Shown in pieces: positions 1 to 64,000 of a stretch of 64,000 nucleotides of DNA. The stretch lies in the NCBI GenBank assembly GCA_001602415.1, contig CP012155.1:2536223-2600222 (forward strand), given 5' to 3'. The position numbers and the translations under genes were made by a program. Positions within the stretch are counted from its first letter, which is position 1, and each line of letters starts with the position of its first letter. Origin of the DNA: Bacteroidetes bacterium UKL13-3 (GTDB lineage: Bacteria > Bacteroidota > Bacteroidia > UKL13-3). A model generated the notes under the pieces. It ran no database searches. It saw only the letters and a list, made by a program, of their open reading frames with translations, and was not told the DNA's origin.

Positions 1-4
1 CTTT

Positions 5-385
5 GTGAGGTTGAATAAAATAATTTTCATGTTATTAATTGTTGCCTTTAGTATTCAGGTAACAAACAAAATTCTGATTGCTGGTTGGTTCTCTGCTAAC
101 AGACAAGAGTTAACAGCCTTGTTTTGTATCAACAAACAAAACCCCGATTCGGAATGTAAGGGTAACTGTTATTTAAGTAAAAAACTTAAAGAAACAGAAC
201 AAGAAACCCACCAGGGAACTTCGTTACCAACCAAGCACAAATCGGCAACCGAAGAAGTGTGGTTTTGCGAAAAGCTTAACCTATTTGCTTTACCATTATC
301 TCCTCAAACAACATTCTACACTAATTTTTTACCCGCTTACTCTAAGGGAACAGGCCTCAAATTTTTTCAACCACCACGTGCATAA
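5..385 (+). CDS. small membrane-anchored Cys-containing protein, unknown
   Basis: A 126-residue protein starting at GTG near the window edge. Residues 3-22 are hydrophobic and look like a signal anchor. Three cysteines follow at about 41, 51 and 55, the last two within SECKGNCYL, then a charged Lys/Glu-rich stretch. I do not recognise a named domain. It lies just upstream of a Met/His-rich lipoprotein and a TonB receptor fragment on the same strand, so a role in copper or other metal handling is an inference from context and cysteines only. The start could lie further upstream outside the window. Confidence 0.6.
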   Translation: MRLNKIIFMLLIVAFSIQVTNKILIAGWFSANRQELTALFCINKQNPDSECKGNCYLSKKLKETEQETHQGTSLPTKHKSATEEVWFCEKLNLFALPLSPQTTFYTNFLPAYSKGTGLKFFQPPRA

Positions 386-437
386 TACGATTTGACAACC
401 CCACATTTTTTATCCAATTAATCGTATTTATTTTATT

Positions 438-1292
438 ATGAAAATTTTTAAACTTTGGGCTTTGGTCCTCATGGCTATTGCTATAATCGCATCATGCAAA
501 AAAGAAAACACAACTGAAGATACAAATTCAATATCAACCCCTAAAACGCCCACTGCAATAGATACCAATAAATTGGTTCGAGTTGGAGAAGGCTATATAA
601 CCAGAGCCGCTGCAAAAGCCGTGGTATATGCCGAAAAATCATTATTTGTTGGATATAATAAGTTATATATAGCTATGTACGATTCGGTAAATTCAACATT
701 GCTAACCGATGGACATCTCGAAATGCTTCACCCCATGATGGACATGGGAGGAATGGCTCACAGTGCTCCTGTTGAATATTCGAAAGATATCAATTCCACA
801 ACCAAATTATGGGAAGGTGCTGTGGTATTTAATATGCCAAGTATGAGAGGAAGTTGGAATTTAAACATAGGATTTCACAACCACAAAGCTAATAAAGAAG
901 GCGAAGGTGAAATTCAAGTGATGGTAAATAATCCGACCGTTTCTGTGATGAAAAATTTTATTGTGGCCGGAGATGATAGTGCAAAAGTATTTTTATCATT
1001 AGTGCAACCTACAAATCCTAATATTGGATTGAATGATTTTGAAATTACCCTCCATAAAAAACTGGACATGATGACCTTCCCTGCCATCAACAATTACACG
1101 GTAACAATTGAACCTGAGATGCCCAGCATGGGTCATGGTTCACCCAATAATGTAAATCCTGTGCTAACTACAAACGGGCATTATAAAGGCAAAGTAAATT
1201 TTACGATGACAGGATTTTGGCGTGTACATGTAAAGCTTTACAAGAACGGAACACTATTGGAAAATACACAATTTTTCGACATTACGTTTTAA
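438..1292 (+). CDS. Met/His-rich lipoprotein, YtkA/FixH-like
   Basis: A 284-residue lipoprotein. The signal peptide ends in the lipobox IASC (Cys20), followed by KKEN. Two similar halves each carry a Met/His cluster: HPMMDMGGMAH around residues 98-108 and EMPSMGHGSP around 229-238, each next to a beta-rich segment ending in a W-N/W-R strand. This is the layout of YtkA-like periplasmic domains, and Met/His clusters of this kind usually bind copper (established knowledge). It sits 52 bp after the Cys protein and 46 bp before the TonB receptor fragment (measured to its preferred start), suggesting one operon for metal uptake or resistance. Metal identity is inferred. Confidence 0.75.
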   Translation: MKIFKLWALVLMAIAIIASCKKENTTEDTNSISTPKTPTAIDTNKLVRVGEGYITRAAAKAVVYAEKSLFVGYNKLYIAMYDSVNSTLLTDGHLEMLHPMMDMGGMAHSAPVEYSKDINSTTKLWEGAVVFNMPSMRGSWNLNIGFHNHKANKEGEGEIQVMVNNPTVSVMKNFIVAGDDSAKVFLSLVQPTNPNIGLNDFEITLHKKLDMMTFPAINNYTVTIEPEMPSMGHGSPNNVNPVLTTNGHYKGKVNFTMTGFWRVHVKLYKNGTLLENTQFFDITF

Positions 1293-1338
1293 TTAAAAGA
1301 TGCCGGTGTGTAAATATCACACATCGGTTTCTTGTTAT

Positions 1339-1620
1339 ATGCGAAGCTTATTTGTATTAGCATACACCTGCTCAGGATTAATGCAGGTGTTTGCACAACA
1401 ATTGCCTCCTGATTCATCCATCAAACAAATTAATTTACATGATGTGGTGGTTATGGCAGCCGACAGTAGTTTATCGGAAGCCTTCACTTTTTACAGAACC
1501 GGAAAACTCAGCAGTACCGAAGATATCCTCTCGCGTATGGAGGGTGTAAACCTCACCAAGCGTGGCGCTTTTGGTATGGAACCGATGCTGCGTGCATACA
1601 GTGCCGGCCAACTAAATTAC
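1339..1620 (+). pseudogene. TonB-dependent receptor, 5' fragment cut by IS200
   Basis: The reading frame opens upstream at 1300, but Met at 1339 gives a proper signal peptide (MRSLFVLAYTCSGLMQVFAQ). It is followed by a plug-domain-like segment, DVVVMAADSSLSEAFTFYR through EDILSRMEGVNLTKRGAFG. Similarity to TonB receptors stops at about AYSAGQLN (near 1617), where the IS200 end begins; the remaining codons of the open frame are IS sequence. A full receptor needs 600-900 residues, so this is about the first 95 only. No remaining part of the receptor occurs on the far side of the IS, so this is not a simple insertion. Confidence 0.8.
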
Positions 1621-2180
1621 TCTGCACTGAAAGTGCAGAGGTTTAGAGGAAGAAGAATGAAATTCTTCTTTCACGTCTCGAGAATCATTGTCCCATCAGT
1701 ATCGTTAGTCGAATCTCGATGATGATCTAAGTACTTTTGTACCATATCATCGGTTATGTTACCTGTACTCCATGCTCCGTAACCTGAGGCCCAAAAGTGA
1801 CGCCCCCAGTAACGCTTCTCTATCCAAGGATACTCCTGTTGTAACTTACGTGATGTATGACCTTTCAAGCGCTTTACCAAATCAATCACACTTAGTTTAG
1901 GAGGGTATTCCAAGTGCATGTGTACATGGTCTTTGCTTACTACCCCTTTTAATATTTTAACATCATCCGAATCGCATATTTGAACCAATATATCACGACA
2001 TCGTTGTTGAACATCACCTTTTAATACATGATAACGATATTTTGTTACCCATACTATATGAACCGTTAAACGGGTTGTTGTGTGAGATGACTTCCTATCC
2101 ATGTCTCAAGTTTAAGACTTTTTCGCTTTACTAAAGACCTTGCACTGAAGTGCATGGTTTTAAACCAGCGTTTGAGACCA
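1617..2180 (-). mobile_element. IS200/IS605-family insertion sequence
   Basis: A single-gene element with Y1 transposase on the minus strand. Subterminal hairpins are visible at both ends: TCTGCACT-GAA-AGTGCAGA at 1621-1639, and TGCACT-GA-AGTGCA at 2141-2154. Hairpin ends without terminal inverted repeats or target duplication are the family hallmark. Outer borders are approximate: they are set by where TonB-receptor similarity stops on the left and TolC similarity stops on the right. Confidence 0.85.
1671..2102 (-). CDS. tnpA: IS200/IS605-family Y1 transposase TnpA
   Basis: 143 residues, the usual length for IS200 TnpA. The HUH metal-binding motif is visible as HVHMH in VVSKDHVHMHLEYPP, and the catalytic tyrosine lies in VQKYLDHH near the C-terminus. 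The conserved N-terminal strand HIVWVTKYRYHVLKG and the GRHFWASGYGAWSTG segment are typical. These enzymes move single-stranded DNA by recognising hairpin ends. No TnpB gene accompanies it. The frame is intact, so the element could still be active. Confidence 0.95.
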   Translation of the reverse strand: MDRKSSHTTTRLTVHIVWVTKYRYHVLKGDVQQRCRDILVQICDSDDVKILKGVVSKDHVHMHLEYPPKLSVIDLVKRLKGHTSRKLQQEYPWIEKRYWGRHFWASGYGAWSTGNITDDMVQKYLDHHRDSTNDTDGTMILET

Positions 2181-2301
2181 ATAAAATGAGGTTATTGGAT
2201 AGAAAAAGGCTGTCCGTTTGTCGCATATTGAGCAACAAGGTATCCTGAGCCTGAGCAACAACCATCAAAAAAACAAAACTTAAAAAGAGTAATTTTCGCA
2301 T
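2181..2301 (-). pseudogene. TolC-family outer-membrane efflux protein, 5' fragment
   Basis: Starting at Met 2301, the frame gives a signal peptide (MRKLLFLSFVFLMVVAQAQ) and the start of a TolC/CusC-type protein (DTLLLNMRQTDSLFLSNNL). After ILL the sequence becomes IS200 DNA (TSVQGL is encoded by the IS). Only about 40 of the usual 400 or more residues remain. It is the next gene downstream of the CusRS-like pair on the same strand, where a CusCBA-type efflux operon would be expected. The adaptor and pump genes are absent from the window. Confidence 0.75.
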
Positions 2302-2363
2302 ACAGATGAATAAACGCAAATCTCACTCCTTCGTATGGGTGTATCAATTAAAATTACCTTAAA

Positions 2364-3740
2364 TTAGCCTAGGGTATGTGGTAAATGGATTTCAAAGATA
2401 TTGCTGGCGTTTACTGTATCCGCTTTGTAGGTGAGTGTTGCCTTATGCAACTGTAAAATGCGATGGGCTATTGCTAAGCCAAGTCCGTAACCTTTTTTAT
2501 TCACAGAATTATCAGCCCTAAAAAAAGGTTCAAACAGGAATGGAATATTTTTATCTTCAATAAGTTCACCCTTATTAACAATTGTTATTGTGGTATGTGT
2601 TGATTGAATAGCGAGTTGAACGTTTATATTTTCCCCATTTCCATAAATACATGCATTGCGCATTAGGTTACCAAAGGCGGTTTTAAGCAACATAAATTGT
2701 CCCTTTGTTTCCAAAAAGTTTTCATTTTCGGGCATCGCTTGATAATCAAATAAAATATGTTGATTAGGAAATAGCTCCTGCGTTTCCTCTATTGTTTGAA
2801 AAAGCAATTCATCAATTCTTACCGGTGGCCAATCTTTATCATCATTCATGTTTTCGTATTTTGAAAGCATGAGCAAAGCGTTTGTTAGCGAAACTAGGTT
2901 TTTATGCTCTTCGTGCAAAGATTGAATAAGCAGCTTGTAGGCATCAACCGTTAATTCTTTGTGAAGTGCCGATTCGCAACTGGCAACCAAATTAGCCAAT
3001 GGTGTTCGCAACTCATGCGAGGCGTGTTGGATAAAACTCTTTTGAACCTGAAACGATATTTGCAGCCTATCCAACATTTCATTAAAACTGGTGGCGAGTA
3101 GTCCTATTTCATCATGCTTGTTTTTTACCTCAACACGCTCATTCAACCTATTTTCGGTAATTCTATTGATTTGCAGACTAACCAAATCGAGCGGCACAAA
3201 TACTTGCTTAACATAAAAATAAGAAACGAGAGCTGTAAAAATTAACGCTACCAAATAAGAGAAAATAAGAATGTAAAGCAGGTTCTGAAGTTTGCGTTTT
3301 CCAAACCTATCAATTGCCGATGCAATCACAATACCCTTATGGTGGTTTTCATCCATAAAAATACCAACTACATCTTTATCATCTACACTAAAATTAACAA
3401 GTAATTTTTCTTCAACTAAGCACAGCAATGAATCAGAGTATGCAACTGCATGGTCGTCAATACTGCTGTATATAAGTTTATGTGATTTATCAAATATGAG
3501 CACTTTTTCATCGTAAAGTGCATTCAAGGTATTTTTATCGATAAGGCGCAATAAATCTTTATCAACCTCCTTGACATCGACCAATAGTTTGTAGGTGGTT
3601 AACGCTTTTTGTTCCAGTCGAAGGTAAAATTCGTCTTTTTTGAAGTCGGAGTATAATGCGTAAATAACCGAGTAACAAACCAGTAAAATAAAGGCTACAA
3701 TGATAGTGAAAAGTATAGCAGATCGGAGTCTTAAATTCAT
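2364..3740 (-). CDS. sensor histidine kinase, CusS/heavy-metal type
   Basis: 458 residues. TM1 spans about residues 9-30, followed by a periplasmic sensor segment, TM2 at about 152-177, HAMP, a HisKA domain with HASHELRTPLANL (phospho-acceptor His), then HATPase with N-box FGNLMRNACIYG and G-box GYGLGLAIAHRI. The start overlaps the end of the response regulator gene by 4 bp, so the two are translationally coupled. The truncated TolC gene follows on the same strand, which points to sensing of copper, silver or another metal. Since that efflux operon is cut by the IS, the kinase may now lack its target. Confidence 0.9.
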   Translation of the reverse strand: MNLRLRSAILFTIIVAFILLVCYSVIYALYSDFKKDEFYLRLEQKALTTYKLLVDVKEVDKDLLRLIDKNTLNALYDEKVLIFDKSHKLIYSSIDDHAVAYSDSLLCLVEEKLLVNFSVDDKDVVGIFMDENHHKGIVIASAIDRFGKRKLQNLLYILIFSYLVALIFTALVSYFYVKQVFVPLDLVSLQINRITENRLNERVEVKNKHDEIGLLATSFNEMLDRLQISFQVQKSFIQHASHELRTPLANLVASCESALHKELTVDAYKLLIQSLHEEHKNLVSLTNALLMLSKYENMNDDKDWPPVRIDELLFQTIEETQELFPNQHILFDYQAMPENENFLETKGQFMLLKTAFGNLMRNACIYGNGENINVQLAIQSTHTTITIVNKGELIEDKNIPFLFEPFFRADNSVNKKGYGLGLAIAHRILQLHKATLTYKADTVNASNIFEIHLPHTLG

Positions 3741-4432
3741 GTTATATCATCTACAAAATACCCAAAACCTATTTTTGTGAAGATAAGTTGTTTGTCAAAA
3801 GGTTTATCAACTTTGTTTCGTAAAAAATTAATGTATACCTCTATGGTATTGGTGCCTGTATCAAAATTAATGTTCCAAACTTTTTCGGCAATTTCGGCTT
3901 TAGAAATGACACGTCCTTTATTTCTAATCAACAATTCAAGTAAGGTAAACTCTTTAACCGTAAGCAATACCGGCTTACCTGCCCGTTTAACCTCCTTCGT
4001 GTCAATGCTCATTTCCAAATCGGCCAACGTAAGTACTTCATTCAATTTATCACTATTGCCTGATCGTTTTAAAAATACTTTAATGCGCGCTAACAACTCA
4101 TTAAAGTGAAAAGGTTTTATCAAATAATCATCTGCTCCATTTTCAAAGGCATCAATTTTATCTTGCAACTCTCCCAACGCGGTTAACATAATAATGGGAA
4201 TTGTTTTTGATTGTTTTCTAAATCGCAAGCAAAGCTCCCATCCATCAATATAAGGAACATTAATATCTAATAGAATAATGTTATAGATATTTATATTGAA
4301 CAATGATATTGCCATGTTACCGTCAACTGCTAAATCAACTATATAGCCATTTGCCATCAGCTCTTGTTGGATTGTAGGCCCAAGCTTGGGATCATCCTCA
4401 ACCAATAAAATATGTTTCAAGCAAGTAATCAT
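3737..4432 (-). CDS. OmpR-family response regulator, CusR-like
   Basis: 231 residues. The N-terminal receiver has acidic residues in LLVEDDPKLG, the phospho-acceptor Asp in ILLDINVPYIDGW and the conserved Lys in LIKPFHF. The C-terminal half is a winged helix (LTVKEFTLLELLIRNKGRV, then IEVYINFLRNKVD) as in OmpR/CusR. It is the first gene of the pair with the kinase at 2364-3740. The specific signal is inferred from context only. Confidence 0.92.
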   Translation of the reverse strand: MITCLKHILLVEDDPKLGPTIQQELMANGYIVDLAVDGNMAISLFNINIYNIILLDINVPYIDGWELCLRFRKQSKTIPIIMLTALGELQDKIDAFENGADDYLIKPFHFNELLARIKVFLKRSGNSDKLNEVLTLADLEMSIDTKEVKRAGKPVLLTVKEFTLLELLIRNKGRVISKAEIAEKVWNINFDTGTNTIEVYINFLRNKVDKPFDKQLIFTKIGFGYFVDDIT

Positions 4433-4450
4433 TCAATTGTGAAAATTTGT

Positions 4451-5227
4451 TTATTGGGTATTCAAATCTAAGTTCCAAACAGTATTAACAATAAAGCCCG
4501 TGTTATACTGAAATACGTTTTGAGAATTTACCGAACGTGCAAGTTGAAGAATTTGACTAAAGTAGCCCCCTTCTATCTTAACATTCTTGTTAAAGCGCCA
4601 GCCGAAAAGTACACCTAAACGATTCTGATCAAATATATTCTGTCCAACATTTTGTCCAAAGCCTATCATTATTTCATCATACAATGCTGCATAAGGGCAA
4701 TTATCTGTAATGGTTTTTCCTTTTAAGGAAGTTTGAACCCTGCCTAAATAACGTAATCTGTTTACATATGTCCATTTATCAACCTCGCTCGAAAAAGCAT
4801 TGTTATAAGTAGCAAGCCACCTTTGCTCTAGCATATAACGATTGCTTAAATCAAAGCGACCAATTTTTTGGTTAATGGTAATTGTTTGATAGGTCCGATG
4901 TTCTGTAAATTGTTTTCCAAACTTATTAATTGAATGATCCCCATATGGGAATGTTTCAATCCAGCTGTAACCAAGTCGGGCAATTGCATTCTCATTTAAA
5001 TGATAATTAATTCCGGTGCGAAGCAGGCTTTGCTGCCAAGTAGTTATATAATTATCTCTGCGCCATTGATATTCCATATGTAAACTCCATTTGGAAGCAA
5101 ACTTTACAGTGCCTGTGGTGGTGTACCAACCAATATTATTATTATCACTCACCCGTAATGGTGATTGAGCATAAATCGATAGGCTGAACAACAATAATAT
5201 AAGTGAAAGTCCTTTTTTCATTTCCAT
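4451..5227 (-). CDS. DUF2490-family outer-membrane beta-barrel-like protein
   Basis: 258 residues with a signal peptide (MEMKKGLSLILLLFSLSIYAQ). The mature part is a run of amphipathic strands rich in aromatic and Arg residues (WSLHMEYQWRRDNY, FDLSNRYMLEQRWL, FGWRFNKNVKIEGGYF), the pattern of DUF2490 proteins in Bacteroidota. These probably form a small outer-membrane barrel of unknown function. It lies 18 bp upstream of the response regulator and 19 bp downstream of the SulP gene, so it probably belongs to the SulP transcript. Confidence 0.75.
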   Translation of the reverse strand: MEMKKGLSLILLLFSLSIYAQSPLRVSDNNNIGWYTTTGTVKFASKWSLHMEYQWRRDNYITTWQQSLLRTGINYHLNENAIARLGYSWIETFPYGDHSINKFGKQFTEHRTYQTITINQKIGRFDLSNRYMLEQRWLATYNNAFSSEVDKWTYVNRLRYLGRVQTSLKGKTITDNCPYAALYDEIMIGFGQNVGQNIFDQNRLGVLFGWRFNKNVKIEGGYFSQILQLARSVNSQNVFQYNTGFIVNTVWNLDLNTQ

Positions 5228-5246
5228 AATCTATCGTAATTATAGG

Positions 5247-6887
5247 TTAAATTTTTCGTGTGGCAAATGGATGTGCAGATAATGGTTTGTGATCATCCAA
5301 TCCCACTATATCAAACGTTCCACCATTTTCCTTGTACCGATTACCAAGTTCGTGTAAATGCTCCATAACAGTATGATCAACCAATCGTGCATTGGTGAAA
5401 TCAAGCGTTATTTTTTTTCCATGAGGCAACGTATCAAGTTGTTTTTTAAGCCCTATGTAATTACTAAATATAGCAGAGTGTTCAACATCCACAACGTACT
5501 CATCGCCCTGCTGGTTAATGGTTAAAAACGGCTTAAACAAACTCTTAATTGGCACACCGTTTACAGTATGAATGATAAGCTTAACCAAAATACCTGCAGC
5601 AATACCAATTAACAAATCAGTTGCTAAGGTTACAATAATGGTAGTTACAAAAATGAAGAGTTGCTCCTTCCCTGTTTTAAATGTTTTGGTAAACTCCTTT
5701 GGAGACGCTAACCTGTAACCTGTAACCATCAGCATTGCAGCAAGTGCAGCTAATGGAATTTGGTGAATCATTTGACCGAGGAACAAAATAAAAATCAATA
5801 AAAATAGGCCATGAAAGAAGTTAGCCCAACGAGTTTTGGCACCGTTGTTAACGTTTGCCGAGCTGCGCACTACTTCAGCTATAATTGGTAGTCCACCTAA
5901 TAAAGATGATAAGATATTTCCAGACCCTTTAGCAAACAATTCGCGGTTAAAATTTGAAACCCGTTTAAAGGGATCTAGTTTATCAATAGCCGATGCTGTA
6001 AGTAATGATTCTAAACTTGCAACTAATGAGTATGTAAGCATCATTTGAATGCCAAATCCAGTAAACAAATAATCAAAGCGTGGAAACACAATACCATCCA
6101 TTACGTTGGCTGGAAGCGATACTAAAAACTTAGGCCCTAAATTGTATTCATGTCCGTCAAGAAAAAGGTATTTATGATCGTGTTCCAGATCAAAATAGTG
6201 ACCTAACGGAATCGCAATTAACACTACCCATAAAGGCGCGGGAATCATTTTTGTGTACTTATTTTTTATCATTGGCAAGCCAATAAGGATAATCAAACTC
6301 ACCGCTGCAATAAGAGCCACTTCGGGGTTCATGTTCATAATACTGATTGGAATAGTTAAAATAATATCGAGCATTTCTTTGCTTTCAGGCTTTACGCCCA
6401 CAGCAGTATGAAATTGTTTGGCAAAAATCATTATTCCAATTGCGGCAAGCATTCCATGCACAACCGATGAAGGAAAGAAATTACTCAACACTCCGGCCTT
6501 AACTAAGCCAAATAAAAGTTGCAATACACCGCAGCCAACGCCCACAGCTAATGTACATTGGTAAGCAAACAGTTCCACTTGATCAGGCGTTAATCCTTCG
6601 GGAGCCAGTTTGCGAAAACCATCAATGCTCATTAGCACAATAACAGCCAAGCCTGCCGCTGGACCGTTAATGGTTAAATTCGAACCGCTTGTTAATGATA
6701 AAATAAGTCCACCAATAACTCCGGCAATAATTCCAGCCATTGGAGGAACCCCAGATGCCATGGCAATACCCAAACATAAAGGTAAAGCTATAAGAGAAAC
6801 AATGAATCCGGAAAGTAAGTCTTCCTTCCAATTTTGTTTAAGGCCGACAATTCCATCAGCAGGTACTAATAATTTATTGTTGTTCAT
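5247..6887 (-). CDS. SulP-family anion transporter with STAS domain
   Basis: 546 residues from the ATG at 6887; an open frame extends to 6953, but those 22 residues precede the conserved start MNNNKLLVPADG. The SulP core has about 10-14 membrane segments, with GLIVSLIALPLCLGIA-like and SGSNLTINGPAAGLAV signatures near the N-terminus. A C-terminal STAS domain ends the protein (KKITLDFTNARLVDH and following). SulP proteins carry sulfate, bicarbonate or other anions; the substrate cannot be read from sequence. In Bacteroidota many such genes neighbour carbonic anhydrases, but none is seen here. Confidence 0.92.
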   Translation of the reverse strand: MNNNKLLVPADGIVGLKQNWKEDLLSGFIVSLIALPLCLGIAMASGVPPMAGIIAGVIGGLILSLTSGSNLTINGPAAGLAVIVLMSIDGFRKLAPEGLTPDQVELFAYQCTLAVGVGCGVLQLLFGLVKAGVLSNFFPSSVVHGMLAAIGIMIFAKQFHTAVGVKPESKEMLDIILTIPISIMNMNPEVALIAAVSLIILIGLPMIKNKYTKMIPAPLWVVLIAIPLGHYFDLEHDHKYLFLDGHEYNLGPKFLVSLPANVMDGIVFPRFDYLFTGFGIQMMLTYSLVASLESLLTASAIDKLDPFKRVSNFNRELFAKGSGNILSSLLGGLPIIAEVVRSSANVNNGAKTRWANFFHGLFLLIFILFLGQMIHQIPLAALAAMLMVTGYRLASPKEFTKTFKTGKEQLFIFVTTIIVTLATDLLIGIAAGILVKLIIHTVNGVPIKSLFKPFLTINQQGDEYVVDVEHSAIFSNYIGLKKQLDTLPHGKKITLDFTNARLVDHTVMEHLHELGNRYKENGGTFDIVGLDDHKPLSAHPFATRKI

Positions 6888-6968
6888 GAAAATTGTTTTA
6901 ATAATAAATGATGAAGTAAATGCGCAAGCAACAAAAGGCTTGCAGACATGCATTAAAATAACGATTAT

Positions 6969-7304
6969 TTAAATGGATATTCTTCTAACTTCTAAATATA
7001 GTGGACAGTGATTATGAATCCACTCAGGCTCGCACAACAAGCTAACTGTAGAAGTTTTTTTTGGGGGTAAACAGATATTTAAAATCCGGTAATTAAAAAA
7101 AATGAAACTACTTTCAGGTGATTCATCCTCGTTCTCTTCCACATTATATGACACAATAGAATCAAGAAAAGATGTGTTGGAATGGTCTGTAAGTGCCTTA
7201 ACTGAATGGCACTTAACAACAGCATTAAAGTTGTAAGCACTGCCAACCGAAACCAACGCAACTTGCATGGCAATTAACAATAGTATATGCTGAATGAGTT
7301 TCAC
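6969..7304 (-). CDS. small secreted protein, unknown
   Basis: 111 residues with a predicted signal peptide (MKLIQHILLLIAMQVALVSVGSA). The mature part is short and acidic in the middle (NVEENEDESPES), followed by FIFFNYRILNICLPPKK and a Cys/His-containing tail. I recognise no family. It lies directly upstream of the SulP gene on the same strand, about 80 bp from its start, and may be the first gene of that transcript. Confidence 0.55.
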   Translation of the reverse strand: MKLIQHILLLIAMQVALVSVGSAYNFNAVVKCHSVKALTDHSNTSFLDSIVSYNVEENEDESPESSFIFFNYRILNICLPPKKTSTVSLLCEPEWIHNHCPLYLEVRRISI

Positions 7305-7419
7305 TACGCAAATGTATTCGGTATTTGTGGATTGAAGATATAGATACCCTTAAAACTACCTTAAAATTGGTTTAATAAGTCGCCCAATCAATTATCTTCG
7401 TGCCCTTATTCAACAAACT

Positions 7420-8805
7420 GTGCTATCATATTATCAAACCTATAAAAGTTATTTCCGGAAAATCATTCAGCTAAGTTACCCCATCATTATTGGCCAGGTA
7501 GGAATTGTGTTAATGGGAGTTGCCGATGTGGTGATGATTGGAAAAGTAGATGCTTCTAATTTAGCAGCTGCCGCATTCGCCAACTCAATTTATTTTTTGG
7601 TAAGTATTTTAGGAATTGGAACATTAACTGCAGTTTCACCATTAGTGGCAAAATCTAAAGGTGCAGGCCATCCAAACGAATGTGCTATTTTATTCCGACA
7701 AGGAATAAATGCTGCTGTTTTACTCAGCATTTTCATTTCAAGTGTAATGTTGTTTTTAACATTCAACCTTGATTTGTTTGGACAAGATGCAGAAGTAACA
7801 AAGCTCACCACAGATTATTTGCACATACTCAATTCAGGAACAATTTTAATGTTACTATTTTTTGCTATTAAACAGTTTAGCGATGGATTATCTATAACAA
7901 AACCCTCGGCAGTAATTACCATTATTGCTCTACTATTGAATGTGTTTTTAAACTGGATATTGATTTATGGTAAGTTTGGCCTGCCCGCATTGGGATTAAA
8001 TGGAGCAGGCATTGCAACAACTTTTTCTAGATTGTTCATGGCTGTTTCAATGATATCGTATGTACTTTGGTTTTCACTTTACAAACCCTATCTCAAACGT
8101 AAGGATACATCACAAAACAATTTCTTTCTGGTTGAAATATTTAAAGTTGGTTTACCTTCAGGTTTTCAATATGCATTTGAAGTTGGCGCCTTTGCAGCAG
8201 CAGCAATTATTATTGGATGGTATGGCAAATTTGAATTGGCTGCCCACCAAGTAGCAATTAATATCGCATCGGTTACGTATATGATTGCAACGGGTATTTC
8301 GGCCGGTGGATCAATTGCAGTAGGAGATGCATTAGGAAGAAAACATAAACAAGATTTGCTAAAATCGGGAAGAGCCGCTTTGATTATGGGAACAGTATTT
8401 ATGGGCGGTTGTGGTATCCTATTTGCGTTTGCCAATCATTTTATTGTTGGCTTGTACACCAACGATGTAAGGGTAGCACAAATGGCATCAAACCTTATTT
8501 GGATAGCCGCATTGTTTCAACTTTCAGATGGCATTCAATGTGTGAGTTTAGGGGTACTCAGAGGTATAGCCGATACTAAAGTTCCAACATTGGTAACGGT
8601 TGTTGCGTATTGGATTATTGGTATTCCTGCAGGTTTATGGATGGCCGAGTATTTTGAAATTGGGTTGTATGGTATTTGGTTTGGGCTTTCGGTAGGACTT
8701 ACCTTTTCAGCCATAATGCTTACCATGAGATTTTTAAAAGAGTCGAATGAAATTGATTTTGTTGCCGAAGAAAAGAAACACTATCAAGAATTGATGCAAC
8801 CATAA
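7420..8805 (+). CDS. MATE-family multidrug efflux transporter
   Basis: 461 residues with about 12 membrane segments in two similar halves. The N-terminal half has SYPIIIGQVGIVLMGVADVVMIG and the second half GLPSGFQYAFEVGAFAAAAI, both typical of the NorM/MATE family, which exports cationic drugs using Na+ or H+ gradients. The start is a GTG; no in-frame ATG gives a better N-terminus. The next gene's ATG follows its stop codon directly, so the two transporter genes are co-transcribed. Confidence 0.93.
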   Translation: MLSYYQTYKSYFRKIIQLSYPIIIGQVGIVLMGVADVVMIGKVDASNLAAAAFANSIYFLVSILGIGTLTAVSPLVAKSKGAGHPNECAILFRQGINAAVLLSIFISSVMLFLTFNLDLFGQDAEVTKLTTDYLHILNSGTILMLLFFAIKQFSDGLSITKPSAVITIIALLLNVFLNWILIYGKFGLPALGLNGAGIATTFSRLFMAVSMISYVLWFSLYKPYLKRKDTSQNNFFLVEIFKVGLPSGFQYAFEVGAFAAAAIIIGWYGKFELAAHQVAINIASVTYMIATGISAGGSIAVGDALGRKHKQDLLKSGRAALIMGTVFMGGCGILFAFANHFIVGLYTNDVRVAQMASNLIWIAALFQLSDGIQCVSLGVLRGIADTKVPTLVTVVAYWIIGIPAGLWMAEYFEIGLYGIWFGLSVGLTFSAIMLTMRFLKESNEIDFVAEEKKHYQELMQP

Positions 8806-9693
8806 ATGAAATCAAATCTTAAAGTTCACCTTGCCCTTTTTATGGTTTCACTTATTTATGGTGCAACCTTTACCATTGCCAAGCAGGTAATGCCTGAGTA
8901 TGTAAAACCATTTGCATTCATTTTACTAAGAGTATCGGTTGCAGCAGTATGCATTTTCATCTTTCATTCCATTTTTGTAAAGAAAAAAATTACAGATCGT
9001 AAAGATTTTTTACAACTGGGAATAAGCGCACTGTTTGGAGTTGCATTTAATATGCTATTGTTCTTTAAAGGTCTCTCCATAACCACTCCAATCAATGGAT
9101 CGGTGTTAATGATGAATACACCCATTTTTGTGGTGGTGTTTGCGGCATTGTATCTCAAAGAAAAAATCACCCCTCAAAAAATTATTGGAATTGCTATAGC
9201 TGCAATAGGTGCCATTTTATTAATGGGCGGAACACATTTTAATTTTAGCAACGACACTGTTTGGGGAGATATCATGGTAACAGCCAACGCAATTATTTAT
9301 GCGTTTTATTTGGTGTATGCAAAATCACTTATGCAAAAATACCATCCGCTTACAGTTACCATGTGGAGTTTTGTGTTTGGATGGTTTGTAGTATTACCTT
9401 TTGGCGCAGGTGAGTTTATGGAAATCAACTTTTCCGGGTTCCCCCCTAAAATATGGCTATTTGTAGCTTTTATAACAATTGGTTCAACGTTTATTACATA
9501 CGTATTAAATGCTTACGCTTTGCGCAAGGCAAGTTCATCATTGGTAGGAACCTATATTTATCTTCAACCTGTGCTTGCAACGCTTATTGCAATAATAAGT
9601 GGCAAAGATATGTTAACAATCGAAAAGTGCTGTTATATTCTGATCATCTTTAGTGGTGTTTTTTTAGTGAGTTGGCGTAAAAATACTCCTTAG
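8806..9693 (+). CDS. EamA-family (DMT) transporter
   Basis: 295 residues with ten hydrophobic segments arranged as two EamA repeats of about 140 residues (LIYGATFTIAKQVMPEYVK at the start of repeat one, NAIIYAFYLVYAKSLMQKY at the start of repeat two). This is the drug/metabolite transporter superfamily of the inner membrane. The substrate is not predictable. The start codon abuts the MATE stop codon with no gap. Confidence 0.92.
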   Translation: MKSNLKVHLALFMVSLIYGATFTIAKQVMPEYVKPFAFILLRVSVAAVCIFIFHSIFVKKKITDRKDFLQLGISALFGVAFNMLLFFKGLSITTPINGSVLMMNTPIFVVVFAALYLKEKITPQKIIGIAIAAIGAILLMGGTHFNFSNDTVWGDIMVTANAIIYAFYLVYAKSLMQKYHPLTVTMWSFVFGWFVVLPFGAGEFMEINFSGFPPKIWLFVAFITIGSTFITYVLNAYALRKASSSLVGTYIYLQPVLATLIAIISGKDMLTIEKCCYILIIFSGVFLVSWRKNTP

Positions 9694-9753
9694 CATTTGT
9701 TCATCAATTCATACAACAAATCAGATAACCACAGAGTCAATAAAACCGTGCAA

Positions 9754-9782
9754 TTGTTTTGTGAATGATTCATTTACTTTTG
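9754..9782 (+). promoter_or_regulatory. candidate Bacteroidota-type promoter before yicC
   Basis: TTG at 9754-9756, an 18-bp spacer, then TACTTTTG at 9775-9782 fit the Bacteroidota sigma-ABfr pattern (TTG about -33, TANNTTTG about -7). A second TACTTTTG at 9843-9850 lacks a well-placed TTG. Position, 85 bp before the yicC start, is reasonable. Confidence 0.4.
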
Positions 9783-9866
9783 TGAAAAAAGATTACCCAA
9801 ATAATTATCTCACAAGCAAATAAACTAATCGTCAAATTATCTTACTTTTGCGCAAAGTAAAACTAT

Positions 9867-10736
9867 ATGCTACGATCAATGACCGGTTATGGTCAGGCCG
9901 AAATTGAAACAGGCCGCTATCAAATTAAAGTAGAGTTTAAAGCACTCAACAACAAATTTTTGGAACTCAACCTACGTATGCCAAAAGTATGGCAAAGCAA
10001 GGATCTGGAGCTTAGGAGGGAACTTAACCGCATGGTTGAACGAGGCAGCTGCCAGGTGAACATCAACGTAAATTTTAAACGAGCCGAGGATAAAGTAATG
10101 CCGGTAAATAAAGACGTAGCATCTTACTATTTGCGTGAACTTTCGGAAGTTTGTAAAGATGCCGGTGTGGATCCACAAATGTTGGCAACAGGTTTGTTTA
10201 ATATGCCCAATTTATTTCAAACTATTGAAGATGAGAGCAGCGAGGAAGACATGAAAATGCTGATGGAAGCAGTGAATAAAGCATTTGTTGAATTTGAAAA
10301 ATTTCGTATGAAAGAAGGTGATATGCTTGCCGAAGAATTAATGCGCTTAACCCATGCCATTCAGCGACTATTAACTGAAGTAGAAGAGATGGATCCTGAA
10401 CGCATGGAAACCATTCGCAACCGAATTGCTACCGAAGTAAATCAATTAAAGGAAGAAGCCCTTGATAAAAACAGGTTTGAACAAGAATTGATTTACTACA
10501 TGGAGAAGTTAGACGTAACAGAAGAGAAAAAAAGGCTCAAACAACATTGCGGATATTTTCTCGATACACTGCAAACAAAATCAGCCGGAAAAAAATTAGG
10601 TTTTATTGCCCAAGAAATGGGTCGTGAAATCAACACTCTCGGAGCAAAAGCCAATCATTTTAAAATTCAGCAACGTGTTGTTGAGATGAAAGATGAACTT
10701 GAAAAAATTAAAGAACAAATCAATAATATAATTTAG
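9867..10736 (+). CDS. yicC: YicC-family endoribonuclease
   Basis: 289 residues matching the full YicC length. The conserved N-terminus MLRSMTGYGQAEIETGRYQI and the C-terminal DUF1732 segment (YFLDTLQTKSAGKKLGFIAQEMGREINTLGAKAN) are both present. E. coli YicC is an RNase that acts on small RNA (established). The gene precedes gmk and nadD on the same strand, a common neighbourhood for yicC with gmk. Confidence 0.95.
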   Translation: MLRSMTGYGQAEIETGRYQIKVEFKALNNKFLELNLRMPKVWQSKDLELRRELNRMVERGSCQVNINVNFKRAEDKVMPVNKDVASYYLRELSEVCKDAGVDPQMLATGLFNMPNLFQTIEDESSEEDMKMLMEAVNKAFVEFEKFRMKEGDMLAEELMRLTHAIQRLLTEVEEMDPERMETIRNRIATEVNQLKEEALDKNRFEQELIYYMEKLDVTEEKKRLKQHCGYFLDTLQTKSAGKKLGFIAQEMGREINTLGAKANHFKIQQRVVEMKDELEKIKEQINNII

Positions 10737-10791
10737 AATTGAGATTTGAGATGTTCAAAATTATTAAATCGCAAATCATAACTTCTCTGCA

Positions 10792-11400
10792 ATGTTTCCC
10801 GAACACAATCAACCTTCTATTCCCAATTCTCAACTCGATGGCCGAGCCATCATCTTTTGTGCACCTTCGGGTTCAGGAAAAACAACCATTGTAAAACATT
10901 TACTATCTATTGATCATCGTTTAGCCTTTTCGGTGAGTGCTTGTACTCGAGCGCAGCGAGCGAATGAAGAACATGGGAAAGACTATTATTTTCTTTCGCA
11001 CAACGATTTTAAACAACGTATAGCCAATAAAGAATTCTTAGAATACGAAGAAGTATATGGAGGCAATTTTTACGGCACGCTAAAAACTGAAATCGACCGC
11101 ATTTGGTCGTTGGGGAAAGCTGTATTGTTTGATGTGGATGTTGAAGGTGGATTAAATATTAAAACATATTTTGGCAATAAGGCATTGGCTGTTTTTGTAA
11201 AACCACCAAGCGTTGAAGCATTAGAAGAACGTTTACATTTCCGTTCTACTGAAACAGAAGAAACTTTGCGCATGCGTGTAGATAAAGCAGTTCATGAATT
11301 GGTATACGAAAATAAATTTGAGCATGTGTTGGTGAATAATGTTTTAGATGAAGCATTAGAAGAAGCAGAGCGTTTGGTGAACGAATTTTTAAAACGATAA
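10792..11400 (+). CDS. gmk: guanylate kinase
   Basis: 202 residues. The P-loop is APSGSGKTTIVKHL, and the GMP-binding segment is FSVSACTRAQRANEEHGKDY, followed by FLSHNDFKQ and EYEEVYGGNFYGT. It phosphorylates GMP to GDP. The first ATG gives a 16-residue extension before the core. The intergenic DNA to yicC is 55 bp; nadD starts 3 bp after its stop, so gmk and nadD are co-transcribed. Confidence 0.97.
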   Translation: MFPEHNQPSIPNSQLDGRAIIFCAPSGSGKTTIVKHLLSIDHRLAFSVSACTRAQRANEEHGKDYYFLSHNDFKQRIANKEFLEYEEVYGGNFYGTLKTEIDRIWSLGKAVLFDVDVEGGLNIKTYFGNKALAVFVKPPSVEALEERLHFRSTETEETLRMRVDKAVHELVYENKFEHVLVNNVLDEALEEAERLVNEFLKR

Positions 11401-11403
11401 CAC

Positions 11404-11979
11404 ATGAAAATTGGATTGTTTTTTGGTTCGTTTAATCCTGTACATACCGGACATTTGCTCATTGCTAATTACTTTAGTCAGTTTGCAAGTTTTAATAAAA
11501 TTTGGTTTGTGATAACTCCACAAAATCCATTTAAAGCAAATGACGAGCTGTTAGATGAAAACCAACGATTAACGCTTTTAAAATTAGCTATTGACGGTGA
11601 TACTCGCTTTGAAGCAAGCAATATTGAATTTAAACTAGAACGCCCTTCATATACCGTAAACACTTTAAAATATTTACGATCTCAATATCCTAATGATACC
11701 TTTTGCCCCATTATTGGTGGCGATAACTTGCAATCTTTTCACTTATGGAAAGAATATAAAGATATTTTAGAAAACCATGAGGTATATGTATATCGTAGAG
11801 CCGGGTTTCATGAAAACCCAATTTTAGCCAACCATCCCAGAATCAAAATTTTTGAAGTGCCCTTGCTCAATATTTCCTCTACGTATATTCGAGAAATGAT
11901 TCAGGCAGGGAAATCAATTAAATACCTTGTTCCTGAAGAAGTAGAATCCTATATCACCCAGCATCTCTTGTATCAATAA
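11404..11979 (+). CDS. nadD: nicotinate-nucleotide adenylyltransferase
   Basis: 191 residues. The nucleotidyltransferase signature FGSFNPVHTGHL is at residues 7-18, and the second conserved motif ISSTYIREMI lies near the C-terminus (ISSTxIR). GGDNLQSFHLWKEY is also typical. It forms deamido-NAD from NaMN in NAD synthesis. The kynurenine pathway genes kmo and kynU further right can supply quinolinate to the same pathway, though the link is only metabolic. Confidence 0.96.
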   Translation: MKIGLFFGSFNPVHTGHLLIANYFSQFASFNKIWFVITPQNPFKANDELLDENQRLTLLKLAIDGDTRFEASNIEFKLERPSYTVNTLKYLRSQYPNDTFCPIIGGDNLQSFHLWKEYKDILENHEVYVYRRAGFHENPILANHPRIKIFEVPLLNISSTYIREMIQAGKSIKYLVPEEVESYITQHLLYQ

Positions 11980-12060
11980 CACCTGGTTCAAACTTCTTAT
12001 GTTAAAATGATTGAGGAACTACCAGCATAATTAACCCAACAACTTTAGTCTCAATAGCTA

Positions 12061-12624
12061 TTATTTCTTGTTATAAAAATTCATCGTACGCTCCAATCCA
12101 ATGGAAGCGAATGCCTCAATAGACTCTACAGAGTGATTGATTAATTCCGGCAATGCACTTTGTTCGGCTGTTGTAAAATGCCCCAACACGTATTCTACCT
12201 GCCTACCTTTGGGAAAATTGTTACCAATACCAAAACGTAAACGCGGATAATTTTGTGTCATCAATAACTCGTTAATACTTTTTAACCCATTATGCCCTGC
12301 ATCACTACCGTTACCTCTAATTCTAATTTGTCCGAAATCAATAGCTAAATCGTCTACCACAACGAATATTTGTGATACCTCAAGTTTTAACTGTTGCATC
12401 CAAAAACGAACAGCTTTACCACTAAGATTCATATAGGTTGTAGGTTTAATAACGTGTAATTGCTTACCCTTTACCGCAATTTGCGCATAGTCGGCATGAC
12501 GATCCGTTGTAAAACTTCCTTTATGCTTATTCACCAATTCGTCTACCACATCAAACCCAATATTGTGACGAGTGTGAGCATATTCACTTCCAATATTTCC
12601 TAAACCTACAATTAAAAATTTCAT
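12061..12624 (-). CDS. pth: peptidyl-tRNA hydrolase
   Basis: 187 residues, the normal length. The N-terminal FLIVGLGNIGSEYAHTRHNI carries the conserved Asn and catalytic His; VVVDDLAIDFGQIRIRGNGS and DAGHNGLKSI are further family motifs. It releases peptide from peptidyl-tRNA after premature termination. It converges with nadD; the 80 bp between the two stops holds no clear terminator. Confidence 0.97.
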   Translation of the reverse strand: MKFLIVGLGNIGSEYAHTRHNIGFDVVDELVNKHKGSFTTDRHADYAQIAVKGKQLHVIKPTTYMNLSGKAVRFWMQQLKLEVSQIFVVVDDLAIDFGQIRIRGNGSDAGHNGLKSINELLMTQNYPRLRFGIGNNFPKGRQVEYVLGHFTTAEQSALPELINHSVESIEAFASIGLERTMNFYNKK

Positions 12625-12694
12625 TCGAATGACGTGTATTGTTTCCGGCAGATTACAGAGATGAACGCTGATTGCCGCAATAGTGGAAACGTTT

Positions 12695-13627
12695 CTATTT
12701 CAGGTTATCGAGCATATCTTGTGTCATGCTTGCCAAGTCATATTTAGGATTCCAGCCCCAGTCTTCACGAGCACGAGTGTCTTCAATACTTTTAGGCCAA
12801 CTATCAGCAATGGCTTGACGAAAATCGGGTTTATAGGTGATGGTAAAATCAGGAATATGCTTTTTAATCTCGGCAGCAATTTGCGATGGATCAAAACTAA
12901 TACCACCCAAATTATAGCTGCTCCTGATTTTTACTTTTTCAGCAGGAGCATCCATCAGTTCAATGGTAGCACGAATAGCATCGGGCATATACATCATTGG
13001 AAGGGCGGTGTGTTCACTTAAAAAACACTCGTAGGTTCCTGTTTTCAATGCTTCGTGATAAATATGAACAGCATAATCAGTAGTTCCTCCACCCGGAGCC
13101 GATTTGTATCCAATTAAACCAGGATAACGAATGCTTCGCACATCCACTCCATATTTTTGATGGTAATATTCACAAAAACGTTCGCCTGCTTGTTTACTAA
13201 TTCCATATATAGTGTTAGGCTCCATTACCGTGTATTGGGGTGTATTTTCCATCGGTGTAGTTGGACCAAATACAGCAATTGAACTTGGCCAATAAACTTT
13301 TTTTATAATACCATCTTTGGCAGCATCCAGCACATTGAACAATCCTTCCATATTTAGGTTCCAAGCCGATTTTGGTTTTTGCTCTGCTGTAGCAGATAAC
13401 AATGCCGCCAATAAATAAACCTGTGTAACCTTATACTTCTTAATCACTTCATACATCCGGTCCTTATCCATCACATCCAACTGCTCATAAATACCTGCCG
13501 GATTTTTTAGGTCTTTAATATCAGCCGATATTACGTTGTTTTCACCATAAATACCTCTGAGATTTTCGGCAAGCTCAAGGCCAATTTGCCCATTAGCGCC
13601 CATGATTAAGATTGTTTCTGTAGACAT
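12695..13627 (-). CDS. NAD-dependent epimerase/dehydratase, L-threonine dehydrogenase-like
   Basis: 310 residues from Met 13627 (the frame is open to 13666, but MSTETILIMGANGQIG is the conserved start). An extended SDR fold: Rossmann motif GANGQIG, and catalytic YGISK with the upstream Ser in YWPSSIAVFGP. TTPMENTPQYTVMEPNTIYG and RYPGLIGYKSAPGGGTTDYA match the SDR-type L-threonine 3-dehydrogenases known from Flavobacterium and related bacteria. It would oxidise threonine to 2-amino-3-oxobutyrate. Another sugar-epimerase activity cannot be excluded. Confidence 0.85.
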   Translation of the reverse strand: MSTETILIMGANGQIGLELAENLRGIYGENNVISADIKDLKNPAGIYEQLDVMDKDRMYEVIKKYKVTQVYLLAALLSATAEQKPKSAWNLNMEGLFNVLDAAKDGIIKKVYWPSSIAVFGPTTPMENTPQYTVMEPNTIYGISKQAGERFCEYYHQKYGVDVRSIRYPGLIGYKSAPGGGTTDYAVHIYHEALKTGTYECFLSEHTALPMMYMPDAIRATIELMDAPAEKVKIRSSYNLGGISFDPSQIAAEIKKHIPDFTITYKPDFRQAIADSWPKSIEDTRAREDWGWNPKYDLASMTQDMLDNLK

Positions 13628-13695
13628 AAACTGTTCGTTAAAAGTGGTCAAATGTAGCGAAAACACGTAAAATAATTAGATAAAATTACTCGATA

Positions 13696-14130
13696 CTAAA
13701 ACACCATTTTGCCGCTGTTAATAACATTAGCCGAAGCTTTAACCAAGAGTTTGTGGCGTTTATGAATAGTTGCCTCAACATGAATCACATTCACGCCTTT
13801 ACGCACTACTTTTGATTCAACTACAATCACATCACCAACAAGAGCAAACGATAGATAATCTAACTGCAAATTAATTGTGGTGAAGAAGTTTTCGTTACCC
13901 AAACTGTAAATGGTCATACCCATCACATCATCAATAAGGGTTGCGGCCATTCCTCCATGAAATGTTTTGGCCGGATTGAGCCATTCTTCCTTTACGGTAA
14001 ATTGAACCCTTAAATGCCCCTCTTCTGCGGCCAACAATATGCCCTCAATCCAGCGACTTACAGCCCCTAAACCATGAAGGTTGGTTGATTGCCCGATACG
14101 CTCTTGTAAATAAAGTAAACTGTTATTCAT
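13696..14130 (-). CDS. PaaI-family hotdog thioesterase
   Basis: 144 residues from Met 14130; the open frame starts at 14175, but MNNSLLYLQERIGQ is the likely N-terminus. The hotdog signature is FHGGMAATLIDDVMGMTIYS, with HGG-N/A-D active-site layout as in PaaI-type acyl-CoA thioesterases. The substrate is unknown. It is divergently oriented to the ATPase gene at 14225, and the palindrome at 14181-14199 lies between the two starts. Confidence 0.88.
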   Translation of the reverse strand: MNNSLLYLQERIGQSTNLHGLGAVSRWIEGILLAAEEGHLRVQFTVKEEWLNPAKTFHGGMAATLIDDVMGMTIYSLGNENFFTTINLQLDYLSFALVGDVIVVESKVVRKGVNVIHVEATIHKRHKLLVKASANVINSGKMVF

Positions 14131-14165
14131 CACAAACAAACTTAACCACTTCCTTTCATTTAAAA

Positions 14166-14216
14166 AATTGCGCAAAATGCATTACGCAATTTGCGTAATA
14201 CAATTTGTGTAATATA
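14166..14216. promoter_or_regulatory. palindromic repeat upstream of AAA ATPase gene
   Basis: A dense set of TTGCGCAA/TTACGCAA/TTGTGTAAT words. A perfect palindrome, ATTACGCAA-T-TTGCGTAAT, lies at 14181-14199, between the divergent starts at 14130 and 14225. A related copy follows the ATPase gene at 15354-15388. Likely an operator, or the ends of a small mobile unit. Confidence 0.5.
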
Positions 14217-14224
14217 TTTGTGAG

Positions 14225-15352
14225 ATGCAAACCACTGTTAATCCATTTCTTGTATCCGGGTATCATAGCCCCGAATTCTTTTGCGATCGTGTTACAGAAA
14301 CAAAAAAAATCCAATCGGCACTTAGTAATGGGCGAAATATCACCCTTATTTCCTATCGTAGGCTTGGAAAATCTGCCCTTATCGAACACACATTTGCAAC
14401 ATTTCCCAATCGAAAAAAATATCAATTTATTCATATTGATATTTATGCTACGCAAAGTTTGGATGATTTTTTAACTGTATTCGGAAAAGCAGTATTTAAG
14501 AGTAGCTATAGTAAAACGCAAAAAATCGGAAACGCACTTATTCAATTTTTTTCAGGTATTGGTGGCAGTATTACTTACGACTCGGTAACCGGTCAACCGG
14601 CTATTGACATGAAAATACATAACAGTAAAAAAACACCTAAAAGCATTGATGACTTACTCGACTTTTTAGAAAATAGCGGAAAACGCACATATATAGCAAT
14701 TGACGAATTTCAACAAGTATTACAATATCCCGAAAAAAATGTAGAGGCTTTGCTTCGAACCAAAATTCAAAAACTTAAAAACATACAATTTATTTTTTCG
14801 GGTAGCCATAAGCACTTGTTAAGCTCTATGTTTACCGATTATAACCGCCCGTTTTACCAAAGTTCGGATATGTTATACCTTGATAAAATAAATACGGATC
14901 TATACCAAACATTTATTACCTCCCTCTTTAAACAATATAAACGAACCATTCACAAGCACGTGGTAGATGAACTATTGGAGTGGAGTCGCTGTCACACATT
15001 TTATGTTCAAACAATTTGCAACCGTTTGTTTGCAACAAATCAAAAACAAATAGATGAACAGCTATTGCAACATACAATTGCAGAATTACTCAAAGAGAAC
15101 GAAGGAACCTATTACAGTTATCGTAACTTGTTAACGGCTCCCCAATGGAATTTACTATACGCTATTGCCAACGAAGAAATGGCTGTTATGCCAACCTCAT
15201 CATCTTTTTTACGTAAGTACGATTTAGGCAGTGCCAGTACAGTAAACCGATCCATAAAAGCACTGTTGGGAAAAGAAATGATTTTCCAAACACCTGAAGG
15301 ATTTTTGGTTTACGATGTATTTCTATCTCGCTGGCTTGAACAATACAAATAA
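14225..15352 (+). CDS. AAA ATPase of the ATPase_2/PF01637 type with C-terminal winged helix
   Basis: 375 residues. Walker A is the relaxed form ISYRRLGKSALIEH near residues 38-51, and Walker B is KRTYIAIDEFQQVLQY. FIFSGSHKHLLSSMF (sensor-1-like) and the F-Y-Q contact region follow. The C-terminal 80 residues (SFLRKYDLGSASTVNRSIKALLGKEMI) look like a winged helix. Such ATPases are numerous in Bacteroidota and archaea, and their role is mostly unknown; some are linked to mobile elements. Related palindromes sit right before its start and right after its stop, so it may bind them. Function not established. Confidence 0.8.
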   Translation: MQTTVNPFLVSGYHSPEFFCDRVTETKKIQSALSNGRNITLISYRRLGKSALIEHTFATFPNRKKYQFIHIDIYATQSLDDFLTVFGKAVFKSSYSKTQKIGNALIQFFSGIGGSITYDSVTGQPAIDMKIHNSKKTPKSIDDLLDFLENSGKRTYIAIDEFQQVLQYPEKNVEALLRTKIQKLKNIQFIFSGSHKHLLSSMFTDYNRPFYQSSDMLYLDKINTDLYQTFITSLFKQYKRTIHKHVVDELLEWSRCHTFYVQTICNRLFATNQKQIDEQLLQHTIAELLKENEGTYYSYRNLLTAPQWNLLYAIANEEMAVMPTSSSFLRKYDLGSASTVNRSIKALLGKEMIFQTPEGFLVYDVFLSRWLEQYK

Positions 15353-15353
15353 C

Positions 15354-15388
15354 ATTACGCAAAATGCGTAACGCAATTTGCGCAAAAT
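15354..15388. promoter_or_regulatory. second copy of the palindromic repeat, after the ATPase gene
   Basis: It begins 2 bp after the ATPase stop codon. It contains TTACGCA-AAA-TGCGTAA (15355-15371), then CGCAATTTGCGC, and aligns as an imperfect direct repeat with 14169-14201. It ends 20 bp before the ATG of the next gene (15408), so it could be that gene's operator. Confidence 0.5.
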
Positions 15389-15407
15389 TAATTTCCAATT
15401 ATATTTT

Positions 15408-15866
15408 ATGAATATCTATCTATTAAACACAACAATTGAGGGCAAAGAAACTTTGCTGCTATCCATTATTAATCCTGAAATTGATACAGAAGCTAAACTA
15501 ACAGCCAAGGCTATTGTTGGCTTTGTACTCGATACTAATAAGCCGATTAGTACTGAAAACGTAAGACTAAATCCAACATTTATTGACCACTTCCATAAAA
15601 CGATTGTGTTTTTTGCGCAGTTTAATGATGGTATTATTCATTTGGTGGAGCAACAGCAAAACGGATTTGTGTATATAAACGACTTGCGTAATAAAGCGGA
15701 AAAAGAAGTGCGCAAGGAAGATATTATTGGATCGTTTGAAGTAAAAAATGGTGAATTGATTCATAATAGCTACCAACCTAATAGAGCGTATAAAATGATT
15801 ACTGCAGATGGTGCATTTGTACTTCAACCAGAGCTGGAAGCTTTACTCTATTCAACGGCTTATTAG
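15408..15866 (+). CDS. hypothetical protein
   Basis: 152 residues from the ATG at 15408; an upstream TTG at 15378 lies inside the palindromic repeat and is less likely. The protein has no signal peptide or membrane segment and is rich in beta-forming residues (KAIVGFVLDTNKPISTENV, FVYINDLRNKAEKEV). I recognise no family. It follows the AAA ATPase on the same strand and shares the palindromic repeat upstream, which suggests joint control. Confidence 0.6.
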   Translation: MNIYLLNTTIEGKETLLLSIINPEIDTEAKLTAKAIVGFVLDTNKPISTENVRLNPTFIDHFHKTIVFFAQFNDGIIHLVEQQQNGFVYINDLRNKAEKEVRKEDIIGSFEVKNGELIHNSYQPNRAYKMITADGAFVLQPELEALLYSTAY

Positions 15867-15916
15867 CGTTTTTGTCTGATGAATGCCTTCCTAAAACCAG
15901 ACAGACAATAACGAAA

Positions 15917-15951
15917 AAGGGCTGTCTCATCAAACGAGACAGCCCTTTTTA
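15917..15951. terminator. bidirectional intrinsic terminator
   Basis: 14-bp perfect stem AAAAGGGCTGTCTC / GAGACAGCCCTTTT with a 7-nt loop and A/T runs on both sides. It serves the converging genes ending at 15866 (+) and 15974 (-). Confidence 0.9.
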
Positions 15952-15973
15952 ATTTAATTGTAACAGGGATATA

Positions 15974-18061
15974 TTATTTGCTGATCGTCAATTTTTGAAC
16001 AGCAGTTGTTCCGTTAACAGTGATGTGAACAAAATAGATCCCATTGTGTAAAGCAGATACATCTAAAGCAGTTTCCATACCACCTTTAGCGTTTGCTGTC
16101 ATTACTTCTTTACCGGTAATGTCTAATACTTTCACAGCAGCTAAACCTTCTACGTTAGCAGCATTAATGGTAAAGGTAGTTTGAGCAGGGTTAGGGTAGA
16201 TAGTTACACCTGTAGCACCAACCGATGTTTCAACGGTACTTGCATAATAGTCCCACTCTGCATTACCACTCCACTCTGATTGCAATACTTCTTTATCGCT
16301 TTCGTCTTGCACAAATACCACACCGATTAAGTCATTCATTTCTTCAATCGTGTTTTCTGTTGCAAGGTTAATACCATTATACGCACCTGAGCTTGTTACC
16401 GCACTTGTAGGCAATCTGAATCCTCCTGGGAAGGTAAAAGATTTTGAAATGGTTTGTTCTGCATCATTTGTAAAGTTGATTACTGAACCGTTTGCATCTG
16501 GTAACATTTTTTTCATTACCCAGTGGAATTCCGTTTCACCATTCGATTTAACATTACGTTTGGTTGTTTTTTCCAAAACAGCAAAGTGAATTTTGTAGTT
16601 ACCCGGTAATGATGAAACCGGTTTTACTTTTGCATTAATGGTAATGGTATTACCAACAATAGTTTGGTTAGCTGTGATAGAAACTACAGCAGGCTTATTA
16701 TAGAATGCATCAAATAAGTTTACATCATAATCATTAGGATTATCATTCCATTTACCATCTACTTGCAAGCTTGGTACTGAATTAATTCCTGCGTAATACT
16801 CGCCACGTGCCAGACACTCAGGTGTAAAATACGGATCACCTGTACCTGGGAAGTAGTACTGGTATTTAATAACTGTATAACCACCCATACGTTGGTGCAA
16901 AATGGTTTGTAGTTTTTCGTTACCAGGGTTGCATGGAGGACAGGTAGATGCTGTAAATACTTCTTGCAAAGATTTGCGTTTTACAGTTGAACTTACAACG
17001 GTGATACTTTTAGTTAGGGTATCATCCTTGTGATTTAAATCTTCGTTGGAGCCATTAAGGTTATCAACCCAAACTTTGAATGATTTTCTACCTGCTGCAG
17101 AAGTCCTGTATGGCGTAGCATGGGAGAATGAATATGTTCCCATTCCACTACCAATAACAGATACATTTGTAACGTTTTGAGAAACCGGAGCTCCTCCATC
17201 TACTGAATAATTTACCCTAAAACTTGTTAATGTAGCCCCACCATTATTTATAAATGAAAATCCAACGTTTGTTGCTTGATCTTTAGCAATAAATTTTTCA
17301 ATTTGCACATTTGTTAATTTAAGATCATATTGAGGTTGTGTTCCGTAATCGAATGTATAAACATTGTAAGACGCTGGTTCGTTAGATGAGGTAGCGCCAC
17401 CATAATTAATATTAGGACTACCTGCTACTTGTGTGTAATTAGTTCCTAAAATATCAACTACACCGACAGTAGCTGTATGTGTTCCTGAACCGAAATTGTG
17501 TATGATATCAAATTTATTTCCACCATTAGCTTCAAAAAAGCGTATAGCAAATTGAGTTACATTTGTAAGATTAGCTGCGTTATCATCTTTTTGTAACAAC
17601 TGCCATTGAACTACGTGTACGCGATTTGGTGCTGTACCATAAGTCCATGATCTAACACCTTGCGGAAATGCGGTATTCACTCCAGTAGCAAATACAACTT
17701 TTAGATTATCCCAAAAAGCAAAAATTGACGAAATTGGCGCTGAACTTGATGGTAAGGCTACGTTGTTATTCTCATCTGTGGTTTGGCTAGTGTTAAAAGT
17801 TAAATAGCCACTTGAACTTACTTTATAAGCAGTTACAGGTTGTCCATAAAAATTCCATGTAAATGGAAATGTTTGTGAGGCAGACAATGTTTTTGTTTTG
17901 GGTGTTGATTCTGCCAAAATTAAGTCCGTGGTGCCTGCTGAATTGCGTGCATTGTACTCAGAAGTGGTTCCACCAATAGTTTTTAGAAAGTAGTAACTTT
18001 GTGCAAAAGCACCAAAACTACTTAAAACAGCGAACGCTGCGGTTAGTAATAATTTTTTCAT
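15974..18061 (-). CDS. secreted Omp28-related protein with T9SS type A sorting domain
   Basis: 695 residues. A signal peptide (MKKLLLTAAFAVLSSFGAFAQ) is followed by a beta-rich N-terminal region. A CARDB-like segment (YDLKLTNVQIEKFIAKDQATN) comes next, then an Omp28/thioredoxin-like domain with LQEVFTASTCPPCNPGNEKL, where CPPC is the thioredoxin-type motif. The C-terminus is a sorting domain (VTIYPNPAQTTFTINAANVE to GIYFVHITVNGTTAVQKL). It should be exported by Sec and T9SS and attached to the cell surface or released. A redox or peptide-binding role is possible because of CPPC but unproven. Confidence 0.88.
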   Translation of the reverse strand: MKKLLLTAAFAVLSSFGAFAQSYYFLKTIGGTTSEYNARNSAGTTDLILAESTPKTKTLSASQTFPFTWNFYGQPVTAYKVSSSGYLTFNTSQTTDENNNVALPSSSAPISSIFAFWDNLKVVFATGVNTAFPQGVRSWTYGTAPNRVHVVQWQLLQKDDNAANLTNVTQFAIRFFEANGGNKFDIIHNFGSGTHTATVGVVDILGTNYTQVAGSPNINYGGATSSNEPASYNVYTFDYGTQPQYDLKLTNVQIEKFIAKDQATNVGFSFINNGGATLTSFRVNYSVDGGAPVSQNVTNVSVIGSGMGTYSFSHATPYRTSAAGRKSFKVWVDNLNGSNEDLNHKDDTLTKSITVVSSTVKRKSLQEVFTASTCPPCNPGNEKLQTILHQRMGGYTVIKYQYYFPGTGDPYFTPECLARGEYYAGINSVPSLQVDGKWNDNPNDYDVNLFDAFYNKPAVVSITANQTIVGNTITINAKVKPVSSLPGNYKIHFAVLEKTTKRNVKSNGETEFHWVMKKMLPDANGSVINFTNDAEQTISKSFTFPGGFRLPTSAVTSSGAYNGINLATENTIEEMNDLIGVVFVQDESDKEVLQSEWSGNAEWDYYASTVETSVGATGVTIYPNPAQTTFTINAANVEGLAAVKVLDITGKEVMTANAKGGMETALDVSALHNGIYFVHITVNGTTAVQKLTISK

Positions 18062-18257
18062 TTGGTTAATTGTATTTGGTTAGTGTTAAATTTTTCTTAC
18101 TATTTTTGTCTATGCATATTTATGTATTTGACTTGATAAAAACAATCATTTTGTTACTGAAACATCATTATATAGTCATTTTTTACATGATAAATCTCAT
18201 ACAGCCTCAGCAATAGTCTAAAAGTAATACATTTGTTTAGACAATAAATTTCTTAAA

Positions 18258-18959
18258 ATGAAAAAAATATATATTCTCTTTTTGAGTGTTGCTGTTTGTA
18301 GTGTTGCTTTTGCACAAACGATATCGCTTAATCCAAAAACAATTAACCAAGGAGCCCCAAATGCTGATGCCCCCACAGGTAATTACAATGTTGAGAGTCA
18401 ATCAAAAATCACTAACAACTCAACCAACGCTGCGGATAGCATTTTTACTTGGACAGTTATAGAGTTAAATCAACCGGGTACATGGCAATTGGATTTTTGT
18501 GACCCTGCATATTGCCGCACTGATGCGAAGCAAGGCGAAAGTTTCAACTTTAAATTACGAAAAGGAGAATCTGGTTTTATGAAAGCCGATTACTACTTTA
18601 AAAACGTGAGTGGAACCGGAACTGCTAGGGTTGCAGTTGTATGCAAAACAAATTCGGCAAACTCCGATACGCTTGTTATTAACGTAAATAGTTGGATTAC
18701 CAGTGTAAACGAGTTGAGTAAAATAAAGGATGTTTGCTTTTTTCCAAACCCTGTTAAGGAACAATTAAATATTAAATTTCAATCGAAAGAGGCCATAACT
18801 GTTGATATTTTCAATGTGTTGGGCACGCGTGTAAAAACGTTCATTCATTCAGGAACGAACTCTCAAGTAAATATTGGCGAATTGCAAAATGGTGTTTACT
18901 TCTTGCGCTTCACCGAAAATGGTAAACTTTATACAAAGCAATTTACGAAAGCTGAGTAA
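18258..18959 (+). CDS. secreted protein with T9SS type A sorting domain
   Basis: 233 residues: signal peptide (MKKIYILFLSVAVCSVAFAQ), a beta-sandwich of about 130 residues with two Cys in LDFCDPAYCRTDA, and a C-terminal sorting domain (VCFFPNPVKEQLNIKFQ to NGVYFLRFTENGKLYTKQF). The middle domain is not one I can name. The gene is divergent from the Omp28-like gene, with about 200 bp of AT-rich DNA between them that should hold both promoters. Confidence 0.85.
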   Translation: MKKIYILFLSVAVCSVAFAQTISLNPKTINQGAPNADAPTGNYNVESQSKITNNSTNAADSIFTWTVIELNQPGTWQLDFCDPAYCRTDAKQGESFNFKLRKGESGFMKADYYFKNVSGTGTARVAVVCKTNSANSDTLVINVNSWITSVNELSKIKDVCFFPNPVKEQLNIKFQSKEAITVDIFNVLGTRVKTFIHSGTNSQVNIGELQNGVYFLRFTENGKLYTKQFTKAE

Positions 18960-18984
18960 TCTCGCTTTTAGCTTACTGCAAAAA

Positions 18985-19009
18985 GAGGCTGTCTCAGAAG
19001 GACGGCCTC
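18985..19009 (+). terminator. intrinsic terminator
   Basis: GAGGCTGTC, a 7-nt loop, then GACGGCCTC (one G-T pair), followed by a T-rich stretch. It lies 26 bp after the stop of the T9SS protein gene. Confidence 0.85.
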
Positions 19010-19145
19010 GTTTGTTTTTAAACAGATAGAAACGAGGAACGGTTAAAACATTGCTAATGTGACAAGTCTCAGACTTAGATATGAAGATTGTTTGAAGTTG
19101 CAAACTTCAAACAGCCTTGAGTAATTTCATTATTCATAGTATATA

Positions 19146-19183
19146 AAAAAATCCCGTGTAGCAAATTCTTCACGGGATTTTTT
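19146..19183. terminator. bidirectional intrinsic terminator
   Basis: AAAAAATCCCGTG / CACGGGATTTTTT, a 13-bp perfect stem with a 12-nt loop. It is placed 20 bp beyond the stop of the minus-strand E1 gene and works in both directions. Confidence 0.88.
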
Positions 19184-19203
19184 GTTTAAAGTGAATCGTT
19201 GTT

Positions 19204-21219
19204 TTAGAAGTTTAACAATTCGTTAAGCTCTTGTTTAAATCGTTCTTTGGGTAAGAAGTTTTGTTCCAACTCCACATTAAATGGAACCGGAGAATCAAGG
19301 CTACCACTGCGCATTACAGGAGCATCTAAGTACTTAAAACAATGTTGCGAAATGTGAGCAGCAATTTCGGCACCAATACCTCCTGTTAAAGTATCCTCAT
19401 GGAGGATAAATGCTTTACCTGTTTTGCGAACGCTTGCTTCAACAGCATCTTTATCCCAAGGCAATAAGGTTCTCAAGTCAATAATATCGGCATCAATTCC
19501 CGCTTCTGCACAATGTTTGCTCGCCCAATGAACGCCTGCACCATAGGTAATAATACTCACTTCGCTTCCTTCTTTTACAACACGTGCTTTACCAATAGCT
19601 ATTTCGTAATAATCATCATATACTTCTTCCTCCAAATCAACAGCGCGGTATAAGGCTTTGTGTTCAAAAAACATCACTGGATTAGGATCAGAGAATGATG
19701 CTGCCAATAATCCTTTGGCATCACTGGGTGTGCTCGGGTAAACAATTTTTAATCCGGGAACATGGAAAAACCAGGCTTCGTTGCTTTGTGAGTGAAATGG
19801 TCCGGCACCTACACCGGCACCAGTTGGCATGCGCACCACTACATCTGAATGTTGCCCCCAACGGTAATAACTTTTGGCTAAATTATTCACAATTTGATTA
19901 AACCCAACACTCACAAAATCGGCAAACTGCATTTCAACCATGGCTTTCATTCCCTTGATTGATAGTCCGTAGCCGGCACCTAAAATGGCACTTTCACACA
20001 ATGGCGTATTGCGCACCCTATCGTTACCAAACTGCTCCAAAAAGCCTTGTGTAATTTTAAATACACCGCCATAAGCACCTATATCTTGCCCCATCAATAC
20101 CAAATTATCATGCTTCTCCATGCTCTGGCGGAGACCATCGCTTATGGCATCAACCAATCGTTTTTTCGAAGTTTTTTCGCTTTGAGGTTTTACCGTTACC
20201 TGTTGTAAATTACCAAAGGTTGATACCTCTTTTTCTTCAACCGGAGCATACACATCGGCCATCTCAATAGCTGTACTTGGTATAATATCTGGCTCGGCTT
20301 GCACCGTTTCCACGCCTTCATCAATCTCTTTTTTAAACTCCGCACGGTATTCGGCAATCATTGCATCTGTAAGAATATTTTGTTCTTTTAAAAAGGTTTC
20401 GTAATTGGAAATCGGATCTTTTTTACCCCATTCGTCAAACAACTCTTGCGGCACGTATTTGGTTCCCGATGCTTCTTCGTGTCCGCGCATACGGAAAGTA
20501 ATACACTCTAGCAACACAGGACGCGGATTGGTGCGCATGCTTATTGCTAAATTTCTTACCGTATCATACACCTCCAAAATATTATTACCATCAATTTTTA
20601 TGGCTTGCATTCCGTAGCCAATTCCTTTATCAATAAAGTTTTTGCAGCGAAATTGCTCATTGCTAGGTGTAGATAAACCATAGCCGTTATTTTCAATCAG
20701 AAAAATTACAGGTAACTCCCACACAGCGGCTGTATTCAATGCTTCGTGAAAATCTCCTTCGCTGGCACCACCATCGCCACTAAACACTAAAGATATTTTT
20801 TCCTCTTTACGAATTTTATGTGATAATGCAATGCCATCTGCTACGCCCAACATAGCCCCAAGGTGAGAAATCATTCCAACAATATGATGCTCATTTGTAC
20901 CGAAGTGAAACGACCGCTCTCTACCTTTTGAATAACCATTTGCCTTGCCTTGCCATTGTGAAAATAGTTTAGCAAATGGCATTTCACGGCAGGTCCATAC
21001 ACCCAAATTTCGGTGAAGTGGCAATATATATTCATCTTTATTGAGTGCCATGGTTGCTCCAACACTAATTGCTTCCTGCCCCATTCCCGAAAACCATTTA
21101 CTTACTTGGCCCTGACGAAGTAAAATCAACATTTTTTCTTCGATCATACGAGGTTTCAACATCCCACGATATAAGGCGAGTAGCTGCTCGTTACTGTAAA
21201 ACTTTTTATTGAATTGCAT
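19204..21219 (-). CDS. fused 2-oxoacid dehydrogenase E1 alpha/beta (branched-chain type)
   Basis: 671 residues combining both E1 subunits. The alpha part (about 1-310) has GMGQEAISVGATMAL and the thiamine-diphosphate motif GDGGASEGDFHEALN ending in ENNGYGLST. A linker of about 40 residues follows, then the beta part (about 355-671) with VLMGQDIGAYGGVFK, NTPLCESAILGAGYGLS and VRMPTGAGVGAGPFHSQSNE. It decarboxylates a 2-oxoacid and passes the acyl group to lipoyl-E2. The fused form is common in Bacteroidota; branched-chain 2-oxoacids are the probable substrate, but pyruvate is not excluded. No E2 or E3 gene is nearby. Confidence 0.93.
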   Translation of the reverse strand: MQFNKKFYSNEQLLALYRGMLKPRMIEEKMLILLRQGQVSKWFSGMGQEAISVGATMALNKDEYILPLHRNLGVWTCREMPFAKLFSQWQGKANGYSKGRERSFHFGTNEHHIVGMISHLGAMLGVADGIALSHKIRKEEKISLVFSGDGGASEGDFHEALNTAAVWELPVIFLIENNGYGLSTPSNEQFRCKNFIDKGIGYGMQAIKIDGNNILEVYDTVRNLAISMRTNPRPVLLECITFRMRGHEEASGTKYVPQELFDEWGKKDPISNYETFLKEQNILTDAMIAEYRAEFKKEIDEGVETVQAEPDIIPSTAIEMADVYAPVEEKEVSTFGNLQQVTVKPQSEKTSKKRLVDAISDGLRQSMEKHDNLVLMGQDIGAYGGVFKITQGFLEQFGNDRVRNTPLCESAILGAGYGLSIKGMKAMVEMQFADFVSVGFNQIVNNLAKSYYRWGQHSDVVVRMPTGAGVGAGPFHSQSNEAWFFHVPGLKIVYPSTPSDAKGLLAASFSDPNPVMFFEHKALYRAVDLEEEVYDDYYEIAIGKARVVKEGSEVSIITYGAGVHWASKHCAEAGIDADIIDLRTLLPWDKDAVEASVRKTGKAFILHEDTLTGGIGAEIAAHISQHCFKYLDAPVMRSGSLDSPVPFNVELEQNFLPKERFKQELNELLNF

Positions 21220-21312
21220 CTGTATAGATGGTTAAAAATTATGCTGCAATGATAGAGAAAAGCTCGTTAATGAAACAGGCAAATTTGCTTCAGTTTACAG
21301 TCTGTTACCCAT

Positions 21313-21340
21313 AAAAAAGCCCCCCGATTATACGGGAGGC
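21313..21340 (-). terminator. intrinsic terminator of transaldolase gene
   Basis: On the minus strand GCCTCCCG, a 6-nt loop and CGGGGGGC (one mismatch) are followed by six T. It lies 21 bp after the stop codon at 21361. Confidence 0.75.
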
Positions 21341-21360
21341 ATGATAGAGTATTTATGCTA

Positions 21361-22017
21361 CTACGCGTTTGCTTTTGCGTGATCGGCTAAGAATTTTTCT
21401 AAGCCACTATCGGTAAGCGGATGTTTTAATAATTGAAGAATTGTATCCAAACCGCAAGTAGCAACTTGTGCTCCCATTTGAGCTGATTTTATAATGTGCA
21501 AAGGATTACGAATAGATGCTGCTAAGATTTGGGTTTGAAACCCTTGCACTGCATAAATTTGTGCTATTTCGGCAATTAGCACCATTCCATCTTGTGAAAT
21601 ATCATCTAAACGACCGATGAAAGGCGAAACATAAGTAGCACCAGCTTTGGCAGCTAATAATGCTTGTCCGGCCGAGAATACCAATGTGCAATTTGTTTTG
21701 ATGCCCATTGATGTAAGGTGCTTAATGGCTTTTATACCATCCTTAATCATCGGAATCTTAACCACAATATTTTCATCTAATGCTGCCAGATTTTCGCCTT
21801 CTCGGATCATGCCTTCAAAATCAGTTGAAATTACTTCTGCACTCACATCCCCTTTCACAATTTCACAGATGGTTTTATAATGTTTCATTACATTATCCTG
21901 ACCCTTAATGCCTTCTTTAGCCATTAATGAAGGGTTGGTTGTTACGCCATCCAAAATGCCTAAATCGTTGGCTTCGCGAATTTGAGCTAGGTTTGCTGTG
22001 TCTAAAAAGAATTTCAT
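21361..22017 (-). CDS. fsa: transaldolase / fructose-6-phosphate aldolase family
   Basis: 218 residues, the short single-domain class. [16 protein letters not shown] and [14 protein letters not shown] are the conserved start. The Schiff-base lysine lies in [12 protein letters not shown], and [20 protein letters not shown] plus [12 protein letters not shown] complete the barrel motifs. Short enzymes of this group act as transaldolase or as fructose-6-phosphate aldolase, and sequence alone does not separate the two here. Confidence 0.92.
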
Positions 22018-22125
22018 TGTATTATGTATTAATTTGCCGCAAGATTAGGGCATTTTTTCAAAAGCATTACACATAAAACCAACAAAATGACACATTTCTA
22101 TAAATAGTACTTGTAAAACATGCAT

Positions 22126-22692
22126 TTACCTCAAGTTTGTGAACGGTATAGTATGCGGCTTACAGGTTTGTTCATCTTGTTTGTTGCGCAATAAATCCTG
22201 ATAGGTGCGCGCTGCTGCTTTCGTTCCTTTTGCATCTTGGGTGGCAGGACCTTGAGGCAATTCAACAGCCAAATCTAAACGTTGCTTGTTTCCTTTTGAT
22301 TTAAAGTGAATAAACAATTCGTTGCTACTCCAACTATAAGGAGAACCCATTGTAGCGTTCAACCCTTCCTCCAACAATTTTGTGGCATTGCCAGTTGCCA
22401 AATTAATCATCCATAAACTTAATGTATTCTTACTCACTTGTACAAATGAGCAATAGGTTTCATTTGGCGAAAACTGAATGTATTGCACTTTGAGCGGATT
22501 GGGTAAATTGTGTAGTGCCACTTGTTTTCCATCACTCAATTTTTGAATAACTAAATTGGTGTAATACGTACTGCGCGACATGTTAAAATTTAGGGGATTG
22601 ATTCGCAGTCCACCAAGCTTTAGCTCAGGTTCGGCAAGTTCCTCCACCGATTTATACAAAGGCCTTTCGAGGATCAACAAATAGGTATTGTT
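22126..22692 (-). pseudogene. S9-family peptidase (prolyl oligopeptidase type), internal fragment
   Basis: About 185 codons, TYLLILERPLYKSVEELAEP to TKAAARTYQDLL, match the start of the propeller region of glutamyl/prolyl S9 peptidases (LRINP, RSTYYTNLVIQKL, SPYSWSSNELFIHF). Both ends are lost. On the 5' side the frame runs into the 69-bp tandem repeat at 22695 and meets a stop. On the 3' side family similarity ends after NKQDE and the frame stops 19 codons on. The alpha/beta-hydrolase domain with the Ser-Asp-His triad is missing, so no peptidase can be made. Full proteins have about 800 residues. Confidence 0.75.
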
Positions 22693-22694
22693 TT

Positions 22695-23225
22695 AAGAGG
22701 GAGTACTATTTGGGTCAGGTGGTTGAGCGAAGTCGAAACCACCAACAACATCAATTTAACGTTAAGAGGGAGTACTATTTGGGTCAGGTGGTTGAGCGAA
22801 GTCGAAACCACCAACAACATCAATTTAACGTTAAGAGGGAGTACTATTTGGGGCAGGTGGTTGAGCGAAGTCGAAACCACCAACAACATCAATTTAACGT
22901 TAAGAGGGAGTACTATTTGGGGCAGGTGGTTGAGCGAAGTCGAAACCACCAACAACATCAATTTAACGTTAAGAGGGAGTACTATTTGGGGCAGGTGGTT
23001 GAGCGAAGTCGAAACCACCAACAACATCAATTTAACGTTAAGAGGGAGTACTATTTGGGGCAGGTGGTTGAGCGAAGTCGAAACCACCAACAACATCAAT
23101 TTAACGTTAAGAGGGAGTACTATTTGGGTCAGGTGGTTGAGCGAAGTCGAAACCACCAACAACATCAATTTAACGTTAAGAGGGAGTACTATTTGGGGCA
23201 GGTGGTTGAGCGAAGTCGAAACCAC
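22695..23225. repeat. 69-bp tandem repeat, 7.7 copies, with REP-like palindrome
   Basis: The unit begins AAGAGGGAGTACTATTTGGG and contains GGTGGTT, then GAGCGAAGTCGA, then AACCACC, an inverted repeat around TTGAGCGAAGTCGAAACC. Starts are 22695, 22764, 22833 and so on every 69 bp to 23178; the eighth copy stops after 48 bp. Copies are nearly identical: copies 1, 2 and 7 read GGGTCA, the others GGGGCA. Since 69 = 23 codons, all frames without a stop stay open, which creates long false ORFs on both strands. Confidence 0.97.
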
Positions 23226-23532
23226 TTGACTTTCTATTGCGATAATGACTCACATTCTTACACTCTGACAATATAGGAAGTTCCTCCGGTTTGTTGTTAA
23301 TCAATGCTTCCTTTTTCTTTCTGCACCATCCCTGAATCTGTTTCTCCCTATAATAAGCCTGATCAATGCGCTCAAACTCTTCGTAGTACACTAATGTAAC
23401 GGGTAATCTTTTTTTCGTGTGATTTGCTCCTTCTCCATTTTGGTGTTGGATAAATCTATGCTCTAAATCAATTGTGCTTCCTGTATAATAACTTCCATCG
23501 TTACACAGCAAAATATACATCCAGCCTTTCAT
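23176..23532 (-). CDS. GIY-YIG nuclease-domain protein
   Basis: 118 residues. The GIY-YIG fold is clear: MYILLCNDGSYYTGSTIDLE (GIY..YIG as MYI...YTG), the conserved Arg in HRFIQHQNG, and the Glu in YREKQIQGWCRKKKEALI. Single-domain proteins of this type (UPF0213-like) are small predicted endonucleases of uncertain role. The last roughly 16 residues (SGFDFAQPPAPNSTPS) are encoded by the partial eighth copy of the tandem repeat, so the original C-terminus has been replaced. Confidence 0.85.
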   Translation of the reverse strand: MKGWMYILLCNDGSYYTGSTIDLEHRFIQHQNGEGANHTKKRLPVTLVYYEEFERIDQAYYREKQIQGWCRKKKEALINNKPEELPILSECKNVSHYRNRKSSGFDFAQPPAPNSTPS

Positions 23533-23654
23533 GGGGTAACTGATTATTTTTCATAGTTGCTTAGTTTCGGGAAATTACGTGGAATAATTCAATTTATAAA
23601 ACAAAAGCCGTTTTGATGACTAAAAAGGGCTTTTGAAATATCTGACCTCTCTTT

Positions 23655-24980
23655 CTATTTTAGCAGCGGCCAAAGCGTTTCCATGTATGCCGGATTTTTT
23701 ATTTTTTCTTCGGCACCTTCGGCAATAATACGTTCAAGTAACGCATCATTTTTCTTGCCCATATCCCAGGCATACTTGTATCCACTTAGCGAGAATGTTG
23801 TTAGTTCATATTGCGATTTGAATTTATCGGGATACAATTCGGATAGCTCGTGTTCAATGTGCTTTTTGTGTAAGAAATGTTTGTCGCCCACCTTATCAGC
23901 CATTTCATAATAATTTTGAACAGCTAAATCGGCAATGGCATCAGCATTAGGTTTACGTTCTTTTTGGTATTCGTCAAAAATGGTTTTCCAATCGTCACCA
24001 TATTTTTCAATCATGTTATCAAAAACCACCACATCTTCAAAACTGCAATTCATTCCTTGTCCGTAAAAAGGAACAACAGCATGAGCAGCATCGCCCATCA
24101 ACGCTAATTTATCTTCCTTTACCCAAGGGTAACATTTTACCGTAACCAAACTACCGATAGGATTTTGTTTGTAATCCTCAATCAATGTTGGCATCATCGG
24201 AAGTGCATCGGCAAACTCTTCTTCAAAAAATTGCTGTATATCCGCATCTGTTTTTACGCTGTCGAATTTTTCATAAGGAACAAACAACGTACAGGTAAAA
24301 TCACCGGCAGGATTCGGCAAAGCAATCATCATAAATGAGCCACGTGGCCAAATATGCAAAGCATTTTTCTCCATTAAAAACGCATTGTTCTCTCCGGCAG
24401 GAATCACCAATTCTTTATATCCAACATGCAAGTATTGTTGCGAATAATTAAACCGCTCACTTACCTGTAGCTTACCGCGCGTTGCGGCAAATGCACCATC
24501 CGTACCTATAATACGATCACTTTGAACAGTTTTATGTGAACCATCCTCCAACTCAAATGTGGCGATGCTTTTATCGATATCTACATCAATACATCTTGAA
24601 TTGAAATGCAAGGTGATGTTTGGAAATTCGTCAGCTAATTCAATCAACTTAATATTTAATCTTCCACGAGAAACCGAGTTGATGGCTTGCCCTTCTTTAC
24701 CATAAGGATGATAAGAAAGTTCACCTGTTTTGCTGTGCATCATGCGGCCATACATTGGTATAGCATCCGATAAAATTTCTGCATCTAAACCAATTTTAGA
24801 AAGGGCATGTAAACCACGTGTACTCAATGCAAGGTTGATGGATCTTCCTTGGTAAATACTCGCTTTACGCATATCAGGTCTACGTTCAAACAGGTTCACT
24901 TCAAACCCTCGTTTAGCCATATAAATAGCTAATAAACTTCCTGAAAGGCCTCCGCCTATAATTGTAATTCTTTGTGTCAT
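23655..24980 (-). CDS. kmo: kynurenine 3-monooxygenase
   Basis: 441 residues. The FAD dinucleotide fold is at the N-terminus (ITIIGGGLSGSLLAIYMAKR), the second FAD motif is LALMGDAAHAVVPFYGQGMN, and FEDVVVFDNMIEKYG follows. RGRLNIKLIELADEFPN and IYQGRSINLALSTRGLHAL are typical of KMO. It hydroxylates L-kynurenine to 3-hydroxykynurenine using NADPH and O2. kynU lies 62 bp upstream on the same strand; tryptophan dioxygenase and 3-hydroxyanthranilate dioxygenase are not in the window. Confidence 0.96.
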   Translation of the reverse strand: MTQRITIIGGGLSGSLLAIYMAKRGFEVNLFERRPDMRKASIYQGRSINLALSTRGLHALSKIGLDAEILSDAIPMYGRMMHSKTGELSYHPYGKEGQAINSVSRGRLNIKLIELADEFPNITLHFNSRCIDVDIDKSIATFELEDGSHKTVQSDRIIGTDGAFAATRGKLQVSERFNYSQQYLHVGYKELVIPAGENNAFLMEKNALHIWPRGSFMMIALPNPAGDFTCTLFVPYEKFDSVKTDADIQQFFEEEFADALPMMPTLIEDYKQNPIGSLVTVKCYPWVKEDKLALMGDAAHAVVPFYGQGMNCSFEDVVVFDNMIEKYGDDWKTIFDEYQKERKPNADAIADLAVQNYYEMADKVGDKHFLHKKHIEHELSELYPDKFKSQYELTTFSLSGYKYAWDMGKKNDALLERIIAEGAEEKIKNPAYMETLWPLLK

Positions 24981-25042
24981 TATCTTAGTTATTTGCCGCA
25001 GAATATTTATACAACTAATCTGTGATAATCTGTGGCGATTCT

Positions 25043-26329
25043 CTAGTGATTGAAATACTGCTTTAATGCCTCTCCAATACGATATACATCTTCAAACGAA
25101 TTATACATCGGTACGGGGCTCATTCTAATTACATCCGGTTCACGCCAATCGGGCATAATACCATTTTCGTTTAAGTAATCGAATAATTTTTTTCCATTCT
25201 CTTTTACAATAATAGAAAGCTGGCATCCTCTTTCGGCAGGGGTTTTAGGAGTAATAATAGTGAAATGTTTGCCTTCGACTCCGCTCAGACCGCCATTCAC
25301 TTCATTCAAAATGAACTCAAGATAACCTGTTAATTTTTCACTCTTGGCTCTCAGGTTTTCAATGCCCGCTTCATCAAACAATTCCAATGATGCTTTGTGA
25401 ATAGCCATCGGAAAAATTTGGGCATTACTTAATTGCCACCCTGCTGCACCTTCCATGGGTTTAAATCCTTTTTTCATCTGGAAGCGTTCCTTCTCATCAT
25501 GGCCCCACCAACCTGCAAAACGTACCAAATCTGGATTGTTACCATGACGTTCATGCACAAATACGCCACTGGTTCCACCCGGACCAGAATTTAAATATTT
25601 ATACGTGCACCAAACGGCAAAATCAACATCCCAATCATGCAATTGCAGTTGCAAATTTCCGGCTGCGTGTGCACAATCAAAACCAACGATTGCTCCCACA
25701 GCATGTGCTGCTTTGGTGATGGTTTTCATATCAAACGCCTGACCGGTATAATAGTTTACACCGCCCATCATTACTATGGCCAATTCCTCTTTATTCGCAT
25801 TTATCGTTGCAATAATATCTTCGGTACGCAAGGTGTATTCTCCCTCACGCGGTTTTAATTCGATGATGGCATCCTCTGGATTAAATCCATGAAAACGCGC
25901 TTGTGTTTCCATGGCATATTGGTCGCTTGGAAAAGCGGACACTTCCATCATGATTTTATAACGTGTTTTTGTAGGACGGTAAAAGCTCACCATCATTAAA
26001 TGTAGGTTTGCCGTGAGGTTATTCATGATAACTACCTCACTTGGTTTGGCACCCACAATTTTTGCTGCCTTTTCGGTTAAGAAATGATGGTAATACATCC
26101 AAGGATTTTTGCCATCAAAGTGACCTTCAACACCCAAATCGGCCCAATCCTTTAATTCCTGATCGATGGCTGCACGCACATTTTTAGGTTGTAACCCTAA
26201 TGAATTTCCACACAAATACACAGCAGGTTTACCATCTTTTTGAAGCAGGTGAAATTCATTTCTGAATTTGGCTAATGAATCCTGTTTATCGAGTTGTTGG
26301 GCGAATGATAATGAGTTTTCGAATTGCAT
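25043..26329 (-). CDS. kynU: kynureninase
   Basis: 428 residues. A fold-type I PLP enzyme; the Schiff-base lysine is in VWCTYKYLNSGPGG and the Asp in GAIVGFDCAHAAGNLQLQLHDW. VYLCGNSLGLQPKNV at the N-terminus and MNNLTANLHLMMVSFYRPT are typical of kynureninases. It cleaves 3-hydroxykynurenine to 3-hydroxyanthranilate and alanine. Encoded just before kmo on the minus strand, so the two steps are co-expressed and lead to quinolinate and NAD. Confidence 0.96.
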   Translation of the reverse strand: MQFENSLSFAQQLDKQDSLAKFRNEFHLLQKDGKPAVYLCGNSLGLQPKNVRAAIDQELKDWADLGVEGHFDGKNPWMYYHHFLTEKAAKIVGAKPSEVVIMNNLTANLHLMMVSFYRPTKTRYKIMMEVSAFPSDQYAMETQARFHGFNPEDAIIELKPREGEYTLRTEDIIATINANKEELAIVMMGGVNYYTGQAFDMKTITKAAHAVGAIVGFDCAHAAGNLQLQLHDWDVDFAVWCTYKYLNSGPGGTSGVFVHERHGNNPDLVRFAGWWGHDEKERFQMKKGFKPMEGAAGWQLSNAQIFPMAIHKASLELFDEAGIENLRAKSEKLTGYLEFILNEVNGGLSGVEGKHFTIITPKTPAERGCQLSIIVKENGKKLFDYLNENGIMPDWREPDVIRMSPVPMYNSFEDVYRIGEALKQYFNH

Positions 26330-26334
26330 ATGTT

Positions 26335-26515
26335 GGATTTTAGCCCTTAGCTTTGGGCTTTTGGCCTTTAGCTACTGGCATTTATACGTTTTATTTAATA
26401 TTTTTACTCAAGTGCCAGAATCAGATAATTTGAAAACTTTTTCCCTTCAATTACAGCGATAAAATGATCTATAACACTCTTGTCCAGCCAGCGGCTAATA
26501 GCCAACAGCTCCTAT
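26335..26515. repeat. degenerate TAGC/GGCTTTTAGCTTT-type intergenic repeats (left block)
   Basis: The stretch 26339-26384 is a chain of near-repeats of AGC-TTT-GGC words (AGCCCTTAGCTTTGGGC, then TTTTGGCCTTTAGC), and 26488-26515 carries the opposite-strand form GCGGCTAATAGCCAACAGCT. Related blocks stand on the other side of the four-helix-bundle gene. Confidence 0.6.
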
Positions 26516-26871
26516 AGGTCTGATTTGATTTTTGATATGAGTGAGTTTATCTTTCGTTGAAGTTCGTTTACTGATTTAAGTTCCACGTTTAAATCTTTCA
26601 TTGAGATGTATCCTAGCCTCTCAGCAATAATCGTTTGAGTTTCCAGCTCGAACGCTGAGCCCATCGAAATTTCCAAAAATCGCTTAAACTCAATTTCACT
26701 ATTCCGACTACATCCTTCGGCAATGTTTGAGGGAATGGATACTGATGCTCTTTTCATTTGACTGCACAATCCAAATTTCTCCTCTTTGGGAAATGTATTC
26801 GTGATTGAATAGGTTGAAATAACTAGCTCAATGCCTTCGTTCCAAATTTGAAGTTTTCTAAAATCTCTCAT
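26512..26871 (-). CDS. four-helix bundle protein (S23 / IVP family)
   Basis: 119 residues, all helical. MRDFRKLQIWNEGIELVIS, FPKEEKFGLCSQMKRASVSI and PSNIAEGCSRNSEIEFKRFL are the conserved motifs of the S23 family, first seen as ORFs in 23S rRNA intervening sequences and now found alone in many bacteria. The structure is a pentameric bundle; cellular role unknown. Here it is not in an rRNA gene but is framed by degenerate AGC-rich repeats on both sides. Confidence 0.93.
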   Translation of the reverse strand: MRDFRKLQIWNEGIELVISTYSITNTFPKEEKFGLCSQMKRASVSIPSNIAEGCSRNSEIEFKRFLEISMGSAFELETQTIIAERLGYISMKDLNVELKSVNELQRKINSLISKIKSDL

Positions 26872-26934
26872 AGGGTTTAATTATTGTTAATAGGTTTATA
26901 AATTATAAAATATTCAATCACTTACAAACGCCTC

Positions 26935-27130
26935 TCAACAGCTATTGGCTGTTAGCTTTTAGCTGTTGGCTTTTAGCTTTCTGTTAATTTGGTTTGAAAC
27001 AATATTTTTATTTCCAATACCGTTCATTAGGGATCAAACACTTTCTACAGTCTAATTGGGTTTAAATTAGAAAATATGTAATCCTTTCCAAACGCGCCTT
27101 GCCAAAAGCCAACAGCTAAATGCCAAAAGC
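26935..27130. repeat. degenerate AGC/GGC intergenic repeats (right block)
   Basis: 26938-26985 reads as CAGCTATTGGCTGTTAGC, TTTTAGCTGTTGGC and TTTTAGCTTTC in succession; 27100-27130 has the reverse-oriented GCCAAAAGCCAACAGCT and ATGCCAAAAGCG. The same words occur at 26339-26515. Nothing else is recognised in this 262-bp gap. Confidence 0.6.
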
Positions 27131-27133
27131 GAA

Positions 27134-28396
27134 CTATTTCACCAGATTCACCATACTCATTTCCAATCCTTTTTTCAAGAGACCGGTACGTTTGGGATTG
27201 AATTGGTTTAAGCGCATTAATGCTTGACGGATAATGACAGAAGCATCTTTAAAAATAGCTTCATCGTTTAATTCAAATCCTTCGCTCATGCAGTAGGCAA
27301 ATGTTCTGGCCATTCCACAGTTAGCGATAAAATCTGGAATTACAGCAACCTGATCATCGGCACTGTTTCCGATTGAACCTAAGAAAATTTCGGTATCGGC
27401 AAACGGCACATTGGCACCACATGAAATCACTTCCAAATCATTTGCAACCATGGTATCCAATTGCACTTGCGTGAGCATTCGGGATGCTGCTGCAGGAATA
27501 AATACTTCCGCCCCTACGCTCCATATTTTTTGATTGAGTTCATCATAATTGATAAAATCCAATCCCATTTTTTGGCACGTAGCTTTTGATAATTTATTAC
27601 CATCACGCTCAATGAATAGTTGTTTGATTTGTTCTTTCGAAAATCCTTTAGGATTAAGTAATCCACCTTCGCGATCGATGATTCCTACCACCAACACATT
27701 CATTTGTGAAAGATAATAAGCCGCTGCCGCTGCTACGTTACCCCAACCTTGAATGATACAACGTTTGTAAGCAAAATTAGGACCCCAGAAGTCGTAGAAA
27801 TGGCGAACAGCCTCAGCAACACCCCAACCGGTAATCATATCAGCAACCACATAATGTTTGGTTACATCTGGAGAGAAACGTGGATCCTCCAATATTTTGG
27901 AAACACCAGTGCGCAAATTGTTTATACGTTTTTCTTTTTCGGCTCCTTCTAGTTTAAGGTGACCAGTAACAACACCTTCCTGCGGATGCATTAATCCATA
28001 GCTTTCGGTAATAGGAATTACTTCATGAATTTCATCTACGTTTAAATCTCCTCCTGTTCCGTAGTATGCTTTTAGTATAGGTGTAACTGCTTTGTACCAG
28101 CGCTCTAATACCCCTTTTTTGCGCGAGTCAGCCGGATCAAAATTGATTCCCGATTTTGCACCACCAATAGCAGGCCCCGAAACCGTGAATTTAATTTCCA
28201 TGGTTTTAGCCAAAGATGTTACTTCGTGTTTGTTTAGTCCTTTACGCATGCGTGTTCCGCCACCAGCAGCCCCTCCGCGCAATGAATTGATAACAACCCA
28301 ACCTTCGGCTTCTGTTTCCGAATCCTTCCATTCGAATACAATTTCAGGCTGTTTTTCTTCATATCGTTTAATTAAGTTTTGAATCTGTGTACTCAT
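27134..28396 (-). CDS. Glu/Leu/Phe/Val dehydrogenase
   Basis: 420 residues. The GLFV active site is GPAIGGAKSGINFDP (catalytic Lys), with GTGGDLNVDEIHEVIPITE following. The Rossmann motif is CIIQGWGNVAAAAAYYLSQ, and EVISCGANVPFAD plus IPDFIANCGMARTFAY form the C-terminal part. It interconverts glutamate (or a branched-chain amino acid) and its 2-oxo acid with NAD(P). The GGAAGGGTRMRKGL segment is nearer to the Leu/Phe/Val-type branch than to hexameric GdhA, so amino acid specificity is left open. Confidence 0.9.
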   Translation of the reverse strand: MSTQIQNLIKRYEEKQPEIVFEWKDSETEAEGWVVINSLRGGAAGGGTRMRKGLNKHEVTSLAKTMEIKFTVSGPAIGGAKSGINFDPADSRKKGVLERWYKAVTPILKAYYGTGGDLNVDEIHEVIPITESYGLMHPQEGVVTGHLKLEGAEKEKRINNLRTGVSKILEDPRFSPDVTKHYVVADMITGWGVAEAVRHFYDFWGPNFAYKRCIIQGWGNVAAAAAYYLSQMNVLVVGIIDREGGLLNPKGFSKEQIKQLFIERDGNKLSKATCQKMGLDFINYDELNQKIWSVGAEVFIPAAASRMLTQVQLDTMVANDLEVISCGANVPFADTEIFLGSIGNSADDQVAVIPDFIANCGMARTFAYCMSEGFELNDEAIFKDASVIIRQALMRLNQFNPKRTGLLKKGLEMSMVNLVK

Positions 28397-28408
28397 ATTT
28401 TTTTACAT

Positions 28409-28436
28409 AAAAACGCCCATCCTTTTGGGACGGGCG
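28409..28436 (-). terminator. intrinsic terminator after the large T9SS gene
   Basis: On the minus strand CGCCCGTCCC, a loop of AAAA and GGATGGGCG are followed by TTTTT. It lies 48 bp after the stop at 28484 and ahead of the dehydrogenase start at 28396. Confidence 0.8.
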
Positions 28437-28483
28437 AATTTAGTATTATTCACGCTAATGAGAATGACTATTATCAGTCACAC

Positions 28484-31400
28484 TTATTCTTTGGTAAGTT
28501 TAACTCTTATATCCTCTCCACTTTGGTTTGTAATCTTCATGATGTAAACACCAGCTGAAAGACTACGAACATCAAGCTTATGAGTAATTCCTGACCCTTG
28601 TTGTTGTAGCACCTCTCGCCCATTTACATTTATCACAACAACTTGTGTTATGGGTTGGGTATGTTCAATCATAACATATTCGGTTGCCGGAATAGGATAT
28701 ACTTTTATGCCGGTAGTGCTTAACTCATCTATTAAAATGTATTCTACTTTTGAGTAAGATACCGCTTCATCCATATCCACCTGTTTTAAGCGATAATAGT
28801 TTGAGCGAACAGGTTGTTCATCTATAAACATATAATTGATTAATGTATGTGTATTACCTCCTGCAGCTACCGTTCCTATTGTGTAGTATTGCTTACCATC
28901 GACCGAACGCTCCACTTCAAAGTGCTTACTGTTGGTTTCTTGTGCTGTTGCCCAATGCAATTCAACTTGTTTGTTGGCTGTTTTGTTCGCTGTAAAATGC
29001 AACAGTTTTACCGGTAATGCCGATGAGTTTCCAACCACAATATAAAACCTGCTCATTCCCTGGCTGGCTGCTACTCCACTTACAATAGTAAAGTTGTAGG
29101 TACTGGCAATCTTTAAATCCGTTACGGTATTTGTATAGGTATCAAACAACCACACATTGTCGGCAACGGCAATCATATTGTTATTGCTAAATACAAGTTT
29201 ATACAAGCCTGCTGATCCACTCACATTGAGTTTAATCGTATCAACAGTATTGGCAACAGGGCGGCAACTAAATGCCAGCTGCTCACCATCGTTTCCGTAT
29301 GCGCTAATTGTAACTGCTCCGGGGAGTTTACGAACATCATACGAATCAAAGTTGGCTGTAGCCCCTGTTAGGTATTTAATAGAAGCATCATCCCACGTTA
29401 TAGAATCGTAATACAACTGAATATTAAATCCTTCATTTTCGTTGGTTTTAAATAGTGCTGCTTCAGTCCCATTTTTGTATTGTTCTTTTAATATTAACGC
29501 TGGTGAAGCTGCATAAGCTTTTACCCAAAAACTTGCTCCGGCAGGTATTATACCACCCGTCAAACTACCCCCCTCCGACTTTGCATTGTAGGATGAGTAA
29601 CCTCCATTTTGCGCATTTAGCACCCAAATGGTTGGATCAATCTTCATACAGCTTGCTGTATTTGAGTCGGCAGTATAAAAGTCTTTCCAGTTATAAGGTG
29701 AAGCATAAGGATTGGCAACTAAATTCCACCCATCGTTGGCATTTATTGTTGTTGAAGTAAAACTTACCGGCAAGGTAATATTTCCTTGGTGTGGCACCCC
29801 AACCAAATCTAGCGTTACTGCGTTTTGATCGGTAACTGCTCCAGTTAAACGACCAGTGTTGCTTCTATCGCCTCTTATAAATATACGGTAGCCTCTACCT
29901 GATACAATAGTATCGGTAGTATTGGTAGCGGCAGTCCATCCATTATTTATACCTCCTGTTGCAGTTTCATTATATGAAAATACACTTGCAGCATTTGAAC
30001 CTGTTGCGTCAAACCCATTAGTTGATCCTCCTGCTCCTGTTACAAACGTTTCATTTTTCCAATCGGCTAGTGTGGTATTTTGCACGCTACTTCCTAAAAA
30101 GCGCCACCTGCGGGCAACTGGTGGTATGTATCGCTGCACAGTTACATTTCCTGTAATGTATGAACACGTTGTACATCCACCGCTAGCAATACGAGCCGTT
30201 CCACTTGCGTTTGATACCAATATTAAGTTACCATTAGATGCCAGTGTTCCAGCTGTTGGTGTAACCGTTCCAGATACTTGCAATGTATTACCTAATGTTA
30301 TGGTTCCACCTGTACGGTTATATGTTAAGTTGGCTAATCGGTTGGTTGTGCCAGGTGTGGTTTGATCAACAAACAAGGTGACATTGCCAGATCCTCCCAT
30401 TGTTAGTACAGATGACCCATTTGAGGAAAGGCTGTTAGCAGCACTTCCCGAAAATGTCCCATTGAGGGTAAGAGTGTTGCTTCCCACAATTAGTTTACCA
30501 ATATTCAACTCAAGGGAACCTCCAACTGTAATATTGCCATTCATTATAACGTTGTTGGCATTGTTTATGGCAATATTACCATAGGTTCCATTGCTTCCCA
30601 AAATGTTTTGTGTTGCTGTGCCATTAAGTGTTAATCTTCCTGCACCAACAAACGATCCTTGGCAATTGATATTGCCCGATACCTGCAAGTTGCCTAGGCC
30701 AGAAAGGGTAATGGTTGCGCCTGCTTCTACGCCAATAATGCTTCGTACTTGATAAGTATTAGAAACCGTCATTGCATTGGTAGCCGCAGCAGGAATATAA
30801 ATATCACTGGTAGCCGTTGGTAGTTTGTTGTTTTTCCAATTGTCTACATCTGTGTATTCATTACTCTTAGCACCCGACCAGATACATAAATCGAATATTT
30901 CATAATACGCACCTTGGTTTTGCTCGAGTGCTTGGCGGTCGGTGGTGGAGAGGGCTGTGCCAAAGACAATTGCCTCCGAAACTGCCGCAGTTCCTAACGC
31001 ACTTAAGGTAAATAAAGATGGGGCATCGGGAAGTTGAAAACTAACTGTTTTATTGCCGTCTATTTGTACGCCATTTTTGAACACCTGCAAAGCTGTACCA
31101 GTTTGGCGAACGGTGTGGGTTGTTAATGTGGTTGTAGAGGGTGACGATGCAGGCCCATAATTATTAAATACCTGCCTTATAGAACTGAAAAATGAGTCAT
31201 AAGCCCTTCCATCTTGCCAAGGGGCATGATTGTTAACACCACCTGCTTGAAACCTAAAACCGTGCGCTCCTGCATTACCTGTAAGTTGCCTAAACACAAA
31301 AACACCAGTGGCACTTGTGAGGCCAGTAAAGGGCGCGCTGATTGGCAAAGTCTGATCCTGAATTGACTGGGCTACTGTTGGTCTGCCATTCTGTGTCTCT

Positions 31401-32314
31401 ATTGTACCATTGATAACAATTTGTGGTTGTCCTGCTGCCGTTGTCTGCGTAGCATTTCTTCCATTGCCTGATTGGTCATACCAAGTTCTTACAAAGCCGT
31501 TACCATTGCCCACAAAACTAAGCAGCGCCTCTGCGTCAAGTTCACCAATCGCAGCAACCGTTTCAGGAACATTGCGCTGCAAAAGCGGACGGGCGTTGCC
31601 AATTGCTTGCTCCACATTGGCTGCATAGAAGCGCATGGTGAAATCAACCACCGTGCCAGTAGTAACAAAAACACGCCAAATCGGCTGAACATAGGCCGCA
31701 CTATCTGGGGCAACCCCAATAGCTGCGCTGCGTTGGAGTGCTGCTGTAGCAGGGGGAACTGTGGATGATGCAGCAACGATGAAAGCTCCAGTCGCACTAA
31801 AAAACAAGGCATCCACCTGATAAAGAGTGGTTGTCGGTGGCGTGCCAGCCAAAAGCCGATAACCTACCGAAGCCGTGTAATTCAAGCCAAGCGTAACTGG
31901 TGCGTGCAAAGCCGAATTGAAAACACCACGCGCACCATGCCCAAGGGTCAGAAAAGCCCCACTCCCTGCCGTGCCTTGCCAGCGCACATCTACGTAGGGT
32001 TGTCCAAACTCTGTGCCAGTGCCAACGGTGGTCATGGTTACGCCACTAGCAGATTGTCCAGTATTATTATTAATCGGTATAGCTGCAAGGTTGGTGCGTG
32101 TTTGCGTTGCCGTAGCAAACCCGATATCAGCCTCGAAGTTATTACTCGACCTGCGCACACGAATTGCTGAACCAGTATACGAAGTACTTAACTTACGCAA
32201 TGAGTATGCCGCAGCCGCAGGAGTACCTGAGGTTAAACCAAGATTGTCCAAGGGGTTTTGTCCAAAAGCTGTAATAGACAAAACAAGTAAAATAGCCATT
32301 AAACTTTTAAACAT
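28484..32314 (-). CDS. large secreted adhesin-like protein with T9SS type A sorting domain
   Basis: 1276 residues from Met near 32314, giving signal peptide MFKSLMAILLVLSITAFGQ; the frame opens at 32353. Near the N-terminus an arabinofuranosidase-B-like lectin/catalytic-type module begins (AAYSLRKLSTSYTGSAIRVR) and resumes with DAEALLSFVGNGNGFVRTWY and DQSGNGRNATQ. A beta-rich segment of about 170 residues is inserted between. The middle is a long repeat-like beta-helix region rich in G, N, T and S. The C-terminal part has a fibronectin-like segment (VELHWATAQETNSKHFEVER) and a sorting domain (IKVYPIPATEYVMIEHTQ to SAGVYIMKITNQ). Likely surface adhesion or polysaccharide binding. Confidence 0.85.
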   Translation of the reverse strand: MFKSLMAILLVLSITAFGQNPLDNLGLTSGTPAAAAYSLRKLSTSYTGSAIRVRRSSNNFEADIGFATATQTRTNLAAIPINNNTGQSASGVTMTTVGTGTEFGQPYVDVRWQGTAGSGAFLTLGHGARGVFNSALHAPVTLGLNYTASVGYRLLAGTPPTTTLYQVDALFFSATGAFIVAASSTVPPATAALQRSAAIGVAPDSAAYVQPIWRVFVTTGTVVDFTMRFYAANVEQAIGNARPLLQRNVPETVAAIGELDAEALLSFVGNGNGFVRTWYDQSGNGRNATQTTAAGQPQIVINGTIETQNGRPTVAQSIQDQTLPISAPFTGLTSATGVFVFRQLTGNAGAHGFRFQAGGVNNHAPWQDGRAYDSFFSSIRQVFNNYGPASSPSTTTLTTHTVRQTGTALQVFKNGVQIDGNKTVSFQLPDAPSLFTLSALGTAAVSEAIVFGTALSTTDRQALEQNQGAYYEIFDLCIWSGAKSNEYTDVDNWKNNKLPTATSDIYIPAAATNAMTVSNTYQVRSIIGVEAGATITLSGLGNLQVSGNINCQGSFVGAGRLTLNGTATQNILGSNGTYGNIAINNANNVIMNGNITVGGSLELNIGKLIVGSNTLTLNGTFSGSAANSLSSNGSSVLTMGGSGNVTLFVDQTTPGTTNRLANLTYNRTGGTITLGNTLQVSGTVTPTAGTLASNGNLILVSNASGTARIASGGCTTCSYITGNVTVQRYIPPVARRWRFLGSSVQNTTLADWKNETFVTGAGGSTNGFDATGSNAASVFSYNETATGGINNGWTAATNTTDTIVSGRGYRIFIRGDRSNTGRLTGAVTDQNAVTLDLVGVPHQGNITLPVSFTSTTINANDGWNLVANPYASPYNWKDFYTADSNTASCMKIDPTIWVLNAQNGGYSSYNAKSEGGSLTGGIIPAGASFWVKAYAASPALILKEQYKNGTEAALFKTNENEGFNIQLYYDSITWDDASIKYLTGATANFDSYDVRKLPGAVTISAYGNDGEQLAFSCRPVANTVDTIKLNVSGSAGLYKLVFSNNNMIAVADNVWLFDTYTNTVTDLKIASTYNFTIVSGVAASQGMSRFYIVVGNSSALPVKLLHFTANKTANKQVELHWATAQETNSKHFEVERSVDGKQYYTIGTVAAGGNTHTLINYMFIDEQPVRSNYYRLKQVDMDEAVSYSKVEYILIDELSTTGIKVYPIPATEYVMIEHTQPITQVVVINVNGREVLQQQGSGITHKLDVRSLSAGVYIMKITNQSGEDIRVKLTKE

Positions 32315-32507
32315 TTTTTTAATGATTTTAGCACGCAATATACACATATACATTACACAACACCAAACTATTATACTAAAGGTGGTTTTAACCCAAATTA
32401 TGCATTAAAAAAAATGTAAGTAGCAGAATTTTTAGGCACAGTATCAAAAAGTGCATTTAACCACCTTCGTTTTTCACCCGTTGCGCTGATTTTTAGAGTG
32501 GTTATTC

Positions 32508-33381
32508 TCGCCTGTTGTCGCGGACGTTTCGTCCGTGACTTGTAAATATCACCGCAAGAATAAAACGTTTATTGGAGGCTTTCTTTTTTGAATCGTCAGA
32601 CTCCGATTGGGACTTCTCTTCGTTATTTCGTTTGTTTTGTCCTTGGTCGTTCTAATGCACACGGAATGCACGTCCTCGTGAACAGGGGGTGGATGATAGA
32701 GATGCTAAAACAATTACCAATATGGCTAAAGACCTTTTCGGAAAACTATTTGGAGATAAGGGATATATCTCAAAAGCATTGAGTGATCTGCTTTTTGGCA
32801 ACGGTATACAACTCATTACAGCTGTAAGAAGAAACATGAAATCTAAAGCATTGAGCAATGAAGAGAAACTTCTTTTAAGGAAACGGTCCGTGATTGAAAC
32901 CGTAAATGATGAGTTAAAAAACATTTGTCAAGTTGAACATACAAGACATCGCTCTATCAGCGGTTTTCTTCTTAATATTATGAGTGCAATTGCTGCGTAT
33001 TCTTTCTTTCCTAAAAAACCTTCCATCAAAAAAGATATTGAGGAAACAAACCCTCAGCTTATCAAGCAACTTGAACAACAATTGACATTAGCTGCTTAAA
33101 CCGAACTCAGGTTAATTGCCTAAAACAGGCAACTAGGCCGCGCATTGCCCAAAACCTAAAACAACACACAAAAGTTACCAGCCTGCAAAACAAAAAGCAC
33201 AAAAAAAGCGCATTAAAGCGCTAAAAAAGTAAAGCTGCACCAACTAAAAATACACCCACCAAGCAGCCAAAAATAATCCCAAACATTCAAAACACATAAC
33301 TCGCAAAAAACCCCGTCACGCTTCAGTCAACACACGCTTAAATCGAAGTGGGTACACTTCGTTTAAGCGCTATTTGTTAGC
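32508..33381. repeat. long direct repeat, copy 1 (874 bp), flanking the restriction-modification genes
   Basis: Nearly identical to 35936-36808. I see three differences: one extra G in the G-run at 32684-32689, G/A giving MAKD versus MTKD in the IS982 fragment, and CGCAAAA versus CGCGAAAA near 33303. The repeat contains a palindrome GTCGCGGACG-TTT-CGTCCGTGAC (one mispair), an IS982 transposase fragment, hairpin TTGCCT-AAAAC-AGGCAA, and hairpin GCTTAAATCGAAGTG / CACTTCGTTTAAGC at 33336-33368 with a bulged T. It ends exactly at TTGTTAGC, an attC-like core. Confidence 0.95.
32689..33099 (+). pseudogene. IS982-family transposase, C-terminal fragment (copy 1)
   Basis: About 136 codons, VDDRDAKTITNMAKDLFGK onward, covering the middle and last catalytic parts of the DDE domain (FGDKGYIS with the second Asp; RSVIETVNDELKN with the Glu). 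The N-terminal half, about 150 residues with the first Asp, is missing. Upstream DNA is unrelated, and in this copy an extra G also shifts the frame. GAACTCAGGTTAA just after the stop is probably the surviving terminal inverted repeat. Confidence 0.85.
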
Positions 33382-33485
33382 AGCTGCCCTTCTTTCTGTC
33401 GTCCGTTGATAATTATTCATTTTTAAAGGTCGAAAGTTAGCTAAAATAAAGTAAATTTGTCCACATAACATTAAGTTTATTGTCA

Positions 33486-34577
33486 ATGAAAATAGTCTCA
33501 TTTTTTGCAGGTGCTGGCGGTCTAGATTTAGGCTTTGAAAACGCTGGTTTTGATGTCGTTTGGGCAAACGAATACGACAAAGAAATTTGGGAAACGTTTG
33601 AGAAAAACCATAAAAAAACTGTCTTAGATAGAAGAAGTATTGTTGATATTCCGTCAAGTGAAGTTCCTGATTGTGATGGTATAATTGGAGGTCCGCCTTG
33701 TCAAAGTTGGTCAGAAGCAGGTTCAAAACGTGGAATAGCTGATAAAAGGGGTCAGTTGTTTTATGAGTTTATGAGAATACTTGCGGATAAAAAACCGAAA
33801 TTTTTCTTGGCTGAAAATGTGTCGGGAATGCTGTTACCTGCCCACAAAGAAGCGTTGTCGAACATAAAGCAAATGTTTACTGACATTGGTTATGATTTGT
33901 CGTTTGAGTTGTTGAATGTTTCTGATTACGGTGTCCCACAAGATAGAAAACGTGTTTTCTTTATTGGCTACAGAAAAGATTTGGGAATAAAATTCACGTT
34001 TCCGAAACCTACAACACTTGAAAGTAAAGTAACACTTGATAAAGTCATTAGCGATTTGAAAGATAATGTCCTACCTGCCAAGGAAGGAAATTATACCAAT
34101 GGAGATAAATGTAAAGTCGTAAATCACGAATATATGATTGGTGGTTTCTCGTCTATTTTTATGTCGCGGAACAGAGTTAGGTCGTGGGATGAAGTTTCTT
34201 TTACAATTCAAGCAGGTGGTCGCCACGCACCGTTACACCCACAAGCACCAAAAATGAAATTTATTGAGCAAAATATTCGAGAGTTTGTAAAGGGAAAAGA
34301 AAGTTTATATAGAAGGTTAAGTGTTCGTGAATGTGCAAGAATACAAACCTTTCCAGATGATTTTGTTTTTCATTATGATAGTGTAGTGGCTGGTTATAAA
34401 ATGATTGGTAATGCTGTCCCAGTTAAGATGGCTGAAGTTTTAGGACGAAAAATTCTTGACGACTTAAAAAGTATTAAGCCGTCTAAAAAGATTGCTGCTA
34501 ATGGTTTTGCAGATGCTCTTAATGGAAATCTTGTCCGTGAAAAAATGAATGAAATAGTAAACAGTATTACAGTATAA
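33486..34577 (+). CDS. DNA (cytosine-5) methyltransferase, M.HaeIII-like
   Basis: 363 residues from ATG 33486. All C5-MTase motifs are present: [17 protein letters not shown] (I, AdoMet binding), [13 protein letters not shown] (IV, catalytic Cys), [11 protein letters not shown] (VI), [17 protein letters not shown] (VIII), and [14 protein letters not shown] with [14 protein letters not shown] (IX-X). [20 protein letters not shown] in the recognition region closely resembles M.HaeIII, so GGCC is the likely target (inference). The stop TAA overlaps the ATG of the nuclease gene (TAATG). The pair lies between 0.87-kb direct repeats. Confidence 0.94.
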
Positions 34578-35548
34578 TGGCAAAAGTTGCAAGTCAAACG
34601 ATAAATGGAAAAGCCTTTGAATATGCGTTATTGAAAGAGTTTTTAGAACGGCTGAAAGCCGTTACAACCGTTTCGGTTATTGAAAATGACCCTTACAAAA
34701 CTGCATTGAAATGCTTTTTAAGTTTTAGCGAAAAGGATAAAAGTCATTACAGTTTGGTGGCAAGTTTTGCGGTCAATTTTTTACTTGATATTGAGCCACG
34801 GTTATCAAATGGAATAAGTGATAAAGATATTTTACAACTTGAAATCGTGTCTGATAAAGAGGGTCAAACTGGCGATGTTCGTGATGTTTTAGCGATTAGG
34901 TCATTGCAGAAATGGGAGATAGGGATTTCTGCTAAAAATAATCACAGAGCCGTTAAACATTCTCGATTGTCAAATGATATTGATTTTGGCAAAAAGTGGT
35001 TAGGCTTTCCTTGTTCGGTTGAATATTTCAATGATGTCAAGCCAGTATTTGACAACTTAGCGAAGCTAAGAACAGCAAGTAAAGCAACTCAAAAATGGGA
35101 TACATTAGGAGATTATCATACGTCTGTTTATGTCCCGATTTTAGATGCGTTTAAAAAAGAGTTGTTGCGTCTTGATGCTGAAAATACTGGTGTTGTTGCA
35201 GAAAAACTGATTGAATATTTAATTGGCAACCAAGATTTTTACAAAGTCATAAAAGGCAGTAATAAAGTCGAAATTCAGGCATATAATTTACACGGAACTT
35301 TGAATTTGCCTTTTGAAAATGTCAAGCCTAAAGCAAAAGTTCCAAAGTTAAAATTACCAAGTCGCTTAATTGAAGTTGTCTATCAAGAAAATTCAAAAAC
35401 AACTTTGTTGGTCACTTTGAATGAAGGTTGGCAAATTTCTTTTCGTATTCACAATGCAAGTTCCCGAATTGAGCCGTCATTAAAGTTCGATATTAATTTG
35501 GTGTCTGCACCACATTCTCTTTTCACAAATCAGCTGTTTATCGGTTAG
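34577..35548 (+). CDS. type II restriction endonuclease, HaeIII family
   Basis: 323 residues. NGKAFEYALLKEFLERL, then the segment GQTGDVRDVLAIRSLQKWEI, then GISAKNNHRAVKHSRLSNDI, then FGKKWLGFPCSVEYFNDVKP are recognisably like R.HaeIII. D-x(n)-E-x-S-x-K within DVRDVLAIRS...WEIGISAK would be the metal-binding core. Expected to cut GGCC, protected by the adjacent methyltransferase. Translationally coupled to it by TAATG. Plus-strand orientation is opposite to most neighbouring cassette genes. Confidence 0.88.
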   Translation: MAKVASQTINGKAFEYALLKEFLERLKAVTTVSVIENDPYKTALKCFLSFSEKDKSHYSLVASFAVNFLLDIEPRLSNGISDKDILQLEIVSDKEGQTGDVRDVLAIRSLQKWEIGISAKNNHRAVKHSRLSNDIDFGKKWLGFPCSVEYFNDVKPVFDNLAKLRTASKATQKWDTLGDYHTSVYVPILDAFKKELLRLDAENTGVVAEKLIEYLIGNQDFYKVIKGSNKVEIQAYNLHGTLNLPFENVKPKAKVPKLKLPSRLIEVVYQENSKTTLLVTLNEGWQISFRIHNASSRIEPSLKFDINLVSAPHSLFTNQLFIG

Positions 35549-35593
35549 TTTTTGTCTGCTCGTTTGTTGGAGTGTGGTCGTCAATAGGCTTGC

Positions 35594-35725
35594 TTATAAC
35601 GTTTTCGGGCTTGGCGAAGGTGGCGATTTTCACCACAAATGTTGATGCGGAGAACTAAACTTTGATTAACCACAAATGTGTCTGCGGAGCACTGAACCGC
35701 CACTTTTGCCAAGCCCGTGTTGAAC
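35594..35725. repeat. attC-like palindromic site 1
   Basis: The left end TTATAACG and right end GTTGAAC enclose paired arms: CGGGCTTGGC with GCCAAGCCCG (perfect), and GTGGCG with CGCCAC. Starts 46 bp after the HaeIII-like gene stop. The right core fits the GTTRRRY consensus of integron attC sites exactly. Confidence 0.7.
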
Positions 35726-35815
35726 TAAACCTGCGGTAGCATTTCATTGCAAAATAGGATAAACTTTGTAAGAAATAAAATCAAAACAATAAAGTTATGA
35801 CATTAAAAAAAACAC

Positions 35816-35965
35816 AACATCAACAATTGTACATCAAGCAAAGTTATCGGTAATAGGCTTTAGCCAAGCTTACGATTATTTTTTAGAGCAGGTAATGGTA
35901 AAACAATTAAGCAAAGGATTGTTAACCAACTATGGTCGCCTGTTGTCGCGGACGTTTCGTCCGTG
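35816..35965 (+). other. unidentified coding fragment between site 1 and direct repeat 2
   Basis: An open frame without a start, reading VHQAKLSVIGFSQAYDYFLE then QVMVKQLSKGLLTNYG, runs into the direct repeat and stops. It looks like the start of a transposase or other gene cut by the repeat border at 35936. The rest of the 250 bp before the repeat shows nothing I can name. Confidence 0.3.
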
Positions 35966-36808
35966 ACTTGTAAATATCACCGCAAGAATAAAACGTTTAT
36001 TGGAGGCTTTCTTTTTTGAATCGTCAGACTCCGATTGGGACTTCTCTTCGTTATTTCGTTTGTTTTGTCCTTGGTCGTTCTAATGCACACGGAATGCACG
36101 TCCTCGTGAACAGGGGTGGATGATAGAGATGCTAAAACAATTACCAATATGACTAAAGACCTTTTCGGAAAACTATTTGGAGATAAGGGATATATCTCAA
36201 AAGCATTGAGTGATCTGCTTTTTGGCAACGGTATACAACTCATTACAGCTGTAAGAAGAAACATGAAATCTAAAGCATTGAGCAATGAAGAGAAACTTCT
36301 TTTAAGGAAACGGTCCGTGATTGAAACCGTAAATGATGAGTTAAAAAACATTTGTCAAGTTGAACATACAAGACATCGCTCTATCAGCGGTTTTCTTCTT
36401 AATATTATGAGTGCAATTGCTGCGTATTCTTTCTTTCCTAAAAAACCTTCCATCAAAAAAGATATTGAGGAAACAAACCCTCAGCTTATCAAGCAACTTG
36501 AACAACAATTGACATTAGCTGCTTAAACCGAACTCAGGTTAATTGCCTAAAACAGGCAACTAGGCCGCGCATTGCCCAAAACCTAAAACAACACACAAAA
36601 GTTACCAGCCTGCAAAACAAAAAGCACAAAAAAAGCGCATTAAAGCGCTAAAAAAGTAAAGCTGCACCAACTAAAAATACACCCACCAAGCAGCCAAAAA
36701 TAATCCCAAACATTCAAAACACATAACTCGCGAAAAACCCCGTCACGCTTCAGTCAACACACGCTTAAATCGAAGTGGGTACACTTCGTTTAAGCGCTAT
36801 TTGTTAGC
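35936..36808. repeat. long direct repeat, copy 2 (873 bp)
   Basis: Same content and order as copy 1, offset 3428 bp before and 3427 bp after the G-run. Left flank is the unidentified fragment; right border is again GTTAGC, after which the sequence becomes the 3' end of the HD/HSP90-type gene. The hairpin copy is at 36763-36795. Confidence 0.95.
36116..36526 (+). pseudogene. IS982-family transposase, C-terminal fragment (copy 2)
   Basis: Identical to copy 1 except Met-Thr-Lys for Met-Ala-Lys at the MAKD position, and four instead of five G just upstream. A TGA stands three codons before VDDRDAK in this frame, so here too the N-terminal half is gone. Confidence 0.85.
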
Positions 36809-39709
36809 GGCTGTGATAATTTCATTTAAGTCGTCAAGTTTGTACTCGTTAATAAATTTTTGATACTGTTCTTTTATTTCCTCCAAGGTTGTTTTTGCAT
36901 CATAGCGGTTTTTGAAAACCCAATCATATAATTTGTCATTGAGTGCAAGTTGCAATTCTGTCTTATCGTTACCATCTTCAACAGAAATGTATGGCGACAA
37001 CATTTTTGGATATTGTAAGCTCAAATGATAATCAAATCTGTAATGATATACATATGCTTCATGTGCATCATCTTTCAAACGAAGTTTGAAGTATTTCTTC
37101 ACACAAGGAATTATACATCTTGAGGAATAATAGATATTTTTCGTATTAATCAAAATACGTTTGACTTCAGATTCTTCAACAGGATTTCCTTGAGCATTTT
37201 TTGAAAAGATAATTTGTTTTACGTTTGTTTCAACATCTTCAACTTTTTGAATCGAAGTCATTATCTCACTAAATTTACTCAGAAGGAAAGTGGTGTAATC
37301 GTAAGACGGTGCGCCACCTCCCAAACTAATTGACAGTTCATTTTTATTGATTGCGTATAAGTCTCCGAAATGAGAATTTATTCTTCTGTCGTAGATTATT
37401 TTTAAGGTGTCAATTGAAGTAAGTAAGTCTTTTATTTTATGATTTTCTTCGCCTATCTGGATTCCCAAATTTTTCCATTGATTAAATTTCTTAACGTCAA
37501 AGGAATTTAAGAAATCAAATTGTTCGTGGTAATAGTTTAGAAACATACTTCCCAAACTTTTTAATTCATCGCTTTCAAATAAAGTATTAAAGTATTCTGT
37601 AATTACTTTAAATGAGCTTGTGAAAAATTGTCGAGTTAGTTCGCCATGATATTCTGGTCTAATTTTATTTCTATTCAACTCCAAAACTGTTGAAGCTTTA
37701 TCTTTATGTATATTTAGTTCAAAACCTAAAAACATTGGCTTCAAATTGTTTTCTGCTTTTTGGTTTTTGTAATATGTGATAACACGCCAATTACTTTCTT
37801 TTGTCCCCGAATGAATGTTTAGTTCTAATGAATTTTCTTTTTCAAAATACTTGAATTTGTTATTGTTGTTGTGGGTCTCTATTTCCTTTCCATTTAAAAG
37901 TAATTTTATGGGTATGTGACTTTTTGATGTAAAGTCAAATATTTCATCAAAAACCTTTCCTAATTCAATGTCAAGAGATTCATGAGAAAAGGGGTCATAA
38001 TTGTGAGCAATTCTACTTGCATTTTTTTGCTCTCCTTTTATTGACCATCTTTCTGGAATTGCTTTTGTTTTGTGTTCAAACGAAAGTTTTGTACCAGGCT
38101 TGGTTTTGTGATTCGTTTTTACTTTTTGAACTAAAATTCCTCCGTCTTTAGACGAATTTGGGCTATTAAGTTCTATTTTTTGGAATTCTTCTGTGAAAAA
38201 ACTTTTGGTTTCTAACTTCACTTGTTCGGTTAACATAAATATACTCTGAAAGCCAATTCCAAAAATTCCCGAAGGACGAAGCCACAAGGGCATTTCATCA
38301 ATTAGGTTAATTCTCTTTCTATTTTTAGAAGAACTTCCCGTGTTCATCAAAAAGCCTAAATCATAAGTTGACAAACCTGTTCCTTTGTCTGTAATGTTGA
38401 AATCCCAAACTTTATCTTGACCAACAACACTCTTTTCATTTATGTTGATGAAAATAGGAAACTGCTCTTTAACACGAATAAAATCATTAGAACTTGGGTT
38501 AGATAAATCAAAATCCTTTTCGTCTTTATACTCTAACCATATTCTTATCAATGTTGCATCAACAGCATTTTGCAATACTTCTCTTATACATTGATATGCT
38601 CCTTCATATATTCCTGCACCACGCAACAATTCCATTGCTTTATCGGTATCAACAGAAAACTTTGGTTTCTTTTTTCCGTCAATATAGTCGTACTCTGATA
38701 GCTCAACTTTTAAATTACCAATGGTTGGTAAATAGCCTAATTCTTTGAAAGGAACAATTTTGTTCCATTTAATCATTTGTTGACTTATTTCAGAATTTAA
38801 ATAATTAAACCAATGTTGAGTTACATTGGCTGTGTCATAGTCGGTACATTTTGCACTAACTTCTATGATTTTATCGTCAACTCTGAATGATTCAATTGAA
38901 AGGTGTTTTGCTTTGTGATTCAAAGTGTCAATTGGGATTTTACTTAAAGTTCTTAGCATAACTTCTGAAAACCGATTGTTGTCTAAGTCTAACAAATCGC
39001 CAATTCTTAATAGGCACGAAACAAATCGTGGGTGTGAATTTTCAATGTCAATTCCTACTTCGCTAAAAGGCAGTTTCATTACATCTTCGAAGTTCTTTGT
39101 ATGACTTGAGCAGATGTCGGCAAGAATTTTAAAAATTCTTTGAGGAATTACACCTCTTGGTGAAGATAGCTTTAGTTCACCATTGGGATTATTGATAATT
39201 TCCTTAGACCTATCAGAGTGAGTTCTTCTAAAAAACTCCGCAAGAATGAATTTAATGCCGTCATGATATTCTAAATTTAGTTCACTTGAGTTGTATTTTA
39301 TTTTTCCGTCCTCAATACTAAATTGTAAAGCAAATTCATGTAATCCATTTTTCTTGTCTTGTTGAACTTCTTTGAAGAAATCAAGAAAGTCTTTTGAGTT
39401 TAGTGCTTCTATGAGTTTGTCGCTTGATACAACCATGCCGATGTCATGACAATAGCTTGCTTCAAGAATTAACCATATATCAATAGCGGAAAGTTTGTCT
39501 AACTTTTCCTTGCCTAAAACCCTTACAATGTTGTTGATTATAGTTATTGAATGTGATTCGTCATGAAGGCTGTAATGAGGAAATAATGTAGAAACAGCAT
39601 TTAAGGCCACGGGAATTACTTTTTTGTCATAATTCCATTGTGCGTATAAAATTTCGCTTTGTGTCCCTTCAGTCTTTTCGTGAAGTAATTTTTCGAGATA
39701 TTTGATCAT
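36797..39709 (-). CDS. HD-domain plus HSP90-type (GHKL) ATPase protein, candidate defence gene
   Basis: 970 residues. N-terminal HD-type phosphohydrolase-like region: SLHDESHSITIINN, then ASYCHDIGMVVSSD (HD pair), later RFVSCLLRIGDLLDLDNNRF (third Asp). From about residue 370 a GHKL ATPase: CIREVLQNAVDATLIRIW (N-box), FNITDKGTGLSTYDLGFLM (G1) and GIFGIGFQSIFML (G2). The C-terminal 350 residues are unassigned. HD plus GHKL fusions of this kind are seen in conflict and defence settings, but the substrate is unknown. Its last codons, AANK-stop, are encoded by the attC-like core ending direct repeat 2. It is a single-gene cassette on the minus strand. Confidence 0.8.
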   Translation of the reverse strand: MIKYLEKLLHEKTEGTQSEILYAQWNYDKKVIPVALNAVSTLFPHYSLHDESHSITIINNIVRVLGKEKLDKLSAIDIWLILEASYCHDIGMVVSSDKLIEALNSKDFLDFFKEVQQDKKNGLHEFALQFSIEDGKIKYNSSELNLEYHDGIKFILAEFFRRTHSDRSKEIINNPNGELKLSSPRGVIPQRIFKILADICSSHTKNFEDVMKLPFSEVGIDIENSHPRFVSCLLRIGDLLDLDNNRFSEVMLRTLSKIPIDTLNHKAKHLSIESFRVDDKIIEVSAKCTDYDTANVTQHWFNYLNSEISQQMIKWNKIVPFKELGYLPTIGNLKVELSEYDYIDGKKKPKFSVDTDKAMELLRGAGIYEGAYQCIREVLQNAVDATLIRIWLEYKDEKDFDLSNPSSNDFIRVKEQFPIFININEKSVVGQDKVWDFNITDKGTGLSTYDLGFLMNTGSSSKNRKRINLIDEMPLWLRPSGIFGIGFQSIFMLTEQVKLETKSFFTEEFQKIELNSPNSSKDGGILVQKVKTNHKTKPGTKLSFEHKTKAIPERWSIKGEQKNASRIAHNYDPFSHESLDIELGKVFDEIFDFTSKSHIPIKLLLNGKEIETHNNNNKFKYFEKENSLELNIHSGTKESNWRVITYYKNQKAENNLKPMFLGFELNIHKDKASTVLELNRNKIRPEYHGELTRQFFTSSFKVITEYFNTLFESDELKSLGSMFLNYYHEQFDFLNSFDVKKFNQWKNLGIQIGEENHKIKDLLTSIDTLKIIYDRRINSHFGDLYAINKNELSISLGGGAPSYDYTTFLLSKFSEIMTSIQKVEDVETNVKQIIFSKNAQGNPVEESEVKRILINTKNIYYSSRCIIPCVKKYFKLRLKDDAHEAYVYHYRFDYHLSLQYPKMLSPYISVEDGNDKTELQLALNDKLYDWVFKNRYDAKTTLEEIKEQYQKFINEYKLDDLNEIITAANK

Positions 39710-39764
39710 TGTCGTCCTATTGTATTGTCGTTAATTGTGAGCTCTGTAATCATTACCGGTAACG

Positions 39765-39977
39765 TTTTGCCTTTAGTTTGCATCAAGAAAAAAACATTAA
39801 CTTAACCGAAAGAGAAACGGGTGAACTCAAACGTTTTGTAGGAATAAATTCCTTTAAGCTGCATAAGTCCCGTTTCCCCATTCGGACTTGCAAGTACTAA
39901 TTGGAATATTGGGCGTTAGGGCCCGTTAAAGGCGATAGCACAGCAAGTTTTTTTGTTTTATCCTTAAATACGAAATT
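39765..39977 (+). ncRNA. candidate bridge RNA of the IS110 element, copy 1
   Basis: Leader DNA with nested pairing. Outer stem CTTTAGTTTGCATCAAG region against CTTGCAAGTACTAATTGG region; a stem GAAACGGG (39814-39821) with CCCGTTTC (39869-39876); an apical hairpin AGGAAT-AA-ATTCCT (39840-39853). Between the last two stems is an internal loop with AAACGTTTTG (39829-39838) on one side and GCTGCAT (39858-39864) on the other. The first matches the target core TAACGTT, the second is complementary to ATGCAGC. Boundaries and transcription not shown. Confidence 0.5.
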
Positions 39978-40976
39978 ATGGAAAATGTTGAAGAAACCAT
40001 CGGTATTGATGTATCAAAAAAAACATTAGATGTACACCTACATCACAAGCAACTACACAAGCAATTTATCAATGACGAAAGTGGTTACAAAAAGATTTTA
40101 CAATGGATAAAATCACAAAAGGTTTTAATTACACAATCAGTAATATGCTTTGAACATACAGGCTGGTATTGCTTGCATTTAAGTTATTATTTGCATCAGC
40201 ATCAGGTTCGCTATTGTTGTGTAAATCCAATGGAAATTAAACGATCCATTGGGCTGAAACGAGGTAAAACAGACAAAGCAGATGCGAAAGAAATTGCGCG
40301 TTATGCATGGCTTCATCGTGAGGAGTTGGTAGCCAGTGTGCCACCGCCAGAGAAACTTATTGAGTTGCAACGGATGATGAGCCTAAGGGAGCAAATAGCA
40401 AAGCAATTACGTGCTTTGAAATGCCTTGAAAAGGGAATGCAGGTGCTAACAGTAAATAAACAAACAGAAGATGTATCAGAGGCGATGATAGCAGAAACCA
40501 TTTGCCACCTGGAACAACAAATGAAAAAGTTAGAGAATGCAATGGTGAGTTTAATCAAAACGGATAATCAGATGCATAAACATTATAAACTAAGTCGAAG
40601 TGTAAAGGGAGTTGGATTGGTTTTAGCAGTGCAAATGTTAGTGCATACGCACAACTACACACGCTTTGCAAGTTGGCGCCAGTTTTCTTGTTATTGTGGT
40701 TTAGTGCCATTCCCACATCAGTCAGGCACGAGTATTAACGGGCGCATGAAAATTCATCCCATAAGTGACCGAAAAATGAAGAGCCTATTATCCATGTCGG
40801 CCATCAGTGCCATACAACACGATAAGGAACTAAAGCAATACTATGAAAAGCGAGTAGAAGAAGGGAAACCTAAAATGGTAGTACTAAATATAATCAGAAA
40901 CAAACTTGTATCAAGGGTTTTTGCAACTATCAATCGCGGCACACCATATGTTGAACTAAGCCAATATGCTGCCTAA
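39978..40976 (+). CDS. IS110-family transposase (DEDD recombinase), copy 1
   Basis: 332 residues. The N-terminal RuvC-like DEDD domain has GIDVSKKTLDVHL (Asp), VICFEHTGWY (Glu) and KTDKADAKEIARYAW (paired Asp). A central coiled coil (LEQQMKKLENAMVSLIK) precedes the C-terminal Tnp_20 domain with SVKGVGLVLAVQMLVH and CYCGLVPFPHQSGTS, where the Ser is the expected nucleophile. The frame is intact and identical to the copy at 56231-57229, so the element is probably active or was recently. Confidence 0.95.
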   Translation: MENVEETIGIDVSKKTLDVHLHHKQLHKQFINDESGYKKILQWIKSQKVLITQSVICFEHTGWYCLHLSYYLHQHQVRYCCVNPMEIKRSIGLKRGKTDKADAKEIARYAWLHREELVASVPPPEKLIELQRMMSLREQIAKQLRALKCLEKGMQVLTVNKQTEDVSEAMIAETICHLEQQMKKLENAMVSLIKTDNQMHKHYKLSRSVKGVGLVLAVQMLVHTHNYTRFASWRQFSCYCGLVPFPHQSGTSINGRMKIHPISDRKMKSLLSMSAISAIQHDKELKQYYEKRVEEGKPKMVVLNIIRNKLVSRVFATINRGTPYVELSQYAA

Positions 40977-41004
40977 AATATATTAAGAAAAAACTTGTTT
41001 TTGA

Positions 41005-41137
41005 TCTTGGACGTTTTGGCGCTTGGCGAAGAAGCGGATTTAGAAGCACTAAACTTTCTGCAAGCACTAAACTTGAAACGAAGCACAAAGCTTCATTTAA
41101 GCACTGAACCCGCTTTTTTGCCAAACGCCTGTTATGC
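41005..41137. repeat. attC-like site 2, split by IS110
   Basis: Left core GGTAAC lies at 39758-39763 on the far side of IS110; the right part begins ACGTTTTGGCGC and ends GTTATGC (41131-41137). Arms: GGCGCTTGGC with GCCAAACGCC (one mispair), and GAAGCGG with CCGCTTT. The stop codon of the secreted-protein gene lies 26 bp away. Confidence 0.7.
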
Positions 41138-41162
41138 CTTCGTTGTTCTTTTCCGTCAACCA

Positions 41163-42362
41163 TTAGCGAACTTTCATTATTGATTTGTAGTCGGAAACAA
41201 GTTTGTCAAGTTTATACTCGTTTGAACTGTAAATTTCTCCAACGGTTGTCCCACCGAATGCTTGAATAAAAGAGTCTGGTGTTGCATTTTTTTCAAACAT
41301 TGCAAATGCGTTTGGATTTATTTCAAAAGTTAGGCTTAACACTTGCCCATATTCAAGTCTGATAGGAAAAGTTACTTTTTCAATTGGAAACATCATAAAT
41401 GTGTCGTGTTCAAGTCCTGGCTCTAATTCAAATTTTGGCGAAACTTTAAAATATGGTTGATTAAAGTATCTAATTTCCTTTGTCAAATTAGTTATTGTTA
41501 TACCCCACATAACTCCATTGTTTCCCATAGTTGATAGAGCTGCAATAACTGTCAAATAATAGTTTGCTCCAACCTTAATTTCGTTTTCCAAGTCTAAATT
41601 CTTTTGAAGTGTGTTTAATATCTCAATTGGTAATTCTGCTAATTGCTTTTGAAATTCAATTAAAAAAGTTCTTATTTGCTCATTGTCTCCAATGTTTACG
41701 GTTATAGTAGAGTTGTCAGCATTTTGAATAAGATATGGTAATCCAGATACGTGTTTTACTTGGTAATATTTTTGCCAATCATATTGAATCTCAAGGTTAG
41801 ATGGTTTAGTTGAAACTGGAATAGAATCGCGATGAATAAAAACCCTTGCAGGTGCAGGATTTTTTTTAGAAGCCCATACTCGAGGTAGTTTGCTAAAATC
41901 TTTTTTGTCCCAAATCTCAACTGAATTATATGGTGTGAAATATACTTTACCGCCCGCATAACTTTTGGTATTGTAATTTTGCTCATGTAAACAAATTAAG
42001 AATCCCATATCTTCAGGATAGTACAGTAAATTATTCGTAGCATGTGTTATGTTGATTATGCAAGTTGAGGTTTGTCCGGGAAGCAAATATTTTAATGAAA
42101 AGCTAGGTTGACTTATATTCTGGCTTTTTGATAAGCTTCCGTTGAAGCTAATATTAAGAAATGTACCATCATTAACTATTCTGATACTATCTAGTGTACA
42201 AGTATCATAAGCTAATACTTCTAATGTAAAGCTAAAGCTACCCGTAATAGTCATTTCTTCTTTAGATATAATTCGGGCACGAATTAAGTTGTGGTCTCTT
42301 TCTTGGGCAAAACCTATTATTGTCAACAGCAATAATAAGGTAGTAAAATAAATGTGTTTCAT
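41163..42362 (-). CDS. secreted hypothetical protein
   Basis: 399 residues from Met 42362 (MKHIYFTTLLLLLTIIGFAQ, a signal peptide); the frame opens at 42407 but overlaps the upstream lipoprotein gene. The mature part has beta-sandwich character in two regions (ITGSFSFTLEVLAYDTCTLD and GVMWGITITNLTKEIRYFNQ) with a helical stretch between. No recognised domain. It is the last gene of a three-gene cassette between attC-like sites 2 and 3, and its stop lies next to site 2. Confidence 0.65.
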   Translation of the reverse strand: MKHIYFTTLLLLLTIIGFAQERDHNLIRARIISKEEMTITGSFSFTLEVLAYDTCTLDSIRIVNDGTFLNISFNGSLSKSQNISQPSFSLKYLLPGQTSTCIINITHATNNLLYYPEDMGFLICLHEQNYNTKSYAGGKVYFTPYNSVEIWDKKDFSKLPRVWASKKNPAPARVFIHRDSIPVSTKPSNLEIQYDWQKYYQVKHVSGLPYLIQNADNSTITVNIGDNEQIRTFLIEFQKQLAELPIEILNTLQKNLDLENEIKVGANYYLTVIAALSTMGNNGVMWGITITNLTKEIRYFNQPYFKVSPKFELEPGLEHDTFMMFPIEKVTFPIRLEYGQVLSLTFEINPNAFAMFEKNATPDSFIQAFGGTTVGEIYSSNEYKLDKLVSDYKSIMKVR

Positions 42363-42373
42363 GTTTTTTGAGT

Positions 42374-43036
42374 TTATTGGTTTACATTGTATTTTATTAA
42401 TTCCCATTGGTTTGAATCACGGTCTATGTATTTTATTAAACCTATATTTTTTGCAAAAAGGCGGTATTTTATATTGTCATAAATATAATTGTTAGCATCA
42501 ATTGCAATAAGTGTGTGATACTTTTTGTCTTGAAGAATTATTGAATCAATATTTGAAATAACAATAGGGTGTAATGGAGGAATAGTTTCAAGTTGTGAGT
42601 TAGTAAAAAACAATTCAAATATTTTATTAACTGTTGTGGTTGTGTCCGTCCAAAATATTATGAAACGGAATCGTTCTCTATCATCCGTAACTATGTTTGA
42701 TACTCTAAAACTCATGAGGTCAGGATTTGAAAAATTTCTTATCGCACTTTTGGTTTGTTCATAGCACTTATCGGTTTTACCGAAACCCTCACTCCCCTGT
42801 CCTTGGTAAATATTACTACTGCTTTGCCATACCCACATGCTATCTATTGCATTATTTTTTACATTTTTATAAACCCACCAAGTACCCTCTTTGTAATAAA
42901 AGTAATCTTTCATTATTTGCGGTACGGGTACATTATTGCTTGTACTGCACTCAAATTTCTCTTTACAGCTACTAGTTACTAAAGATATAGCGCATAGTGT
43001 GGAAAGAATGCTAATTCCTATTATTTTGTTTTTCAT
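42374..43036 (-). CDS. lipoprotein, unknown
   Basis: 220 residues with a lipoprotein signal (MKNKIIGISILSTLCAISLV, then TSSC-KEKFEC). The start of the mature protein, VPVPQIMKDYFYYKEGTWWV then YKNVKNN, resembles a motif common in Bacteroidota lipoproteins, but I cannot assign a function. It is 11 bp upstream of the secreted-protein gene and downstream of the XRE gene, all minus strand. Confidence 0.7.
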   Translation of the reverse strand: MKNKIIGISILSTLCAISLVTSSCKEKFECSTSNNVPVPQIMKDYFYYKEGTWWVYKNVKNNAIDSMWVWQSSSNIYQGQGSEGFGKTDKCYEQTKSAIRNFSNPDLMSFRVSNIVTDDRERFRFIIFWTDTTTTVNKIFELFFTNSQLETIPPLHPIVISNIDSIILQDKKYHTLIAIDANNYIYDNIKYRLFAKNIGLIKYIDRDSNQWELIKYNVNQ

Positions 43037-43115
43037 AGAAATAAAATATTACTGTAACAATGTTAGGGTTAGAGAAATTCTTTTCAAGAAAAAAATTATT
43101 CCCTATACGAATAAT

Positions 43116-43505
43116 TTACTTGTTGTTCAATATTAGCAATGCATGTCGAGCTTTTATTTTCGAGAAAATAAATTCTAACTCTTGAATCGTTAAGCTGGTC
43201 TTACTAGAGTTCTCATCAATAGTTTGAACAAATTTTAATAACACATCTGACAAGGGAGTAAATTGAAAATCTAATATCTCGTCAGCTTCAACAATGACAA
43301 GTATTTGCAAAATAGAAGTGTTCAGAATACTAGAGATAATTTTCAGTTGTCCTGGGGATATAAGTATTTCTGCTTTTTCAATCTTGCAGTATGATGCTTG
43401 CGAAATTTTCAAGGCATCAGCCATCACTGATTGTTTTATCCTTTTTAGCTCTCTGTAAGTCTGTATAGTTGCAGCAAGCTTAATGTCGTAGTCTAATTTT
43501 TCCAT
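43116..43505 (-). CDS. XRE-type helix-turn-helix protein
   Basis: 129 residues. The N-terminal 75 residues are an XRE/HTH_3 domain (IQTYRELKRIKQSVMADALK then ISQASYCKIEKAE), followed by a short C-terminal tail (FVQTIDENSSKTSLTIQELE). It may control its own cassette (the two secreted proteins downstream), which would make the cassette self-regulated, or act elsewhere. The start lies 82 bp from site 3. Confidence 0.75.
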   Translation of the reverse strand: MEKLDYDIKLAATIQTYRELKRIKQSVMADALKISQASYCKIEKAEILISPGQLKIISSILNTSILQILVIVEADEILDFQFTPLSDVLLKFVQTIDENSSKTSLTIQELEFIFSKIKARHALLILNNK

Positions 43506-43587
43506 AAGGGTAAGTCATTGGGCTGTCAATTTTATGGCATCTATGTATTCATCTGATTCTGTTTGATTGTCGTCTTATTACCATTGG

Positions 43588-43722
43588 CTATAACGTTCCC
43601 ATGCCAGCCGCAGTTGGCGATTGCGGAGTGTTAATTTGTCGAGCTAAGATAAAGAAATTGCGTAAACGAGATGCCAAAACACAGAACAATAACGCCAATT
43701 GCCGCCACGACCGCTGTTATGG
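43588..43722. repeat. attC-like site 3
   Basis: CTATAACG at the left, GTTATGG at the right. Arms GCCGCAGTTGGCG against CGCCAATTGCCGC. The central part carries TTAATTTGTCGAGCTAAGATAA, shared in form with sites 5, 7, 8 and 9 (a sequence subfamily). The DUF5615 stop lies 16 bp away. Confidence 0.75.
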
Positions 43723-43738
43723 GTTTGTGCCATTTCTG

Positions 43739-44080
43739 CTAGTCTATCTCTAAGCAGCCAATGTCAGCATAGTTACTGTCTGTCACGAAGGCTTTAATAA
43801 CTTGTGAATGATTCAGAAAAACCTTGATTAAATTGTCCGAACTTGTATTGCCGACCCTAAGCCAGACAACTTTTGGAGGGTGTCCATAGAGCGTCACCAA
43901 GTCGTAGAAGTCTGCATCGAAAGTAACGATTGTATATTGTTCCCTTTTAGCAAAGTCCCATATTTCACGATCACTCTTATCTTCCAAATTTAATTCTCGC
44001 ACTTGTCCACAGCCGGGAAACTCTGTTTTGAGTTTATTTGCAACTCGAAATGAAATATTTTGATCAAAAAGCAGTCTCAC
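43739..44080 (-). CDS. DUF5615 PIN-like toxin of a toxin-antitoxin pair
   Basis: 113 residues. The PIN-like fold begins MRLLFDQNISFRVANKL (first Asp), followed by LEDKSDREIWDFAKREQYTI (second acidic pair) and VTFDADFYDL (third), the set expected of a Mg-dependent RNase. It overlaps the DUF433 gene by 4 bp (translational coupling), the standard arrangement for this TA class. Together they form one cassette between sites 3 and 4; TA genes are typical cargo that stabilises integron arrays. Confidence 0.88.
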   Translation of the reverse strand: MRLLFDQNISFRVANKLKTEFPGCGQVRELNLEDKSDREIWDFAKREQYTIVTFDADFYDLVTLYGHPPKVVWLRVGNTSSDNLIKVFLNHSQVIKAFVTDSNYADIGCLEID

Positions 44081-44301
44081 GAAGCAATAAGAATTTTGTG
44101 CTCTCTGTCTGCCGCGTATGAAAGTGCAGCCTGAAGGTCTTCTGCTGTCAACTCAGGAAAGTCACTAAGAATGTCTTGTGTTGTCATACCACTTGCAAAC
44201 CAACCTAAAACATCATAAACGCTAATTCTCATCCCTCTGATTGAAGGTCTACCAAATCTGGTCTGTGCGTTAATCGTTATTCTTTCCGAATAGTGTTTCA
44301 T
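44077..44301 (-). CDS. DUF433 antitoxin
   Basis: 74 residues. The DUF433 motif is intact: RFGRPSIRGMRISVYDVLGW and the HTH-like GMTTQDILSDFPELTAEDL. DUF433 proteins are VapB-like antitoxins encoded just ahead of DUF5615 toxins. First gene of the pair on the minus strand; its start lies 56 bp from attC-like site 4. Confidence 0.9.
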   Translation of the reverse strand: MKHYSERITINAQTRFGRPSIRGMRISVYDVLGWFASGMTTQDILSDFPELTAEDLQAALSYAADREHKILIAS

Positions 44302-44356
44302 GGTGCTAAGATAGTCAATTGAGTTTAAGTTTCAAATTAGAGTTCTTTGGCATAAC

Positions 44357-44488
44357 CCATAACGTTTCGCAGCTACAAGAAGTTGGCGATTTCGGAGACG
44401 AAAACTGTCTGCCAACACCGAACTTGATACGGAGCACAAAGCTCCATTTAACCACTGAACCGCCAATTTCTTGTAGGTGCTGTTATGC
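44357..44488. repeat. attC-like site 4
   Basis: CCATAACG at the left, GTTATGC at the right. Arms GCAGCTACAAGAAGTTGGCG against CGCCAATTTCTTGTAGGTGC, 18 of 20 paired. The centre (GAACTTGATACGGAGCACAA) is close to those of sites 2 and 6, defining a second subfamily. The stop of the membrane-protein gene lies 9 bp away. Confidence 0.8.
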
Positions 44489-44497
44489 GGTCGGCTT

Positions 44498-45088
44498 TTA
44501 TTTCTGTCTGTAATAACCAATTTCATTTCTCATTAAAATTTCCATTTCTTTCCATAGGTCAGCCATTTGAATAGTTCTGTTGCTATGTCCTATATTTTCT
44601 AATTGTTTGGCAGTGATGTTAAGGTCTTTGTTAGAAGATAAATTATTCATTACGATTTGAAATTCATCTACGAAATCATTTGCTAATTTTTTATACTCTT
44701 CAATTTTTGGTAAAAGAGTATCACTGCAAACTAGTTTCAGTTTGTTCAATTCTTGATTTAAAATCATTGTTGGCTGAACAGAACGTTTTGTATATTCAAT
44801 TAATTCTGCATTGAAGTCAATTAGAGCTTGATTTGTTTCAGTCTCGTCACCTGAAAGCAATTTGGAAAACATTTGAGTTGATATACCATAAATCATTTTC
44901 GGGTCAGTCCGCATATTTTGACTTATTTCATCAGCCTTATTCATAAATGCAGAATATACTTCAAATCTTTTTTCAAGTGCTTTGTCACGCTTTTGGTTTC
45001 TTCTTGTGAGAATAAATTGAATTATTCCCCAAGTCCAACCAAGCAGCCCAAGTCCGATTAAAAATATGTCTTTAGTTTCTAAATTCAT
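44498..45088 (-). CDS. single-TM membrane protein, unknown, partner of Mrr-like nuclease
   Basis: 196 residues. An N-terminal membrane segment (IFLIGLGLLGWTWGIIQFIL, residues 8-27) is followed by a basic stretch (TRRNQKRDKALEKR) and a long helical cytoplasmic domain. No known family. Its start overlaps the end of the Mrr-like gene by 4 bp, so the two are made together. A membrane partner for a nuclease suggests an abortive-infection or entry-sensing role, but this is speculation. Confidence 0.6.
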   Translation of the reverse strand: MNLETKDIFLIGLGLLGWTWGIIQFILTRRNQKRDKALEKRFEVYSAFMNKADEISQNMRTDPKMIYGISTQMFSKLLSGDETETNQALIDFNAELIEYTKRSVQPTMILNQELNKLKLVCSDTLLPKIEEYKKLANDFVDEFQIVMNNLSSNKDLNITAKQLENIGHSNRTIQMADLWKEMEILMRNEIGYYRQK

Positions 45089-46002
45089 TCTTCTCCAAAA
45101 TAGTCACTGTCAATTTTTTTAAGTTCGTAAATCTGTTGTGTCGTGCAACCAAGATTATAGTCAATCATAAGTTGAGCCAATTGTTCTCCGTCAATAAGCA
45201 CAATTTTAGTTTCGTTTTTTGGAGTGTATTCCAATGCTTCTTTTGTAAAATTCGATGTCGTGATGAAGATACCTTTTTTCGCACCTTGTCCTGCCAACGC
45301 ACCAACGAATTTGTGAAGTTCTGGTCGTCCAACTACATTCCCTGGTCTCCAACGTTTTGCTTGAATGTAAATAATGTCAAGTCCGAGTTTATCTTCTTTT
45401 ATTGTTCCATCAATTCCTTCATCACCACTTTTTCCAATTGCTTTTCCTGCGTCCTTGATTGAACCACCGTAACCCATTTTCACTAAAAGTTCAACTACAA
45501 GTCTTTCAAAAAACGTTGGCGACAATTCAACCACTCTGTTAAGTAGTTCTGATGCTAATGATTTTCTTATTCGTTGATAAGCTTTGTCAAGATTTTCTTC
45601 GGGTGTTTGCTCATTGGTCTCAACGATTATTATTTCTTCTTCAGTTTCGTTGTCGTTACGTGATGCATTTTGAAACTCTAAAAATGCAGGGAATTGTCTT
45701 AAATATTTTGCGTCTATTCGGTCAGGATTTTTCTTTAAAGTGTCAAGCCCGATTTGAGTAATAACAAAAGTCGCACGTTTAGGAGAGTCGAGTAGTCCAG
45801 CCTTTTTTAAATACGTTTTAGCCCAACCAACTCTGTTGTCAAAAATTGCTTGATTTCCACTTGCCAAAAGTTCTTTACGTTCTTCATCTGTCACTTGAAA
45901 CTCGGTCGCCAAATTTTCGATTAGGTCTCTGTATTTATGTTCCTGTCTGTCCGCAACAAGTTTAAGTAATGGAAGCATTAATGATTGGTAGTCTGGTATC
46001 AT
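45085..46002 (-). CDS. Mrr-type restriction endonuclease
   Basis: 305 residues. N-terminal Mrr_N winged-helix-like domain (YRDLIENLATEFQVTDEERK to KTYLKKAGLLDSPKRATF, residues about 20-105), linker, then Mrr catalytic domain: LLVKMGYGGSIKDAG, then GDEGIDGTIKEDKLGL, then IYIQAKRWRPGN (the D...Q-x-K core) and GQGAKKGIFITTSNFTKEAL. Mrr enzymes cut methylated DNA. It is on the minus strand with the membrane protein; both genes form one cassette between sites 4 and 5. No cognate methyltransferase is beside it. Confidence 0.9.
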   Translation of the reverse strand: MIPDYQSLMLPLLKLVADRQEHKYRDLIENLATEFQVTDEERKELLASGNQAIFDNRVGWAKTYLKKAGLLDSPKRATFVITQIGLDTLKKNPDRIDAKYLRQFPAFLEFQNASRNDNETEEEIIIVETNEQTPEENLDKAYQRIRKSLASELLNRVVELSPTFFERLVVELLVKMGYGGSIKDAGKAIGKSGDEGIDGTIKEDKLGLDIIYIQAKRWRPGNVVGRPELHKFVGALAGQGAKKGIFITTSNFTKEALEYTPKNETKIVLIDGEQLAQLMIDYNLGCTTQQIYELKKIDSDYFGEE

Positions 46003-46056
46003 ATTTTCTATTTATTGTCGTCTGTTCGTTTTATGCACTGTCGTCTTTTAAGCTGC

Positions 46057-46189
46057 CGCTAACGTTCCGCAGCCTTGCGTTAGTTGCCGATTGCGTAGTG
46101 TTAAACTGTCAGCCAAGATAAATAATAATGCGGAAACTAAAGTTGGAACATAGTGTGTTAACGGCAATTACGCAAGATTGCTGTTATAG
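46057..46189. repeat. attC-like site 5
   Basis: CGCTAACG at the left, GTTATAG at the right. Arms GCAGCCTTGCGTTAGTTGCC against GGCAATTACGCAAGATTGC. The Mrr-like gene start (46002) lies 55 bp to its left; on its right the RiPP export gene begins after a 220-bp gap. Confidence 0.75.
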
Positions 46190-46310
46190 GCTGTGGTTCT
46201 TCTCGCGCGACCTGTCTCACGTTGTCAATGTTGAGTACTTGAGTCATGAAGTAGTACGCTTACAGTTAATTTAATTTTTGTGCGTTGGCCGTATTTGTCT
46301 GGGTGGGAAA

Positions 46311-46372
46311 GGCAAGCTCTTTGTGTAGCTTTGGTTTAGCATGGGTTTGTGTGGCTACGCAATGTGCTTGCC
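46311..46372. terminator. imperfect hairpin downstream of HlyD gene, possible terminator
   Basis: GGCAAGC and GTAGC at 46311-46329 pair with GCTAC and GCTTGCC at 46354-46372. It lies 38 bp after the HlyD stop on the minus strand. There is no good T-run, so termination is uncertain. Confidence 0.4.
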
Positions 46373-46409
46373 TTTTGCATGGGAGTTTTTGCGAAATTGT
46401 CAGCTAGCT

Positions 46410-47723
46410 TTATTGATATACGAATAAGGATTTAAACCTATCTAAGAACAGTTTTTCCAATAAATTTTTGTCGTCCAAAGCAATGGTCGCTGTCCCCGAA
46501 AGTCCATATCGAGGTTGAATGTTTTTTTGATACGTAGTTGTCAAGCTGCTGTCAATAGCAATTTGAACTAAGTACATGTTTACATTTCCTTCATTGGTCT
46601 TAACTTCTTGGGGTGTTTCGGCTATTGTTTTCACTTGTCCTTCAGTAACACCAAATTCCTCAAAATTATAACTGTCGAATTTAAGAATAGCACGTTGTCC
46701 GATGGATATTTTACCAAAGTTTTGTTGTGGTATCAATACTTCACAAAGCCAGTTGCTATTGTCAGGTATAATGTATAAAAGAGGTTCACCCGCCTGAACA
46801 TTTAGCCCTTCAAAAATATTTTTATTCATTGAAATAGTTCCATCGAAAGGAGCTATAAAAAGGTACTTAGATTTCCAGTCGGCAATTGCGGATTTGAGTA
46901 AGGAATAACTTTGTATAAAACTATTTTTTTGTTGTGCTATATTTTTTTCCAATGTCAGCAGTTGTTGTTCTATATCGTTTATTGTTGTTTCGTTATTCAA
47001 TAAGTTTTGTTGTAAATTACTTAAACTTAATTTTCGCTGTAGTCTAGCCGACTCTGTGTTTCGCAATTCTATTTTGGTAATACTTCGTTGTTTGTCCAAT
47101 AATGAGTCAGCTTGCCAAGTTTCGTTTGCAAGTGCATATTCACGTTCATAAATTTGTTTTTGATTTGTTAGATTAAAGCGCGTTTGTTTTAAGTTAGATA
47201 GTCGTTTGTTAATAATAGCTTTTTCTTGCAAATATTGTCCGCTGGTAAGAGCTAAATAAAGTTCATTATTACTTTTTTTAAATTGCTCATACACTTGTTG
47301 TATCTCTCCTAAATGCTGAAACGATTGTGTTCCGATATAATCTAGGCTATCAAGCATATCGCTTTCACACAATAATTGTATTTGTGTTAACTCATTTTCA
47401 AGTTGATTGATTTCACTTTCATCTGCAACACTTTCTAAAACCAATAGAACATCACCTTTGTCCACTTTTAACTCGTCACTAACTAATTTTTTTACGATGC
47501 GTCCATTTATTTTTGATACCAAGCTTTTAGGTGGATTGCTACTGCTTAATACAAATTTACCTTCTAATGTATCGGGTGCTTTGATAAAATATAAACTCGC
47601 TAAAACCATAAAACCTAGGACAAACAAAAAGGACATGCCATAACGTAGCATGAAACTCAACTTACGCTTAAGCAAATAGTTAATATTGTCATTGTGTCTG
47701 TATAATTGTTCCCCTTCGCTCAT
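46410..47723 (-). CDS. HlyD-family membrane fusion adaptor of RiPP exporter
   Basis: 437 residues. One N-terminal TM segment (YGMSFLFVLGFMVLASLYFI), the biotinyl-lipoyl-like half motif (NGRIVKKLVSDELKVDKGDV), a long coiled coil of about 200 residues, the second half (FIAPFDGTISMNKNIFEGL then NVQAGEPLLYII), and a beta-barrel. It would join the ABC exporter at 47727-50021 to the TolC at 54314-55780. Its start lies 3 bp after the exporter stop, so the two are one transcript on the minus strand. Confidence 0.92.
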   Translation of the reverse strand: MSEGEQLYRHNDNINYLLKRKLSFMLRYGMSFLFVLGFMVLASLYFIKAPDTLEGKFVLSSSNPPKSLVSKINGRIVKKLVSDELKVDKGDVLLVLESVADESEINQLENELTQIQLLCESDMLDSLDYIGTQSFQHLGEIQQVYEQFKKSNNELYLALTSGQYLQEKAIINKRLSNLKQTRFNLTNQKQIYEREYALANETWQADSLLDKQRSITKIELRNTESARLQRKLSLSNLQQNLLNNETTINDIEQQLLTLEKNIAQQKNSFIQSYSLLKSAIADWKSKYLFIAPFDGTISMNKNIFEGLNVQAGEPLLYIIPDNSNWLCEVLIPQQNFGKISIGQRAILKFDSYNFEEFGVTEGQVKTIAETPQEVKTNEGNVNMYLVQIAIDSSLTTTYQKNIQPRYGLSGTATIALDDKNLLEKLFLDRFKSLFVYQ

Positions 47724-47726
47724 ATA

Positions 47727-50021
47727 TTAGTTCCCTAGCTCTAATTGATTTTTAACTAACTCGTAGTACTTACCTTTTTCGGCAGTTAATGTTTGATGAT
47801 TCCCGGTTTCCATAATTTTACCGTTTTCCATCACAATAATTTGGTCAGCATGTTGCACAGTACTTAAACGGTGTGCAATTACAACCACTGTTCTACCTGT
47901 AAAAAATGAATTCAAGTTATCCATTATTTTGCGCTCATTATTGGCATCCAAACTACTAGTTGCTTCGTCTAATAGCAAATAACTGGGCTTCTTGTAAACT
48001 GCCCTTGCCAATAAAATGCGTTGCCTTTGACCCATACTCACCTGTGTGCCATCATTGCCAATCTCTGTTAAGTAGCCATTGGGTAAGGTGCTAATAAAAT
48101 CATCAATATTGGCAATTTTACCCGCTTTTATAATTTCGCTCATTTCCGCTGGCAAACCTGCTGCAATATTTTCGGCTATAGTTGCATTAAATAATTTGCC
48201 ATCTTGCATCACTACACCACATTTATCTCGCCAATGCCCGTGATGCAAACTCTTAAAATGGGTTGCTCCCAAATAGATATTTCCTTTCTTTGGTTCGTAA
48301 AATTTCATCAGCAATTTGAGCAAAGTTGTTTTACCACTTCCACTTGCGCCAACTATAGCTGTAATTTTACCGGTAGGTATGGTAAAACTAATATCATCCA
48401 AAACGGTCGATAACCGCTCGCTGCCATATACAAAACTTAGATTTTCTATAATGATAGGTTCGTGTTCAGGAATGTCATTCAATAAATGGAGCGAAGTATC
48501 GGTTTCATCTTTTTGCAATACTACATCGCCAATTCTATCCATACCTATTTTGGCTTGCTGTAGTGAATTTACCAAACCATACAATTGCTGAATGGGTGCA
48601 TTTAACTGGCCAATAATCATATTGATGGCAAACATCCCTCCCAAACTCAAATCGCCATTAATAACTGCTGTTGCAGAAGTAAAACTTATTAAAATGCTTG
48701 TAGCTTGGCCCAACATACTTCCACCAATACTCTGAAATTGCCCAACATTAAGGTTTACAATTTTTTGTTTATACAGGCTTGCTTGTATTTCTTCCCACTG
48801 CCAACGGTGTTGCTTGGCACTGTTGTTTATTTTTATCTCCTGTATGCCTTCCAACATTTCTATTACCTTGCTGTTTTCTTTGCTCCCTAAGTGAAACATT
48901 TTATAATCAACCTTTTTACGCCAAGCCAAAAACAAGTAGGTCCATATAAAACCTAGAACGGCACCAATAGAGAATATAAGCAAGATGCCTGGATGGTAAC
49001 CACCCAACAGTACCACCAATATTGACATATTGAGCAAGGAAAAGATTGTACCCAATGAGCTTACCGTAAGTAAACTTTCAACCCGTTTGTGGTCGCCAAT
49101 ACGCTGCATTAAATCCCCTGTTACATGGCTATCAAAAAATGGAATGGAGAGGTTAAAAAGTTTGTAAAAAAAATCGGAAACCATCCCAACGTTAATGCGA
49201 GTTCCCAAATGCATGAGTATTTTGGTTTGGATAAACTGAATTAAAATACTGCCCACAAATACAGCCAATTGTGCCATTAACACCAACTGCACCATGCTTG
49301 CGTTGTGCATGTTTACACCCTTATCAATCATGGCTTGGGTGAGCATAGGGCTTGCCAATGTAATGATGCTGCTAAGCAACATTCCCATTGCCAATTGCAC
49401 AAAATAGCTTTTAAAAGGCTTAAAATAATGCAGCAAATAATTGATGCCTAATTTTTTTTGTTCGCCATCATTTTGCTCTCGTGTAAAAAATTCTGGAGTA
49501 GGTTCGAGTACTAAGGCGTATCCTTGCGGTTGGTTAATTAGTTGATTAGTGATTGGTTGACTGCTGGTGGGTTCATTATCATTTACACCATCAACGCCAA
49601 CAACCCTATCAACCGTTATCCCATCAACCGATACAACAGCCCAATGTTCTATTAACTCCTTTTCAGTGAGTTTTAACAGTTCCTTTGCAGGGTCTGCTAT
49701 GTAAAACTTTGACTTGCCAAACCATGTGCGCTTGTAATCATACAATACCACAAAATGATTTTTATCCCAATGCAATATACTGGGGTGGCTTTTGGCAATT
49801 TCTTTGAGTTTTTGTATATCTATTTTTATACCTATTGTTTTAAAACCAATGGCTTCGGCTGCTTCGCTAATGCCTAGCATGCTTACACCTGTCTTAATAA
49901 TATGGCTTTTGTCTCTTAAATAATCAATGCTGTAGTTTCGCCCAAAATAGGTTGCCACCATTTTGATGCAAGCAGGGCCGCAATCTTTTAAGCCTAATTG
50001 GTGATAAAAAGGGAAATTCAC
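47727..50021 (-). CDS. peptidase-containing ABC transporter (C39) for RiPP export
   Basis: 764 residues. The N-terminal C39 peptidase has Gln8, catalytic Cys14 (LGLKDCGPACIKMV), His89 (KNHFVVLYDY) and Asp110 (YIADPAKEL). A six-helix membrane domain follows (about 200-480), then the ATPase: Walker A VGASGSGKTTLL, signature VSMGQRQRILLARAVY, Walker B YLLLDEATSSLD, switch IAHRLSTV. It should cleave the leader after a double-glycine-type site and export the core peptide, most likely the product at 50751. About 40 residues between peptidase and membrane domain (SQPITNQLINQPQG) are unusually Asn/Gln/Pro-rich. Confidence 0.94.
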   Translation of the reverse strand: MNFPFYHQLGLKDCGPACIKMVATYFGRNYSIDYLRDKSHIIKTGVSMLGISEAAEAIGFKTIGIKIDIQKLKEIAKSHPSILHWDKNHFVVLYDYKRTWFGKSKFYIADPAKELLKLTEKELIEHWAVVSVDGITVDRVVGVDGVNDNEPTSSQPITNQLINQPQGYALVLEPTPEFFTREQNDGEQKKLGINYLLHYFKPFKSYFVQLAMGMLLSSIITLASPMLTQAMIDKGVNMHNASMVQLVLMAQLAVFVGSILIQFIQTKILMHLGTRINVGMVSDFFYKLFNLSIPFFDSHVTGDLMQRIGDHKRVESLLTVSSLGTIFSLLNMSILVVLLGGYHPGILLIFSIGAVLGFIWTYLFLAWRKKVDYKMFHLGSKENSKVIEMLEGIQEIKINNSAKQHRWQWEEIQASLYKQKIVNLNVGQFQSIGGSMLGQATSILISFTSATAVINGDLSLGGMFAINMIIGQLNAPIQQLYGLVNSLQQAKIGMDRIGDVVLQKDETDTSLHLLNDIPEHEPIIIENLSFVYGSERLSTVLDDISFTIPTGKITAIVGASGSGKTTLLKLLMKFYEPKKGNIYLGATHFKSLHHGHWRDKCGVVMQDGKLFNATIAENIAAGLPAEMSEIIKAGKIANIDDFISTLPNGYLTEIGNDGTQVSMGQRQRILLARAVYKKPSYLLLDEATSSLDANNERKIMDNLNSFFTGRTVVVIAHRLSTVQHADQIIVMENGKIMETGNHQTLTAEKGKYYELVKNQLELGN

Positions 50022-50067
50022 AGGACAATAATATGCTTTATTGGCATATTAAATAAAACAGTAAGCA

Positions 50068-50436
50068 TTATTTTTTCTTACTGGCAAGTATTTCTTTGTA
50101 TTCCTTATTCAATTCAATTAAAAACTCAAGTTGTTTATCTTTAGCAGAAATGCTATTGAGTAAAATTTGATTCTCTCTTTTTAGGTATTCAAAAAAATCA
50201 TCATTATTCGTTTCTATTTGTTGAGTAACTATGGTGTTTTTTTCTTTTTGTAATAACTCATGAACAGGTAATTTATAATATACTGCAAGCAGCTCAAGTC
50301 TTTCTGTACTTATTTTTCTTTCGCCTCTTTCAAGTCGTCCGTAGCTTGTGGTATCAATGCCTAAATAATCGGCAATTTGCTGTTGGGTGTATCCATTTTG
50401 CTTTCGCAAGGCAATTAATTTTTGATGTATACTCAT
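50068..50436 (-). CDS. XRE-family regulator with coiled-coil tail
   Basis: 122 residues. HTH_3 domain at residues 6-60 (LIALRKQNGYTQQQIADYLG then IDTTSYGRLERGERKISTER), followed by a helical tail with YLKRENQILLNSISAKDKQ suggesting dimerisation. It lies 46 bp upstream of the exporter gene in the same direction. A 12-bp inverted repeat 36 bp before its start is a good candidate binding site. It probably represses or tunes the cluster. Confidence 0.85.
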   Translation of the reverse strand: MSIHQKLIALRKQNGYTQQQIADYLGIDTTSYGRLERGERKISTERLELLAVYYKLPVHELLQKEKNTIVTQQIETNNDDFFEYLKRENQILLNSISAKDKQLEFLIELNKEYKEILASKKK

Positions 50437-50471
50437 AATGCTTGTATGAGTGTAAATTTATTTAGCTGATA

Positions 50472-50511
50472 AATAGCATTATAGACCATAAAGGCATTTT
50501 ATAATGCTATT
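50472..50511. promoter_or_regulatory. candidate operator in the divergent RiPP promoter region
   Basis: A perfect inverted repeat, AATAGCATTATA (50472-50483) and TATAATGCTATT (50500-50511), 16-bp spacer; AGGCATTTT and AAGGCATTA half-words lie inside and just outside. It lies between the XRE gene (start 50436) and the precursor gene (start 50751). The rest of this 314-bp gap shows AT-rich promoter-like DNA only. Confidence 0.6.
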
Positions 50512-50750
50512 AAGGCATTATTTATTTGCTTTTGTCATTTATCATCATAAGATTTGATATACCCACTACATAAATAGGTTGAATAACTAAATTGTAATAT
50601 GCCCTGCTGTGAAGCACTACAATTCATTACATTTTTTTAGCCAACACGTTTGCTAAAATGGGAAACCCAATATGTATTTGGCATGTTGGATATTTTATTT
50701 TATGTTTATTAAAGTTTTTAGCAGGTTTTGATTGATAAACCGCAAAAGTT

Positions 50751-51062
50751 ATGAAAAAACTAGAAAGAATGGATGGGGAATTGTTTGAAGGATTGAAGTT
50801 AAATGAATTGGCAGATTTATCGGGGATTATGGGTGCTGAAAAAATTACAACTAGCGATGGTGATAAACCCGTTGACACTAATTTTACATCAAGTATGGGA
50901 CAAGGTGCATCAGTAGAGAAGATACTTGCAGATTGTTCATCTTATTGTGATGATAGTTGTCTTGATACATTAAATGGAGCTAGTATGCCAATTATACGAA
51001 AAGAGAGTTCGGATCGTGAATTTATTTATTATTTTAACAACCAACAAGTTGTGTTTCAATAG
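50751..51062 (+). CDS. RiPP precursor peptide (grasp-with-spasm system)
   Basis: 103 residues. Leader-like N-terminus MKKLERMDGELFEGLKLNEL followed by ADLSGIMGA; Gly28-Ala29 is a double-glycine-type cleavage site fitting the C39 exporter. The core would be residues 30-103. It starts with EKITTSDGDKPVDTNFTSSM, rich in Thr/Ser donors and Asp acceptors as needed for ATP-grasp ester or amide cross-links. It also has three evenly spaced Cys at 62, 66 and 70 (DCSSYCDDSC). It is the first plus-strand gene of the cluster. Cross-link pattern and product are unknown; the 74-residue core is long for a graspetide. Confidence 0.75.
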   Translation: MKKLERMDGELFEGLKLNELADLSGIMGAEKITTSDGDKPVDTNFTSSMGQGASVEKILADCSSYCDDSCLDTLNGASMPIIRKESSDREFIYYFNNQQVVFQ

Positions 51063-51127
51063 CTCATCGTTTGTTAATCCTTAATGAAAGGCGGATTTAC
51101 TCCTCCTTTCATTTTTAATCTTATATC

Positions 51128-52063
51128 GTGGCTTATACTAAACTAGTTATTTATGTTCTTTTTTTTCCAATTGTTTGCATGTCGCAAACATTTAGTTATA
51201 AAATAGATAGTGAATTTCTTTACAAACTAAATACAACTTCTGCCGAGATTCGATACTATTTGAATCAAAAAAAATACAACTGTGCGTTAGATGAGCTCAG
51301 AAAGTGTGATAGTTCAATAGTGGCAGTTATGCAACAACTGACTGTGGCAGATGTGTACTTGTATAATAAAGATACCCCTTCTTTTAGAAAACATTTTATT
51401 AACCATATTAGCAATTTTATGGACTATGATCCTTTGGAGAAACTTCTCGCTCCTAATCAAATCTATTTTTTTATGAACTCATCTAGAAGAGAGTTAATGG
51501 ATATTGTTTCAAGAAAGAGAGAGCCACTTAAACATTTAGAAAATTATATTTTAGTAATGAATAAACTTCGTGATTTGATGGCCGTTGATCAATTTATTAG
51601 AAACTACTCGAATGATACATCGATATTTAGGAATACTGTTACACCTTTCTCAAAGGTTGATAGCATTAATATTAAAATATTGTTACGGTTGCTACAGTCA
51701 GATACAGTATGTATATGTAAATCGAGTGAATTATTGACTTCAATCTTTATACATTTGACTAGATATGATAATATTACCTTTGAACGTATTATTGAGTATA
51801 TAGAAAGGTGCTATCCTTTATCCTATCAACCCTATTTAATCGCAATGTTGACTGATAATAGAGAATATTCTGCCCTTAATAAACATCAGAAGTATTATAC
51901 ATATCTGTTTCGTAGTCAACAGCAAAATATTCAATCCATAGAGGATGTAGATGAAGATAGACGAAAAATGGGGTTAGAGGCTCTATACTACAGTTTTGTT
52001 TCATATGGCTTACCAGTTCCAAAGTATTACCTAAATAAGATTAAACATGAGTGCCTTGAATAA
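51128..52063 (+). CDS. secreted protein of the RiPP cluster, unknown
   Basis: 311 residues starting at GTG. A signal peptide (LVIYVLFFPIVCMSQ) is followed by an all-helical mature domain without recognised motif. It lies 65 bp after the precursor and overlaps the ATP-grasp gene by 17 bp, so it is co-translated with the maturation enzymes. Its export signal argues against a role in maturation in the cytoplasm; it could be an immunity or receptor protein, or act on the peptide after secretion. Confidence 0.6.
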   Translation: MAYTKLVIYVLFFPIVCMSQTFSYKIDSEFLYKLNTTSAEIRYYLNQKKYNCALDELRKCDSSIVAVMQQLTVADVYLYNKDTPSFRKHFINHISNFMDYDPLEKLLAPNQIYFFMNSSRRELMDIVSRKREPLKHLENYILVMNKLRDLMAVDQFIRNYSNDTSIFRNTVTPFSKVDSINIKILLRLLQSDTVCICKSSELLTSIFIHLTRYDNITFERIIEYIERCYPLSYQPYLIAMLTDNREYSALNKHQKYYTYLFRSQQQNIQSIEDVDEDRRKMGLEALYYSFVSYGLPVPKYYLNKIKHECLE

Positions 52064-53045
52064 AATTCTCATTTTTTCTAATAGAAATGACAAAAGCACT
52101 GACAGAGTTATAGACTGGATTGATTATCTAGAAACTGGTAATCAATTTTTAAGGATAAATCATGGTGATGAAATTGAATTGCAGTCAATCAATATTAGTT
52201 CACAATCTTACGGTTATTCGTTCAAGCAAAACGGTTGTTTAAACAGTTTTGCAGACTTTAAATCAGTATGGTATAGGAGAGGTGTTCTTAACATTAAATC
52301 GAAAATACAATTATCAAATGATAAGAAAACAGCTTTTTTATCAGCGATTAAAGGATTTCAGACTATAGAATATGGTTTTTTATCGAATTTTATGCTAGCA
52401 ATGTTGAATACTAAGACGCATGTAAATAAGTATACTGATATATTTATTAACAAATATTGGGCACTGATTATTGCGGCTAAACATGGATTGACGATTCCTG
52501 AATCAGTAATAACAAATAGTATAAAAGCATTATCATCTAAATTTAATTATATTACTAAGTCATTAACTGATAATAGATTTGTTTATAAAGATGAGCGAAT
52601 AGAGATGCAAGCAGGAGCTCATACTTTTGTGATTGAAAAAGAAAATATGAAATCGAAAATGTTTGACTATTCACTTTTTCAGAATCTCATAAATAAAAAA
52701 TTCGAACTCCGTGTATTCTTTTTGCATGATAAAATTTTTGCATCCGCTATTTTTTCACAGAATGACCCAAAGACTTCCATTGATTTTAGAAATTACAATA
52801 CAGAAAAACCCAATAGAGTGGTACCCTTTCAATTGCCTGATAATATACAATTCGCAATTAGAGGATTTATGAAAGAAGTAAATATGAATTGTGGCAGTCT
52901 TGATATAATATACAATGAACAGAAAGAATATGTTTTTCTTGAGGTTAATCCTGTAGGACAATTTTGGCAAGTATCATACCCATGTAATTATTATTTAGAG
53001 AAAGAAATAGCAAAAATTTTGATAGGCGATGAATCAAAAAATTAA
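52047..53045 (+). CDS. gwsG: grasp-with-spasm ATP-grasp peptide maturase
   Basis: 332 residues. KILIFSNRNDKSTDRVIDWI at the start and SVWYRRGVLNIKSKI belong to the MvdD-like N-terminal domain. The ATP-grasp fold has FVYKDERIEMQAGAHTFVIE, KKFELRVFFLHDKIFASAIF, and the metal-binding CGSLDIIYNEQKEYVFLEVN (final E-x-N). Enzymes of this kind join Asp/Glu side chains to Thr/Ser/Lys in graspetides. It overlaps the secreted-protein gene upstream and the 69-aa gene downstream, so the genes are coupled. Confidence 0.9.
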   Translation: MSALNKILIFSNRNDKSTDRVIDWIDYLETGNQFLRINHGDEIELQSINISSQSYGYSFKQNGCLNSFADFKSVWYRRGVLNIKSKIQLSNDKKTAFLSAIKGFQTIEYGFLSNFMLAMLNTKTHVNKYTDIFINKYWALIIAAKHGLTIPESVITNSIKALSSKFNYITKSLTDNRFVYKDERIEMQAGAHTFVIEKENMKSKMFDYSLFQNLINKKFELRVFFLHDKIFASAIFSQNDPKTSIDFRNYNTEKPNRVVPFQLPDNIQFAIRGFMKEVNMNCGSLDIIYNEQKEYVFLEVNPVGQFWQVSYPCNYYLEKEIAKILIGDESKN

Positions 53046-53238
53046 AAAGTACTTAAGTCTTTTTTCCAAGTATTTGCCAGCTCACAGTCTGTTTTGGGAG
53101 TTTAACATAGAAAGCAAACGTAAAAAAAAGAAAAGTAAGTTAGCGGCTTTTGATTTTTATCAAAGCGAACATCTTTCCACTCCCAATTTTTACAAACCGA
53201 TAAGCACAATATTTTCAAAAAGAAGATATCTGAAATGA
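53029..53238 (+). CDS. 69-aa basic protein between the two maturases, unknown
   Basis: It overlaps the ATP-grasp gene by 17 bp and the SPASM gene by 4 bp, which makes a real gene likely. The sequence is strongly basic (ESKRKKKKSKLAAFDFYQSE, and a SKRRYLK end) with no membrane segment. It could be an accessory factor for maturation or a second, unusual substrate peptide; no family known to me. Confidence 0.6.
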   Translation: MNQKIKKYLSLFSKYLPAHSLFWEFNIESKRKKKKSKLAAFDFYQSEHLSTPNFYKPISTIFSKRRYLK

Positions 53239-54314
53239 AATATTTATTTAAGTATGCAACATGTATCGTAGTTAAAGGAGTGCTACGGTCAACTATTTCT
53301 GATTTACAGAGAGAGAAGTACTATTTCATTTCTAATGATATGGCAGACATGCTTTACAGGTTTGAAAAAAAAGACATTCAAGACATCTTTGATTATTATG
53401 GAAAAGAGAATAAAGAAATAGTAAATGAATATATGTCTTTTTTAATCGACAATGAATTTGTATTTTTTAGCGAAAAAGATGAAGTTGATCTTTTTCCAGA
53501 TTTTGATTTATATTGGAATTGGCCATCTGTTATAACAAACTGTTTAGTTGATATTGATAAAAATTTTGCAGGAGATTTAAAGGCTTTAGTCGCTCAAATG
53601 AATTCACTTAATTGCCAATATATTCAGTTTCGTTCATACTCGACAAAATCAATACATTTCTGGAAGAGGATATTGAGTTCTTTCGATAGGAGTCGAATTC
53701 AGGGGATTGAAATATGCTCTAAATGGGAGTCTGAAATTGATAACGACAGTTATTTAGAATTTAATCAATTTAATCGATTAAAAAGTTTAGTGCTTCACTC
53801 TGCTATGGAATTCAAAGTTATCCAACAGGGTATTGGTATTCCAATTATTGCAACTACTCCAGATATTGCTACTGCACTTAGTTGTGGGAATATTGACTGG
53901 AATTATTTTAATGTAAACATTCCACTTTTCACCGAAGCCCAAAAGCACAATACCTGCCTAAATCGCAAAATTAGCATTGATGTAAACGGTGACATAAAAA
54001 ACTGCCCCAGCATGGCAAAAAGCTATGGTAATATTAAAGATACAACATTGGCTGAGGCCATTGAGAAGCCTGGCTTTAAGGATATGTGGTTTATTAATAA
54101 AGACCAAATAGCAGTTTGTAAAGACTGCGAGTTTCGCTACATCTGCACCGATTGCAGAGCCTATATTGAAAATCCGGAAGACATTTACAGCAAACCACTT
54201 AAATGTGGTTATAACCCATACACCGCAGAATGGGAAGACTGGAGTACTAATCCATTAAAGCAAAAAGCTATAGAATATTATGGGATGCAAGAATTGGTAA
54301 AAAAAGAAAAATAG
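53235..54314 (+). CDS. gwsS: grasp-with-spasm SPASM-domain peptide maturase
   Basis: 359 residues. The middle has the shape of a radical-SAM barrel, but the CX3CX2C cluster motif is absent: the place where it would be expected reads WPSVITNCLVDIDKN, with one Cys. The C-terminal SPASM domain is intact, with seven Cys in HNTCLNRKISIDVNGDIKNC, VCKDCEFRYICTDCRAY and KCGYNPY. It can therefore bind auxiliary Fe-S clusters but probably not do SAM chemistry. In this family it works with the ATP-grasp ligase, perhaps by binding the peptide. The start overlaps the 69-aa gene (ATGA). Confidence 0.9.
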   Translation: MKYLFKYATCIVVKGVLRSTISDLQREKYYFISNDMADMLYRFEKKDIQDIFDYYGKENKEIVNEYMSFLIDNEFVFFSEKDEVDLFPDFDLYWNWPSVITNCLVDIDKNFAGDLKALVAQMNSLNCQYIQFRSYSTKSIHFWKRILSSFDRSRIQGIEICSKWESEIDNDSYLEFNQFNRLKSLVLHSAMEFKVIQQGIGIPIIATTPDIATALSCGNIDWNYFNVNIPLFTEAQKHNTCLNRKISIDVNGDIKNCPSMAKSYGNIKDTTLAEAIEKPGFKDMWFINKDQIAVCKDCEFRYICTDCRAYIENPEDIYSKPLKCGYNPYTAEWEDWSTNPLKQKAIEYYGMQELVKKEK

Positions 54315-55780
54315 TGAGAGCCTTTTGTTTATCAATAGTGCTAGTATTAAATGCCATTTTGTGTTTTGCACAAACAAAACTTTCAATACAAGAAGCAATT
54401 ACCCTAGCCCAACAAAATAGCATCAATGCGCAACTCAATAAAAACGATTACGGAATAACCAACCAAACATTCCGCCAGCAGCAAGCACAATTATTTCCAC
54501 AAGTAAACCTAAACGCCAACTTGCCCGGCTACAACAGTAGCATTACAAGCGTTACCCAACCCGATGGTACCATAAAATTTACCACAGTGGAACAAGCATA
54601 CAGCAATGTGGGCATAAGCCTTAGCCAAAAAATAGCAGCAACAGGTGGCACATTTACAGCCAGCAGCAATATCAATAGGTTTGATTTGCTAACGGGAAAC
54701 CGCATTAGCACCTTTAATACACAACCTTATGTATTGGGCATTGTGCAGCCATTGTTTCGGTTTAATGAAACAGCCTACAACCTAAAAACAGCAAAAATTA
54801 GCAAGCTTATTGGATCAAAAGTTTTTGTAAAACAACAAGAGCAATTAGCCGCAGATGTTAGCAGTTTGTTTCATACGGTATTGCAAGCACAAACCAATAT
54901 TGTATTGCTTACCGCAACCAGCAATACTACAGATACCTTGTTGAAAACGGCCAAACTAAAATTAGCATTGGGTAAAATTGGCGAAGAAGAATATTTACAA
55001 ATACAGCTGGAGCAATTAAACACAACAGCTCAATTACAGCAGGCACAAAACGATGTTGAATTGGCAAAAAATAAATTGTTCAATATGCTCAATATGCCAA
55101 CTAAATCAGAAATAGTATTGGAAGCAACCAAGCCCACTGCTATACAACAGCAGCAATTGGAACAAACAAGTAGCACTATTTTATTTACACAATACAAACA
55201 AAACAACCCCGAATATGAACAACAGCGGTTGGCGCAAATGCAAAACTATGCAGCCCTGCAACGTGCAAAATACACTAGGTTGCCCAGTTTTAATATAATA
55301 GCAGGATATGGTAGTAACCAATCAGCACCTCTATTAAATGATGCCTATCAAAATTTGCTTACCCAACAAAACGCAACTATTGGAATTGCAGTACCTTTAT
55401 TTACTTCGGGGGCAAATACTGCCAGTTTTAAAATAGCGGATTATCAGTTAAAGAATTTTCAACTACAATTACAACAACTAGAACAGCGTATCACCAATGA
55501 TATTATGAGCCAAATACTATCCTATAATTTAGCAATACAACAAATTAATAATGCTCAATTTGCTGATAGCATAGCACAACGTAGATATGAAATAAGTTAT
55601 AATAAGTACCAAGCAGGTAAAATTACGTATACAGATTTGCTGCTTGCACAGAACCAACAATTACAAGCAAAACAAGGTTATTTAAACGCAGTTTCAACAT
55701 ACTGGCAAGCATATTATCAATTAAGGGTTACAACTTTATATGACATTGAAAAGCACGAAAGTCTTTACAAGAAACAATAA
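54314..55780 (+). CDS. TolC-family outer-membrane channel of the RiPP cluster
   Basis: 488 residues from GTG 54314, which shares a base with the SPASM stop codon. A signal peptide (MRAFCLSIVLVLNAILCFAQ) is followed by two OEP repeats with long amphipathic helices (LEQLNTTAQLQQAQNDVELA; YNLAIQQINNAQFADSIAQR). It would complete the exporter (C39 ABC plus HlyD). Very Gln/Asn/Thr-rich, as common for this family in Bacteroidota. Last gene of the plus-strand operon. Confidence 0.92.
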   Translation: MRAFCLSIVLVLNAILCFAQTKLSIQEAITLAQQNSINAQLNKNDYGITNQTFRQQQAQLFPQVNLNANLPGYNSSITSVTQPDGTIKFTTVEQAYSNVGISLSQKIAATGGTFTASSNINRFDLLTGNRISTFNTQPYVLGIVQPLFRFNETAYNLKTAKISKLIGSKVFVKQQEQLAADVSSLFHTVLQAQTNIVLLTATSNTTDTLLKTAKLKLALGKIGEEEYLQIQLEQLNTTAQLQQAQNDVELAKNKLFNMLNMPTKSEIVLEATKPTAIQQQQLEQTSSTILFTQYKQNNPEYEQQRLAQMQNYAALQRAKYTRLPSFNIIAGYGSNQSAPLLNDAYQNLLTQQNATIGIAVPLFTSGANTASFKIADYQLKNFQLQLQQLEQRITNDIMSQILSYNLAIQQINNAQFADSIAQRRYEISYNKYQAGKITYTDLLLAQNQQLQAKQGYLNAVSTYWQAYYQLRVTTLYDIEKHESLYKKQ

Positions 55781-56012
55781 TTATTTATTTGCGGGTGGGT
55801 AATTACAGCTCTTTTGGTGGCTGCTTTTTGGGCTAAGTGTCGGGCAGCCGCAAAATGTGCTGCAATGTGGGCAGGTAAAAAGCAGGAAGGAGAAAATTAA
55901 ATTAACATCCTCAGATTTGTCAATTGTCCTGAAGACAGGTAGGTCTGTATAAAAATCAGTCTGGTTTTAGGGTTAAATATTGACTTACTTTTCGGTCTAA
56001 TACCATAGCCTA
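55781..56012. other. gap between TolC gene and IS110 copy 2
   Basis: 232 bp without a gene. The first half is G/C-richer with short AGCC/GGCT words (CAGCTCTTTTGGTGGCTG, GGGCAGCCGC); the end, CCTATAAC, is the core of attC-like site 6, into which IS110 copy 2 is placed. No clear terminator is seen. Confidence 0.5.
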
Positions 56013-56017
56013 TAACG

Positions 56018-56230
56018 TTTTGCCTTTAGTTTGCATCAAGAAAAAAACATTAACTTAACCGAAAGAGAAACGGGTGAACTCAAACGTTTTGTAGGAATAA
56101 ATTCCTTTAAGCTGCATAAGTCCCGTTTCCCCATTCGGACTTGCAAGTACTAATTGGAATATTGGGCGTTAGGGCCCGTTAAAGGCGATAGCACAGCAAG
56201 TTTTTTTGTTTTATCCTTAAATACGAAATT
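56018..56230 (+). ncRNA. candidate bridge RNA, copy 2
   Basis: The same leader as at 39765-39977; the loop words fall at 56082-56091 and 56111-56117. Confidence 0.5.
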
Positions 56231-57229
56231 ATGGAAAATGTTGAAGAAACCATCGGTATTGATGTATCAAAAAAAACATTAGATGTACACCTACATCACA
56301 AGCAACTACACAAGCAATTTATCAATGACGAAAGTGGTTACAAAAAGATTTTACAATGGATAAAATCACAAAAGGTTTTAATTACACAATCAGTAATATG
56401 CTTTGAACATACAGGCTGGTATTGCTTGCATTTAAGTTATTATTTGCATCAGCATCAGGTTCGCTATTGTTGTGTAAATCCAATGGAAATTAAACGATCC
56501 ATTGGGCTGAAACGAGGTAAAACAGACAAAGCAGATGCGAAAGAAATTGCGCGTTATGCATGGCTTCATCGTGAGGAGTTGGTAGCCAGTGTGCCACCGC
56601 CAGAGAAACTTATTGAGTTGCAACGGATGATGAGCCTAAGGGAGCAAATAGCAAAGCAATTACGTGCTTTGAAATGCCTTGAAAAGGGAATGCAGGTGCT
56701 AACAGTAAATAAACAAACAGAAGATGTATCAGAGGCGATGATAGCAGAAACCATTTGCCACCTGGAACAACAAATGAAAAAGTTAGAGAATGCAATGGTG
56801 AGTTTAATCAAAACGGATAATCAGATGCATAAACATTATAAACTAAGTCGAAGTGTAAAGGGAGTTGGATTGGTTTTAGCAGTGCAAATGTTAGTGCATA
56901 CGCACAACTACACACGCTTTGCAAGTTGGCGCCAGTTTTCTTGTTATTGTGGTTTAGTGCCATTCCCACATCAGTCAGGCACGAGTATTAACGGGCGCAT
57001 GAAAATTCATCCCATAAGTGACCGAAAAATGAAGAGCCTATTATCCATGTCGGCCATCAGTGCCATACAACACGATAAGGAACTAAAGCAATACTATGAA
57101 AAGCGAGTAGAAGAAGGGAAACCTAAAATGGTAGTACTAAATATAATCAGAAACAAACTTGTATCAAGGGTTTTTGCAACTATCAATCGCGGCACACCAT
57201 ATGTTGAACTAAGCCAATATGCTGCCTAA
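56231..57229 (+). CDS. IS110-family transposase (DEDD recombinase), copy 2
   Basis: 332 residues, identical in protein sequence to the product of 39978-40976, so the catalytic Asp, Glu, Asp, Asp and Ser motifs named there are all present. Identity of both copies points to recent spread within the region; it also makes recombination between them (deleting or inverting 16 kb including the RiPP cluster) possible; direct orientation favours deletion. Confidence 0.95.
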   Translation: MENVEETIGIDVSKKTLDVHLHHKQLHKQFINDESGYKKILQWIKSQKVLITQSVICFEHTGWYCLHLSYYLHQHQVRYCCVNPMEIKRSIGLKRGKTDKADAKEIARYAWLHREELVASVPPPEKLIELQRMMSLREQIAKQLRALKCLEKGMQVLTVNKQTEDVSEAMIAETICHLEQQMKKLENAMVSLIKTDNQMHKHYKLSRSVKGVGLVLAVQMLVHTHNYTRFASWRQFSCYCGLVPFPHQSGTSINGRMKIHPISDRKMKSLLSMSAISAIQHDKELKQYYEKRVEEGKPKMVVLNIIRNKLVSRVFATINRGTPYVELSQYAA

Positions 57230-57264
57230 AATATATTAAGAAAAAACTTGTTTTTGATCTTGGA

Positions 57265-57386
57265 ATGCAGCTACAAGAAGTTGGCGATTTCGAAGCACAA
57301 AACTGTCTGCCAGCACTGAACTTGATACGATGTACAAAGTTTCATTTAACCACTGAATCGCCAATTTCTTGTAGGTGCTGTTACCA
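57265..57386. repeat. attC-like site 6, split by IS110
   Basis: The right part of a site whose left core CTATAACG is at 56010-56017. Arms GCAGCTACAAGAAGTTGGCG against CGCCAATTTCTTGTAGGTGC, nearly the same as site 4; right core GTTACCA. 57387-57474 holds nothing I recognise. Confidence 0.75.
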
Positions 57387-57474
57387 GCTGGTGTTTTTGT
57401 ACTTCCATAATGTATTTCATAAGTTCAGGGATTTCTGCATAGCGATTTTAGAGCGAATCAAAATGTAATTATTT

Positions 57475-58546
57475 AATGCTTGTCGGGAACTTTGCCACAA
57501 GTTTTTTAATTCCATTGGTATAATGCTGAAGCTAGAACAAGTCTATTGAAAACATTTACTCCGAAACTTCTCCTGTTGTATTTAAAACAATACTCACTTA
57601 AATAGTTTTGCATATAATCATTACTTACACCCTTATAGATGTTCCATAACGTTCCTTTTATATTAGATATAGCTTTGTGGACCCAGGGAAGAACTTTCAA
57701 TATATTCACTTTTTTAGAATCGTAAGGAGTATGTTTTGTTACTTTATCTTGTAAATCGTTATAATACTTTGCTTTATCTGTTATTAGTTCTGCCTTTTTA
57801 GAGATAGATTTTTTGATTGTTTGTGAAATTTCTTTAGAATTCACAAAAGCGAGCTGGTACATCTTTAAAAACTTTGGTTTACGATCAGACTTGTGTTTTG
57901 ATTTAGACTTTAAGTTTAGCTCTACTTTTGAGGTGGAATGAAGAACAGCAATAGCTGATTTCTTTTGAGAACCTTTACCTCGTTTAAGTTCTTCTTTTTG
58001 GTTAGTAAATTCATTCTCTTTAAGAATTTCTGAATTCGAAAAAAATCCTTCGTCAAATTCTACTATTCCATCTAAAGTGTATTGCTCATCTCGTTTCCCC
58101 ATGATTAATCTAAGTTTATTAAGCATCTCAAATACAGGTTCATAATTTTTTATTCCTAACTGGCGTTGAACCTCGACTGCTGAAATATTATTTTTTGTTG
58201 CTGTTATTAGATGCATTGCTTTATACCATATATGAAAAGAAAGTTTACTGTTTTCCATGACAGTTCCACTCTTTAATGAAGTTCTAAACCTACAACTGTT
58301 TAACTTACATTGATACATTTCTTTTGATTTAAGCCAGTAGTGTGCGCAACCACCACAAACTTTACAAGTAATACCAACTTTTTCTCTCATTAATTTAAAA
58401 TCCTTTTTACAAGATTCTTCTGTTGGAAATGAATTATAAAACTCTAGCAACCTCATATTTTCTATATTTTGAGGCGAATTTACGACCTGAACTACGTAAT
58501 TTATTTACGTTCTAATGTTTTTGTGGTAAAGTTCCCGACAAGCATA
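57475..58546 (-). mobile_element. IS1595-family insertion sequence with 8-bp target duplication
   Basis: 1072 bp. The ends AATGCTTGTCGGGAACTTTG and (reverse strand, right end) TATGCTTGTCGGGAACTTTA form the terminal inverted repeats; the direct repeat AATTATTT is at 57467-57474 and 58547-58554. It landed at the stop codon of the adjacent minus-strand gene, whose TAA lies inside the duplication and so survives. Confidence 0.9.
57506..58456 (-). CDS. IS1595-family transposase
   Basis: 316 residues. The N-terminal zinc ribbon has CKVCGGCAHYWLKSKEMYQC and the C-terminal ISXO2-like DDE domain has GIVEFDEGFFSN (first Asp) and AELITDKAKYYNDLQ (second Asp). WVHKAISNIKGTLWNIYKGV followed by YMQNYLSEYCFKYNRR is the usual end of this family. 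The intact frame and matching target duplication indicate a recent insertion. Confidence 0.92.
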   Translation of the reverse strand: MRLLEFYNSFPTEESCKKDFKLMREKVGITCKVCGGCAHYWLKSKEMYQCKLNSCRFRTSLKSGTVMENSKLSFHIWYKAMHLITATKNNISAVEVQRQLGIKNYEPVFEMLNKLRLIMGKRDEQYTLDGIVEFDEGFFSNSEILKENEFTNQKEELKRGKGSQKKSAIAVLHSTSKVELNLKSKSKHKSDRKPKFLKMYQLAFVNSKEISQTIKKSISKKAELITDKAKYYNDLQDKVTKHTPYDSKKVNILKVLPWVHKAISNIKGTLWNIYKGVSNDYMQNYLSEYCFKYNRRSFGVNVFNRLVLASALYQWN

Positions 58547-58548
58547 AA

Positions 58549-59859
58549 TTATTTATTTAGTGTAGGATTAATCTTAATTGGCTCCATCGTGTAGATAAAA
58601 TAGATTGCATCGAAGTTGTCACTCCAAGAAGATGAAGTAAGTTTTGAAATGTAATCTGTGAAAGAAACGGCTATTCTATTTTTGAAAAGATTGTTATTTT
58701 TGTTGGTTTCCAAAGGAAGGAAAATCTGACTATGACCAAGTTTTGAAAGATGATATTCAAGATATTCATGATTACGTGTTCCAATTTTGTAAACTTCACT
58801 TTCTTTACCCCGAATAATGCCGTATGAACCAGTAAATGTTGTAAAGCAAACTGTATAAATTTCTTGTTTGAACTTTTCATACATTAGATTCATCATTATT
58901 TTCGATTCATGAAGATTTAGACCATTTAGCATCTCTGCGGGCTCAATTAAACCTGGATTTCGAAGGAAATGAAAATTAGCTCCAATTACAATTATTTTTT
59001 TCCCTTTGTGTTTTTGACTTATTAAATACTCTAAGTTACTTGCCATAAGTTCGTCTCTTCTTCCATTAAAATTGTTCAGCCACTTTCTATTGAATATTTT
59101 CTTTAGTTTAGAATAGTCTGAGTAATTCAATATGCTATTGTCTAATGTATATTGTATCTGCGCTAGTTCAGCATCTCCCATGTTTTTTATTATTTGATTT
59201 ACTCTTTGACTCAGTTCATTGAATTTTATTTTTTCCTTTCTAGTCATTTTAAAACTTAATCCATTTGATTTATCGCTACTTAACTCTTTTTCTATCAATT
59301 TAATTTTTGACAAATACTCCTTTGCATGTTTATCTTCAAGTAATCTATTATCAGTACTTTCAAATTTTTGTTGCAGGAAATTGCTGTAAGGATAACTTTT
59401 GTATGCAGATTTTGAGGATATTTTACAATCAAAGCCATCAACTTCTATATTATTTATATTTTTTTGAATGAGGTCATAAATTGGCTGAAATTGTACTGAT
59501 TGCCAAAATTTGTACATGGTAATCTTCAAACTATCAACATTTTGATACTGTCTAGCTTTATTAAATGCTACCTGTGTATTATATATACCTGTCTCCGTGA
59601 GTATCACTTCATAATGTAATTCATTAACAAGATATTCAATTAATTTAGCTCTAGCTGCTATGCTGCTTCCATCCATATGAACTTGCTCACCAAGACAAAC
59701 AATACGCTTATCCTCTAATTCCTTTTTCAAAAAATCATAATTTTCTGTATTTATAGCGTCAGTATTTATTGGGAAAAAGTTTAATTTTTCTTGATTTTGA
59801 GCGAATGACGAGAAGTCTAAAATTAGGCTAATTAAAAGCCATAGTGTCTGTTTGTACAT
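58549..59859 (-). CDS. secreted erythromycin-esterase-like (Ere/ChaN superfamily) protein
   Basis: 436 residues with a signal peptide (MYKQTLWLLISLILDFSSFA). The mature N-terminus has KRIVCLGEQVHMDGSSIAAR and KLIEYLVNELHYEVILTETG, then IEVDGFDCKISSKS, then the C-terminal KGKKIIVIGANFHFLRNPGL. The GE-x-H and GANFH pairs match the EreA/ChaN-like fold, which has a His/Glu active site. Substrate unknown; macrolide resistance should not be assumed. It sits in a cassette between sites 6 and 7, minus strand, with the IS1595 element placed after its stop codon. Confidence 0.7.
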   Translation of the reverse strand: MYKQTLWLLISLILDFSSFAQNQEKLNFFPINTDAINTENYDFLKKELEDKRIVCLGEQVHMDGSSIAARAKLIEYLVNELHYEVILTETGIYNTQVAFNKARQYQNVDSLKITMYKFWQSVQFQPIYDLIQKNINNIEVDGFDCKISSKSAYKSYPYSNFLQQKFESTDNRLLEDKHAKEYLSKIKLIEKELSSDKSNGLSFKMTRKEKIKFNELSQRVNQIIKNMGDAELAQIQYTLDNSILNYSDYSKLKKIFNRKWLNNFNGRRDELMASNLEYLISQKHKGKKIIVIGANFHFLRNPGLIEPAEMLNGLNLHESKIMMNLMYEKFKQEIYTVCFTTFTGSYGIIRGKESEVYKIGTRNHEYLEYHLSKLGHSQIFLPLETNKNNNLFKNRIAVSFTDYISKLTSSSWSDNFDAIYFIYTMEPIKINPTLNK

Positions 59860-60012
59860 TTTTTATTTTTTTTTAAGTTTCCTATATGACGTTTAAGACT
59901 ATCATATGTTACAGTCCGAATGAAAAATATTTTATTTATCAATAACTGGTCAAAATGGCTGCCTTTAACTGAAATTCAACTGCCAATTTGTTGTTGCGTG
60001 CTTTACACTCGC

Positions 60013-60145
60013 TGGTAACGTTCCGCAGCCAAGAGCTGTTGCCGATTGCGAAGCGTTTAATTGTCAAGCTAAGATAAGAAAATTGCGGAAACGAAAAGCC
60101 CAAATACAACGAACTAACGGCAATAGCTTTTGGGTGCTGTTAGCA
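60013..60145. repeat. attC-like site 7
   Basis: TGGTAACG at the left, GTTAGCA at the right. Arms GCAGCCAAGAGCTGTTGCCG against CGGCAATAGCTTTTGGGTGC. The same site recurs as site 8 with the same interior sequence. 59860-60012 has no gene. Confidence 0.8.
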
Positions 60146-60155
60146 GCAGTAATTT

Positions 60156-61052
60156 TCATTCTTTCAGTTTCATTACTTCGTTTAACAATGGGGGTAAGGT
60201 TTTAGCATTAACATCGTCTGTGTAATGGCTAAGAACACATGTAACATATTTTCCCCTTACTTCTGTCGCCACATAGTAAATGATTAAAATATTACTCCCT
60301 CCCATAATTAATTGTGGAATTTGGATTTTGTATTTCGTTTTTAAGGCTTTGGTTTCAGAACCCTCAAATATTATGTTGATTGTGTCCTGTTGTAAAACCT
60401 CTCCAATTGCTTTGTTTGCGATGATATCAAATTGAGCATTCACCATTTCTTTTGCTTTGTCTATGCTACGAAACTCCGCCCAATTCATTTGTCCCAAGTT
60501 TGGGCATTGAATGTTATGTGTCCCCATCCAATGACAAGCTGGTCCAAGTACAATAAAACGTCCTGCAAAATTGATGCTGTCAACAACCATAGAACTATAA
60601 ACACTATTGGGTATTGAGTTGTCAAGTATTGATCTGACAAAGAATTTTTCTAATTCTTCGTCACGCTTGTTTGTCGTTTGAAGTCCAATGACTTTTATTT
60701 CTGATTGTCCTTGTGGAAATAAATAATAAACATCTGACTCAGTAACTAATTTTGTCCTGTTGTCCGTTTTTACTAGGACTTTGCCTGTTTGAAATGTGGT
60801 GTCATTGACTGGTGAAATTTCTTTGTTGATTGAGTACTTCTTCTTGATTTTATTGAAACCTTTTTCGTCAAAGGAAGCCTTATGGCTATGCACAAAAATG
60901 GAATAGCCTTCAACTTCATAAAATGTCGTTCCCTCTTGCTTAATACCGTGAGTATTTGAAAATACTTGTCTAGCGTCAATGGTCTGCGCTGTCAACAAGT
61001 TGAATGAGGTTAAAAAAGTCAGTATTGTAGGTATTACTTCATGTCGTGTCAT
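60156..61052 (-). CDS. secreted protein of duplicated cassette, copy 1, unknown
   Basis: 298 residues from Met 61052 (MTRHEVIPTILTFLTSFNLL then TAQ, a signal peptide). The open frame continues to 61172, but that part is attC-like DNA. The mature protein has no known domain; notable are GPACHWMGTHNIQCPNLGQM, a Cys/His/Trp-rich segment, and a basic stretch KGFNKIKKKY. The stop lies 10 bp from the core of site 7. Codons and composition resemble other cassette genes, not the core genes. Confidence 0.7.
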   Translation of the reverse strand: MTRHEVIPTILTFLTSFNLLTAQTIDARQVFSNTHGIKQEGTTFYEVEGYSIFVHSHKASFDEKGFNKIKKKYSINKEISPVNDTTFQTGKVLVKTDNRTKLVTESDVYYLFPQGQSEIKVIGLQTTNKRDEELEKFFVRSILDNSIPNSVYSSMVVDSINFAGRFIVLGPACHWMGTHNIQCPNLGQMNWAEFRSIDKAKEMVNAQFDIIANKAIGEVLQQDTINIIFEGSETKALKTKYKIQIPQLIMGGSNILIIYYVATEVRGKYVTCVLSHYTDDVNAKTLPPLLNEVMKLKE

Positions 61053-61075
61053 TGTGTGGAGTCTGTTATTATTGC

Positions 61076-61208
61076 TGCTAACGTTCCGCAGCCAAGAGCT
61101 GTTGCCGATTGCGAAGCGTTTAATTGTCAAGCTAAGATAAGAAAATTGCGGAAACGAAAAGCCCAAATACAACGAACTAACGGCAATAGCTTTTGGGTGC
61201 TGTTAGCA
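61076..61208. repeat. attC-like site 8
   Basis: Same sequence as site 7, apart from the three bases left of the core (TGC instead of TGG before TAACG), which belong to the neighbouring cassette, as integron recombination would predict. Confidence 0.8.
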
Positions 61209-61218
61209 GCAGTAATTT

Positions 61219-62115
61219 TCATTCTTTCAGTTTCATTACTTCGTTTAACAATGGGGGTAAGGTTTTAGCATTAACATCGTCTGTGTAATGGCTAAGAACA
61301 CATGTAACATATTTTCCCCTTACTTCTGTCGCCACATAGTAAATGATTAAAATATTACTCCCTCCCATAATTAATTGTGGAATTTGGATTTTGTATTTCG
61401 TTTTTAAGGCTTTGGTTTCAGAACCCTCAAATATTATGTTGATTGTGTCCTGTTGTAAAACCTCTCCAATTGCTTTGTTTGCGATGATATCAAATTGAGC
61501 ATTCACCATTTCTTTTGCTTTGTCTATGCTACGAAACTCCGCCCAATTCATTTGTCCCAAGTTTGGGCATTGAATGTTATGTGTCCCCATCCAATGACAA
61601 GCTGGTCCAAGTACAATAAAACGTCCTGCAAAATTGATGCTGTCAACAACCATAGAACTATAAACACTATTGGGTATTGAGTTGTCAAGTATTGATCTGA
61701 CAAAGAATTTTTCTAATTCTTCGTCACGCTTGTTTGTCGTTTGAAGTCCAATGACTTTTATTTCTGATTGTCCTTGTGGAAATAAATAATAAACATCTGA
61801 CTCAGTAACTAATTTTGTCCTGTTGTCCGTTTTTACTAGGACTTTGCCTGTTTGAAATGTGGTGTCATTGACTGGTGAAATTTCTTTGTTGATTGAGTAC
61901 TTCTTCTTGATTTTATTGAAACCTTTTTCGTCAAAGGAAGCCTTATGGCTATGCACAAAAATGGAATAGCCTTCAACTTCATAAAATGTCGTTCCCTCTT
62001 GCTTAATACCGTGAGTATTTGAAAATACTTGTCTAGCGTCAATGGTCTGCGCTGTCAACAAGTTGAATGAGGTTAAAAAAGTCAGTATTGTAGGTATTAC
62101 TTCATGTCGTGTCAT
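61219..62115 (-). CDS. secreted protein of duplicated cassette, copy 2, unknown
   Basis: 298 residues from Met 62115, identical to copy 1. Upstream, the sequence continues into TGCTAACG and then the IS1182 left end, so any promoter of this copy must lie in 62116-62147 or within the IS. Copy 1 by contrast lies directly after site 8. Confidence 0.7.
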   Translation of the reverse strand: MTRHEVIPTILTFLTSFNLLTAQTIDARQVFSNTHGIKQEGTTFYEVEGYSIFVHSHKASFDEKGFNKIKKKYSINKEISPVNDTTFQTGKVLVKTDNRTKLVTESDVYYLFPQGQSEIKVIGLQTTNKRDEELEKFFVRSILDNSIPNSVYSSMVVDSINFAGRFIVLGPACHWMGTHNIQCPNLGQMNWAEFRSIDKAKEMVNAQFDIIANKAIGEVLQQDTINIIFEGSETKALKTKYKIQIPQLIMGGSNILIIYYVATEVRGKYVTCVLSHYTDDVNAKTLPPLLNEVMKLKE

Positions 62116-62147
62116 TGTGTGGAGTCTGTTATTATTGCTGCTAACGT

Positions 62148-63884
62148 CAGAGTGTGAAAAAACACAATCCACAATCTTTATGGTAAAACTAGTTGAAAAA
62201 GGGAAAGAAACAATGTGAGTTGTGTTGTTTTTTTGCAGTAACAAAATGGACTACATCACCGCACACAACCGCCACCAAGTGAGCTTTGGCAGCTTGGAAG
62301 ATGCAATTGAAAACGATAATCCAGTAAGAGTAATTGAAGCATTTGTTGAAGCACTGGATTTACCTTCATTAAACTTTATAATAAAAAAAATGCAAGCAGA
62401 AGGTCGTCCTGCATTCAACCCTAAAGTGTTTTTAAAAATATACTTTTATGGTTATGTAAATGGCATACGCAGCAGCCGCAGGTTAGAGAAAGAGTGCAAG
62501 CGCAATATTGAGTTGCAATGGCTAATAGGCAAGCTTGTTCCCAACTATCATAGCATAGCAGACTTTAGAAAAGAGAATCCCCAAGCATTAAAAAACACAT
62601 TCAAACTGTTTGTTAGCTTTTTAAAAGATGCATCTCTAGTATCAGGCAATACAATTGCAATTGATGGAACAAAAATGCGAGCACACAATAGCAAGAAGAA
62701 TAATTATAATCCAAAGAAAATAGAACGCCACTTAAAATACATAGAAGAAAAAACTAATGAATATTTAACAGCAATAGAAGTTAATGATGCAAATGAAAGC
62801 ACAGTAAAAATTAGTGAAGTAACACAGAGGATAGCACTCCTGAAACAAAACAAAATAGAGTATGAGCAACTTGCCCAACAACTCGAACAAAGCGGAGATC
62901 CTCAAGTGAGTACAACTGATACCGATGCAAGAGCATTGCTTGTACAAGGTCAAGTAGTAGAGGTAAGTTACAATATGCAAGCAGCGGTAGATGATAAACA
63001 TAAATTGGTAGTAGCCACACACACCATCAACCGCAATGATCGCAATGCGCTATCCGATATTGCAGCCGAAGCTAAAGCCAACTTAAATGCAACTAGCCTC
63101 ACAGCCATCAGCGATAAAGGTTACCACAATGGTCGCCAATTGCAAGAATGTTTTGATAACAACATCACCACCATATGTGCGCATCAAGAGATAGTAAATA
63201 GCAATGTAAAAGGGACTACACCAGAATATTTAGTAACAAAATTTACATATAACAAACAAGACGATACCTACACCTGCCCACAAGGCGAAACATTACGCAC
63301 ACAAGGAACTTGGCATACCAAAGTAAGCACAAACAGTTATCAGTTTAAAAAATACCGCACACCATCATGCAAAACTTGTGCAGTAAAAAATCTTTGTACT
63401 GGAAGAGAAAAAGGCGGACGAGAAATAGATAGAAGTGAATTTGCAGACATAGTAGAAGCCAACAACAAACGCTACCAAGCCAACCAAGCATTATACCGCA
63501 CACGTCAAGAAATTAATGAGCATATATTTGGCACCATCAAACGCAAATGGGGATATTATTATACCAACCTTAAAGGTTTGGAAAAAGTAAACGGAGAATT
63601 TGCATTAATCATGACAGTTTACAACCTCAAACGATGCATCAATATATTGGGTGTTGAACCATTGATTGAAAAACTGAAAAAATGGGTACCCAATTACAAA
63701 AGGATAGCTCATACTTTTTCAAAACCGACCTTTTTAGAGTTGATACCGTGTACTTTTTTTCATCAACAAAAGTTAGCAGCATAAAAAATTGCTATGCTGA
63801 AATGCAAGCAAATCATTTCCAATCCAATTTTACGAAGTCAATTTTGATTGATTCAAGTGAAAAATTGAGTTTTTTCACATCCTG
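62148..63884 (+). mobile_element. IS1182-family element in an attC-like core
   Basis: 1737 bp. The left end CAGAGTGTGAAAAAACACAA and the right end (reverse strand) CAGGATGTGAAAAAACTCAA form terminal inverted repeats. The 4-bp word ACGT stands on both sides (62144-62147 and 63885-63888) and is a likely target duplication. Removing the element and one ACGT joins TGCTAACGT to TTCGCGGCC, giving a normal site start. Confidence 0.85.
62246..63784 (+). CDS. IS1182-family transposase
   Basis: 512 residues from ATG 62246 (frame open from 62222). Start MDYITAHNRHQVSFGSLEDA; N-terminal DUF772-type domain (FNPKVFLKIYFYGYVNGIRS) and SIADFRKENPQALKNTFKLF. DDE residues in GNTIAIDGTKMRAHNSKKNN and LTAISDKGYHNGRQLQECFD, and the Glu late in the protein (EINEHIFGTIKRKWGYYYTN). 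A Cys cluster (PSCKTCAVKNLC) precedes the last motif. Frame intact. Confidence 0.93.
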   Translation: MDYITAHNRHQVSFGSLEDAIENDNPVRVIEAFVEALDLPSLNFIIKKMQAEGRPAFNPKVFLKIYFYGYVNGIRSSRRLEKECKRNIELQWLIGKLVPNYHSIADFRKENPQALKNTFKLFVSFLKDASLVSGNTIAIDGTKMRAHNSKKNNYNPKKIERHLKYIEEKTNEYLTAIEVNDANESTVKISEVTQRIALLKQNKIEYEQLAQQLEQSGDPQVSTTDTDARALLVQGQVVEVSYNMQAAVDDKHKLVVATHTINRNDRNALSDIAAEAKANLNATSLTAISDKGYHNGRQLQECFDNNITTICAHQEIVNSNVKGTTPEYLVTKFTYNKQDDTYTCPQGETLRTQGTWHTKVSTNSYQFKKYRTPSCKTCAVKNLCTGREKGGREIDRSEFADIVEANNKRYQANQALYRTRQEINEHIFGTIKRKWGYYYTNLKGLEKVNGEFALIMTVYNLKRCINILGVEPLIEKLKKWVPNYKRIAHTFSKPTFLELIPCTFFHQQKLAA

Positions 63885-64000
63885 ACGTTTCGCGGCCTGA
63901 CGCAGGTGCCGGCTACGGATGGTTAATTTGTCCTGCTAAGATAAAAAATAAATGCGAAGAAAAATGCCTAGGCTACTGAATTAGCGGCACTTGCCGTTCA
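63885..64000. repeat. attC-like site 9, split by IS1182 and cut by window end
   Basis: Begins ACGTTTCGCGGCCTGACGC and contains TTAATTTGTCCTGCTAAGAT, as sites 3, 7 and 8. The arm GCAGGTGCCGGCTA has a partial partner, TAGCGGCACTTGCCG, at the window edge. The right core lies beyond the window. Confidence 0.65.

Follow-up and report, generated by a model that had tools for sequence, protein, structure and literature searches.

The window analysed here, a stretch of 64,000 nucleotides from Bacteroidetes bacterium UKL13-3, carries on its forward strand a gene (14225..15352) for a 375-residue AAA+ ATPase (PF01637/AAA_14) with a C-terminal winged helix, as assigned by Pfam, fold comparison and a structural model. 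To its left lies a hotdog thioesterase gene on the reverse strand (13696..14130) and to its right, on the forward strand, a gene for a hypothetical protein (15408..15866) that had no Pfam match at E 0.1. A sequence-only reading had placed palindromic blocks directly before the start and directly after the stop of the ATPase gene, and direct reading together with a whole-genome site search confirmed that these blocks are real. The upstream palindromic array (14168..14212, forward strand) is made up of three overlapping 17-bp palindromes, TTGCGCAAAATGCATTA, TTACGCAATTTGCGTAA and TAATACAATTTGTGTAA, at 14168-14184, 14182-14198 and 14196-14212, with a 3-bp overlap between successive copies that gives a 14-bp period. 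The middle copy is a perfect palindrome that extends to 19 bp (14181-14199) when an outer A/T pair is included, around one central base. The downstream array (15355..15385, forward strand) has two overlapping 17-bp palindromes, at 15355-15371 and 15369-15385, built on the same word. This block had been given as 15354-15388; it is present, but its palindromes cover only 15355-15385. The two blocks do align as direct repeats, as had been claimed (35 bp, 86%), and they align as inverted repeats as well (32 bp, 91%).

The palindrome word is concentrated at this gene. TTRCGCAAWWTGCGYAA, with up to 3 mismatches allowed, matched the window 12 times, whereas shuffled sequence gave 4.4 matches on average and reached 12 in 1 of 100 shuffles; ATTACGCAA matched 5 times against an average of 1.1, a count of 5 being reached in 0 of 100. 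Throughout the 3,236,529-bp genome, zero-mismatch 17-bp TTRCGCAAWWTGCGYAA sites were found only in the two arrays that flank the ATPase gene. Allowing 1-2 mismatches brought in 18 more positions (25 rows) outside the arrays, compared with 7 rows for a reversed control pattern, and these may reflect either a weak regulon or chance. With zero-mismatch palindromes at the ATPase gene only, a regulon of perfect sites was rejected as an explanation. Second genomic copies were likewise rejected, the source genome having a single copy of the ATPase at E 0.01.

The upstream array overlaps a putative promoter of the ATPase gene (14190..14220, forward strand) of the form TTTG-N19-TATATTTG, which we take to be of the Bacteroidota type. 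By direct reading, TTTG at 14190-14193 is followed after 19 bp by TATATTTG at 14213-14220, so that this putative -7 box ends 4 bp before the ATG at 14225. Inspection by eye revealed a mirroring arrangement inside the downstream array, where a possible promoter of the following gene (15377..15407, forward strand) has the form TTTG-N19-TATATTTT; TATATTTT is one mismatch from TAnnTTTG and abuts the start of that gene, with TTTG 19 bp upstream in the array. The following gene may, in this genome, have gained a promoter in this way. Such a promoter would suit the proposal that the palindromes are operators common to the ATPase gene, the thioesterase gene and the following gene, with the ATPase acting as a local regulator of both neighbors. 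However, both neighbors exist without the ATPase gene and its array in another genome of the same genus (G063), the neighboring genes differ among homologues, and the next gene is convergent in three loci with arrays on both sides (L027, L152 and L168), so the downstream array is not generally a promoter for the next gene. We therefore find no support for shared operators as a general rule and regard this explanation as unlikely.

The ATPase scored 36.8 bits against PF01637 (ATPase_2), above the Pfam gathering cut-off of 33.2, and also matched PF13173 and PF13401. Its Walker A and B motifs, RRLGKS and AIDEFQQ, are intact, and they are conserved with small changes in A1. In an AlphaFold model (mean pLDDT 88.1) computed from 20 aligned sequences, residues 337-349 form a helix within a C-terminal winged-helix pattern; this predicted recognition helix is encoded at 15233..15271 on the forward strand and contains the covarying residues 338, 339, 341 and 342 discussed below. 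Foldseek ranked 2qen first and 2fna second, followed by Cdc6/Orc1 bound to origin DNA. Pfam searches of the protein at E 0.1 detected no transposase, recombinase, nuclease or methyltransferase domain and no Cdc6/Orc match, and no Y1/HUH domain was found by Pfam. PADLOC returned one weak candidate model, PDC-S01, matching in two stretches (E 3.1e-6, 24.5 bits).

Relatives of the ATPase were present in 14 of 64 genomes in the family search at E 1e-20 (9 of 64 at E 1e-50) and in 47 of 395 genomes in the class search at E 1e-60. A scan of named genomes confirmed at least 585 relatives, and the best 80 of these, taken together with three viral contigs, gave 156 places and, after removal of duplicates, 146 loci. 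If the arrays belong with the gene, they should recur at PF01637-type homologues, and they do. In the family, the ten loci at 39% identity or more (L001-L009 and L015) all have a palindromic array directly before the start, and the array words vary among the family and class loci (TTTCAC, TTAAAC, TACAAC, TCACAC, TGATAC, TTATAC and TTACGC among them). At 72 of 145 loci the 110 nt before the gene contained perfect 6-5-6 palindromes; of 2,322 control windows taken from these loci, 86 did so, and the downstream side had them at 12 of 144 loci. With L102 left out of the word analysis for its short upstream stretch, lag-14 autocorrelation at the homologues' promoters, as expected of 17-bp palindromes with a 14-bp period, was 0.473 versus 0.260 in controls. 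TAnnTTTG lay within 95 nt upstream at 101 of 144 loci and downstream at 14 of 144; the full TTTG-N18-21-TAnnTTTG arrangement was found within the same distance upstream at 47 loci versus 0 downstream, and the commonest distance from TAnnTTTG to the start was 4 bp. Across the loci compared, the palindromic array before the ATPase gene is a family trait, and clades have their own words. More distant relatives (L010, L012, L013, L016, L018 and L021; 27-30% identical) have another type of array with TATACCATTTGGTATA-like words. Separately, L329 (a Parabacteroides distasonis plasmid record), L328 and L330 gave two-piece matches with no annotated ATPase gene and are probably broken copies.

The downstream array, by comparison, is a minority feature of the family. 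At 11 of 144 loci (the window, L002, L022, L027, L028, L089, L095, L104, L143, L152 and L168), both flanks carry a matching array within 95 bp, against 1.1 expected from re-paired loci. Arrays bracket the gene both in the window and in L002 (59% identical), and the words of the two differ; had their ancestor already carried the bracket, the word must have changed on both sides in step, and this would suggest that the downstream array is also read. Brackets of matched words raise the possibility that the ATPase recognizes the two arrays as the ends of a transposon-like element, and two further observations could be taken in its favor: L178 has a matching array farther downstream, at +142, and in L152 and L168 the downstream array falls within the shared unit (to +42). 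The window copy indeed has repeats at both ends, but terminal repeats are not found throughout the family, since a matching array is missing from the first 95 bp downstream at 133 of 144 loci. The ATPase has no nuclease or recombinase domain at E 0.1, and the flank duplications described below vary in length. For these reasons we consider a transposon-like element improbable.

To identify what reads the palindromes, we compared array words with protein sequences. Of the 146 loci, 63 (including L102) were dropped because they had no word passing the filters, and the 83 aligned proteins with a clean word yielded 66 representatives below 75% identity. Among these representatives, the most informative column for half-site base 4 was residue 338 (z 13.0, the runner-up reaching 5.6), and for base 6 it was residue 342 (z 10.9, the runner-up reaching 4.6). 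Base 4 was C in 33 of 40 proteins with Ser338 and T in 20 of 24 with Ala338. Base 6 was C in 49 of 52 proteins with Arg342 and in 5 of 5 with Lys342 (54 of 57 together), and T or mixed C/T in 8 of 8 with Thr or Gln342. Covariation of recognition helix with operator, the pattern of a winged-helix regulator that binds its own operator, is thereby seen at bases 4 and 6. Residue 339 ranked second for base 2 and residue 341 second for bases 1 and 3, where the top columns lay outside the winged helix (residue 60 for base 2, residue 174 for bases 1 and 3), as did that for base 5 (residue 269). Top columns this far from the DNA indicate that kinship adds to the signal, and the covariation, as measured on these alignments, is therefore partly kinship.

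We examined this further using independent pairs on a tree made from the ATPase part alone, with L064 left out. At residue 338, 3.9 of 5 pairs changed in the same direction, 0 in the opposite direction and 1.1 were unchanged; the figures were 2.0 of 2 in the same direction at residue 342 and 1 of 1 at residue 339, numbers that are few and not significant. At residue 341 the single pair was unchanged (0 same). Among the control columns listed, residue 192 gave 1.9 same of 4, residue 243 gave 0.9 of 6 and residue 252 gave 0.3 of 8. A held-out set of 16 loci was reduced to 10 by dropping L298, which is identical to a training protein, and by dropping by eye L326, L328, L329, L330 and L332, which had no clean palindrome (some with misplaced starts). 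This set fits the rule for residue 342: the one remaining locus with Arg342 had C at base 6 (1 of 1), and of the nine without Arg or Lys342, seven had no C, one was mixed (L297) and one had C (L304). At base 4, C was found in 6 of the 10 loci, all of which have Ser338 and none Ala338. Given that clades have words of their own and that residues 338 and 342 track bases 4 and 6, it is very probable that the palindromes are read by the ATPase whose gene they adjoin. The suggestion that its winged helix could bind them is supported by covariation with the predicted recognition helix. A terminator or RNA reading of the palindromes is disfavored because the word tracks that helix.

We next asked whether array and gene move as a unit. 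If the ATPase gene was acquired, relatives should retain an empty site, and one was found in G063, where an 86-bp spacer without an ATPase gene is all that separates the thioesterase gene (80% identical) from the gene for the hypothetical protein (71%). The ATPase that G063 itself encodes is 40% identical and lies on a different contig; the spacers of G063 and the window are too diverged to place the exact insertion point. Flanks were then compared for 120 pairs of loci with at least 68% protein identity, of which 21 were dropped for short flanks and 99 had 1 kb on each side. Flanking homology was absent in 72 of the 99 pairs, a count that involves 43 loci, in pairs that are not independent, and that covers the ATPase only. 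In the pairs without common flanks, the DNA match ended at a median of -55 relative to the start (quartiles -65 and -10) and -4 relative to the stop. Common flanks were lacking in 1 of 6 pairs at 90-100% identity, 9 of 17 at 80-90%, 21 of 28 at 75-80% and 41 of 48 at 68-75%.

In genus g22, four loci have flanking blocks in one order, and the unit occupies three gaps of one neighborhood in the same orientation. The order is B, A, unit, C, E in L111; B, unit, A in L118, with C and E not found in the flank; B, C, unit, E in L112, with A not found; and B, unit, E in L115. Similar shifts of the unit were observed between L153 and L154 and between L093 and L101. The blocks, rather than the unit, may have moved in g22. 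At another g22 site, no clean empty site was obtained, as the right flank of L092 had no match in the rest of the 45 genomes and matched only a second place in its own. This site, represented by 20 stretches, had the ATPase gene in 8, was cut by a contig end in 1, retained a 3' ATPase remnant in 1 (L286) and was without the gene in 10, one of which (L292) ends right after the left gene. Since the unit is present in some g22 genomes and absent in others, with a remnant in L286, inheritance with loss occurs too, and at this site the unit is, as far as the stretches indicate, largely inherited, with losses. By eye, short word-like array remnants were seen at two of the sites without the ATPase gene, L293 and L295; these are possibly scars of lost units.

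These comparisons support the view that the array and the gene, about 1.2 kb together, behave as a moving unit. Of the earlier proposal of a small acquired or mobile unit, flank loss and the g22 gaps thus support the part that concerns array plus gene, while the bracket as its defined ends, found in 11 of 144 loci, is not supported as a general rule. The principal alternative is an ordinary autoregulated gene subject to normal horizontal transfer and passive rearrangement, in which the array is an operator and the downstream copy a local duplication. The overlap of array and promoter, the scarcity of the downstream copy and the inheritance with losses at one g22 site all fit such a gene. Most pairs are 68-80% identical, a range in which slow divergence can account for lost synteny, so much of the flank divergence is expected under it. 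Less easily explained are the 9 of 17 pairs that lack a common flank at 80-90% identity, the unit in three gaps of one neighborhood and the excess of matched words on both sides (11 loci versus 1.1 expected). We give this alternative a little less than an even chance.

The borders of the unit carry additional marks. In 14 of 242 tests, covering 13 loci, protein sequence of a neighbor reappeared beyond the unit, compared with 7 of 672 tests around other genes. Among the 14, the recurrence falls partly in the array at L028 and L178 and may reflect paralogues or repeats at L135, L137 (two tests), L142 and L177. Four recurrences, of 29-51 codons, were clear: the first 38 codons of the neighbor in L198, the first 51 in L126, the last 49 in L032, where the neighbor is presumably an HsdR-like gene, and the last 29 in L002. 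At L159, the first cas1 codons were seen by eye before the unit. Direct DNA repeats across the unit were found at 23 of 141 loci versus 22 of 804 controls; the arrays themselves account for 11 of the 23, and in the window copy only the arrays recur. Part of a published account (PMC3031569) describes the insertion of restriction-modification units with long, variable target duplication, and the border marks seen here resemble such insertion. Tandem duplication with later deletion would leave much the same marks.

We also considered the genomic setting, using 138 loci (8 of the 146 were dropped) and 125 proteins drawn at random from 242 immediate neighbors, with those above 700 aa left out. Cas1 accounted for 6 of the 125, and a Cas1-cluster protein lay within three ORFs of the ATPase gene at 10 of 138 loci, which does not amount to a consistent location in cas operons; among the PADLOC matches listed for the 125 neighbors (25 of 144 rows), all were Cas1 models. 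In 7 of the 9 loci listed, cas9 precedes and cas1 follows the ATPase gene, in type II CRISPR loci, the Cas cluster names resting on one Pfam-tested member each. A CRISPR-associated accessory ATPase could produce this pattern. However, the other neighbor families listed (25 of 144) are unrelated, with 1-3 members each and many metabolic, and the three window neighbors tested included no cas genes, so we judge this role highly improbable. The Cas1-cluster protein is the next ORF in L079, L080, L089, L095, L158 and L159 and is nearby in L139, L026, L027 and L024; in variants, the ATPase gene precedes cas9 (L024), adjoins cas2 (L026) or stands on the opposite side of cas1 (L027). One further protein cluster lies within 2 ORFs of the unit in L163 (7149-7802), L079, L155 and L159; we take it to be REP-associated transposase-like, and its tested member had no Pfam match. 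A phage origin of the ATPase was rejected, as IMG/VR yielded no relative with a single-protein query and three with an alignment query. A plasmid origin was rejected as well: 19 plasmid records had matches, all below 60% identity and all predicted to be non-mobilizable, and the annotated plasmid members of the family are named ATP-binding protein or hypothetical protein.

Taken together, these data make it likely that the locus holds a self-contained, horizontally moving AAA+ gene unit with a palindrome array that it reads itself and without a transposase. The probability given to this explanation overlaps that of the ordinary autoregulated gene because the self-operator part is common to both. 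Against it stand, besides the kinship in the covariation and the fit at base 4 in the held-out set (6 of 10), the 18 imperfect sites elsewhere in the genome. Sequence comparison establishes how far the unit extends, that its presence is patchy and that it occupies different sites, that homologues have 14-bp-period arrays and that word covaries with helix; autoregulation of a mobile AAA+ gene is probable. In the proposed mechanism, the unit would run from 14168 to 15352 (about 1.2 kb), extended in the window to 15385, and would comprise the AAA+ ATPase with its C-terminal winged helix and a tandem palindrome array overlapping its promoter. The ATPase would read the array through recognition-helix residues around 338-342, and binding would repress or tune the promoter of the gene itself, which would let an incoming copy set its own expression with no cross-reaction with resident relatives. 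The ATP state may modulate binding to the array, and the downstream array may be a second binding site carried by some clades. Movement would proceed without an encoded transposase, by host recombination, either as insertion with long target duplication or as tandem duplication followed by deletion. Should this hold, the unit is a candidate for the mobility of a single gene that needs no transposase, open to bench tests, and it gives a widespread AAA+ family a protein-to-DNA code that can be read in part. A very unlikely variant is a minimal initiator-plus-origin element, in which an AAA+ protein of the Orc1/Cdc6 type is loaded onto its array and drives local re-replication or template switching; if true, it would place new copies, all oriented alike, in adjacent gaps and duplicate neighbor fragments, with no transposase needed.

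Several known systems share features with this unit. Insertion sequences and transposons encode a transposase or recombinase, neither of which was detected here at E 0.1. REP-associated tyrosine transposases (RAYTs, in REPtrons) likewise adjoin palindromes, but they combine a Y1/HUH transposase with dispersed REPs, whereas the window ATPase has no Y1/HUH domain and its zero-mismatch palindromes occur at this gene only and are not scattered. Some restriction-modification units carry their own regulators. These too are small mobile gene units, and their target duplications are long and variable, as parts of PMC3031569 describe, a pattern that the border marks seen here may share; the window unit, however, is one gene in which no methyltransferase or nuclease domain was found. 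The best matches in both sequence and fold are PF01637 archaeal-type ATPases (PDB 2qen, PABY2304, and 2fna, SSO1545), which share the AAA+ core and overall fold and, unlike the window ATPase, are archaeal; at the level of titles and abstracts, a literature search found no description of self-operator arrays or unit mobility in PF01637 ATPases. Orc1/Cdc6 initiators (2qby and 2v1u) similarly combine an AAA+ module with a winged helix, theirs bound to repeat DNA, and here the likeness is one of fold only, with no family-level sequence match. In these systems the initiator lies near its own gene, a layout that resembles that of the window ATPase and its array.
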